From positions 1 through 33,170 of the forward strand of contig JAFSJF010000102.1 in assembly GCA_017439405.1 (NCBI GenBank): a stretch of 33,170 nucleotides of DNA, given 5' to 3'. This stretch comes from Bacteroidales bacterium (lineage in GTDB: Bacteria; Bacteroidota; Bacteroidia; Bacteroidales; F082). Below are positions 1 to 33,170 of the stretch, in pieces (the stretch's first letter is position 1; each line of letters starts with the position of its first letter). The notes beneath the pieces are model-generated. The model ran no database searches. It was not told the origin of the DNA and worked only from the letters and a program-made list of their open reading frames with translations. The position numbers and the translations under genes are program-made.

Positions 1-449
1 CCGGTCTTGACCTCCTGCTGTCGGGACCCGTTCCCCCGAATCCTACGGAGCTGCTGAGTAGAAAGAACCTCGAAGAGGTGTTCGACCTGCTGAACGAGGA
101 GTACGACTACATCATCCTCGACACTGCTCCCTTGGGACCGGTCACCGACACCTTGCAGATAGCACGTTTTGCCTATGTCTGCTGCTTTGTCTGCCGTGCC
201 GACTATACGCCAAAGGCTAATCTCGCAATGCTCGACTCTTTGGCTCAGGAGAACAAACTTCCCAACGCCTGCGTGGTACTCAACGGGGTGGATATGTCGA
301 AGAGGAAGTACGGCTACTATTACGGCTATGGGCGTTACGGAAAATATGGCCGCTATGGCAACTACGGGAAATACGGGAACTATGGTCATTATGGCATGTA
401 TGCAGACAGCCACTATGGCCTGAAAGACGATAATTCCATCAAGAAATGA
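1..449 (+). CDS. C-terminal part of capsular exopolysaccharide tyrosine autokinase (Wzc/BY-kinase type), partial
   Basis: The gene enters from the left edge; its reading frame is open from base 3, so only about the last 148 residues are present. Visible are the family stretch LLLSGPVPPNPTELL, a hydrophobic strand ending in IILDTAP (the Walker-B-like segment of bacterial tyrosine kinases), and the NGVD turn near the end of the nucleotide-binding fold. The last 40 residues are a Tyr-Gly tail with about 14 tyrosines, the usual autophosphorylation cluster. In this family the protein controls polysaccharide chain length and export at the inner membrane, and Bacteroidetes members usually fuse the Wzz-like and kinase parts. 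The stop overlaps the next start (ATGA), so the two genes are probably co-translated. Confidence 0.88.
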   Translation, partial: GLDLLLSGPVPPNPTELLSRKNLEEVFDLLNEEYDYIILDTAPLGPVTDTLQIARFAYVCCFVCRADYTPKANLAMLDSLAQENKLPNACVVLNGVDMSKRKYGYYYGYGRYGKYGRYGNYGKYGNYGHYGMYADSHYGLKDDNSIKK

Positions 450-889
450 CAATAGCAGTAGACTTCGACGGAACGATAGTGGAGCACCGCTATCCGGAAA
501 TAGGCGAGGAAATACCCTTCGCTGTGCAAACTCTGCGCATGCTCATCGCCGACCATCATCGGCTCATCTTGTGGAGCGTGCGCGAGGGGAAACTTCTTGA
601 CGATGCCGTGGAATGGTGCCGCGAGCGAGGCATCGAGTTCTATGCCATCAACCGAGACTATCCGGAAGAGACTGAGAGTGGAAACGAACACTACAGCAGA
701 AAAATCAAAGTTGACATCTTCATTGACGACCGGAACATAGGAGGCTTACCGGATTGGGGAACAATATACTCGATGATAACCCACGGCACCGGTTGGTATC
801 AGCTGATAAGCGAGACCGTTTCAGGCATTGATTCTTACGCTACCCACCCACGTCGCCCATGGTGGAAACGATTTTTGAATAATCACTAA
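446..889 (+). CDS. HAD-superfamily hydrolase (small, probable phosphatase)
   Basis: A 147-residue protein that opens with a complete HAD motif I, AVDFDGT (residues 4-10), where the first Asp is the nucleophile and the second the acid/base. A motif II-like Ser lies in LILWSVREG, and the acidic pair of motif IV lies in FIDDRN. There is no room for a large cap domain, so it belongs with the short HAD phosphatases common in Bacteroidetes. It overlaps the kinase stop by 4 bases and is probably its operon partner. A role in dephosphorylating a sugar or the kinase tail is only a guess from that position; the substrate is not shown by the sequence. Confidence 0.8.
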   Translation: MTIAVDFDGTIVEHRYPEIGEEIPFAVQTLRMLIADHHRLILWSVREGKLLDDAVEWCRERGIEFYAINRDYPEETESGNEHYSRKIKVDIFIDDRNIGGLPDWGTIYSMITHGTGWYQLISETVSGIDSYATHPRRPWWKRFLNNH

Positions 890-962
890 AAAAGATAGAA
901 TGTATGGCAAAGAATGCCCAATGATAGTAGGCTTCGGGCAGTCCTATACGCAGTTTGTTTAG

Positions 963-1328
963 TTTGTTAGTCGGTACTGGCTCAATCTGCGACGGTGTAC
1001 AACTGCTGCACAAGCCGTCAGCGAAGGCAGGGGAGAGGTGCCCGTCAACTTCAAGGCCACACGCAACGACAGCTACAATCTCATTGTGGCGATTTGCGCA
1101 TCGGCCCAAACGAGTGGCGTCGGACTGTTTCAGCGCGGCTATGTTTCCGACGCTGGCTATAATGGAGCCAGTGGTTCTCGTGACGGCAAACCATTGTTGC
1201 TCAATAAATTCGGAGACAGCGGCGACTACAATGGTGAAACCGGCGAAGCGCCAATAGGCAGCGGAATTGTGCTGCTCGTTGGTCTTGGTGCGGCCTACAT
1301 GTTCGCCAAACGAAGCAAAGAAGATTGA
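963..1328 (+). pseudogene. 3' remnant of a surface/exported protein gene with C-terminal membrane-anchor motif
   Basis: An open frame from 963 to the stop at 1326-1328 ends in EAPIGSGIVLLVGLGAAY followed by a basic tail. This Pro-x-Gly-Ser-Gly, hydrophobic stretch and positive charges resemble the C-terminal anchor of many Bacteroidetes surface proteins. Upstream text such as EVPVNFKATRNDSY looks like the end of a larger extracellular protein, but a stop at 960 and no good ATG, signal peptide or domain upstream show the 5' part is gone. I read it as a decayed gene. The rest of the gap between the HAD gene and the next CDS (890-962 and 1330-1498) is AT-rich and shows no gene. Confidence 0.5.
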
Positions 1329-1498
1329 GTTTAGCGGCACAGATCGCGAAAAAAAAGCCTCGACATAATTTCGGGAATTTTCGTATATTAATACATTGAA
1401 AAAGGGGTATCGATATTATCAATTTAACATAATGATGATTATTTTGGAAAAGTAATGATTCCAAAAACGGTGCAAAAACAAGAAATTTGCAGAAAAGT

Positions 1499-1529
1499 TT
1501 TGTCCAAACCGAAATGATGACTACCTTTG
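1499..1529 (+). promoter_or_regulatory. Bacteroides-type promoter for the DUF3127-mnmE operon
   Basis: TTTG at 1499-1502 and TACCTTTG at 1522-1529 are separated by 19 bases, which fits the Bacteroidetes -33/-7 consensus (TTTG, 19-21, TAnnTTTG). Transcription would begin near 1535-1537, about 65 bases before the ATG at 1600. Confidence 0.75.
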
Positions 1530-1599
1530 CAAATCGAATCCCGAAATCGGAATCTTGAAAATCAAATCTTGAATTCTAAATATTAAACCAATTGATACT

Positions 1600-1998
1600 A
1601 TGGAAATTACAGGAAAAGTCGTCAGGCTCGGAAACCTGATTGAAGGCACGAGCGCACGAGGACCTTGGCGCAAGCAAGACCTTATCATCGAAACTGAAGA
1701 ACAATATCCACGCACGGTCTGCCTGACCTGCTGGACGAACCAAATTGATGAGATACAGAAATTTGCGCCCGGACAGAGCATCAAGGCGCAGATTGAAATC
1801 TCGTCGCGCGAGTTCAACGGAAAATGGTACACCGATGTGCGCGTGTGGCGTTTCGACCCCGTCGGCGCACAACCCGCTGCCGCTCCAGCGCCGCAACCGC
1901 AACAGCCCATGATGCACCAAACGCCGCCCGTATCCACTCCCGCTCAGGACTATTTCCCTCCGACTGGCGACGATAGCACTGACGACTTGCCGTTCTGA
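1600..1998 (+). CDS. DUF3127 domain protein (OB-fold, SSB-like tail)
   Basis: A 132-residue protein. Residues 1-85 match the DUF3127 pattern of Bacteroidetes: an opening MEITGKVVRLGN, a central CWTNQID and a closing WYTDVRVWRFD, consistent with an OB fold. A Pro/Gln/Ala-rich linker follows, and the protein ends in DDSTDDLPF, the acidic tip used by single-stranded DNA-binding proteins to recruit partners. This suggests a nucleic-acid-binding housekeeping protein, though no reaction is known to me. It has its own promoter and lies 4 bases before mnmE, so the two are probably one transcript. It is host, not phage: the phage has a separate canonical SSB at 22374-22856. Confidence 0.85.
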   Translation: MEITGKVVRLGNLIEGTSARGPWRKQDLIIETEEQYPRTVCLTCWTNQIDEIQKFAPGQSIKAQIEISSREFNGKWYTDVRVWRFDPVGAQPAAAPAPQPQQPMMHQTPPVSTPAQDYFPPTGDDSTDDLPF

Positions 1999-2002
1999 CA
2001 TT

Positions 2003-3406
2003 ATGTTAAATTCCGACACCATCTGCGCCATAGCCACGCCACACGGCATGGGCGCGATTGCCGTAGTTCGCGTTAGCGGACCAAAGGCTCTACCTATGGT
2101 TGCGGGATTGCTACAACACAAAGGCAAATATTTGGAAACCAATGATATAATCCCAAGCAAAGTTTATCATGGACACCTTATCAATAAAGGTGATCTGTTG
2201 GACGATGTCTTGGTGACGTTTTTCCGCGCTCCCCACTCTTTCACGGGCGAAGACTCCGCCGAAATCAGTGTGCATGGCTCGTTGTTTGTGCAGCAGAAAC
2301 TGCTACAGATTCTTATTGAGCAGGGTTCCCGCATGGCCGAAGCCGGCGAATTCACAAGACGAGCTTTCGTCAATCGGAAATTCGACCTCGCCCAAGCCGA
2401 AGCCATCGCCGACCTCATCAGCTCAGAGAGCGAAGCCGCCCACCGCGTGGCCATCAACCAACTGAAAGGCGGATTTTCAAAGGAACTTCAAATGATGCGT
2501 TCCAAACTATTGGAAATGACTGCTTTGATGGAATTGGAATTGGACTTCAGCGAGGAAGATGTCGAGTTTGCCGACCGCAGCCAATTGAAGGCATTGTTGC
2601 AGGAAACGTTGTCGCACGTCAACCGATTGAAAGATTCGTTCCGCCTCGGCAACGCCATAAAAAACGGCATTCCTGTGGCCATTGTGGGAAAGACGAATAC
2701 GGGAAAAAGCACCCTATTGAACGCCCTTTTGGGCGAAGACCGCGCCATTGTGAGCGACATTGCCGGCACTACCCGCGACACTATCGAGGAAACTTTGAAT
2801 GTCAACGGAATGCTGTTCCGTTTCATCGACACTGCCGGATTGCGCCAAACCGACGAAACCATTGAAAAAATAGGGATTGAGCGATCGTACAAAAAGATCC
2901 GGGAAGCCACCATCGTCATTGGCATGTTGGACGCTTCAAACAACTCTGAATCAATGCTTTCTTCGGCAAATGAGATCCTTTCAAAGGTCGATTTGGAGCA
3001 ACAGCGACTCATCCTTTGCATTAATAAGGTGGACACTTTGCCCGACCAAGGCGATGTTTTGTCGGGACGGCTAATACAAGATTTGGACAATGACGCCGTC
3101 TTGGTCATCTGCCTCTCGGCGAAGCACAAGTTTGGCCTCAACGACCTTTACAACGCCCTGAAAAACAGCCAACCCCTCTCCTATCCTGATGCTACTTTGG
3201 TGACCAACGTGCGACATTACGAGGCCTTGGTTCACGCCTCGGAAAGCCTCTCCAAAGTTGAAGAAGGACTTGAAACAAACATTCCTACAGACTTGGTTTC
3301 CCAAGACTTGCGACAAGCATTGTATTACCTTGGAAGCATCACTGGCGAGATCACTACTGACGAGGTATTGGGTACGATTTTCTCTCGTTTCTGCATCGGA
3401 AAGTAA
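2003..3406 (+). CDS. mnmE: tRNA uridine-5-carboxymethylaminomethyl modification GTPase MnmE
   Basis: A full-length 467-residue protein. The N-terminal tetrahydrofolate-binding domain starts with DTICAIATPHGMGAIAVVRV, a helical region follows, and the inserted G domain shows G1 GKTNTGKST (residues 229-237), G3 DTAG (276-279) and G4 NKVD (341-344). The protein ends in FCIGK with the conserved cysteine at 464. With MnmG it builds the carboxymethylaminomethyl group on wobble U34 of certain tRNAs. The gene is intact, but the prophage integrase lies 200 bases beyond its stop, so its 3' end is probably the attachment site and the last codons may be supplied by phage DNA. Confidence 0.97.
   Translation: MLNSDTICAIATPHGMGAIAVVRVSGPKALPMVAGLLQHKGKYLETNDIIPSKVYHGHLINKGDLLDDVLVTFFRAPHSFTGEDSAEISVHGSLFVQQKLLQILIEQGSRMAEAGEFTRRAFVNRKFDLAQAEAIADLISSESEAAHRVAINQLKGGFSKELQMMRSKLLEMTALMELELDFSEEDVEFADRSQLKALLQETLSHVNRLKDSFRLGNAIKNGIPVAIVGKTNTGKSTLLNALLGEDRAIVSDIAGTTRDTIEETLNVNGMLFRFIDTAGLRQTDETIEKIGIERSYKKIREATIVIGMLDASNNSESMLSSANEILSKVDLEQQRLILCINKVDTLPDQGDVLSGRLIQDLDNDAVLVICLSAKHKFGLNDLYNALKNSQPLSYPDATLVTNVRHYEALVHASESLSKVEEGLETNIPTDLVSQDLRQALYYLGSITGEITTDEVLGTIFSRFCIGK
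3389..3406 (+). other. Candidate attL core in the 3' end of mnmE
   Basis: The 18 bases TTCTGCATCGGAAAGTAA encode the FCIGK end and stop of MnmE. The equivalent 3' end of trmE/mnmE is the known integration target of SGI1-type elements, and here a tyrosine recombinase gene follows at once. The second copy (attR) would be right of the window, so the core boundaries are inferred. Confidence 0.45.
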
Positions 3407-3454
3407 AGCAAAATCCCAGCCCCATTTCAAAGAGTATTTCAGCGGTATTGCATT

Positions 3455-3505
3455 ATTATTGGAATAGTATGCAGCCGCTTATTTTCACCAATAATGATTT
3501 TTTTT
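3455..3505 (+). terminator. Probable terminator after mnmE / phage arm region
   Basis: ATTATTGG (3455-3462) pairs with CCAATAAT (3488-3495), and a run of eight T follows (3498-3505). The 25-base loop is long for an intrinsic terminator. The same stretch may instead, or also, hold integrase arm sites. Confidence 0.4.
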
Positions 3506-3537
3506 GCCTCAATACTTTTCCAATACTGAATAAATAC

Positions 3538-3545
3538 TATTTTTG
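3538..3545 (+). promoter_or_regulatory. Possible -7 box for the integrase gene
   Basis: TATTTTTG fits TAnnTTTG and lies about 60 bases before the integrase ATG. No TTTG is found at the expected 19-21 base distance upstream, so this is a half-supported promoter. It may depend on an activator or on sequence across the junction. Confidence 0.35.
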
Positions 3546-3606
3546 CGTTGTTATTTTGTTACCCGACCCCTGAAAGTAACAATTTGGAAACAAAATTCAA
3601 CGCATT

Positions 3607-4791
3607 ATGGCCAAGGAAAAGAGAATCAAAGAGCCTATAAAGTTAAGGCAGAAGAAAATCGCTGACGGCAATGTCAGCCTATACCTCGACATCTATTGGA
3701 ATGGGAAACGGAGCTACGAGTTCCTGAAGCTGTACCTGATTCCCGAACGCACCAAAGAGGATAAGGAAAAGAATCGGCAGACCCTGCAGCTCGCCAATTC
3801 GGTGAAGGCGAAGCGCATCGTGGAAATGCAGAACGGGTCTTTTGGCTTCAAGTCGGACTTTGCCACCGATACCCTATTCTTCGACTATTATAGGGCGATG
3901 TGCCAAAAGAGGCTTGGAGCCGAAAGCAGGAGTAATTGGGGGAATTGGTTTTCGTGCCTCCACCACCTGAAAAAGTATGAGAAAAACGAGAGAATCACCT
4001 TTGCCGAAATCACCCCTGAATGGGTCGAGGGCTTCAAGGAATATCTTGATGACGATGCACGGGCATGGGAACACGACAAACGGAAGCGCAACAAGGAAAA
4101 GCCGCTGGCACGCAATTCCAAGCTGTCGTACTTCAATAAGCTGCGGGCTTGCCTGAATCAGGCTTTTGAGGATAGGATTATCCCCATTAACCCGTGCCGT
4201 GGGGTCGAGAACTTCAAGGCCGAGGAAGGAACGAGGATGTACCTGACTATTGACGAAGTGAGGAAAATAGCCCAAACGGATTGCGAGTACCCGCGAATTA
4301 AGGACGCATTCCTTTTCAGTTGCCTTACGGGTTTGAGACGGAGCGACATATTGAGGTTGCGCTGGGGCGATGTGTTCACCCAAGGCGACTACACACGAAT
4401 CATATTCAGGCAGAAAAAGACCAAAGGCCAGGAATACCTCGACATCACCGACCAAGCCGCCGCCCTGATGGGTAAGCGTGGCGACCCTGCGGATTTGGTT
4501 TTTGAGGATATCCACTCCCCCACCTGCACCAATAGGGCGGTTCAGGAATGGGTATTGAGGGCTGGCATCAATAAGAAAATCACTTTCCATTGCGGCCGTC
4601 ATACCTTCGCCACTATGATGCTTGACATAGGCACGGATATTTACACGGTGTCGAAGTTGCTTGGCCACAAGGAACTTTCCACCACGCAGATCTATGCGAA
4701 GGTGATGGATAAAAACAAGCAGGCCGCCGTGTCGAAGATTCCCGATGTGTTGGGTGACGAAGGCGAAACGGTTTGGCGGCTTGATGTTTAG
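3607..4791 (+). CDS. int: Phage tyrosine recombinase (integrase)
   Basis: A 394-residue tyrosine recombinase of the Bacteroidetes prophage/transposon type. Residues 1-90 form the arm-type DNA-binding domain, about 90-210 the SAM-like core-binding domain, and 215-390 the catalytic domain. Catalytic residues are visible: Arg244 in TGLRRSD, His328 and Arg331 in FHCGRH, His354 in LLGHKE and the nucleophile Tyr363 in TQIYAKV. It should recombine attP with the chromosomal site at the 3' end of mnmE. It is transcribed rightward and its stop overlaps by 4 bases the end of the convergent gene at 4788-5051. No excisionase lies beside it; the HTH protein at 8358-8669 is a candidate. Confidence 0.96.
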   Translation: MAKEKRIKEPIKLRQKKIADGNVSLYLDIYWNGKRSYEFLKLYLIPERTKEDKEKNRQTLQLANSVKAKRIVEMQNGSFGFKSDFATDTLFFDYYRAMCQKRLGAESRSNWGNWFSCLHHLKKYEKNERITFAEITPEWVEGFKEYLDDDARAWEHDKRKRNKEKPLARNSKLSYFNKLRACLNQAFEDRIIPINPCRGVENFKAEEGTRMYLTIDEVRKIAQTDCEYPRIKDAFLFSCLTGLRRSDILRLRWGDVFTQGDYTRIIFRQKKTKGQEYLDITDQAAALMGKRGDPADLVFEDIHSPTCTNRAVQEWVLRAGINKKITFHCGRHTFATMMLDIGTDIYTVSKLLGHKELSTTQIYAKVMDKNKQAAVSKIPDVLGDEGETVWRLDV

Positions 4792-5051
4792 CCGAACATC
4801 TGCCCCTTGCCCGTCATAAGCCAATAGGCCGACACATGGCACCTCTCGACCAAGCCGAGCATCCAGCCGACCTCAAAGAAACCCCTATTGCGGTCTTTTC
4901 GCTGCATATAGAAATGCGGTTTTTCGATGCCGTTGTCGCTGCAGTAGTCGGTGATGCTGATGAGTTTTTCGGCCTTGCAAGCGTCCATTGCCTGAAAGAA
5001 CCTTTCCATGATGGCGAGCGTTGCCTCGCTGTAAACCCGCCGCCTGCTCAT
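4788..5051 (-). CDS. Small helix-turn-helix-like protein of the lysogeny block
   Basis: An 87-residue protein, last in the leftward operon. Its end, VSAYWLMTGKGQMFG, matches the WLLTGxGxMF pattern that closes the DNA-binding part of many Bacteroidetes phage repressors, including the one at 6421-6804. Residues about 33-55 (ITDYCSDNGIEKPHFYMQRK) read as the turn and recognition helix. It is therefore probably an XRE-like DNA-binding protein with no C-terminal domain, perhaps an accessory repressor or a regulator of integration. It overlaps the gene upstream by 4 bases and converges on the integrase, so leftward transcription may also damp integrase expression. The exact role is unknown. Confidence 0.6.
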   Translation of the reverse strand: MSRRRVYSEATLAIMERFFQAMDACKAEKLISITDYCSDNGIEKPHFYMQRKDRNRGFFEVGWMLGLVERCHVSAYWLMTGKGQMFG

Positions 5052-5254
5052 TTTTCAATCTCCCCTTTGAGCCACACGGCCGTTTCGTAGAGGTATTCAA
5101 GTTCGGCGGTGGGCTGGTTGGCCACCTTGGCACGGTCGATGGCAGTGCCGATTTGGAGGACTATTTCGGAAGACTTTTCCGAAAGCAAGTCCTCCTTTTT
5201 TATATAGGACTTCATCAGGTCGATGAGGTAGTAGGATAGTTGCTTTGTTTGCAT
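5048..5254 (-). CDS. Hypothetical small helical protein
   Basis: A 68-residue protein that I do not recognise. It is predicted nearly all helical, with two amphipathic stretches (QLSYYLIDLMKSYIKKEDLL and LEYLYETAVWLKGEIEK), and it lacks signal peptide, membrane segment and cysteines. Its stop overlaps the start of the HTH-like gene downstream (ATGA-type overlap), and it begins 2 bases after the DUF4468 gene ends, so it is translated within the leftward lysogenic transcript. Because the operon begins with the repressor, it is probably expressed in the lysogen. Confidence 0.55.
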   Translation of the reverse strand: MQTKQLSYYLIDLMKSYIKKEDLLSEKSSEIVLQIGTAIDRAKVANQPTAELEYLYETAVWLKGEIEK

Positions 5255-5256
5255 AG

Positions 5257-5805
5257 TCAGAAATCGTCTTGTTTGGTTATTGCATTATAGGCGGAGTTTA
5301 AGATTGAAACCATTCCCTTGGATAATGAGTAACGCCAAAGGTCGTGGGTTGCCGCAAATTCCGTGATTGTGAATGAGACTTCGGATGTGGTGGTAATAGG
5401 GCCGATAAATGTCCTTATTGCGTCCAAATCCATATTTTCAAACTTCATCCTGAATTTATCATCACGACAATCAATAGTCAGTGTGAAATTTAGGTTTGGT
5501 TCATAGCTAATCCGTATATTGGCCGTGTCATACACCTTTTCGATGGGTTTCCTTGCCTTGATGATGATTTTGAAAGTTTCCCTATCTTCATACTGAAGTA
5601 CGCTTTGGTAGTCGCCAAAAGAAGTGGCCACCCATTCCTTTGCATTGTTGAATTTCTGCAACGCGGGGACGATGCTGTCATAATAAACCTTGGTATAGGA
5701 TTGGCCTTCATAATACTCGCCATTCAAAGCGTGTGGTTTTAATTCCTGTGCATGGCAAAATGAGAATGCCAAGATGATTGTCAATGAGATAAATAACTTT
5801 TTCAT
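5257..5805 (-). CDS. Exported DUF4468-like protein
   Basis: A 182-residue protein with a clear signal peptide (MKKLFISLTIILAFSFCHA, then QE), giving a periplasmic or secreted product; the Cys is not in a convincing lipobox. The mature part shows the DUF4468 pattern, a TBP-like fold common in Bacteroidetes: a Trp-containing helix (AKEWVATSF), a strand with QYEDRETFKIIIKA and later alternating strands. No enzymatic residues stand out. It lies between integrase and repressor on the lysogenic strand, where temperate phages often carry genes that change the host or block other phages. A role at the cell envelope, such as superinfection exclusion, is an inference from that place and the export signal. 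Confidence 0.65.
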   Translation of the reverse strand: MKKLFISLTIILAFSFCHAQELKPHALNGEYYEGQSYTKVYYDSIVPALQKFNNAKEWVATSFGDYQSVLQYEDRETFKIIIKARKPIEKVYDTANIRISYEPNLNFTLTIDCRDDKFRMKFENMDLDAIRTFIGPITTTSEVSFTITEFAATHDLWRYSLSKGMVSILNSAYNAITKQDDF

Positions 5806-5810
5806 TTTTT

Positions 5811-6443
5811 TTAGTTAGTTTTGTCATTTGTCTTAATTAAAGCTATCTTCTCTACCAAAACATTAAAATTTGGTATCTTATCAGAGTTTTTCACAAATGA
5901 AATGTGAGTCAATAAATCCTTTTTTGATTTAGATGAAATTATTATTTCTTGTGGTTCTTTAATTATCTCAAGCATTGTTTTTGTCATGGATGTTGCCATC
6001 TCAATATTGTTATTCAACATGGAAGTTGCTATAGAATTAAGGCCGTGAAGAATTAGATAATATTCCGCACCAGGATATGTATCATTAAGGAAATGTCTAT
6101 AAACATTGAAAAAAGAACTTTCCGTGGAAAGATTATTATTGTTCTCAATATATCTTACAGTGTTTATAAGTTCAGATAAAGTATGAATAGATTTTTCGTA
6201 TTTATCTGAACGATGGTTCAAATCAATGAGAGAATACACATTCCATCCAATAAGAACTGTTACAAGAAGTGCAAAAATCCCGACAATAACTCCAATATAA
6301 TCAAAACAAAGGTCTTGTGTGCGAGGAAAAACAATACAAATATTTATACCTGCAAATACCAAATTGAGGAAAAGTAATAATATTACAACTATATGATTGT
6401 TTTTTATGCCATTCACTTTTTTACTTATTGTTGATTTGTTCAT
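5811..6443 (-). CDS. Two-TM membrane protein with cytoplasmic helical domain, AT-rich
   Basis: A 210-residue protein with two membrane segments (about residues 17-39 and 46-70, the second containing GVIVGIFALLVTVLIGW) followed by a 140-residue soluble helical domain rich in Asn, Ser and Ile. The domain GVIVGIFALLVTVLIGW is seen in many uncharacterised Bacteroidetes membrane proteins; I know no function. The DNA is visibly richer in A and T than the genes around it, which suggests recent acquisition as a cargo gene. Its start overlaps the repressor gene by 23 bases, so it is translated from the repressor transcript and should be present in the lysogen. Superinfection exclusion or another defence role is plausible but not shown. 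Confidence 0.7.
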   Translation of the reverse strand: MNKSTISKKVNGIKNNHIVVILLLFLNLVFAGINICIVFPRTQDLCFDYIGVIVGIFALLVTVLIGWNVYSLIDLNHRSDKYEKSIHTLSELINTVRYIENNNNLSTESSFFNVYRHFLNDTYPGAEYYLILHGLNSIATSMLNNNIEMATSMTKTMLEIIKEPQEIIISSKSKKDLLTHISFVKNSDKIPNFNVLVEKIALIKTNDKTN

Positions 6444-6804
6444 AAATAGTCATCATATCTTTCATAATGTCCTGATATTGCTCCTGATTTTTCAAAAAAC
6501 GGAACAATATGTTCATAAGACTTCCGAAGTCGCCCTCATTTTGCTTGTTTGGATTGATTCTAAATCTCTCATCCGACAGCAATCCTTCGTGGTTTTCATA
6601 CAACATAGAGCCTCTTCCGAGCAAAAGCCAGTCAAAATTCAAATCGGGGAAGTTTTGAGCAATGCTCATCATTTTATCGGGCTGCATACTGTTTCTCATA
6701 TTGGCGACAAAACTTGTTGCAAGCCCACATCTCTTTTCGAATGAATGAGGATTAATTCCTTTATATTCAATAAATTGAATCAATCTATCCTTTACCGTTT
6801 CCAT
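6421..6804 (-). CDS. CI-like phage repressor, XRE helix-turn-helix
   Basis: A 127-residue protein. The N-terminal 65 residues form an XRE-type HTH (DRLIQFIEYKGINPHSFEKRCGLATSFVANMRNS in two parts), closing with FDWLLLGRGSMLY, the signature end of Bacteroidetes phage repressors. The remainder is a short helical tail (about 50 residues), probably for dimerisation; no LexA-like peptidase residues are seen, so RecA-stimulated self-cleavage is unlikely. It is divergent from the early operon that starts near 6890 and heads the leftward lysogeny operon, the usual genetic-switch arrangement. It should bind operators in 6805-6969 and keep early genes silent. Confidence 0.85.
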   Translation of the reverse strand: METVKDRLIQFIEYKGINPHSFEKRCGLATSFVANMRNSMQPDKMMSIAQNFPDLNFDWLLLGRGSMLYENHEGLLSDERFRINPNKQNEGDFGSLMNILFRFLKNQEQYQDIMKDMMTIYEQINNK

Positions 6805-6969
6805 ACTTTATAATTTAGAATGAGTTTAAATTTTGATTTTTATGAGATTTTTTCATTATGCTATGAGAATTATTCATACTTTTGCACCGCAAAACAAAAA
6901 GTTATTGCCGCAAAAATAGTAAAAAGGTATCTAACAAGTGAAAAACTAACCAATAAAAACAAAAAAGGT
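6805..6969 (+). promoter_or_regulatory. Lysogeny switch region with early rightward promoter
   Basis: The AT-rich gap between divergent repressor and early genes. TACTTTTG at 6877-6884 fits the -7 box, with TTTC at 6851-6854 as a weak -33 box at 22 bases. TATGAGA occurs twice (6841-6847 and 6862-6868), 21 bases apart or two helical turns, and overlaps the promoter, so these are candidate operator half-sites. An untranslated leader of about 80 bases would precede the first gene at 6970. Confidence 0.5.
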
Positions 6970-7125
6970 ATGAGAACAATGCACAAAACATCGAAAGTAA
7001 ACAAGGCGAGAGCGATAGAGATTGCCGCCAACCACAACTGCGTATCGAAGGAGATTGCGCAAAACTACACCGACAGCGAACTTCGCGAAGTGCTTCGCGC
7101 ACTCGGACTTAAAGCGGGATTCTGA
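6970..7125 (+). CDS. Small early protein, first gene of the early operon
   Basis: A 51-residue protein starting MRTMHKTSKVNKARAIEI. An in-frame ATG at 6820 would add 50 residues but lies upstream of the predicted -7 box at 6877-6884, so it is outside the transcript; I chose 6970. The protein has a helix-turn-helix-like run (AIEIAANHNCVSKEIAQNYT) and a basic N-terminus, so a DNA-binding or Cro-like role is conceivable from sequence and position, but it is not a recognised family. The next gene begins 1 base after its stop. Confidence 0.55.
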   Translation: MRTMHKTSKVNKARAIEIAANHNCVSKEIAQNYTDSELREVLRALGLKAGF

Positions 7126-7126
7126 C

Positions 7127-7348
7127 ATGATATCGTATTCGAAAGTGAGGATTGTGCGCGACAACCCATCCGCAGGCGAAGTAATAGTGTGCAAACAGTG
7201 TGGAAGCACTGCGATTGAGGACGGACGATGCACATATTGCGGAACAAGATACGGTGTGGTATCAGGCATCAAAGCAGCATCTCAAGAAGCCGTTGACAAT
7301 CTTAATTCTATGATAACAGAAATTCAATCAAAAATTTATAATCAATGA
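7127..7348 (+). CDS. Small zinc-ribbon protein
   Basis: A 73-residue protein with two CxxC pairs, CKQCGS and CTYCGT, spaced 14 residues apart, as in a four-cysteine zinc ribbon. A helical tail follows (EAVDNLNSMITEIQSKIYNQ). An upstream in-frame start at 7022 would run through the preceding gene, so the ATG one base after that gene's stop is used. Its own stop overlaps the next start by 4 bases. Zinc ribbons of this size usually bind nucleic acid or act as protein adaptors; the partner is unknown. Confidence 0.6.
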   Translation: MISYSKVRIVRDNPSAGEVIVCKQCGSTAIEDGRCTYCGTRYGVVSGIKAASQEAVDNLNSMITEIQSKIYNQ

Positions 7349-7584
7349 ACAAATCATTTATTGAACTCTACAATGAGAGTAAAAGCAAGCCCACACCTGC
7401 ACAAGAGTTTGTTGCGGAGGTGGCAAGGATTACCCACCGCTCCGAAACGACCGTGAGGATGTGGCTGGCAGGCAACCAAGTACCCGATGCGCTCGTCCAA
7501 AGCGTCATCGCCGACCACTTCAATGTGGATATGGCCGGACTGTTCCCCGATGCTGAACCCAACGAGGAAGGAGGCCAGCAATGA
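7345..7584 (+). CDS. Small HTH-like DNA-binding protein
   Basis: A 79-residue protein. Residues about 18-45 read as a helix-turn-helix: AQEFVAEVARITHRSETTVRMW, with T-x-R-x-T at the turn, then a helix ending in IADHFNVDM. It resembles short XRE-like or MuB-like regulators in Bacteroidetes phages and may regulate early transcription. It overlaps the zinc-ribbon gene by 4 bases and ends in EEGGQQ, encoded by the repeat that also forms the ribosome binding site of the next gene. Confidence 0.55.
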   Translation: MNKSFIELYNESKSKPTPAQEFVAEVARITHRSETTVRMWLAGNQVPDALVQSVIADHFNVDMAGLFPDAEPNEEGGQQ

Positions 7585-7586
7585 AA
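7565..7586 (+). repeat. Repeated Shine-Dalgarno/start cassette, copy 1
   Basis: A 22-base stretch containing AAGGAGG (7568-7574), a 6-base spacer and the ATG at 7581 recurs exactly at 7885-7906. It encodes the last residues of one gene and starts the next. A strong Shine-Dalgarno is unusual in this phylum. Confidence 0.8.
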
Positions 7587-7904
7587 CCTAAACCCATTAG
7601 CGTAGCGGATGCACACATCCAAACCCTGCACAACTACAGCCCAAGACGCAGGAAGAAATGCACATTCCACAAGCACGAAATTGAATTTTTCACCAAAAGC
7701 TCAAATCGATTGTCTTGGCTTGACAGCATCAACCAATATCCACTCCAACTGTCGATTGAAGAGATAAGAGAGGTGTACGGTATGTTGAGCAAAGCATTGT
7801 ATGAAGTGGGCAACATACTGAAGAAGCATGGATACTATGGAGATGAGATGTGCGCCATCATCGGCGATATAAAGCTGTCATTCAAGGAAGGAGGCCAGCA
7901 ATGA
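7581..7904 (+). CDS. Hypothetical early phage protein
   Basis: A 107-residue protein that I do not recognise. It has a basic N-terminus (RRRKKCTFHKHE) and two helices in the second half (IEEIREVYGMLSKALYEVG and a C-terminal one). There are no membrane segments or enzymatic motifs. Translation is supported by the Shine-Dalgarno AAGGAGG 6 bases before the ATG, and the gene overlaps its neighbours by 4 bases on both sides. It ends in KEGGQQ, copied from the same 22-base cassette that ends the previous gene. Confidence 0.55.
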   Translation: MKPKPISVADAHIQTLHNYSPRRRKKCTFHKHEIEFFTKSSNRLSWLDSINQYPLQLSIEEIREVYGMLSKALYEVGNILKKHGYYGDEMCAIIGDIKLSFKEGGQQ

Positions 7905-7906
7905 AA
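7885..7906 (+). repeat. Repeated Shine-Dalgarno/start cassette, copy 2
   Basis: Exact copy of 7565-7586, here with AAGGAGG at 7888-7894 and ATG at 7901. The two copies are 320 bases apart. A related sequence, AAAGGAGG with the spacer tcggca, starts the gene at 19675. Confidence 0.8.
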
Positions 7907-8215
7907 AACAACGCAACCAAGACGCAATCATCAGCCAACGCAACCAAGAAGCAACCATCGGCCAGCATCGCCGAGGCCACGGTGTCGCAGGGCTATTTGC
8001 CGGGGGTTTCAAACCGACTGAAATTCACGGCGAAGTGCGGCACCGTGGAGCGGTCGCTGACCTTCCCAATCACCAAGGAAATCGAGGATTGGATTTGGGC
8101 GGTGTATTCGCTTTACGGCGAGCCTGAAGTGGAACCCGAGGACACCTTCGAGCTGGAGGGCAACGGCAAGATGAAAATCACATTGAGCATCGTGAACTTC
8201 AAAAAGACTTTCTGA
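7901..8215 (+). CDS. Hypothetical early phage protein
   Basis: A 104-residue protein. A Ser/Thr/Gln/Lys-rich N-terminal 25 residues, probably unstructured, precede a compact part with beta character (LKFTAKCGTVERSLTFPI, later MKITLSIVNFKKTF). I chose the ATG at 7901 because it has AAGGAGG 6 bases upstream; the longer frame from 7850 lies inside the previous gene. No family is recognised. The 2-base gap to the next gene shows it is part of the same operon. Confidence 0.5.
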   Translation: MKNNATKTQSSANATKKQPSASIAEATVSQGYLPGVSNRLKFTAKCGTVERSLTFPITKEIEDWIWAVYSLYGEPEVEPEDTFELEGNGKMKITLSIVNFKKTF

Positions 8216-8217
8216 CC

Positions 8218-8361
8218 ATGAAGACATTAGTAGTATTCAGAGACTGCCACGCCAAGCACAATCTTGTTTGGCCTGACGCAACACCCACGGACGAGGATTT
8301 CGTGCGCCGCTATGCCGCCAAGCGGGGTTGGTTGGTGGCCGTTAGAAAAGCCAAGAAATGA
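8218..8361 (+). CDS. Very small hypothetical protein
   Basis: A 47-residue open frame (MKTLVVFRDCHAKHNLVW at the start, ending in VRKAKK). It begins 2 bases after the preceding stop and its TGA overlaps the ATG of the next gene (ATGA), so it fills the gap between two genes exactly, as a real operon member would. It is basic and has an opening beta strand. Function unknown. Confidence 0.5.
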   Translation: MKTLVVFRDCHAKHNLVWPDATPTDEDFVRRYAAKRGWLVAVRKAKK

Positions 8362-8669
8362 GCATCGAGGAAAGACTGGAGCGGATTGAGCGGCTGCTGG
8401 TGATTGGCAGCAAGGAGGCGTTGAACACCAACGAAGTCGCCCTGATGCTCGATGTGGCCGTGCAGACCGTGCGAAACCTGATGCACGACAAGGCCATCCC
8501 CTACTACAAGCGCGGGGGCAAGGCTTTTTTCAGGAAATCGGAGATTGAGGCGTGGATGCTGACGGGTCAGCGGATTGCCACCAACGAGGAAATCTCATCC
8601 AAGGCATCCACCATAATCGCCATCAAGAAAATGAATAAGAAACAACCTAATCAAATCGTTCAGCAATGA
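8358..8669 (+). CDS. Helix-turn-helix protein of the excisionase/MerR-like (HTH_17) type
   Basis: A 103-residue protein. Residues about 20-68 form the HTH_17 pattern: ALNTNEVALMLDVAVQTVRN, then IPYYKRGGKAFFRKSEIEAW with the wing and the closing SEIEAWM. A helical N-terminus (IEERLERIERLL) may dimerise, and the tail is basic. This fold is used by recombination directionality factors in Bacteroidetes mobile elements, so it is the best candidate for the excisionase of this prophage; a plain transcription regulator is the alternative. It overlaps the genes on both sides by 4 bases. Confidence 0.7.
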   Translation: MSIEERLERIERLLVIGSKEALNTNEVALMLDVAVQTVRNLMHDKAIPYYKRGGKAFFRKSEIEAWMLTGQRIATNEEISSKASTIIAIKKMNKKQPNQIVQQ

Positions 8670-10612
8670 AACAAGTAATCATCAAGAAACTTTCCCTTTT
8701 GAATTTCAAGGGAATCAGGGAGTTGGAAATCAACTTCAACGAGTCGGTGACGAGCATTTCAGGCCGTAACGGCTCGGGTAAGACAACCGTTTTCGATGCC
8801 TTCACCTGGTTGATGTTCGGCAAGGATAGCGAAGACCGCAAGGCTTTCAACATCAAGACGCTGGATGCCAGCGGCAAGGCAATCGAGAAAATCCCGCATG
8901 AGGTGACGGCCATTATAGAGGTGAACGGCGAGACCGTGACCCTTTGCCGCCGCTTCAAAGAAAAATGGGTGCGCAAGCGTGGCTCCGTCAAGGATGAGTT
9001 CACGGGGCACGAGGAGGAACGCCTATATAATGACGTGCCTATGTCGGTGAAGGATTGGACGGAGAAAATCAACGCCATCTGCACCGAGGAAACATTCAAG
9101 TTCATCACCAACCCCAACTATTTCCCGTCACAAAAGGCCGATGTCCAGCGTGCAATGCTGATGCGTATGGCCGGGAATGTGAGCGATGAGGAAATCGCCT
9201 TCGGAAACGATGATTTCCAGCGTTTGCTTGACGGGTTGACGGGTAAGACCTTGGAGGAATACAAACGCGAGATTGCGGCCAAGAAACGCACCATCAAGGC
9301 CGAAATCGAGACCATACCAGCCCGCATCGAGGAATGCCAAAGGATGATGCCCGAAAGCGAGAATTGGCAGGAATTGGAGGCCGAACTTGAAGGCAGGCAG
9401 AAACTCCTTGCCAATGTAGAAGGCCAAATCAGCGACAAGGCCACGGCGTTCAGCGAGGCCAGCAACGAGAGGATGAAGAAGTCGAAGCGTGTCGGCGAGT
9501 TGAAGTCGGAGAGGATGGATTTGGAGTTTAAGATTAAGAACCAAGTCCAAGCCGACTACAACGAGCGGAGAAACAAGCAGCTTGCACTTCAAAGGCAGGT
9601 GGCCAACGATGAAAGGGATTTGCGTAACGAGGAAAAGATGTTGGCCGGCTACGAGGATGAGTTTGAACGCCTGAAAGCCAACAAAGAGACCCTTATCAAG
9701 GAATGGCGTGAAATCAACGCAAGGCAGCTCGTTTTCGATGACAACGCCTTTGTCTGCCCCACCTGCGGCCGTCAGTTGGAGATTGACGACATCGAGCGTA
9801 AGCAGGGCGAAATGACGGCCAAATTCAATGCGAGAAAAGCCGCCGACCTTGGGGAAATCAACCGCAAGGGCGATGCGAACAAAGAGCGCATGAACGAGGT
9901 TGAGGCCTTGATTAGCGGGTGCAAGGCGAAGATTGCGGAGCTTCAGGAGAAAATCAAGAAGGCCAAGGAAAACGAGCTTTACGCCGCCACCCTGACCGCC
10001 CCCGATGCGACCCCAGCGATTGAGAACAATTCAGAGTACAAGCGACTGACCTGCGAGATTGAGGCTTTGGAGTGGGATTTGTCCGTGCCTACGACCGCCC
10101 CTGACACGGCGGAGCTGTCGGAGAAAAAGAGGCAGTTGGCCGTTGATATTGATGAGTTGAAGGGTAAACTTACCAAGCGTGACACCATCAACCGCACCAA
10201 CCAGCGAATCAGTGAGTTGGAAACCCAGCTTCGTAACCAAAGCAATGAATTGAGCGGCCTTGAAGGGATGGAGTTCACGATGGCCGCATTCTCAAAGGCA
10301 AAGATTGAGGCCGTTGAAAGCCGTATCAACCACCTTTTCAGCATTGTGAGGTTCAAGATGTTTGAGACCCAAATCAACGGCGGCGAGGTCGAGACCTGCG
10401 AGGCCACCGTGGACGGTGTCCCTTACTCCGACCTGAACAATGCCATGAAGATAAACGCCGGCCTTGACATCATCAACGCAATATGCAAGTCGGAAGGTGT
10501 GACCGCCCCCATATTCATCGACAATGCGGAAAGCATCAATGAGTTGATGCCGACCGAATCGCAGATGATTAGGCTGGTCGTGACCGAGGACGATACACTT
10601 ATAATTCAATAA
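8666..10612 (+). CDS. Rad50/SbcC-like SMC ATPase with zinc hook
   Basis: A 648-residue protein. The N-terminal ATPase half has Walker A GRNGSGKTT (residues 33-41). Two coiled-coil arms (about 170-345 and 385-555) flank a zinc hook CPTC (364-367) near the middle, as in Rad50. The C-terminal half has the Walker B region PIFIDNAESI, in which the usual catalytic Glu after Asp is Asn. It should bind DNA ends and use ATP to drive a nuclease partner. No SbcD/Mre11 gene is nearby; RecT and an MBL-fold hydrolase follow, which suggests a phage end-processing and annealing system. The full length and hook are convincing; the partner is inferred. Confidence 0.85.
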   Translation: MKQVIIKKLSLLNFKGIRELEINFNESVTSISGRNGSGKTTVFDAFTWLMFGKDSEDRKAFNIKTLDASGKAIEKIPHEVTAIIEVNGETVTLCRRFKEKWVRKRGSVKDEFTGHEEERLYNDVPMSVKDWTEKINAICTEETFKFITNPNYFPSQKADVQRAMLMRMAGNVSDEEIAFGNDDFQRLLDGLTGKTLEEYKREIAAKKRTIKAEIETIPARIEECQRMMPESENWQELEAELEGRQKLLANVEGQISDKATAFSEASNERMKKSKRVGELKSERMDLEFKIKNQVQADYNERRNKQLALQRQVANDERDLRNEEKMLAGYEDEFERLKANKETLIKEWREINARQLVFDDNAFVCPTCGRQLEIDDIERKQGEMTAKFNARKAADLGEINRKGDANKERMNEVEALISGCKAKIAELQEKIKKAKENELYAATLTAPDATPAIENNSEYKRLTCEIEALEWDLSVPTTAPDTAELSEKKRQLAVDIDELKGKLTKRDTINRTNQRISELETQLRNQSNELSGLEGMEFTMAAFSKAKIEAVESRINHLFSIVRFKMFETQINGGEVETCEATVDGVPYSDLNNAMKINAGLDIINAICKSEGVTAPIFIDNAESINELMPTESQMIRLVVTEDDTLIIQ

Positions 10613-10632
10613 CCAATCAAATTTTCAACACA

Positions 10633-11574
10633 ATGGAAAACAACAAACAAACCCAAGCGGTTGCCAAGCAGCAACCAAAGCCCGTTGACCTCCTTAAATC
10701 GGTTATCAAGGCCGAGAGTGTCCAACAGCAGTTTCAAAACGCCCTTGGTAAGCACAAGGATGAATTCGTGGCCTCCCTGATTGATCTCTACACGGGCGAC
10801 CCTCAACTTCAAAGATGCAAGCCTCAGGCAGTGGTGGCCGAGGCATTGAGAGCCGCCACCATGCGCCTTGCCCTGAACAAGGCATTGGGCTTTGCCTACA
10901 TCATCGTTTTCAACAACTCGGTAAAAGACCCCGCCACGGGTCAATGGACGAAGGTGCCGACCCCTACCTTCGTGCCTGGTTACAAGGGCTACATCCAACT
11001 TGCCATGAGGACGGGGCAGTACCGCACCATCAACGCCGATATGGTGTACGAGGGCGAGCTTCGCAACGTGGATAAGCTGTCGGGTACCATCGCCTTTGAC
11101 GGAGAAAAGAAGTCGGATAAGGTGGTCGGCTACTTTTGCTACTTCGAGCTGTTGAACGGCTTTTCCAAGGTTCTTTACATGAGCGTTGAGGATATGGCCA
11201 AATACGCCCTGCGTTACAGCCCATCGTTCAAGGGCAAGGAAAAGCCGACCTTTGACGCTCTTGTCAAGCAGGCGCAGTCGGGTCAGGTGTCAAGTGAAGT
11301 CGGTTGGAAAGGCAATTTCAACGACATGGCCTTGAAGACCGTAATCCGCCGCCTCTTGTCGAAGTACGGCTACCTTTCAATCGAAATGATGAACGTGATT
11401 GCAAAGGATGACGATGAGGCGATGAGCGACCGCAACGGCCTGATTGCCGAGAATGCCAATGCCGAGGTGCTGCCAGCCGATGCCGCTACCTATGAGGAAA
11501 TCGACCCAGCCACGGGCGAAATCAAGGAAAGTTCCGCCGATGGCGGAGAGGCCAAACAACCCGATTGGGCGTAA
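10633..11574 (+). CDS. recT: RecT-family single-strand annealing protein
   Basis: A 313-residue protein with the RecT pattern: an N-terminal DLLKSVIKAESVQQQFQNAL, the central VVAEALRAATMRLALNKALG, then VPGYKGYIQLAMRTGQY and AKYALRYSP. RecT binds single strands and anneals complementary DNA during phage recombination and concatemer formation. It lies between the Rad50-like ATPase and the MBL hydrolase, in a position where a RecE-like exonuclease would be expected; none is seen. The tail is acidic and low in complexity. Its TAA shares a base with the ATG of the next gene. Confidence 0.93.
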   Translation: MENNKQTQAVAKQQPKPVDLLKSVIKAESVQQQFQNALGKHKDEFVASLIDLYTGDPQLQRCKPQAVVAEALRAATMRLALNKALGFAYIIVFNNSVKDPATGQWTKVPTPTFVPGYKGYIQLAMRTGQYRTINADMVYEGELRNVDKLSGTIAFDGEKKSDKVVGYFCYFELLNGFSKVLYMSVEDMAKYALRYSPSFKGKEKPTFDALVKQAQSGQVSSEVGWKGNFNDMALKTVIRRLLSKYGYLSIEMMNVIAKDDDEAMSDRNGLIAENANAEVLPADAATYEEIDPATGEIKESSADGGEAKQPDWA

Positions 11575-12329
11575 TGATGGAGGGACTTGGAATGAGAATG
11601 ACGTGCTTGGGTTCGGGTTCATCGGGTAATTGCTACCTTTTGGAGGCCGCTGACGGGGTTTTGATGCTGGAGGCTGGTGTTCGCTTCAATGAAGTGAAAA
11701 AAGCCCTCAGATTCAAGATTTCGGGCATCGTGGGCTGTTTGGTGACCCATGAGCATAAAGACCATTCCAAGTCCCTGAAAGATGTCATCGGATGCGGAAT
11801 CAGGGTGCTTGCCTTGGATGAGGTTTTCCAATCCCAAGGCATCACCAATCGGGCATTCTGCAAGTCGATTGAGCCGATGCACGGCTACAAGGTGGGTGGC
11901 TTCAAGGTGTTTGCCTTTCCCGTTGCCCACGATGTGCCGTGTGTCGGCTTTATGATTGAGCATGAGGAAATGGGCAAGCTGCTGTTTGTGACCGACACAA
12001 TGATGCTGGAGTACCGAATCCCCAGCCTTAACCATGTCATGCTGGAGGCCAACTACGCCGATGACATCTTGCAGTACAACATCGACCACGGCATTGTCCC
12101 CAATGCGATGCGTGACCGCCTCCTTCACTCACACATGGAGCTGGAGACGGCCAAGGGCATTATCGCGGCCAATGACATGGCCAATGTGAATGAGGTGATA
12201 CTGATTCACCTTTCAGGAAACAACAGCGATGGTGGCCGCTTTGCACGGGAGATTAGTTGTGTGTCGGGAAAACCGACATACATAGCCACGGCCGGAATGA
12301 CCTTTGACCTATCCAAGACCCCCTATTGA
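11574..12329 (+). CDS. MBL-fold metallo-hydrolase (YycJ-like), probable nuclease
   Basis: A 251-residue protein starting a few residues before the family opening TCLGSGSSGNCYLL. The metal motif is THEHKDH, followed by further ligand candidates in FPVAHDVPC and VTDT. This resembles the YycJ/WalJ branch of the metallo-beta-lactamase fold, whose relatives include DNA exonucleases. I used the ATG that overlaps the RecT stop (TAATG); starts at 11592 or 11598 are also possible because the fold begins there. Its place after an SMC-like ATPase and RecT suggests it is the nuclease of that system, in place of SbcD or RecE. This is an inference; other MBL activities are possible. Confidence 0.8.
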   Translation: MMEGLGMRMTCLGSGSSGNCYLLEAADGVLMLEAGVRFNEVKKALRFKISGIVGCLVTHEHKDHSKSLKDVIGCGIRVLALDEVFQSQGITNRAFCKSIEPMHGYKVGGFKVFAFPVAHDVPCVGFMIEHEEMGKLLFVTDTMMLEYRIPSLNHVMLEANYADDILQYNIDHGIVPNAMRDRLLHSHMELETAKGIIAANDMANVNEVILIHLSGNNSDGGRFAREISCVSGKPTYIATAGMTFDLSKTPY

Positions 12330-12330
12330 C

Positions 12331-12519
12331 ATGAGGAAAGTGCCTAACGATATGGTCACAACGCTGCTTCGATGCCTGCCCGTCATCCTTGACAATGTGG
12401 ATATGAGCAAAGGCAGCACGAAGCTGGCAAATGCAATAAGACTGACCAAAAAAGAGATTACCAAACTTCAAAAAATAGAACAAGATGGAAAAAAACAAGA
12501 AACTGGAAATCAGTGCTGA
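12331..12519 (+). CDS. Hypothetical small protein
   Basis: A 62-residue protein beginning MRKVPNDMVTTLLRCLPVI, mostly helical with a basic second half (NAIRLTKKEITKLQKIEQ). I do not recognise a family. It starts 1 base after the MBL gene and overlaps the next gene by 35 bases in another frame, so at least one of these ends may be off, but both starts have ATG and fit the operon spacing. Confidence 0.45.
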   Translation: MRKVPNDMVTTLLRCLPVILDNVDMSKGSTKLANAIRLTKKEITKLQKIEQDGKKQETGNQC

Positions 12520-13090
12520 AAACGCCCTGAATGCCTATAACAATACGGATGCCAATGGCCGCGAGCTGTTGGAGCATTTATTCGGCAAGGAATTGTTTGA
12601 GCCGAAAAACATCATGGAGAGGGTGAAAACCTACGAAGACGCTTGCACCGTCCTTGATTTGTCGCCTACCCTTGCATTGGATGACCTTTGCATTTGCTCC
12701 CAGCATCAGGACGGGCATTTTTCGTTCCGTGGCGGGCTGGATGTCACGGCAAAGGCATACTTGAAACTTTGCATCATCGCCGCCGCCCTCAATGAGGGTT
12801 GGAAACCCCAATTCACGGAGGATGAATATTGCTGGTACCCTTACTTCTACCTCTATACCAAAGAGCAATACGACCGCCTCGATGAGGATGAGAAAAAAGA
12901 CTGCCGTGTTGTCGGTCGTGCGAATGGCAGCGCCTTCGTGAACGGCGGTGTCGTTTATGCGTATGCGTACTATGCGTGGTCGGCCTCGGTTACGTATGGC
13001 GGTTCCCGTCTTGCCTTCAAGTCGGAGGAATTGGCGGAGTACTGCGGCAAACAATTCATTGATATTTGGATGGAGTACCTGATTGGGTGA
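12485..13090 (+). CDS. Hypothetical phage protein
   Basis: A 201-residue protein that I recognise only as a type frequent in Bacteroides phages, with no known function. It has a helical N-terminal part, a central aromatic segment (YCWYPYFYLYTKEQYDRLDE), a Tyr/Ala-rich strand (VVYAYAYYAW) and a closing helix (AEYCGKQFIDIWMEYLIG). No catalytic motif or membrane helix is obvious. It is translationally coupled to the replication gene: its TGA shares a base with the next ATG (TGATG). Confidence 0.6.
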   Translation: MEKNKKLEISAENALNAYNNTDANGRELLEHLFGKELFEPKNIMERVKTYEDACTVLDLSPTLALDDLCICSQHQDGHFSFRGGLDVTAKAYLKLCIIAAALNEGWKPQFTEDEYCWYPYFYLYTKEQYDRLDEDEKKDCRVVGRANGSAFVNGGVVYAYAYYAWSASVTYGGSRLAFKSEELAEYCGKQFIDIWMEYLIG

Positions 13091-13851
13091 TGGCTGGCTG
13101 GATAAAGATAAGTCGTGACATTGTCAACCATTGGCTTTGGCAGGATAAGCCATTTTCCCGTGGGCAGGCATGGATTGACCTTTTGCTGATGGCAGCATGG
13201 AAAGAGCGCATTTTCTTTGTGCGTGGCATCCGTGTTGAGCAGCGGAGGGGCGATGTGTGCCTGTCCGTCAGGGAAATGTGCGAAAGATGGCATTGGTCAA
13301 ATGGTAAGGTAATCAGATTCCTGAACGAACTTGAAACAGCACAGCAGATAACACAACAAAAATCGAATGTAATTAACACAATATCAATAGTTAATTATGA
13401 CAAGTACCAAATGGATAACACAACAGATGAAACACCAAACCAAACAGCAGATGAAACACCAAACGGCACAACAAACGGCACAACCATAGAAGAATTAATA
13501 AGAAGTAAAGAAGATAAAGAAGTAAAACCTTTGAAAGAAAATCAAGAAAAGAAAACCGCGAAAATGCAATTTGAGCTTGCGAAATATGGCGATGGCTGGG
13601 ATGCCTTAGTCGGGCAATGGCTTGTTTACAAGTCGAGCCGCCGCCAATCCTACAAGTCTCAGGCTTCAGTGGACATCCTTTTCAAGAAATTGCAAAACCT
13701 TTCAAGCGGCGACCTTGAAAAGGCAAGGTTGATTGTGGAGCAGTCCATTGGCAATAATTGGTCGGGATTGTTCCCCCTGAAAGATGTCGGCTTCGGCGGT
13801 GCCGTTCCTGGCCGTGAAGTTTTAGGTTTAAACTTTGAAAATAGAGATTGA
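13090..13851 (+). CDS. Phage replication initiator (replisome organizer-like)
   Basis: A 253-residue protein. The N-terminal winged-helix region begins GWIKISRDIVNHWLWQDKPF and continues RGQAWIDLLLMAAW, the pattern of DnaD-like phage replisome organizers. A low-complexity Thr/Asn/Glu/Lys linker (about residues 115-155) separates it from a C-terminal domain ending SIGNNWSGLFPL, seen in Bacteroidetes replication proteins. I chose the ATG overlapping the previous stop rather than 13066. The next gene is a DnaC-like loader, so together they should recruit the host helicase. The linker-coding DNA carries direct repeats beside an A-rich stretch and may contain the origin, as the lambda O gene does. 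Confidence 0.78.
   Translation: MAGWIKISRDIVNHWLWQDKPFSRGQAWIDLLLMAAWKERIFFVRGIRVEQRRGDVCLSVREMCERWHWSNGKVIRFLNELETAQQITQQKSNVINTISIVNYDKYQMDNTTDETPNQTADETPNGTTNGTTIEELIRSKEDKEVKPLKENQEKKTAKMQFELAKYGDGWDALVGQWLVYKSSRRQSYKSQASVDILFKKLQNLSSGDLEKARLIVEQSIGNNWSGLFPLKDVGFGGAVPGREVLGLNFENRD
13370..13530 (+). other. Candidate replication origin within the initiator gene
   Basis: CAGATGAAACACCAAAC occurs exactly at 13424-13440 and 13448-13464, 24 bases apart. AAACGGCACAAC occurs as a perfect tandem pair at 13461-13472 and 13473-13484. A long A-rich, nearly C-free stretch follows (13485-13528), and an 8-base inverted repeat TAATTAAC/GTTAATTA (13370-13377, 13390-13397) lies upstream. Iterons next to an easily melted region inside an initiator gene is the lambda O arrangement. 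Repeat-driven low complexity of the linker is the alternative. Confidence 0.4.
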
Positions 13852-13852
13852 T

Positions 13853-14527
13853 ATGGAATTTATTAGTAACCCCGATTTTGACCAATTCGCCAATGTATGC
13901 AATGCCGTTCAGGTCAAGCCACGCTTCGCCCTGCCTTTCAAGGCGGTGGATATTGCCAAGGCTATTAACGTGGCATACAACGCCGAGGTTGCCGCCCGAA
14001 ACTGCAAGATGGAGAGCGGTGATGATTATAAGTCCAAGGTGATGTCGGTGGCTGAATGGTGTGCCGACAGCTACGGCCGTGTCGGATTGCTTTTGTTCGG
14101 CACCGTTGGCACGGGCAAAACCACGATGATGAACGCCCTTTGCAGGGTCATCAATTACTTTGTGAAGCCGGAATATAGGGAGCTTGTACTTGATGAGGAC
14201 TACAAAAAGGCGATTGACACCGTGCGTTCAAAGGATGTGGTTGAGGCATACCAAAACGACCGTGGCCTTTACGATAGGATGTGCAAAGTGAAGTTGCTGG
14301 CCATTGATGAGTTTGGCATCGAGGCAATAGATGTTAAGTCCTTCGGGAATAGCAATGAGCCGATTATCGACCTCCTTTCAATGAGGTATGACCGCCGCCT
14401 TTGCACGGTGATCTCATCGAACCTCGACCTGAACGAAATCCGCAACCGCTACGGCCTTCGCCTTCAAGACCGATTCATAGAAATGTTCAAGATGATTGCC
14501 TTCACCGGAAAATCCTACCGAAAATGA
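13853..14527 (+). CDS. DnaC/IstB-like AAA+ helicase loader
   Basis: A 224-residue AAA+ protein. Walker A is GTVGTGKTT (residues 83-91), Walker B is LLAIDEFG (148-155), sensor 1 is in TVISSNLDL, and the arginine finger region is in RNRYGLRLQDR. This is the layout of DnaC-type loaders that place the replicative helicase at an origin. No phage DnaB is in the window, so it presumably acts on the host helicase. The ATG lies 1 base after the initiator stop; a TTG start at 13835 would overlap it and is less likely. The pairing with the initiator makes a standard phage replication module. Confidence 0.9.
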   Translation: MEFISNPDFDQFANVCNAVQVKPRFALPFKAVDIAKAINVAYNAEVAARNCKMESGDDYKSKVMSVAEWCADSYGRVGLLLFGTVGTGKTTMMNALCRVINYFVKPEYRELVLDEDYKKAIDTVRSKDVVEAYQNDRGLYDRMCKVKLLAIDEFGIEAIDVKSFGNSNEPIIDLLSMRYDRRLCTVISSNLDLNEIRNRYGLRLQDRFIEMFKMIAFTGKSYRK

Positions 14528-14754
14528 GAATCAACGACACAAAAGAGTACTTCGGAAAGTCCTACACGGCGGTTGAATATGTCGAGCCAATGGACTTCCA
14601 ACCGACTGACGATGACCCGCAATGCAAGATTTGTGCGGTCGAGCCTAACTACTGCAAGATGCAATCCGAATGCCATTCCAAGGAAAACCCATTCGTGTTC
14701 GTCAAGTCAGAATACGCTAACGCCATGAGTATCTTGGCAATGATGTATCAATGA
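14524..14754 (+). CDS. Hypothetical small cysteine-containing protein
   Basis: A 76-residue protein starting in ATGA overlap with the DnaC-like gene. Four cysteines (CKIC, then C and C in NYCKMQSECHS) sit in residues 34-50 and could bind a metal. The rest is acidic and shows no family that I know. A longer frame from 14401 lies within the loader gene and is rejected. Confidence 0.5.
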   Translation: MRINDTKEYFGKSYTAVEYVEPMDFQPTDDDPQCKICAVEPNYCKMQSECHSKENPFVFVKSEYANAMSILAMMYQ

Positions 14755-14782
14755 ATCAAAACAAAAGGAAAACAACGCAACC

Positions 14783-16504
14783 ATGATGAAAAAAGAAGAA
14801 ATCAGATTGATGTATGTGGATTTGTTCTGCGGTGCTGGCGGGACCAGCACGGGCGTGGAAAAAGCGATGTGGCACGGCGAAAAGTGCGCCCGTGTGGTCG
14901 CTTGCGTGAACCATGACCCGATGGCCATTGCCAGCCATGCGGCAAACCACCCTGAAACGATGCACTTCACCGAGGACATCCGCACGCTGAACCTCGACCC
15001 GTTAATCCGTCACCTTGACAGGTGCCGCAAAAAGTACCCTGACGCATTGGTGGTGTTGTGGGCATCGTTGGAGTGTACCAATTTTAGCAAAGCCAAAGGA
15101 GGCCAGCCCCGTGACGGTGACAGCCGCACCCTTGCGGAGCATCTTTTCCGCTACATCGATGCAATCAAGCCCTCTTACATTCAGATTGAGAATGTGGAGG
15201 AATTCATGTCGTGGGGCGACCTTGACGAACATGGCCACCCCGTGAGTAAGGACAAAGGCCGTTGCTACGTGAAATGGTGCAATGAGGTCATCAGCCGCGG
15301 CTACCACTACGACTTCAGGCTGTTGAACGCCGCCGATTTCGGGGCATACACGAGCCGTAAGCGGTTTTTCGGTCAGTTTGCGGCCAATGGCCTTCCCATC
15401 AACTTCCCCATGCAGACCTACTCGAAAAACGGGGATGATGACGGTGGCCTTTTCCAATTATACAAGAAATGGAAACCCGTGCGCGAGGTGCTGGACTTGC
15501 AGGACGAAGGCGTGAGTATTTTCGTCCGTGAAAAGCCCCTTTGCGAAAAGACCTTGGAGAGGATTTTCGCGGGGTTGGTGAAGTTCGTTGCAGGTGGCAA
15601 ACAGCAATATGACGCATGGATTTTGAAATATAACTCGATGAATCAGGACGGCCACCACAACGCCCCTTCCATCGATGAACCCTGCCCCACCGTGGCCGTT
15701 CAGAACCGTCTCGGCCTGGTTAAGGTGCAGTACTTATCAAAGCAGTTTGGCGGCGACCCAGCCGGAAAGAACATTTCGATTGACAAACCAGCGGGAACCC
15801 TGACCACTATCGACCATCACGCTTTGGTGTCGGCCAAGTTCATTGATTCGTATTACGGGAACGGGAACCAGCATTCAGTCGATGACCCGTGCCCGACCAT
15901 TCCGACCAAAGACCGCTTTGCCATGATAACCCCAAAATTCCTCGATATGCAGTACGGGAATGGCACGCCTATGTCGGTGGATGCGCCCGCTGGAGCCGTG
16001 ACCACCAACCCGAAACACATTCTTGTTTCCCCTCAATGGTTGATGAGTACCAACTTCAACAATATTGGCAGCTCGCTTGATGAGCCATCGCCCACGGTGA
16101 CGGCCAACCACAAGTGGCATTACCTGATGAACCCGCAATTTCAGTCGGCTGGCGGCAGCGTGGACAAACCAGCCTTCACCCTGATTGCCCGCATGGATAA
16201 GATGCCGCCCTACCTGATTACCGCCGAGGGCGGTGCATTGGGGATTGAGGTGTACGACACCGACAGCCCAATGACCGTGAAGATTAAGGAGTTCATGGCG
16301 GCTTACGGCATCATCGACATCAAGATGCGGATGCTGAACATTCAGGAGTTGAAGCGGATAATGGGCTTCCCTGACGACTACATCCTGAAAGGCAGTCAGG
16401 CCGACCAAAAGAAGTTCATCGGGAACGCCGTGGAGGTCAATATGTCGAGGGTGCTTTGTGAGGCACTTTGCAGCGGATTAAAGAATGAAAGGGTTACGGC
16501 ATGA
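14783..16504 (+). CDS. DNA (cytosine-5) methyltransferase with repeat-filled target region
   Basis: A 573-residue C5 methyltransferase. Motif I is DLFCGAGGTSTG (from residue 13). The catalytic loop is SLECTNFSKAKGG with Cys98; Glu replaces the usual Pro before Cys, as in a phage-linked subgroup. Motif VI is QIENVEEF, motif VIII has SRKRFFG, and the last motifs are in RIMGFPDDYIL and KKFIGNAVEV. Between VIII and IX, residues about 296-500 are six or seven degenerate repeats of the form S-hydrophobic-D-x-P-x-x-T. It transfers methyl from S-adenosylmethionine to cytosine, probably protecting phage DNA from host restriction. No restriction enzyme is beside it. It overlaps the next gene by 4 bases. 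Confidence 0.93.
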   Translation: MMKKEEIRLMYVDLFCGAGGTSTGVEKAMWHGEKCARVVACVNHDPMAIASHAANHPETMHFTEDIRTLNLDPLIRHLDRCRKKYPDALVVLWASLECTNFSKAKGGQPRDGDSRTLAEHLFRYIDAIKPSYIQIENVEEFMSWGDLDEHGHPVSKDKGRCYVKWCNEVISRGYHYDFRLLNAADFGAYTSRKRFFGQFAANGLPINFPMQTYSKNGDDDGGLFQLYKKWKPVREVLDLQDEGVSIFVREKPLCEKTLERIFAGLVKFVAGGKQQYDAWILKYNSMNQDGHHNAPSIDEPCPTVAVQNRLGLVKVQYLSKQFGGDPAGKNISIDKPAGTLTTIDHHALVSAKFIDSYYGNGNQHSVDDPCPTIPTKDRFAMITPKFLDMQYGNGTPMSVDAPAGAVTTNPKHILVSPQWLMSTNFNNIGSSLDEPSPTVTANHKWHYLMNPQFQSAGGSVDKPAFTLIARMDKMPPYLITAEGGALGIEVYDTDSPMTVKIKEFMAAYGIIDIKMRMLNIQELKRIMGFPDDYILKGSQADQKKFIGNAVEVNMSRVLCEALCSGLKNERVTA

Positions 16505-18711
16505 CTGACAATGAAATGAGAGAATATCAGGCTTTTTTGGAGCAAAAGAAAGCCCAGCGCATTGAGAGTGGTTTCATCGTGGATGATTCGGAGTTGAACC
16601 CAAAGCTATTCGGATTCCAAAAGTATTGCGTGAAGCGGGCTTTGGCTGTCGGCAAGTTTGCCCTATTTGAGGATTGCGGATTGGGTAAGACAATACAGCA
16701 GCTTGAATGGGCGAGGCAAGTTGCCGCAAAAACCGAAATGCGCGTCTTGATCCTTGCGCCTCTTGCCGTGATTGGTCAGACCATCAAGGAGGGTGACAAA
16801 TTCGGGTATAAGGTGACGGAATATGACGAAGCCGCCACTTGCATAGGTGATTATGACATTTTCATCACCAACTACGATAATTTGGAGAATGTCGATGTAT
16901 CGTGTTTCGGCGGTGTCGTTCTCGATGAAAGTTCCATACTGAAGAATTTTCAGGGTAAGACCCGCACGGCTTTGATTGATGCTTTCAGGCATACCCCTTA
17001 CAAGCTGGCTTGCACGGCGACACCCAGCCCAAACGACACCACGGAGATTTGCAACCATGCGGAGTTTTTGGATGTTATGAGCCGAAACGAAATGCTGGCA
17101 ATGTATTTCGTCCATGATGGCGGCTCGACATCGGATTGGAGGCTGAAAGGCCATGCAAAGCAATCGTTTTGGGATTTCGTAAGCACATGGGCTGTGATGC
17201 TTAACAAGCCCAGCGATATAGGCTTTGATGATGACGGCTACGAGTTGCCCCCGCTGAATGTGATTCAGGATGTGGTTGAGACCCCGCAAAGGGATAACGG
17301 CCTGCTTTTCAATTCGACCGCCGTCAATGCCACCGACTTCCACAAAGAGCTTCGCCTGACCATGCAATTAAGGCTTGACCGCGTGGCCGAGTTGGTGAAT
17401 GGTTCGGATGAAAGTTTCATAATTTGGATTGGTCAGGATGAAGAAGGGAAATACCTTCGCTCACTGCTGCCTGATGCCGTTGAGGTGAAGGGGTCGGATT
17501 CGCGGGAATACAAAAAGGAGAAACTGCTTGGATTCGGCAAGGGTGACTTCCGCATCCTGATTACCAAGCTGAAAATCGCCCAATTTGGCCTGAATTACCA
17601 AAACTGCCACAATCAAGTGTACGCCTCGCTTGACTTTTCGTTTGAGGCCACCTATCAGGGCATTAGAAGGTCGTACCGTTTCGGTCAGACCAAGCCCGTG
17701 AATGTCTATCTCGTCACCACTGACACCATGCAGAACGTGAAGGATAGTTTCGATGCCAAGCAAGCCGCATTCAAGGAAATGCAGGCCGCAATGACCTTGG
17801 CCATGAATCGCAATATCAACAATCAAATAATTCTCAAAAAGATGGAAACGACAAATCAGTACAAATCGGATTGCTGCGACATCCGCCAAGGTGATTGTGT
17901 GCAGCTCATTCAGTCCATTCCCGATGAAAGCATTGGTTTTTCGGTGTTCTCGCCGCCGTTTGCGGAGTTATACACTTACTCCGATAAGCTGGAGGATATG
18001 GGCAATTCAAAGGATTACAACGAGTTTTTCATGGCCTTCAAGTATTTGGTCAAGGAACTTTATCGCGTGATGTGGAGCGGTCGCAATGTGGCCGTGCATT
18101 GCATGGATTTGCCCATCCAAAAAGGCAAAGAGGGCTATATCGGCCTGCGTGACTTTTCGGGTATGATACTGCAAGCCTTCACCGAGGCTGGATTCATCTA
18201 CCATTCAAGGGTGACGATTTGGAAAAACCCCGTGACCGAAATGCAGCGGACAAAGGCTTTGGGCTTGCTTCATAAGCAGGTGAAAAAGGATGCAGCGATG
18301 AGCCGTGTGGGAATCCCTGACTATTTGATGGTGTTCCGCAAGAACGGCGAACATGAGCATCCCGTCCAATGTGATATTTCGGTCGATACGTGGCAGAAGT
18401 ACGCTTCGCCCGTGTGGATGGATATTGACTACTCCAACACCCTGAATGCCGCCAAGGGTCGGGATGAGAATGATGAAAAGCATATTTGCCCATTGCAGCT
18501 CGATACCATCGAGAGAGCCATCATCCTTTGGAGCAACGAGGGCGACCCCGTATTGACCCCGTTTTTGGGAATCGGCTCCGAGGTTTACGAGGCCATAAAG
18601 CTGAACCGCTTCGGCATCGGCTTTGAGTTGAAGGAATCATACTTCAATGAGGCCGTAAAGAACTGCAAGGCCATTGAATCGGAAAAGAACCAGCAAACCC
18701 TATTCGATTGA
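16501..18711 (+). CDS. Fusion of SNF2-like helicase and N4/N6-type DNA methyltransferase
   Basis: A 736-residue two-part protein. Residues 1-435 are a superfamily 2 SNF2-like ATPase: Walker A DCGLGKT (58-64), motif II LDES (141-144), motif III TATPSP, and motif VI in QGIRRSYRFGQ. Residues 450-736 are a beta-class DNA methyltransferase: SPPF (484-487) comes before the S-adenosylmethionine loop FLGIGS (688-693), and SPPF points to N4-cytosine methylation. A linked motor and methyltransferase recalls type ISP or type III restriction enzymes, but no nuclease domain is seen, so modification or anti-restriction is more likely. It overlaps the C5 methyltransferase by 4 bases; the pair would mark phage DNA in two ways. 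Confidence 0.9.
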   Translation: MTDNEMREYQAFLEQKKAQRIESGFIVDDSELNPKLFGFQKYCVKRALAVGKFALFEDCGLGKTIQQLEWARQVAAKTEMRVLILAPLAVIGQTIKEGDKFGYKVTEYDEAATCIGDYDIFITNYDNLENVDVSCFGGVVLDESSILKNFQGKTRTALIDAFRHTPYKLACTATPSPNDTTEICNHAEFLDVMSRNEMLAMYFVHDGGSTSDWRLKGHAKQSFWDFVSTWAVMLNKPSDIGFDDDGYELPPLNVIQDVVETPQRDNGLLFNSTAVNATDFHKELRLTMQLRLDRVAELVNGSDESFIIWIGQDEEGKYLRSLLPDAVEVKGSDSREYKKEKLLGFGKGDFRILITKLKIAQFGLNYQNCHNQVYASLDFSFEATYQGIRRSYRFGQTKPVNVYLVTTDTMQNVKDSFDAKQAAFKEMQAAMTLAMNRNINNQIILKKMETTNQYKSDCCDIRQGDCVQLIQSIPDESIGFSVFSPPFAELYTYSDKLEDMGNSKDYNEFFMAFKYLVKELYRVMWSGRNVAVHCMDLPIQKGKEGYIGLRDFSGMILQAFTEAGFIYHSRVTIWKNPVTEMQRTKALGLLHKQVKKDAAMSRVGIPDYLMVFRKNGEHEHPVQCDISVDTWQKYASPVWMDIDYSNTLNAAKGRDENDEKHICPLQLDTIERAIILWSNEGDPVLTPFLGIGSEVYEAIKLNRFGIGFELKESYFNEAVKNCKAIESEKNQQTLFD

Positions 18712-18714
18712 GCC

Positions 18715-19113
18715 ATGAACACGAAGCCGAACAAAAAGACTTGTTACAGCCGCGCCGTGGTGGGGACAAACCTCACCACGGGTGAGCGGCGGCAATGGCC
18801 GAGCGTGAAGACCGCCGCCGAGGGTTGCGGTATGCAGGCCTCATGGTTCACGCACCTATTGAGAGGCCACCTGCCTACTAACGGCTGGCTTTGCGCCTAT
18901 GCCGATGAACAAGATTGGGTTGCCGAAAAGCTGGACTATTACAAGCGGTCGGGCAAGTTCAAGAGAACCGACCCCAGCAAAGACAAATCCATGAAGGGCA
19001 AGGTCGCCCTGCGGATTGACAGCCGGACGGTGATATATGTGACCCCTGACAAGGCCACCCCTGAATACGCACAACAATACCTAAACAAAATCAAAGGAAT
19101 AAAAGATGAATAA
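18715..19113 (+). CDS. NUMOD1-like DNA-binding protein beside an HNH endonuclease
   Basis: A 132-residue basic protein. Residues about 13-60 resemble a NUMOD1 module: a strand (RAVVGTNLTTGERRQW), then PSVKTAAEGCGM and a helix ending in LLRGH, with a following Gly-Trp. NUMOD modules give DNA contacts to homing endonucleases. The second half is Lys-rich and includes VALRIDSRTVIYVTPDKA. The gene overlaps the HNH gene by 8 bases, so the two may work together or derive from one split endonuclease. The assignment is by pattern only. Confidence 0.5.
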   Translation: MNTKPNKKTCYSRAVVGTNLTTGERRQWPSVKTAAEGCGMQASWFTHLLRGHLPTNGWLCAYADEQDWVAEKLDYYKRSGKFKRTDPSKDKSMKGKVALRIDSRTVIYVTPDKATPEYAQQYLNKIKGIKDE

Positions 19114-19678
19114 GACTGAAAACGAATGGAAACCCATTCCGAATTTTGAAGGCTACTACGCCTCAAAGGACGGGCGCGTCCTATCCAATAAGCAAGGCGA
19201 GAACTATATCATGGTTCCGCTGAAGAAAAGGGACGGGTACTTGTACCTTTACCTCTATGACGGCCACGGAAACCAAAAGAAGATGTATTTGCATCGCCTT
19301 ATCTTGATGGCCTGGGTGAGGATGCCGAAACCGAATGAAGAAGCGCGTCACCTGAATGACATCCACGATGACAACCGCCTTGAAAACCTTGCGTGGGGAA
19401 CCCGCATGGAGAATGTCGGTGACAAACGGAAAAACGGCAGATTGAGCATTGGAACCCGAAACCCATTCCATAAACTTACTGATTCGCAAGTGCTTGAAAT
19501 CAGGGAAAAGTACAAAAACGGAATGTCTTCAAGGGATATTGCGGCGGAGTATGGCGTTGCCCATACTACCGTCCTCAAGATAGCGAGAGGGCAAAAATGG
19601 CAACACATTGCCAATGAGCCTATCATTGTGAAGCATAGTACAGTCAGAAAAGACTATCGGAAAGGAGGTCGGCAATGA
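19106..19678 (+). CDS. HNH homing endonuclease (NUMOD4-HNH-HTH)
   Basis: A 190-residue protein with three parts. NUMOD4: EWKPIPNFEGYYASKDGRVL (residues about 7-26). HNH: LHRLILMAWVRMPKPNEEAR, then HLNDIHDDNRLENLAWGT, with the His, Asn and following residues of the beta-beta-alpha-metal fold (about 64-105). C-terminal HTH: QVLEIREKYKNGMSSRDIA and VAHTTVLKIARG (about 128-163). Free-standing enzymes of this type cut DNA lacking the element and are common in phages. Its stop overlaps the next ATG (ATGA), and its last codons carry that gene's Shine-Dalgarno. Confidence 0.9.
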   Translation: MNKTENEWKPIPNFEGYYASKDGRVLSNKQGENYIMVPLKKRDGYLYLYLYDGHGNQKKMYLHRLILMAWVRMPKPNEEARHLNDIHDDNRLENLAWGTRMENVGDKRKNGRLSIGTRNPFHKLTDSQVLEIREKYKNGMSSRDIAAEYGVAHTTVLKIARGQKWQHIANEPIIVKHSTVRKDYRKGGRQ

Positions 19679-19845
19679 TTACCGTGACTGATTTCAAAGA
19701 GGCAGAGGCCTTAATTGGTGAATGCGACCAATGTATTGCTGAAGGCCGTGTCGATAACTTCGCAAGTTACGAAGAAGGCGTAAGGGACGCGTTGAATTGG
19801 GTTTTATATGGACATGACAAACCAATAGTCGGAAGGGAGGTATGA
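19675..19845 (+). CDS. Small hypothetical acidic protein
   Basis: A 56-residue frame (MITVTDFKEAEALIGECD at the start, ending in IVGREV). A strong Shine-Dalgarno AAAGGAGG (19661-19668) lies 6 bases before the ATG, and the start overlaps the HNH stop by 4 bases. The next ATG is 1 base after its TGA. Spacing and ribosome site support a real gene although it is short. Its family is unknown. Confidence 0.55.
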   Translation: MITVTDFKEAEALIGECDQCIAEGRVDNFASYEEGVRDALNWVLYGHDKPIVGREV

Positions 19846-19846
19846 A

Positions 19847-20245
19847 ATGATTAAAGAAACAAATATCCATATCATTGAATATCTAATGTCATTGCAAAGG
19901 ATATGGCAATACAAGGCAGACGCTGACGACTGGCATACGCCTTATCAAATGGAAATGTGTAGGCAGGAAATGCACAGAAAACTATTTGATAACGTGATTT
20001 TGCCGATGCTGAAACTATGTGATGGCTTCACCGATGACGATGCTTATATCAGAAGTAAAGAGTTGTTCGGAAATCTTGATAAGATTTGGGCAATTTACGA
20101 TGCCACACCGTTCAGTCTTGAAGAGGATGAACAAGTGCAATGGATGGCTGTTTATCTTTCCAAATTCCTTTACTCGACCGAGGTATTATACTATCTCGAA
20201 GGAAAGACAAAATATGTTCATGGAGTTATTAAAAAGGAGGCATAG
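19847..20245 (+). CDS. Hypothetical helical protein
   Basis: A 132-residue mostly helical acidic protein, with aromatic residues scattered through (LQRIWQYKADADDWHTPYQ; VYLSKFLYSTEVLYYLEG). There are no membrane segments and no known motif. The Shine-Dalgarno GGGAGG (19835-19840) sits 6 bases before the ATG. It is one of a run of small unknown genes (19675-22387) between the modification genes and SSB that share this kind of start. Confidence 0.55.
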   Translation: MIKETNIHIIEYLMSLQRIWQYKADADDWHTPYQMEMCRQEMHRKLFDNVILPMLKLCDGFTDDDAYIRSKELFGNLDKIWAIYDATPFSLEEDEQVQWMAVYLSKFLYSTEVLYYLEGKTKYVHGVIKKEA

Positions 20246-20246
20246 A

Positions 20247-20603
20247 ATGACATTTGATTTTGTAGATAAACATTGTGTACACTGCGACTATTGCATTTAT
20301 TCCGATGGCGAACCTTGGGGATGTGGAGAGATTGACGATGGTGGTTGCGTCAGTACGGAGTTCAGGCGTGTAAGCCATTGTCGATTGGGGTATGCGCCTA
20401 TCGCCCATAAACCGAAGTATAAGGTTGGCGACCGCATTGATACTATTCCCGTTGGTAAGATTATCGAGGTGGTTAAAGGCTTGGATGGTTACTATGTCAT
20501 TCAGCCGGAGGGTACTCACGGCAGATTCAATGAACCGTACCCAGTTTATAAATGTGATTTTGAGGATATTGATTACACATACGAAAGAGTACGGAGGAAT
20601 TGA
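20247..20603 (+). CDS. Cysteine-rich N-terminus with SH3-like tail, hypothetical
   Basis: A 118-residue protein. Seven cysteines in the first 48 residues (HCVHCDYC, WGCGE, GGCVS and a later HC) suggest a zinc site. Residues 56-100 read as an SH3 or KOW-like barrel (YKVGDRIDTIPVGKIIEVVK then GYYVIQPEG). I chose 20247 because AAAAAGGAGG lies 6 bases upstream; the longer frame from 20019 overlaps the previous gene entirely. The combination suggests binding to nucleic acid or to a protein partner. No known family. Confidence 0.55.
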   Translation: MTFDFVDKHCVHCDYCIYSDGEPWGCGEIDDGGCVSTEFRRVSHCRLGYAPIAHKPKYKVGDRIDTIPVGKIIEVVKGLDGYYVIQPEGTHGRFNEPYPVYKCDFEDIDYTYERVRRN

Positions 20604-20604
20604 A

Positions 20605-21066
20605 ATGATAAAGCCAACGGATTATATCGTCAAAATCACCCTTTACAAAGGCTATTACGCCGATGTGGTTGTTTATTACAACTATGCAATACCTCACGTT
20701 GTTTTTTGCAAATATGAGTGGTATTTCGATTATTTGGCAGCTTTGGTCAAAGTGAGATTCCCCCGTGAAAAAGTTGAATTGCTGAAATCCCAGCAAGGGA
20801 CAAAGCCGTTCCTTGCTGGGGAAGACTACATCGAAAAGAAATCCCAATCCTTATTGAAGGCGAAACGGTCGCAATTGAAGCAGTTGGAAACGAAAGTCTT
20901 TGCTGATGATTTGTTTTCGTTCAAAAGTCAGGAAATAGAGGAAAAAAAACAGCGAATCAAGAATGAGATTGACGACCTTGAAAAAGGCAATTTCAACTAT
21001 TGGTTTCCACCTACATACATTAACAAAATAAAAGAAATAATCAATGAAAAAAATAATGTTCAATGA
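20605..21066 (+). CDS. Hypothetical protein with coiled-coil second half
   Basis: A 153-residue protein. The first 70 residues are strand-rich and aromatic (YIVKITLYKGYYADVVVYYN), and residues about 90-135 form a coiled coil (KAKRSQLKQLETKVF and EIEEKKQRIKNEIDDLEKG). The start at 20605 has CGGAGG 7 bases upstream, and the longer frame from 20392 lies in the previous gene. A perfect 10-base hairpin is embedded in the gene at 20789-20820. It overlaps the next gene by 23 bases. Family unknown. Confidence 0.55.
   Translation: MIKPTDYIVKITLYKGYYADVVVYYNYAIPHVVFCKYEWYFDYLAALVKVRFPREKVELLKSQQGTKPFLAGEDYIEKKSQSLLKAKRSQLKQLETKVFADDLFSFKSQEIEEKKQRIKNEIDDLEKGNFNYWFPPTYINKIKEIINEKNNVQ
20789..20820 (+). 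repeat. Perfect inverted repeat inside a coding region
   Basis: CCCAGCAAGG (20789-20798) and CCTTGCTGGG (20811-20820) pair over 10 bases with a 12-base loop. No T-run follows, so it is not an intrinsic terminator. It could be an mRNA processing or protein-binding site. Confidence 0.6.
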
Positions 21067-21682
21067 CAAGTACGGCCTGACCGCTGCCGTGCTGAATGGT
21101 GACAAGACCATGACACGGCGGATTTTGGATTTGACCCAAGCCGATGAGGAATATCTTGATGAGGCTTTCGATTGGGATTTGCGGGAATCCGTCATTCTTG
21201 ATAGATACGCCCAATATGAAGTCGGCGAAATCGTGGCCGTTGCGCAAAGTTATGGAGCGGTTTATGATGAATTGTTCGGTGACGTTGCCATCATTAAAAG
21301 CCAATCCCAACTGGAACTTCACGCAGCCTATATTCTGATGGAAGCCCAAAAGGCGACCGTCAAAGGCTGGAACAATAAGATGTTCGTCCGTCCCAACCTT
21401 ATGCCGCACTATATCCAATTTACTGACAGACGAATCGAGAGGCTTCAGAGCATTAGCGATGATGACTGCCTGAAAGAAGGCATCATCAAGCGTGACGATA
21501 TGATAAGCTCCCGCATGGAGAATATTGTACGATTCACGTTTGAAAACAGCTTTGAACGCCATGTGTGGAAATCGTATGCGACCCCACAAGATGCCTTTGC
21601 TCGCCTCATTGATAAGGTGAGCAAAAAAGGCACTTGGGATAGAAATCCCTATGTAATAGCATATTCATTTGAAAACCATTAA
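21044..21682 (+). CDS. ASCH-like domain protein
   Basis: A 212-residue protein of a type frequent in Bacteroidetes phages. The opening FNDKYGLTAAVLNGDKTMTR, the later YEVGEIVAVAQSYG, KMFVRPNLMPHYIQFTD and IERLQSISDDDCLKEGI, and the ending GTWDRNPYVIAYSFE form the ASCH pattern, a beta-barrel related to PUA that is thought to bind RNA or modified bases. Its occurrence in phage early regions suggests recognition of modified DNA or RNA, but no activity is certain. A nearby ATG at 21056 could also be the start. Confidence 0.75.
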   Translation: MKKIMFNDKYGLTAAVLNGDKTMTRRILDLTQADEEYLDEAFDWDLRESVILDRYAQYEVGEIVAVAQSYGAVYDELFGDVAIIKSQSQLELHAAYILMEAQKATVKGWNNKMFVRPNLMPHYIQFTDRRIERLQSISDDDCLKEGIIKRDDMISSRMENIVRFTFENSFERHVWKSYATPQDAFARLIDKVSKKGTWDRNPYVIAYSFENH

Positions 21683-21694
21683 ACCCAAGCAACT

Positions 21695-21832
21695 ATGAGC
21701 GACCCGAAATTAGAACGCGAGTTCACCGCCCAAGAAAAGGAATACATGCACAGCTTGAGCGGTTGCATTTGGACTTTCGTGGCCATTATTGTCGGCCTGA
21801 TTATCGGTGCAGTATTGAGTATCGTATTATAA
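21695..21832 (+). CDS. Small single-TM protein
   Basis: A 45-residue frame with a charged N-terminus and a C-terminal membrane helix (WTFVAIIVGLIIGAVLSIVL). It sits alone in a 170-base gap between two larger genes and has an ATG start. It could be a holin-like, anchor or host-takeover peptide; nothing in it decides which. There is no good Shine-Dalgarno. Confidence 0.5.
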   Translation: MSDPKLEREFTAQEKEYMHSLSGCIWTFVAIIVGLIIGAVLSIVL

Positions 21833-21852
21833 ACCCCTAAATATTTACCATC

Positions 21853-22236
21853 ATGGAAGAAAAGAAAGAAATGACACTCGGCGAACTGATTTATTCCGAG
21901 CAATTCCAAACAAGATTGAAGGCACGAATCAAGGAATGGTTCAACGCCTATGATGAGGCCGTGAAAAAACATGGCGGCAACGTGAAGCGCAACCCGACCA
22001 TGCGCCTCCGTGAAATGGATGCCGAAAAGCCCGAAAAGATGACGGAGCTGTATGTGGGCATCATCGACCACAAGTCCGACTTGTCGGCTGAAATGAGAGA
22101 GCGGGTGAAGGCCATTTGCGAACCCGTTTTGAACGCCTGCCTGGTTGAGTACATGAAGAAGCTGAAGGCGGAGGAAAAGGCCGAGGCCGAGTCAAAGGAA
22201 AAGGAGGCTCAAGATGGATGCGAAAAGCAGGATTGA
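21853..22236 (+). CDS. Hypothetical charged helical protein
   Basis: A 127-residue protein. It has a helical core (LKARIKEWFNAYDEAVKKH; MRERVKAICEPVLNACLVEY) and a Lys/Glu/Ala-rich tail. I do not recognise a family; it might be a small structural or DNA-associated protein. Its last codons contain AAGGAGG, the ribosome site of the next, overlapping gene. Confidence 0.55.
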   Translation: MEEKKEMTLGELIYSEQFQTRLKARIKEWFNAYDEAVKKHGGNVKRNPTMRLREMDAEKPEKMTELYVGIIDHKSDLSAEMRERVKAICEPVLNACLVEYMKKLKAEEKAEAESKEKEAQDGCEKQD

Positions 22237-22387
22237 GACCGACATCAGGGGGATGATGTTCCCTGACGGCAGCTCCGTGAAGACCATCGCCACCTTCAAG
22301 GATGGAAAGAACATGGAAATCATCATGTATGTAGTGAAACGAGTTCATAGAATAACCAATAAAGTAAATTATTATGGCATCAGTTAA
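22214..22387 (+). CDS. Small hypothetical protein
   Basis: A 57-residue frame beginning MDAKSRIETDIRGMMFPDG. It has AAGGAGG (22201-22207) with 6-base spacing, begins within the preceding gene (23-base overlap) and overlaps the SSB gene by 14 bases. Strands KTIATF and MEIIMYVVKRV suggest a small beta protein. The ribosome site is the main support. Confidence 0.5.
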   Translation: MDAKSRIETDIRGMMFPDGSSVKTIATFKDGKNMEIIMYVVKRVHRITNKVNYYGIS

Positions 22388-22856
22388 TATGGCAATAGTG
22401 GTGGGGTTTGTAGGTGATACCCCGCGAATCAATACCCTGCAATCAGGGCGCAAGGTGGCCTCGTTCTCAATGGCCACCACCGAAAAGGGCTACACGGCGC
22501 AGAACGGCACCGTCTATCCCGACAAAACCGAGTGGCACAACATAGTGTGCTGGGGAAAGACTGCGGATGTGGTTGAGCGTTTCGTCCGCAAAGGCAGTCA
22601 GCTTTACATTCAGGGCAAGATGCGGACACGCGCCTATGAAAAGGACGGCCAAACCCGCTATTCCTTCGAAATCGAGTGTGAGACCCTGCAATTGCTTGAC
22701 CGCCGACCTGACGGCCAACAGCAGCCGCAAGGCATACCAAGCGAATTTAGGACGCAAGCGGCTGTAAATCAATTCAGGCAGCAGTACCAACAAGAGCCGC
22801 AACCCGATTGGGACACGCCCATTCCTCCCATTGGCCAAGTAGATACCCCGTTCTGA
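22374..22856 (+). CDS. ssb: Single-stranded DNA-binding protein
   Basis: A 160-residue SSB. The OB fold covers residues 1-112: NMAIVVGFVGDTPRI, VASFSMATTEKG, EWHNIVCWGKTADVVERFV and GSQLYIQGKMRTR are typical. A Gln/Pro-rich linker follows, and the tip VDTPF keeps the family's acidic-Phe ending used to bind replication and repair partners. The phage version probably serves its own replication and RecT-mediated annealing. It is separated by 1 base from the VRR-NUC gene. Confidence 0.95.
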   Translation: MASVNMAIVVGFVGDTPRINTLQSGRKVASFSMATTEKGYTAQNGTVYPDKTEWHNIVCWGKTADVVERFVRKGSQLYIQGKMRTRAYEKDGQTRYSFEIECETLQLLDRRPDGQQQPQGIPSEFRTQAAVNQFRQQYQQEPQPDWDTPIPPIGQVDTPF

Positions 22857-22857
22857 C

Positions 22858-23205
22858 ATGAGGCACAACGAGAGCGAAATACAGCGGTGCTGCGTGGCGT
22901 GGTTCAGGTGCCAATACCCGAAACTCGCCCTGAATTTGATTGCAATCCCAAATGGCGGGGCAAGGTCGAGGATTGAGGCCGCGATTATGAAGGGCGAGGG
23001 TGTGACGGCTGGAGCCGCCGACCTTGGCCTATTTGTGGCCTGCAAGGGCTACCACGGCCTTTTCATCGAAATGAAGACCCCAAAGGGCAAACAGCAGCCA
23101 TCGCAAAAGGCATGGCAGGAGGCCGTTGAGGGTCAGGGCTACAAGTACGTGGTTTGCCACGGTTACTATGAGTTCGTGGACGAGATAAACGCTTATTTGC
23201 GTTGA
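22858..23205 (+). CDS. VRR-NUC domain nuclease
   Basis: A 115-residue protein matching the stand-alone phage VRR-NUC, a PD-(D/E)xK-type fold. Seen: IAIPNGGAR, the metal Asp in GAADLGLF, and the FIEMKTPKGKQQ segment with Glu and Lys of the active site, then QKAWQEAVEGQGYKYVV. Such enzymes cut branched or flap DNA, for instance when resolving recombination intermediates. It is the last gene of the early operon, before a strong hairpin, and links to SSB by 1 base. Confidence 0.92.
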   Translation: MRHNESEIQRCCVAWFRCQYPKLALNLIAIPNGGARSRIEAAIMKGEGVTAGAADLGLFVACKGYHGLFIEMKTPKGKQQPSQKAWQEAVEGQGYKYVVCHGYYEFVDEINAYLR

Positions 23206-23222
23206 TTTTCCTTTTTTTTGAG

Positions 23223-23260
23223 CGAAAAGGGTACTTAATAAATACCCTTTTCGTATTTTT
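23223..23260 (+). terminator. Hairpin terminator between early and packaging operons
   Basis: CGAAAAGGGTA (23223-23233) and TACCCTTTTCG (23243-23253) form a perfect 11-base stem with a 9-base loop, followed by TATTTTT. This fits an intrinsic terminator at the end of the early operon. The tail is also the -7 box of the next unit. Confidence 0.75.
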
Positions 23261-23261
23261 G
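23254..23261 (+). promoter_or_regulatory. Probable -7 box for the packaging operon
   Basis: TATTTTTG fits TAnnTTTG, 34 bases before the ParB-like ATG. No TTTG lies 19-21 bases upstream because the terminator stem occupies that region, so the promoter may need a phage activator. Confidence 0.45.
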
Positions 23262-23295
23262 CGGCGATTATAGACTAATTAACACCGAATTAGAC

Positions 23296-23868
23296 ATGGA
23301 TAAAGACCAAGCCATTGAATCGAACTTTGTGACCATCGGCCTTGACCTCTTGGAGCCAAACGAGGGGCAGCTTGAAGGGTTGCCCGCCAATCCCCGCAAG
23401 ATATCGGAGAGCAAGATGGATTTGCTGAAAGCCAACCTTCAGCAATACCCTGAAATGCTCTCCATGCGTGGGTTGATGGTCTATCCCCTTGACAATGGCC
23501 ATTACATCATCATCGGGGGCAACATGCGCCACCGTGCCATGATGGAATTGGGCTACGATTCAGCCCCTTGCATCGTGATTCCCAAGGAAACCGACATCGA
23601 GCGGCTGAAAGCCTATTCGGTCATCGACAACAACGGGTTCGGCAAATGGGACTGGGACATGCTGGCAAACGAGTGGGACGAGGATCTGTTGAATGGATGG
23701 GGCATAGATTGGGACTACATCCCACCCCTTCCTGTTGCCGATGACGGAGACGGCGGCGGATTCGTGGCCAAGCTGACTTTCCCCGACAAGGAAAGCCTTG
23801 AAAAGTTCCTGACGATGTACGGAGAGGAACTGAAAGAGATGTACGGATGTGAGATAAAGGCGAAGTGA
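23296..23868 (+). CDS. ParB-like N-terminal domain protein (phage type)
   Basis: A 190-residue protein. The ParB-like fold is visible from about residue 25: LPANPRKISESKMDLLKANL, then YIIIGGNMRHRAMMELG and PCIVIPKETDIERLKAYSVI. It lacks the following helix-turn-helix of partition proteins, so it is more like phage and plasmid ParB/sulfiredoxin-fold proteins that act as nucleases or NTP-binding adaptors. It heads the packaging operon in front of DUF4417 and terminase genes, an arrangement I recognise from Bacteroides prophages. A role in DNA processing before packaging is inferred. Confidence 0.85.
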   Translation: MDKDQAIESNFVTIGLDLLEPNEGQLEGLPANPRKISESKMDLLKANLQQYPEMLSMRGLMVYPLDNGHYIIIGGNMRHRAMMELGYDSAPCIVIPKETDIERLKAYSVIDNNGFGKWDWDMLANEWDEDLLNGWGIDWDYIPPLPVADDGDGGGFVAKLTFPDKESLEKFLTMYGEELKEMYGCEIKAK

Positions 23869-23876
23869 TAGTAACG

Positions 23877-24491
23877 ATGAAGCACGTAGAGGACAGGATT
23901 TATCCGAGCGACAACCATTTTGACATCCCGACTTTGAGGATGGACTTGCAGCCCAACGCGGGCCTGCTTCTGCCGTTTTGCGGTTGGGGGATTTCTCGCC
24001 GCGTCAAGCAAGGCGTTCTGACATACCATTTCTATGTGGACGACTATCGATTTGAGAACTTATGGCTCAATCCCGACTGCATCCTGAAAAGCGGTTGCCG
24101 CGAAATCGTGGAGCCGAATTTCTCCGTATATGACACCACGCCAATCGCCTACGGACTCCAACAAATCTACAAGAAAAGATGGCTTTCACGCTACTATCAG
24201 GAACATGGATTGAAGGTCTATGCAGACATGAACGTGAGTTCCAAGTTCTATGAGTACAACTGCCTTGGCATCCCCGAAGGATACAACGCCTTTGCCACGC
24301 GCGGCTATACTGACAGATTGGAGTACCTGAAACAGGAGATAGGCATTGCAAGGCGGATTTCGGGCTTCGACACGCCAAACATGGTCGTCTATGGCGGCGG
24401 CGAGGCTGTGCGTGACATTTGCTTGCAGACCTCAATCATCTATGTGCAAGAGTTCAAGCCGAACATCAGGAAGGAGGGTGCAAATGGTTAA
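23877..24491 (+). CDS. DUF4417-like phage protein
   Basis: A 204-residue protein (208 if a GTG at 23865 overlapping the previous stop is used). The pattern PFCGWGISRR, the VVEPNFSVYDTTPIA-like run EPNFSVYDTTPIA, SRYYQEHGLKVYADMNVSS and NCLGIPEGYNAFATRGYT matches DUF4417, a phage and mobile-element family of unknown activity often placed beside ParB-like genes. There are no membrane helices. The gene overlaps the toxin-like gene by 8 bases, and its last codons carry that gene's Shine-Dalgarno. Confidence 0.72.
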   Translation: MKHVEDRIYPSDNHFDIPTLRMDLQPNAGLLLPFCGWGISRRVKQGVLTYHFYVDDYRFENLWLNPDCILKSGCREIVEPNFSVYDTTPIAYGLQQIYKKRWLSRYYQEHGLKVYADMNVSSKFYEYNCLGIPEGYNAFATRGYTDRLEYLKQEIGIARRISGFDTPNMVVYGGGEAVRDICLQTSIIYVQEFKPNIRKEGANG

Positions 24492-24996
24492 GGTGGTCGG
24501 AGGTGTGCGCCCTTTGTCGCGTGGCGGTGTGGCGTATCAGAACAGGTTGGAGGAATACAGGGCGTTGAGGCAGTCCGATGCGTATTCGACAGGGTATTTC
24601 AGCGTTGAGGGCGGCGGGTATTTCCTTGTTGAGAAAAGCACCTTTGCCCATAAGACAGAGGAACTTGAGGCCGCGAAACACCTTGCCGATAGTGGATATA
24701 TCGTCACACTGACCAACGAGGCGGGGAAAGGCGATGGCGTGAAGTCGCCCGAAGGGAAACTTTTCACAGCCTCGTTTGAACAAAAGACTCCAGATGGTGG
24801 TTCTGTCAGGAATTGCCTGTATCACGCAAGGGATAAGAAGGCGGATATGGCGGTGATTTACGATAAGAACAAGAACTATCACAGAAAAGATATTGATGAC
24901 GGCATTAAGGACTTCGAAAGCCGAAGCAAATATCGTTTCAAGAAAATACTGGTAATAGAAGCAAATGGAAAGATTCACACACACAGGCATAACTAA
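24484..24996 (+). CDS. Nuclease-toxin-like protein (CdiA C-terminal/BECR-type pattern)
   Basis: A 170-residue protein. Residues about 60-170 match the layout of CdiA-type toxin domains: a helix (ELEAAKHLADSGYIVTL), a Lys/Glu strand pair (SFEQKTPDGGSVRNCLYHA) and a closing HARDKKADMAVIYDKN then KILVIEANGKIHTH. A basic N-terminal part of 35 residues precedes it. AAGGAGG lies 6 bases before the ATG. The predicted target would be RNA. No immunity gene follows; instead a predicted minus-strand RNA ends at this gene's stop codon. It could also be a packaging-associated nuclease. The fold assignment is from reading only. Confidence 0.5.
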   Translation: MVKVVGGVRPLSRGGVAYQNRLEEYRALRQSDAYSTGYFSVEGGGYFLVEKSTFAHKTEELEAAKHLADSGYIVTLTNEAGKGDGVKSPEGKLFTASFEQKTPDGGSVRNCLYHARDKKADMAVIYDKNKNYHRKDIDDGIKDFESRSKYRFKKILVIEANGKIHTHRHN

Positions 24997-25112
24997 AAAA
25001 GGGCTTTTCAGCCCTTGCCGTGCGCCCATCCGTTTCGGCGCACACTCCAGTCTAACAGGAACACACCTGCCGTTTCAGCCGAGTGCAACTGGCATCATTC
25101 TCGGTATCTCGG
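24995..25112 (-). ncRNA. Predicted structured small RNA, minus strand
   Basis: On the minus strand, TATCTTTG (25126-25119) is a -7 box; an RNA of about 118 bases would follow. It ends in an ideal intrinsic terminator: a 7-base stem AAGGGCT/AGCCCTT closed by a GAAA loop, with a run of six U overlapping the stem base (24995-25000). Between them lie GTGCGCC/GGCGCAC (25020-25043), CAGG/CCTG (25056-25069) and CCGAG/CTCGG (25079-25104). No protein frame fills the region. The 3' end meets the stop codon of the toxin-like gene. A terminase recognition (pac) site is the main alternative. Confidence 0.5.
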
Positions 25113-25118
25113 ACGCGG

Positions 25119-25126
25119 CAAAGATA
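25119..25126 (-). promoter_or_regulatory. Minus-strand -7 box for the predicted small RNA
   Basis: TATCTTTG on the minus strand fits TAnnTTTG. The -33 box is weak: ATTG at a distance of 17 bases is the best that I find. Confidence 0.4.
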
Positions 25127-25177
25127 CGCAAAAATATGGAAACCAATCGTATTTCAAAACACAAAACACAAAAACCC

Positions 25178-25450
25178 ATGACACAAAAACAATTTGACCT
25201 GCAAATGCAGGAATTGAGGCTTCAGTACACGAAGCAATCAAACGAAATCGGACGCATGAAGGACGATGTGAGCCGCCGCAAGAACGAGGCCATGATAGCC
25301 GCTGATGACGCTTTCCACGAACAAAAGCGGGAAAGGGTTGCCAAAATCAACCGCATCAATACAGAGAAAGCCACATTGTTTGACGGCGACCCGAAAAAGG
25401 ACTTTATGGATAATACCTACAAGAAAGTAGTATTGGAGTATATTAAATAA
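25178..25450 (+). CDS. Hypothetical protein preceding the terminase genes
   Basis: A 90-residue highly charged helical protein (FDLQMQELRLQYTKQSNEIG then KDDVSRRKNEAMIAADDAF), likely a coiled coil, ending with DNTYKKVVLEYIK. Two in-frame ATGs exist; 25136 would add 14 basic residues, and I favour 25178 because the upstream one overlaps the minus-strand promoter. The frame's longer start at 24965 crosses the structured region and is rejected. Its place just before the small terminase fits a packaging or head accessory role. Confidence 0.55.
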   Translation: MTQKQFDLQMQELRLQYTKQSNEIGRMKDDVSRRKNEAMIAADDAFHEQKRERVAKINRINTEKATLFDGDPKKDFMDNTYKKVVLEYIK

Positions 25451-25476
25451 ACAATAACAGATAAATACTTGGTAGT

Positions 25477-26022
25477 ATGAAGAACGACATCTATCCCGAC
25501 CTGAAGCGGCTTTTCGATGAAACCAGCAACCGAGGGCGCAAACTGTCGTACACGCCCGAACAAGTCGTGGAGGAGTTCAAGCTCTATGTGGAGTCGCTTG
25601 CCTCCAACCCCATCGAGGTGGAGACCGAGTACCAAAGGCAGACGCAGACCAACGGCGAAGGCACACAACGCCAAGGCCAGATGCGCAAGCAGCGTTTCAG
25701 CCGACCGCCGAAGGTGACGGACTTCGTTGTCAGGTGGTTGGGGAAAAACATGTCTTGGTGGACTGAAATCTCCGAATCGAAGCGGCATGGCGACAAATTT
25801 TCGAACATCAAAGATAAAATAACGCAGTACTGCTACGACTGCAAGCTGGACGGTGCCATCGTGGGCATCTACAACGCCAACATCATCGCCCGCGACCTCG
25901 GGCTTCAGGAAAAGGTGGCGGTTGAAAAGAAGGAGAAGGACCAGCTCGATGACATGACACCCGATGAAATCAACGCGGAAAAGGAGAGGCTGATGAAGCT
26001 CTACAAGAATGGCAACGATTGA
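25477..26022 (+). CDS. Terminase small subunit
   Basis: A 181-residue protein. The N-terminal part has an HTH-like segment (SYTPEQVVEEFKLYVESLAS), and the centre has the small-terminase pattern KITQYCYDCKLDGAIVGIYN with IIARDLGLQEKV, as in the gp3 type that recognises pac or cos DNA. A Lys/Glu-rich tail with DDMTPDEINAEKERLMKLY may contact the large subunit. It overlaps the large subunit gene by 14 bases, which supports the pairing. Confidence 0.85.
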   Translation: MKNDIYPDLKRLFDETSNRGRKLSYTPEQVVEEFKLYVESLASNPIEVETEYQRQTQTNGEGTQRQGQMRKQRFSRPPKVTDFVVRWLGKNMSWWTEISESKRHGDKFSNIKDKITQYCYDCKLDGAIVGIYNANIIARDLGLQEKVAVEKKEKDQLDDMTPDEINAEKERLMKLYKNGND

Positions 26023-28447
26023 CGAGGTGAAGCGGATGCGCGAAAACGTGAAGTCGCTTGCACCAAGCAACTTCCCGTTTTTCATCGGATACATCAACCC
26101 GAAGTACTCCGAGGCGTGGTTCCATCGTGTCATTTCAGAGCGTTGCCAAATGCTTTTGGAGGGCAAAATCAAGAATTTGATGGTGTTTGTCCCACCTCAA
26201 CATGGAAAACAATTGGGTGACAGCACCTTGATACCAACGCCGAACGGATTTGTCAGGCATGGCGATTTGAGGGCTGGCGACTATGTGTTTGGCAGGGATG
26301 GCAAGGCGGTGAAGGTGCTTGCGGTTTCCAGCAAGGTAAGGTCTGAATATGTGGTCACTTTCAGTGACGGGCAGCGGATAGAGTGCCACGGCAACCATGA
26401 ATGGGTGGTCTATGACCGCTCATACAAGACGGAGCGGACGCTTGAAACCAAGTACATGGCGACGCAAAAACTCTATTCGGGAACACCGGGCAGGCGCGGT
26501 TGCCACCATAGATTTCAGGTATCACCAACCGTTTGCGTTGATTTCAATAAGCGCGATGTTGAAATAGACCCTTACACCCTCGGAGCATGGCTTGGGGATG
26601 GGAAAAGCAGTGCGCCGCAAGTTACCATCGGGAATGGAGACACAGAGATAGTTGCGAAAATACCATACAAGCACACTTCGAGTTGGGTTCAGGAAGGAAC
26701 GGGTGTTGAATACTATTACTATGGGGCGCAATTGAAACTTTCATTTTACAACCTCGTCAATAACAAGCATATTCCGCATGACTACATCTTCAATTCGGTT
26801 GAATGCCGGAAGGAACTTATTGCAGGGCTGATTGACACGGACGGCTATGTGTACCCGAAAAACGGCAGGGTCACGATAAGCAACACCAACAAGGCCATCA
26901 TAGACGATGCGGCCTTGATATTAAGGTCGCTGGGGCAGAACGCAGTGGTGACATCATTCCTTCCGAAAACATCAAGCAGCGGAGTTGATGGCAAGCAGAT
27001 GGTCTATCAACTATGTTTCAACCCGACAACGGACTTCCCTACCGTGGTGCCGAGAAAAAGGATTGTACGCACCATTGCCAACAGGCGCAGATCTATCGTA
27101 AGCATTGAACGCATGGACGGGCTGGAGATGGGGAACTGCATTCAGGTGGAGGGTGAGGTTTACCTTGCTGGCGACACTTTCATCCCCACCCATAACAGTG
27201 AGATAATTTCCCGAAACTTCCCCGCATGGGCGTTGGGAGTGAACCCTGATTTGAAGATTGCGGGTTGCGCTTACTCTGCCGACCTCGCGGGGCAGTTCTC
27301 AAGGTCGATTCAGCGCATCATCGACAGCAAGGAGTACCAGGAGATATTCCCCGAAACCTACCTCAACAGTGCCAACATCCGAACAACGGCGCGTGGCTAC
27401 CTTCGCAATGTTGACTTGTTCGAGACCGTGGGACACAAGGGCTTCTACAAGGCCGTTGGCGTGGGCGGGCCATTGACGGGAACGCCCGTTGACATCGCCA
27501 TCATCGATGACCCCGTGAAGGATGCCACCGAAGCCTATTCGCCCGTCTATCGTGAACGGGTGTGGAATTGGTACAACACCGTACTGACCACCCGTTTGCA
27601 CAACGATTCCAAGCAGCTTTTCATTATGACCCGCTGGCATGAGGATGACCTTGCAGGGCGCATCCTGAAAGCGGAGCCTGACGAATGGACGGTGCTTTCG
27701 ATTCCAGCGATATGCGAAAAGGCCAATGACGGGGGATTGAGCCAAAGGCATATCGGCGACCCGCTATGGCCTGAACGGCATTCCTTGGCGAAGTTGGAGA
27801 AACAAAGGAACCGTTCACCGCGTGAGTTCAGCGCATTGTACCAGCAGCGTCCCGTCATCGAGGGCGGTAACATCGTCAAGCGTGATTGGTTTGGAAAGAT
27901 TACCCCTGCCGACTTCAAGGCGTTGCGGTTTGAGGAACCGATTCACTTCTACCTTGACACCGCCTATGAGGAACGCAAGGTAAAGAGCGACAACGACCCC
28001 AGTGGCATCCTTGCGGCCTGCCGTATCGGTACGCTGATATACCTGACCCATGCGATGAAGGTTTACAAGGAAATGCCCGACTTGCTTCGATTCCTCCCTG
28101 AATACATCAGGGCGCAGGGCGGCAATGGTGAGAGCAAGCTCCATGTCGAGCCGAAGGCCAACGGCAAGAGCGTGGTGCAGATGTTGAAGGCCGTCTCGAC
28201 CCTGAATGTGAAGGAAACGGAGTCGCCAACGGATTCCAAGGAAACGAGGTTGAAGGTGGTGTCGCCCCGCATCGAGTGCGGCCGTGTGGTGCTGGTCGAA
28301 GGGTCGTGGAACGATGACTTTTTGGATGAGGTCTGCGGATTCCCAGCGTTGGAGCATGACGAGTTTGTGGATATTCTCGGGTACGCCATAAACGACCTCT
28401 ACGAGGACGATGACGATATAGACTACGACAACATTAGGATTCGATAA
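26009..28447 (+). CDS. Terminase large subunit interrupted by an intein
   Basis: An 812-residue precursor. Extein residues 1-67 and 397-812 join into a 483-residue terminase, the usual size. The Walker A PPQHGKS is split between Lys67 and Ser397 by the intein. After splicing, the ATPase has Walker B IAIIDDP (residues 497-502 of the precursor), and the C-terminal RNase H-like nuclease has Asp650 in FYLDTAYEE and acidic residues near HDEFVDILGYA. The enzyme cuts and pumps phage DNA into the head. Because the P-loop is broken, the precursor cannot hydrolyse ATP until spliced. It lies between the small subunit and portal genes. Confidence 0.95.
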   Translation: MATIDEVKRMRENVKSLAPSNFPFFIGYINPKYSEAWFHRVISERCQMLLEGKIKNLMVFVPPQHGKQLGDSTLIPTPNGFVRHGDLRAGDYVFGRDGKAVKVLAVSSKVRSEYVVTFSDGQRIECHGNHEWVVYDRSYKTERTLETKYMATQKLYSGTPGRRGCHHRFQVSPTVCVDFNKRDVEIDPYTLGAWLGDGKSSAPQVTIGNGDTEIVAKIPYKHTSSWVQEGTGVEYYYYGAQLKLSFYNLVNNKHIPHDYIFNSVECRKELIAGLIDTDGYVYPKNGRVTISNTNKAIIDDAALILRSLGQNAVVTSFLPKTSSSGVDGKQMVYQLCFNPTTDFPTVVPRKRIVRTIANRRRSIVSIERMDGLEMGNCIQVEGEVYLAGDTFIPTHNSEIISRNFPAWALGVNPDLKIAGCAYSADLAGQFSRSIQRIIDSKEYQEIFPETYLNSANIRTTARGYLRNVDLFETVGHKGFYKAVGVGGPLTGTPVDIAIIDDPVKDATEAYSPVYRERVWNWYNTVLTTRLHNDSKQLFIMTRWHEDDLAGRILKAEPDEWTVLSIPAICEKANDGGLSQRHIGDPLWPERHSLAKLEKQRNRSPREFSALYQQRPVIEGGNIVKRDWFGKITPADFKALRFEEPIHFYLDTAYEERKVKSDNDPSGILAACRIGTLIYLTHAMKVYKEMPDLLRFLPEYIRAQGGNGESKLHVEPKANGKSVVQMLKAVSTLNVKETESPTDSKETRLKVVSPRIECGRVVLVEGSWNDDFLDEVCGFPALEHDEFVDILGYAINDLYEDDDDIDYDNIRIR
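26210..27196 (+). mobile_element. Class 3-type intein with LAGLIDADG homing endonuclease in the terminase P-loop
   Basis: A 329-residue insert, frame preserved. It begins Q-L-G-D-S-T-L-I with Gln at position 1 in place of the usual Cys or Ser. It ends THN before the +1 Ser. The class 3 markers all appear: Trp at intein residue 65 in GNHEW (block B), Cys at 310 in NCIQVEG (block F, where Asp or another residue is usual) and Thr at 327 just before the final HN. The endonuclease has both dodecapeptide motifs: LGAWLGDG (precursor 191-198) and AGLIDTDG (272-279). Insertion at GK/S is a common terminase and ATPase site. Confidence 0.92.
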
Positions 28448-28463
28448 CTAAAACTTCAATATT

Positions 28464-29936
28464 ATGGTATTCTTCGATTTATTCCGCAATTATGTGAACG
28501 CCCTGATTGGAAGGAATCAGGAGTTCGAGAAACTGTTGGCCGCAAAGGACATCACGGCGGTCAAGGAGCAGATGACCTCAAGGGTGGATGCCGTGTTGCT
28601 CGCACTGAAGGAGTACGACACCAAGTCCCATGAGATTATGAAACGCCCTGACAAGGAAATCACCGACAAGAAGGGCAAGTTCTTACGGTATGAGCCGACT
28701 TGGAAACTGCCCATCCCCTATCCCGTTTTCATCAACGAGATTGCGTTGGTTTTCCTTTACGGGCGACCCGTGAAGTGGACGCAGCTCTCCGAGGGTACGG
28801 ACGAAGGCTTCAAGGCATATCAGGACTTCATCAAGGAAACGAGGTTTGACAGCAAAATCCGCGAGTGCAAGCGCATAGCCGGTGCAGAGACCGAATCGGC
28901 CATGCTTTTCCGTGTGTACCGCGATGAGGATGACAACACGGCGAAATGCCAAATCAGGGTGCTGGCAAAGAGCAAGGGCGATGAGATTTACACCCGATTC
29001 GACCAATACGGGAACATGCTTGCCTTTGCCTGGGGCTACTTCGTGAAGGATGAAGGCCAGGGCGTGACCTACCACTTCGATGTGTACACAAAGAAGGCCA
29101 TCTACCATTGCTCAAAGAAGTCGTTGGGCTGGGATGTGGTTGAGGAAATAAACTTCATCGGCAAGATTCCCGTCATCTACTTCCAGCAGGAAAAGGAATG
29201 GGATGGGGTGGAGATATTGATTCACCGCGAGGAATCGATTGCCAGCCATACCGCCGACACCAACGACTACTTTGCCGACCCGATGCTTTTGATGGCTTCG
29301 GACATCATCAGGAATCTGCCCGAGAAGTCGGAGGCTGGAAAGACGCTCTTCACCAACGACAAGGACGGTGTGGAAAAGGCGGCAAAGTATCTGACTTGGG
29401 ACAATGCCTCCGAAAGCAAGCAGAAGGAATTGGAATGGTTGCAGACCCAAATCCTGCAAAAGTCGTTCACCCCGAACATCACCACCGATAGCCTGAAAGC
29501 CATTTCGCAGCTGTCGGCCAAGGCTTTGAAAACCGTGATGATGCTGGCCGACATCAAGGCGGCGAAGCGTAAGGAAACCCACGATGAGTTGCTTGACCGT
29601 GCGGCCTCCCTGATTAAGGCCATTATCGGAAACGTGCTTGATGTGTCGCTGAAATCGCAATGCGACAGCCTGATTGTCGGGCATGAGTTCCAAGAGCCTT
29701 TCGGCGATGACATTGCCGATGACCTCGACAACGTGATTAAGGCCGTTGATGCCGGCATCATGTCAACCGAGACGGGCATTGAGCTGAACCCGCTAATCAA
29801 AGACCCGCACCGTGAATCGGAGCGCATAGCCAGCGAGAGCGAGGAGCGGATGAAGCAGCAGCAGTCCATCTTCGGCAATGGCAACGAGGGAGGCGCGGCA
29901 TCGTTTGACGATGACGATGATGACAACCAAAAGTGA
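28464..29936 (+). CDS. Portal protein (SPP1 gp6-like)
   Basis: A 490-residue protein with the portal pattern: IPYPVFINEIALVFLYGRPV, later YTRFDQYGNMLAFAWGYF, IPVIYFQQEKEWDGVE, and the region DNASESKQKELEWLQTQI to LSAKALKTVMMLADIKA typical of the crown and clip. The C-terminus is a long acidic tail (DDDDDD). It forms the dodecameric ring through which DNA passes at one vertex of the capsid, where terminase docks. It sits 16 bases after the terminase stop and 7 bases before the MuF gene. Confidence 0.92.
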   Translation: MVFFDLFRNYVNALIGRNQEFEKLLAAKDITAVKEQMTSRVDAVLLALKEYDTKSHEIMKRPDKEITDKKGKFLRYEPTWKLPIPYPVFINEIALVFLYGRPVKWTQLSEGTDEGFKAYQDFIKETRFDSKIRECKRIAGAETESAMLFRVYRDEDDNTAKCQIRVLAKSKGDEIYTRFDQYGNMLAFAWGYFVKDEGQGVTYHFDVYTKKAIYHCSKKSLGWDVVEEINFIGKIPVIYFQQEKEWDGVEILIHREESIASHTADTNDYFADPMLLMASDIIRNLPEKSEAGKTLFTNDKDGVEKAAKYLTWDNASESKQKELEWLQTQILQKSFTPNITTDSLKAISQLSAKALKTVMMLADIKAAKRKETHDELLDRAASLIKAIIGNVLDVSLKSQCDSLIVGHEFQEPFGDDIADDLDNVIKAVDAGIMSTETGIELNPLIKDPHRESERIASESEERMKQQQSIFGNGNEGGAASFDDDDDDNQK

Positions 29937-29943
29937 GTGAATC

Positions 29944-32277
29944 ATGGCAAAGAAGCAAGGCATTGACCCGAAAGCCCTCACCGCCGCAAGGATAAAGCGG
30001 ACGGAGGCATACGCCGAGAAAGTGAGGCTGTTGTTTGCGCAGACCGTGAATGACATTCTCACCCTGAACAAGACCATGCCGAAACTGGATGACGGCGTGA
30101 TGTTCTCGTTTGACGGTGAAAGCCTGAAAAGGCAAAAGGAGGTTGAGGCCTTGCTTCGCCGCCTGCATTCGGCGGTGACGATGGCCATTCGTGAGGGTGT
30201 GAGCCTTGAATGGGCTGAGGCCAATGCCGAGGCCGACAAACTCATCAAGTCGGTGTTCGGTCAGGCCGTGCTGGATAGCCCTGAATTTACGGCATGGACA
30301 CAGCGCAACACCGCCGCCCGTGACGCTTTCCTTGCGAGGTCGGAAAAGGGCTTGAACCTCTCCGATAGGGTTTGGAAGTCGGTCAGGCAGTTGCGGGATG
30401 AAATGGAGGTGGCCATTACGGTTTCCGTTGGCGAGGGCAAGTCTGCCTCCGCGATGTCGAGGGAGGTGAGGCAGTACCTGAACGACCCCGATTTGATGTT
30501 CAGGCGTTTCCGCTATAAGAAGGGCGAGGATAAGGACGGCAATCCCGTGTACGGCCGCAAGTGGAAAAAGCGGGTGAAGGACGAGGCCACGGGCAAATAC
30601 AAGTGGATTGACTATGATAGGGATTCGTACCCTACGGGGCAGGGTGTTTACAAGTCATCGGCAAAGAACGCTATGCGCCTGACCCGCACCGAGACCAATA
30701 TCGCCTACCGCCGTGCCGACCATGAGCGGTGGATGCAGGAGGAGTTCGTCATCGGGCAGCGCATTCGCCTCTCGAACCGCCACCCACGGAAAGACATCTG
30801 CGACAAGTTGCAGGGCGACTATCCCAAGGACTTCGTGTTTGACGGCTGGCACCCGCAATGCTTTTGCTACGCCGTCCCAATCACCATTGCGGACGAGGAC
30901 ACGGACTTCATGGAGAAGTGGTTCCTTGAGGGCAAGGACTGGAAGGGCGAGCTGAAGCGGCGGGCGGAGGAGCGCATGATTAGGGACTATCCCGAAGGCT
31001 TCAAGGAATGGGTGGCCGAACACGCGGACGACATCAAGGCGGCGCGCAAGCGCGGCACGGAGCCGTACTTCATCCGTGAGAACGCGGAGATTGTAGATCG
31101 GTTCATGGGCGATGCAGCACCCGAACCGATGAAGGTGATGTATGTCCCGGATGGTCTGTCAGGTGAGCAGCGCAAGGCATGGATTGACAACAGCAGGGAA
31201 ACGGCGGAGGCCATCGGGGTCGTTCAAGGCGAGCCTATGGCATTCGATGAGGCCAACGAGTTGCGCGGCAACCCGCACTACGAGGCTGGAACCGCAAGCG
31301 GCTACACCACCAACTGCCAATGTGCCGTGGTGGCCAACGAGCTGCGCCGCCGTGGCTTCGATGTTGAGGCGTTGCCCAACATCGGGACGAAAGGCAGCGT
31401 CCCCTATCGGTTGTCGAGGCAGACGGAACTGGCTTGGATTGACCCAGCCACGGGCGAGGCTCCGAAGAAGGTGGAGTGCAACAAGGTGGACTATGTGCTG
31501 AAGGGCTGGAAGGTGCAAAGGAAGGGGCTGACCATAAACGAGATAACGGCCAACATTGACGCGGCCACCAAGCAGCCGGGCAGATACCACCTCGAATTTG
31601 CATGGAAAGGCAAGGACGGCGAAGGCCACATCATCACCGTTGAGCGTCTTGCTGACGGCAAGCTGCGCTTCTACGACCCGCAGACTGGCAAGGTGACGAG
31701 TTGGGTGAAGGACTACTCGAAGAGGGTTTCCACGATTGGCAAAGTGACTGTGCTTCGCGTTGACGGCCTGATGCCCAACCCCGAAATCGTCAAGGAGGCG
31801 GTGGTCAAGGCTGGGACGGCGAAGTCGGCAACGGCGGCGGCTGGAATCGTTGTGAATGGTGGAATAAAAGGCAGTGACGGAGCGAAGCCAAAGAACACAT
31901 TGCCCGAAAGCGTAAGGGCAAGGCGCGCGGAGATAAAGAAGGCCGCAATGCAATTCAGGACGCAGCCTCCAATGCATAATCCTGATTTTGACAAGGAAAT
32001 CGGTATTTCAGGAAGCGGCATTGACGAATGGCTGAACCAGCCACACAAACACTATGCGGAGAAAAACGAGATGCTTTTGGAAATCGGAAGTGTTATCGAA
32101 AAGGCGAAATACATGGGTGTTTCAACCTACAAGGGCAAGGTCGCCCATATTTTTGAGACCGAACTATGCGGGGAAAAGACATGGATTATCGCAACCGATG
32201 TTCCTGGAAGGGGTGTGGCTATTTATAGCATTTCCGATAGTCCGAACATACTTAACGACATAAAGAAACCCGCCTGA
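29944..32277 (+). CDS. MuF-type head morphogenesis protein with papain-like and BECR/LPD3-like C-terminal domains
   Basis: A 777-residue protein, far longer than the 250-400 usual for phage MuF/gp7. Residues 1-150 are helical. The MuF domain follows (about 150-312): RLTRTETN (245-252), CDKLQGDYP and HPQCFC (303-308). Residues about 420-640 show a papain-fold toxin pattern: Cys458 in TTNCQCAVVA, His562 in GEGHIITV and Asp578 in FYDPQTG. Residues about 676-777 look like an LPD3 or BECR-type nuclease domain: SGIDEWLNQPHKHY, HIFETELCGEKTWIIATD and AIYSISDSPNI. The protein probably rides in the virion and enters the cell with DNA. The two effectors are named by pattern. Confidence 0.85.
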   Translation: MAKKQGIDPKALTAARIKRTEAYAEKVRLLFAQTVNDILTLNKTMPKLDDGVMFSFDGESLKRQKEVEALLRRLHSAVTMAIREGVSLEWAEANAEADKLIKSVFGQAVLDSPEFTAWTQRNTAARDAFLARSEKGLNLSDRVWKSVRQLRDEMEVAITVSVGEGKSASAMSREVRQYLNDPDLMFRRFRYKKGEDKDGNPVYGRKWKKRVKDEATGKYKWIDYDRDSYPTGQGVYKSSAKNAMRLTRTETNIAYRRADHERWMQEEFVIGQRIRLSNRHPRKDICDKLQGDYPKDFVFDGWHPQCFCYAVPITIADEDTDFMEKWFLEGKDWKGELKRRAEERMIRDYPEGFKEWVAEHADDIKAARKRGTEPYFIRENAEIVDRFMGDAAPEPMKVMYVPDGLSGEQRKAWIDNSRETAEAIGVVQGEPMAFDEANELRGNPHYEAGTASGYTTNCQCAVVANELRRRGFDVEALPNIGTKGSVPYRLSRQTELAWIDPATGEAPKKVECNKVDYVLKGWKVQRKGLTINEITANIDAATKQPGRYHLEFAWKGKDGEGHIITVERLADGKLRFYDPQTGKVTSWVKDYSKRVSTIGKVTVLRVDGLMPNPEIVKEAVVKAGTAKSATAAAGIVVNGGIKGSDGAKPKNTLPESVRARRAEIKKAAMQFRTQPPMHNPDFDKEIGISGSGIDEWLNQPHKHYAEKNEMLLEIGSVIEKAKYMGVSTYKGKVAHIFETELCGEKTWIIATDVPGRGVAIYSISDSPNILNDIKKPA

Positions 32278-32325
32278 ACTGGTTCTTGGAGATACAATCC
32301 AAGGCAACATTCAAGCGGGTTATGA
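32262..32325 (-). ncRNA. Predicted short hairpin RNA, minus strand, antisense to the MuF gene end
   Basis: A good minus-strand promoter (see 32331-32363) would start an RNA near 32325. It consists of one long stem: GCGGGTT (32315-32321) with AACCCGC (32267-32273), and an inner stem CTTGGA/TCCAAG (32285-32290, 32298-32303). On the minus strand the outer stem is followed by TCTTT, giving a terminator-like end near 32262. Its last 16 bases are antisense to the stop-codon region of the MuF-toxin gene. Plus-strand reading has no T-run after the stem, so it is not a plus terminator. Confidence 0.5.
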
Positions 32326-32330
32326 CGATG

Positions 32331-32363
32331 CAAAAATACAAACTTTTTGGACAATGCAACAAA
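32331..32363 (-). promoter_or_regulatory. Minus-strand Bacteroides-type promoter
   Basis: On the minus strand, TTTG (32363-32360), a 21-base spacer and TATTTTTG (32338-32331) match the consensus. It points leftward into 32262-32325, away from the small gene at 32376. Confidence 0.65.
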
Positions 32364-32375
32364 AAAAGCGAAAAA

Positions 32376-32624
32376 ATGACAAAAAAATCACTGCCTAACA
32401 AACGGACATACGCCGATGCAGTCCTATTCGCCAAGGAAAGGGGCTTCGATGGGGTGACATACGCCGCCGAATACAAGGGGTGCGCGGCCTACCATGCCAA
32501 CAGCAAGGCGTTGGAGGGCGCATCGTGCGGATACCCCCACTTCGTCATAGCGGACGGAAACGGCAAATGCCGGTTCTCCACCCCTGACGAGGCACTTGAA
32601 ATCATAGACCTGATTGAAGAATAA
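32376..32624 (+). CDS. Small protein downstream of the MuF effector
   Basis: An 82-residue protein, MTKKSLPNKRTYADAVLFAK at the start, with two helical ends and a central part containing GYPHFVIADGNGKCRF. Earlier in-frame starts (32322, 32328 and a TTG at 32286) lie inside the hairpin region and the minus-strand promoter, so the ATG at 32376 is preferred. I know no family. It follows a toxin-carrying gene where an immunity gene is often found, but the gap of about 100 bases with an opposite promoter separates them. Confidence 0.55.
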   Translation: MTKKSLPNKRTYADAVLFAKERGFDGVTYAAEYKGCAAYHANSKALEGASCGYPHFVIADGNGKCRFSTPDEALEIIDLIEE

Positions 32625-32643
32625 CCCATAAACACATTGAACA

Positions 32644-33072
32644 ATGGAAAAAGACCTGAAAAGAGACTTCGAGAACGCCGTGGATGCCTACCTGAATGCG
32701 TTCTGCGAGATGTACGGGCTGCAATACGACCCCGATTGCTGGGTAGGCCGCGAGCCTGGCACCATAGCGGAGGTGGGCGACTACTTCTTTGGCTTCGACG
32801 ACATCAGGCGTTGCGTGGATGAGGGCTACGAGTGGGACGAGGTGATTGCGTGGTACGACTACGGCGTTGAGGCGGGCATGTACGGCATCGACACGCCCAA
32901 CCTGAAAAGCTGGATGGCGGGCTGCCCACACCTGAACGGGCCCGAGATGGAGCGCATCAGAGCCGCCAGCCGCCGCGTGGAAGAGGCCAAGGCCGCTTTG
33001 GAGGCCGAGATAAGGGAATTGACCCAAAAGGAAAAGAAAACCGCCCACAGGCCAAGGAAAGGCGGTTTTTGA
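32644..33072 (+). CDS. Hypothetical phage protein with coiled-coil tail
   Basis: A 142-residue acidic protein. The pattern WVGREPGTIAEVGDYFFGF and DDIRRCVDEGYEWDEVIAWY recalls a small family seen in Bacteroides phages and other mobile elements, function unknown. Residues about 105-130 form a helix (RRVEEAKAALEAEIRELTQ), and the last residues (RPRKGGF) are encoded inside the terminator stem. It begins 19 bases after the previous stop, so the two are likely one unit. Confidence 0.65.
   Translation: MEKDLKRDFENAVDAYLNAFCEMYGLQYDPDCWVGREPGTIAEVGDYFFGFDDIRRCVDEGYEWDEVIAWYDYGVEAGMYGIDTPNLKSWMAGCPHLNGPEMERIRAASRRVEEAKAALEAEIRELTQKEKKTAHRPRKGGF
33037..33070 (+). terminator. Intrinsic terminator overlapping the end of the last gene
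   Basis: AAAACCGCC (33037-33045) pairs with GGCGGTTTT (33061-33069) over 9 bases with a 15-base loop, and the stem runs into the T-run up to 33070. The stop codon TGA (33070-33072) begins on the last T, so translation to the end would disturb the hairpin. Confidence 0.8.
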
Positions 33073-33144
33073 GCCTTTTCTTTCTTTCCGCGCAACCTTT
33101 CTTTCTTTCCGTGGCTCCCTTCGGGGGGCTGCGGATTGATTTTT

Positions 33145-33170
33145 CCAAATTCAAAATTCAAAATTCAAAA
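33145..33170 (+). repeat. Short tandem repeat at the window edge
   Basis: An 8-base unit (CAAAATTC or close) is repeated about three times up to the edge. Just before it, CTTTCTTTCCG occurs twice (around 33080 and 33100). Nothing coding is seen in 33073-33170. Confidence 0.6.

Follow-up and report, generated by a model that had tools for sequence, protein, structure and literature searches.

Inteins in the large terminase subunit (TerL) of phages, some of them in the P-loop and some of class 3, were described in 2016 (PMC5050341), and the positions that define class 3, B:12, F:4 and G:5, are given in the same paper and in PMC5222942. A phage origin of class 3 inteins, an established though less common chemical type, had been proposed in a 2011 paper that further defined the class, as related in PMC4031507. 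Among the described elements, TerL1-c, -d and -e are class 3, while the accessible part of PMC5050341 does not state the class of TerL1-a. The mycobacteriophage TerL1-a inteins occupy a Lys/Thr site in the P-loop, much like the Lys/Ser site reported here; however, their hosts are actinobacterial and they belong to the TerL1 family, whereas the gene studied here matches Terminase_6. The TerL of phage Toto (L106) reads ARKNGK/A...W-C-T...THN/T and its insert is ~32% identical to our intein; we infer that this insert is TerL1-a, the name Toto being absent from the main text of PMC5050341. The TerL insert of Gordonia phage Sampson (L007) shares the class 3 residues and the GK/S site, but is only 38.6% identical, starts with Leu1 and follows the flank PSQVGK. 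Inteins have also been described in the TerL of crAss-like phages, with no class given in the accessible part of the source (PMC7886860). Finally, 'Phage terminase, large subunit @ intein-containing' is listed with 15 spacers among the CRISPR-targeted Porphyromonas genomic regions of a 2017 study (Table 2, PMC5570325).

The window analyzed here is a stretch of 33,170 nucleotides (contig JAFSJF010000102.1) deposited as part of a Bacteroidales genome. It contains a TerL gene with an unbroken open frame that includes an in-frame insert (Table 1). We interpret this insert, with a probability of about 0.92, as a mobile intein of class 3 that carries a LAGLIDADG homing endonuclease and is located between the Walker A Lys and Ser in the TerL of a probably Bacteroidota phage. 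In this reading there is direct support for the open frame and both junctions, for the homologous placement of the class 3 residues, for the fold as predicted, and for the sporadic distribution of the insert in related phages.

Table 1 Features of the terminase locus and neighboring genes in the window
Feature	Position	Strand	Remarks
Terminase large subunit (TerL) gene: N-extein, intein and C-extein	26009..28447	+	812 codons plus stop, open frame unbroken
N-extein, ending ...PPQHGK	26009..26209	+	resembles the start of intein-free TerL (L005, L006) up to K
Intein with class 3 signature and LAGLIDADG endonuclease	26210..27196	+	987 nt, 329 aa, in frame
Gln1, intein residue 1, non-nucleophile	26210..26212	+	variable position among relatives
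Block B His63-Glu64-Trp65 (B:10 His, B:12 Trp)	26396..26404	+	aligned with His65 and Trp67 of 6rix
LAGLIDADG motif 1, LGAWLGDG (Asp130)	26579..26602	+	Asp130 invariant; LAGLIDADG-type fold matches
LAGLIDADG motif 2, LIAGLIDTDG (Asp211)	26816..26845	+	Pfam Hom_end 7.9e-09, LAGLIDADG_3 6.7e-08; Asp211 invariant
Block F Cys310 (F:4), predicted initiating nucleophile	27137..27139	+	aligned with Cys124 of 6rix; invariant in 11-row alignment
Block G Thr327-His328-Asn329	27188..27196	+	aligned with THN of 6bs8 and 6rix
C-extein, beginning with Ser +1, completing the P-loop PPQHGKS	27197..28447	+	
Terminase small subunit	25477..26022	+	Pfam GP3_package 4.1e-08; PHROG 606 4.9e-15
Portal protein	28464..29936	+	Pfam SPP1_portal 1.5e-34
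Integrase	3607-4791		

The insert is flanked by FVPPQHGK and SEIIS, giving the junctions K/Q and N/S, and the insertion point thus separates the Walker A Lys from the Ser that follows it (PPQHGK / SE). The first-pass annotation of this DNA had claimed that the insert splits PPQHGK/S of Walker A. This is borne out by intein-free relatives, in which PPQHGKSE is continuous (L005, L006 and L008; PPQHGKSEI in L005 and L006). Its further remark that splicing would gate the packaging motor holds trivially, in that the junction falls within the P-loop. Both Pfam terminase models fall C-terminal to the insert, Terminase_6N on TerL residues 399-629 (1.8e-09, above cut-off) and Terminase_6C on residues 711-795 (0.00016; at 22.1 bits just under the cut-off of 22.6). 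No Pfam model matches the 67-residue N-extein, which was recognized by its likeness to the start of the intein-free TerL of L005 (47% over 60 residues).

Trp65, His63, Cys310 and Thr327 align with Trp67, His65, Cys124 and Thr143 of the M. chimaera class 3 intein 6rix, whose catalytic roles have been described (PMC7664689). The N-terminal part of this alignment scores well (32.3 bits); its C-terminal part, with Cys310, is weak alone (4.5 bits) and depends on the fold match and the alignment of the whole family. His63, Trp65 and Cys310 are invariant in an 11-row intein alignment. In addition to the non-nucleophile at residue 1, Trp at B:12 and Cys at F:4, the intein has Thr at G:5, a His-Asn end, Ser +1 and a predicted HINT fold. 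The earlier numbering of the W-C-T set (intein residues 65, 310 and 327) was correct, and the placement of W65 and C310 in blocks B and F held on alignment to solved class 3 inteins. Pfam models of the splicing domain all stayed under cut-off on this intein (Hint_2, 16.2 bits vs 28.4), and the intein splicing model PF14890 had no match in the window's own genome.

The solved class 3 inteins of the DnaB helicases of M. smegmatis (6bs8) and M. chimaera (6rix, 6riy) have the HINT fold and a W-H-C-T site homologous to ours, but they are mini-inteins without an endonuclease, and the His that precedes LYLAG in their block F is Glu in our intein. At this block F position, the eight nearest rows inspected have Gly; a count of 100 W-C rows, including near-copies, gave 54 G, 24 H, 13 others and nine in which the position was not read. 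Given the replacement by Glu, Asn cyclization in the window intein may lean on His328 alone.

The acidic positions of both LAGLIDADG motifs, Asp130 and Asp211, are invariant in the 11-row alignment, and both motifs are present, in agreement with the proposal of an intact endonuclease. The structure predicted for the window intein combines HINT and LAGLIDADG folds and matches solved class 3 inteins; the prediction used an alignment of eight sequences, and its best model scored 83.8, the remaining four of five scoring 58-66. Together, the alignment of the class 3 residues with the solved DnaB inteins and the predicted fold uphold the assignment of the insert to a class 3-type intein. Nei-Gojobori estimates for pairs of related inteins were dN 0.119 and dS 1.113 (L001-L022) and dN 0.102 and dS 2.111 (L002-L003); for the pairs of the window with L001 and L022, dS was saturated.

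By analogy with the known class, Cys310 would attack the Lys-Gln1 peptide bond to form a branched thioester at block F, and the N-extein would be transferred to Ser +1. Asn329 would cyclize with the help of His328, and an O-N shift would join PPQHGK to SE, creating the P-loop. The endonuclease may cut intein-free terL alleles in mixed infections, repair then copying the element in.

Close relatives of this element are already deposited. A tblastn search of 50,697 phage records gave one-piece matches across the insert in Porphyromonas phage005a and phage005b and in the Bacteroides phages BF486P1, BK649P1, BF766P4, B124-14 (two records) and BF702P1. The sequences of phage005b, B124-14, BF486P1 and BK649P1 were read, while phage005a, BF766P4 and BF702P1 are known as search matches only. 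All four sequences share the GK/SE site and W-C-T with the window intein, and their residue 1 is Q or E. Their inserts differ from ours in length by no more than two residues and are 67% (Porphyromonas phage005) or 53-56% (B124-14, BF486P1, BK649P1) identical to it. The three Bacteroides phages have PPQTGK in the N-extein, as against PPQHGK in the window. The window intein forms one clade with L001, L002, L003, L011 and L022 in the intein tree (support 100/99).

The first-pass annotation had suggested that this copy would widen the known range of class 3 inteins; this does not stand, as genomes of Porphyromonas and Bacteroides phages with the same insert have already been deposited, and these copies rule out that ours is the first of its kind in Bacteroidota. 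In the feature tables of the deposited relatives, the genes are annotated as terminase or hypothetical protein, without the word 'intein'; in terms of annotation, this means that 329 residues of such terminases are not terminase. The word is likewise absent from the main texts of the papers on B124-14 and on vB_BfrS_23, and a literature search, with most subscription papers out of reach, found no paper that names the TerL insert of these phages as class 3. It has been remarked that vB_BfrS_23 and Barc2635 have a smaller TerL than B124-14, without explanation in the accessible part of the source (PMC7644841). The intein of B124-14 accounts for this difference, vB_BfrS_23 and Barc2635 matching as one uninterrupted TerL.

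To place the element in a wider family, further relatives were collected. In IMG/VR, a single-sequence query found 13 loci and an 11-row alignment query at least 562 relatives, of which the best 80 were kept. A contig search with a single-sequence query, which reaches close relatives only, returned one locus, in a Porphyromonas MAG, and among 173 genomes scanned within the family, the window's own was the only one to match. The resulting set comprises 112 aligned records (window included, its duplicate L023 excluded), 103 of them distinct at 95% identity and 102 with blocks A and B. As the loci were found by similarity to the window intein, they are a non-random sample, and the IMG/VR part of the counts made on this set is the best 80 of at least 562. 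Among the 102 distinct relatives (best 80 of at least 562 from IMG/VR), 92 had W-C-T, six Cys1, three W-S-T and one F-C-T. These counts indicate that class 3-type TerL inserts are common. The six Cys1 inteins have Leu and Gly in the columns of the window Trp and Cys. The F-C-T intein, L096, has Phe for Trp at B:12 and keeps the other class 3 residues.

Residue 1 is variable in this family. In the 92 distinct W-C-T relatives, again with the best 80 of at least 562 from IMG/VR, it is A in 34, L in 22, Q in 15, E in 6, D in 4, M in 3 and P in 2, with N, K, F, R, G and S once each. With 13 residue types at this position, the special status given earlier to Gln1 falls away, and Gln1 is ruled out as a catalytic or rare feature. 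The +1 residue was Ser in 68 and Thr in 24 of the same 92, and a strict pattern found both LAGLIDADG motifs in 76 (IMG/VR part as above, best 80 of at least 562); in a published collection of 1701 NCBI nr class 3 inteins, LAGLIDADG motifs were reported in 82.5% (PMC7891396). Class 3-type inserts also occur in the TerL of crAss-like phage cr111_1 (L113) and in a 'hypothetical' protein of crAss-like Bacteroides phage DAC17 (L107).

Signs of mobility were read in relatives of the window locus. Within the 30 records listed of 135, 23 are B. fragilis-type TerL records at 75% identity or more (H116-H138), and six of these carry the insert while 17 have an uninterrupted TerL; counted by phage, with two phages listed twice, 5 of 21 carry it. 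One further record at 60-80% identity falls outside the rows read. Phages BF766P1 (without insert) and BF766P4 (with insert) come from the same host strain. Intein-free alleles of the terminase, which the first-pass annotation had proposed to look for, are thus found among relatives (e.g., L005, L006 and L008), and none was found for the window's very phage.

We compared the flanks of BF486P1 with those of the intein-free BF698P1 in 50-bp bins, using ungapped identities and excluding bins past indels (~800 bp upstream for L002 and L004, ~200 bp for L003). Upstream identity was 64, 84, 70 and 82% in the first 200 bp and 92-100% on to 800 bp; downstream it was 78-92% over the nearest 400 bp and 82-100% farther out. 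Such a divergence peak at the insertion point is the pattern that co-conversion during homing would leave, and local recombination or a target change to escape cutting could look alike. Between BF486P1 and BK649P1, the intein DNA is 99.9% identical, the preceding 240 bp 100% and the following 1200 bp 94.2%. As a separate observation, the intein-bearing Bacteroides phages L002, L003 and L004 have PPQTGK where their intein-free sister L008 has PPQHGK, the flank differing along with the intein.

Intein and extein similarities also diverge. In global alignments, the window and Porphyromonas phage005b are 69% identical in the intein (67% locally) and 43% in the C-extein, whereas the window and L011, the nearest extein relative found, are 57% identical in the intein and 74% in the C-extein. 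The L011 intein has 272 residues and is without the first LAGLIDADG motif. With the extein data, placing the window together with L001 and L022 is rejected (AU p 1.83e-28), and with the intein data, so is the group of L010, L001 and L022 seen in the exteins (AU p 0.000484). The latter grouping has a support of 93/99 in the extein tree and is not starred, and the program warned of the long branches L012, L007 and L013. For the window and L011, a conflict between the intein and extein topologies was considered and not upheld, their joining in a 10-row intein tree having a support of 51/36, so that the signs of transfer are limited to the L010 conflict and the identity gap with L001. Since full, decayed (L011) and empty alleles are all present, the usual homing cycle is represented. 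The empty alleles, the decayed copy and the divergence peak, all read in relatives and not at the window locus, support homing in this lineage.

Judged from the residues, class 3 splicing begun by Cys310 is the best reading of the window intein. The non-nucleophile at residue 1 would fit class 2 just as well, and in a class 2-like route Ser +1 would attack the Lys-Gln1 bond directly, leaving Cys310 a bystander. We regard such a route as highly improbable, because an F:4 Cys together with Trp and Thr is the mark of class 3 and is kept in 92 of the 102 distinct relatives (IMG/VR part, best 80 of at least 562). Moreover, mutation of the F:4 Cys was reported to abolish splicing in three class 3 mini-inteins, and in the one of these with Cys +1, that residue did not substitute for it (PMC5222942). 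It is also improbable that the endonuclease or splicing of the window copy is already impaired: decay is known in the family, as L011 illustrates, but the window intein keeps its splicing residues (bar the block F His) and both acidic residues of the endonuclease, has no frameshift and, if it did not splice, would leave an essential gene with a disrupted P-loop.

As the P-loop exists only once the intein is excised, the element might instead act as a regulated switch, with oxidation of Cys310 or metal binding keeping TerL inactive until packaging is wanted. In the class 3 intein DnaBi1 of M. smegmatis, the catalytic Cys was reported to form a disulfide on oxidation, which reversibly stops splicing (PMC6195587), and further cysteines are present in the window intein. 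However, five phage terminase inteins spliced readily, a precursor being readily visible for one only (PMC5050341), and the insert-free majority of the close B. fragilis-type records listed (17/23) implies that it is unneeded for packaging control there. A conserved gene site is, moreover, what a homing endonuclease would also pick. We therefore consider a regulatory role unlikely and retain the mobile class 3 intein as our interpretation. The elements form an identifiable class 3 intein clade in Bacteroidota phages, and the cultured B. fragilis phages with and without the insert would allow homing and class 3 splicing to be studied in gut anaerobes.

Outside the window, five relatives (L056, L029, L124, L125 and L035) have TerL inteins at GK/T with Ser in place of Cys at F:4, while Trp B:12, Thr G:5 and THN are kept. 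The Ser codons are TCA, TCT and TCC. Residue 1 is Q, S, L, L and A, respectively, and +1 is Thr in all five. The L056 intein is shared with L120-L122, and L029 is the same as L123. For L056, L125 and L035, the host frames are uninterrupted, and Terminase_6N and LAGLIDADG_3 are above cut-off. L056, L029, L124 and L125 form one clade (SH-aLRT 100) and L035 is placed separately; Ser F:4 thus occurs in 5 of 68 tree rows and needs two changes on the tree, a single origin not being rejected (AU p 0.399). A 2014 review gives the F:4 Cys as conserved in all class 3 inteins (PMC4031507), and it was a requirement for entry into the set of 1701 (PMC7891396). Tentatively, and with somewhat less than even odds, we suggest that the wider TerL intein family of the window element is not bound to a cysteine nucleophile. 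If so, the Ser F:4 inteins would splice by the class 3 route via a serine oxygen ester. Since residue 1 cannot be a nucleophile in L056, L124, L125 and L035, the other route open to these four would have Thr +1 attack directly.

The window TerL gene has a small terminase subunit and a portal protein as neighbors, and the integrase (Table 1) points to a temperate phage. In the window's genome, the carboxypeptidase-regulatory domain had 26 matches, 23 of them over cut-off; two of these frames were inspected, and both had TonB-receptor plug domains, one being most similar to SusC-type proteins. No match to SusD (PF07980) was found in this genome, which disfavors a usual gut Bacteroidales host, while the SusC-type receptors favor Bacteroidota. 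With close phage relatives infecting Porphyromonas and Bacteroides, a Bacteroidota host of the window's phage is likely, and the Bacteroidetes setting put forward at first is probable even though SusD had no match. The contig could be misbinned. Elsewhere in the window, the N-terminal part of a 777-aa protein (29944-32277) matches PHROG 16625 (labelled Bxa ADP-ribosyl transferase) as well as head-morphogenesis families, and its C-terminal half matches a papain-fold glutamine deamidase domain (PF15644, 2.2e-13) and LPD3 (PF18798, 1.4e-12). In a 736-aa protein (16501-18711), matches to phage DNA helicase families in the first part are followed by matches to DNA methyltransferase families in the second, and its gene is preceded by a separate methyltransferase gene (14783-16504).
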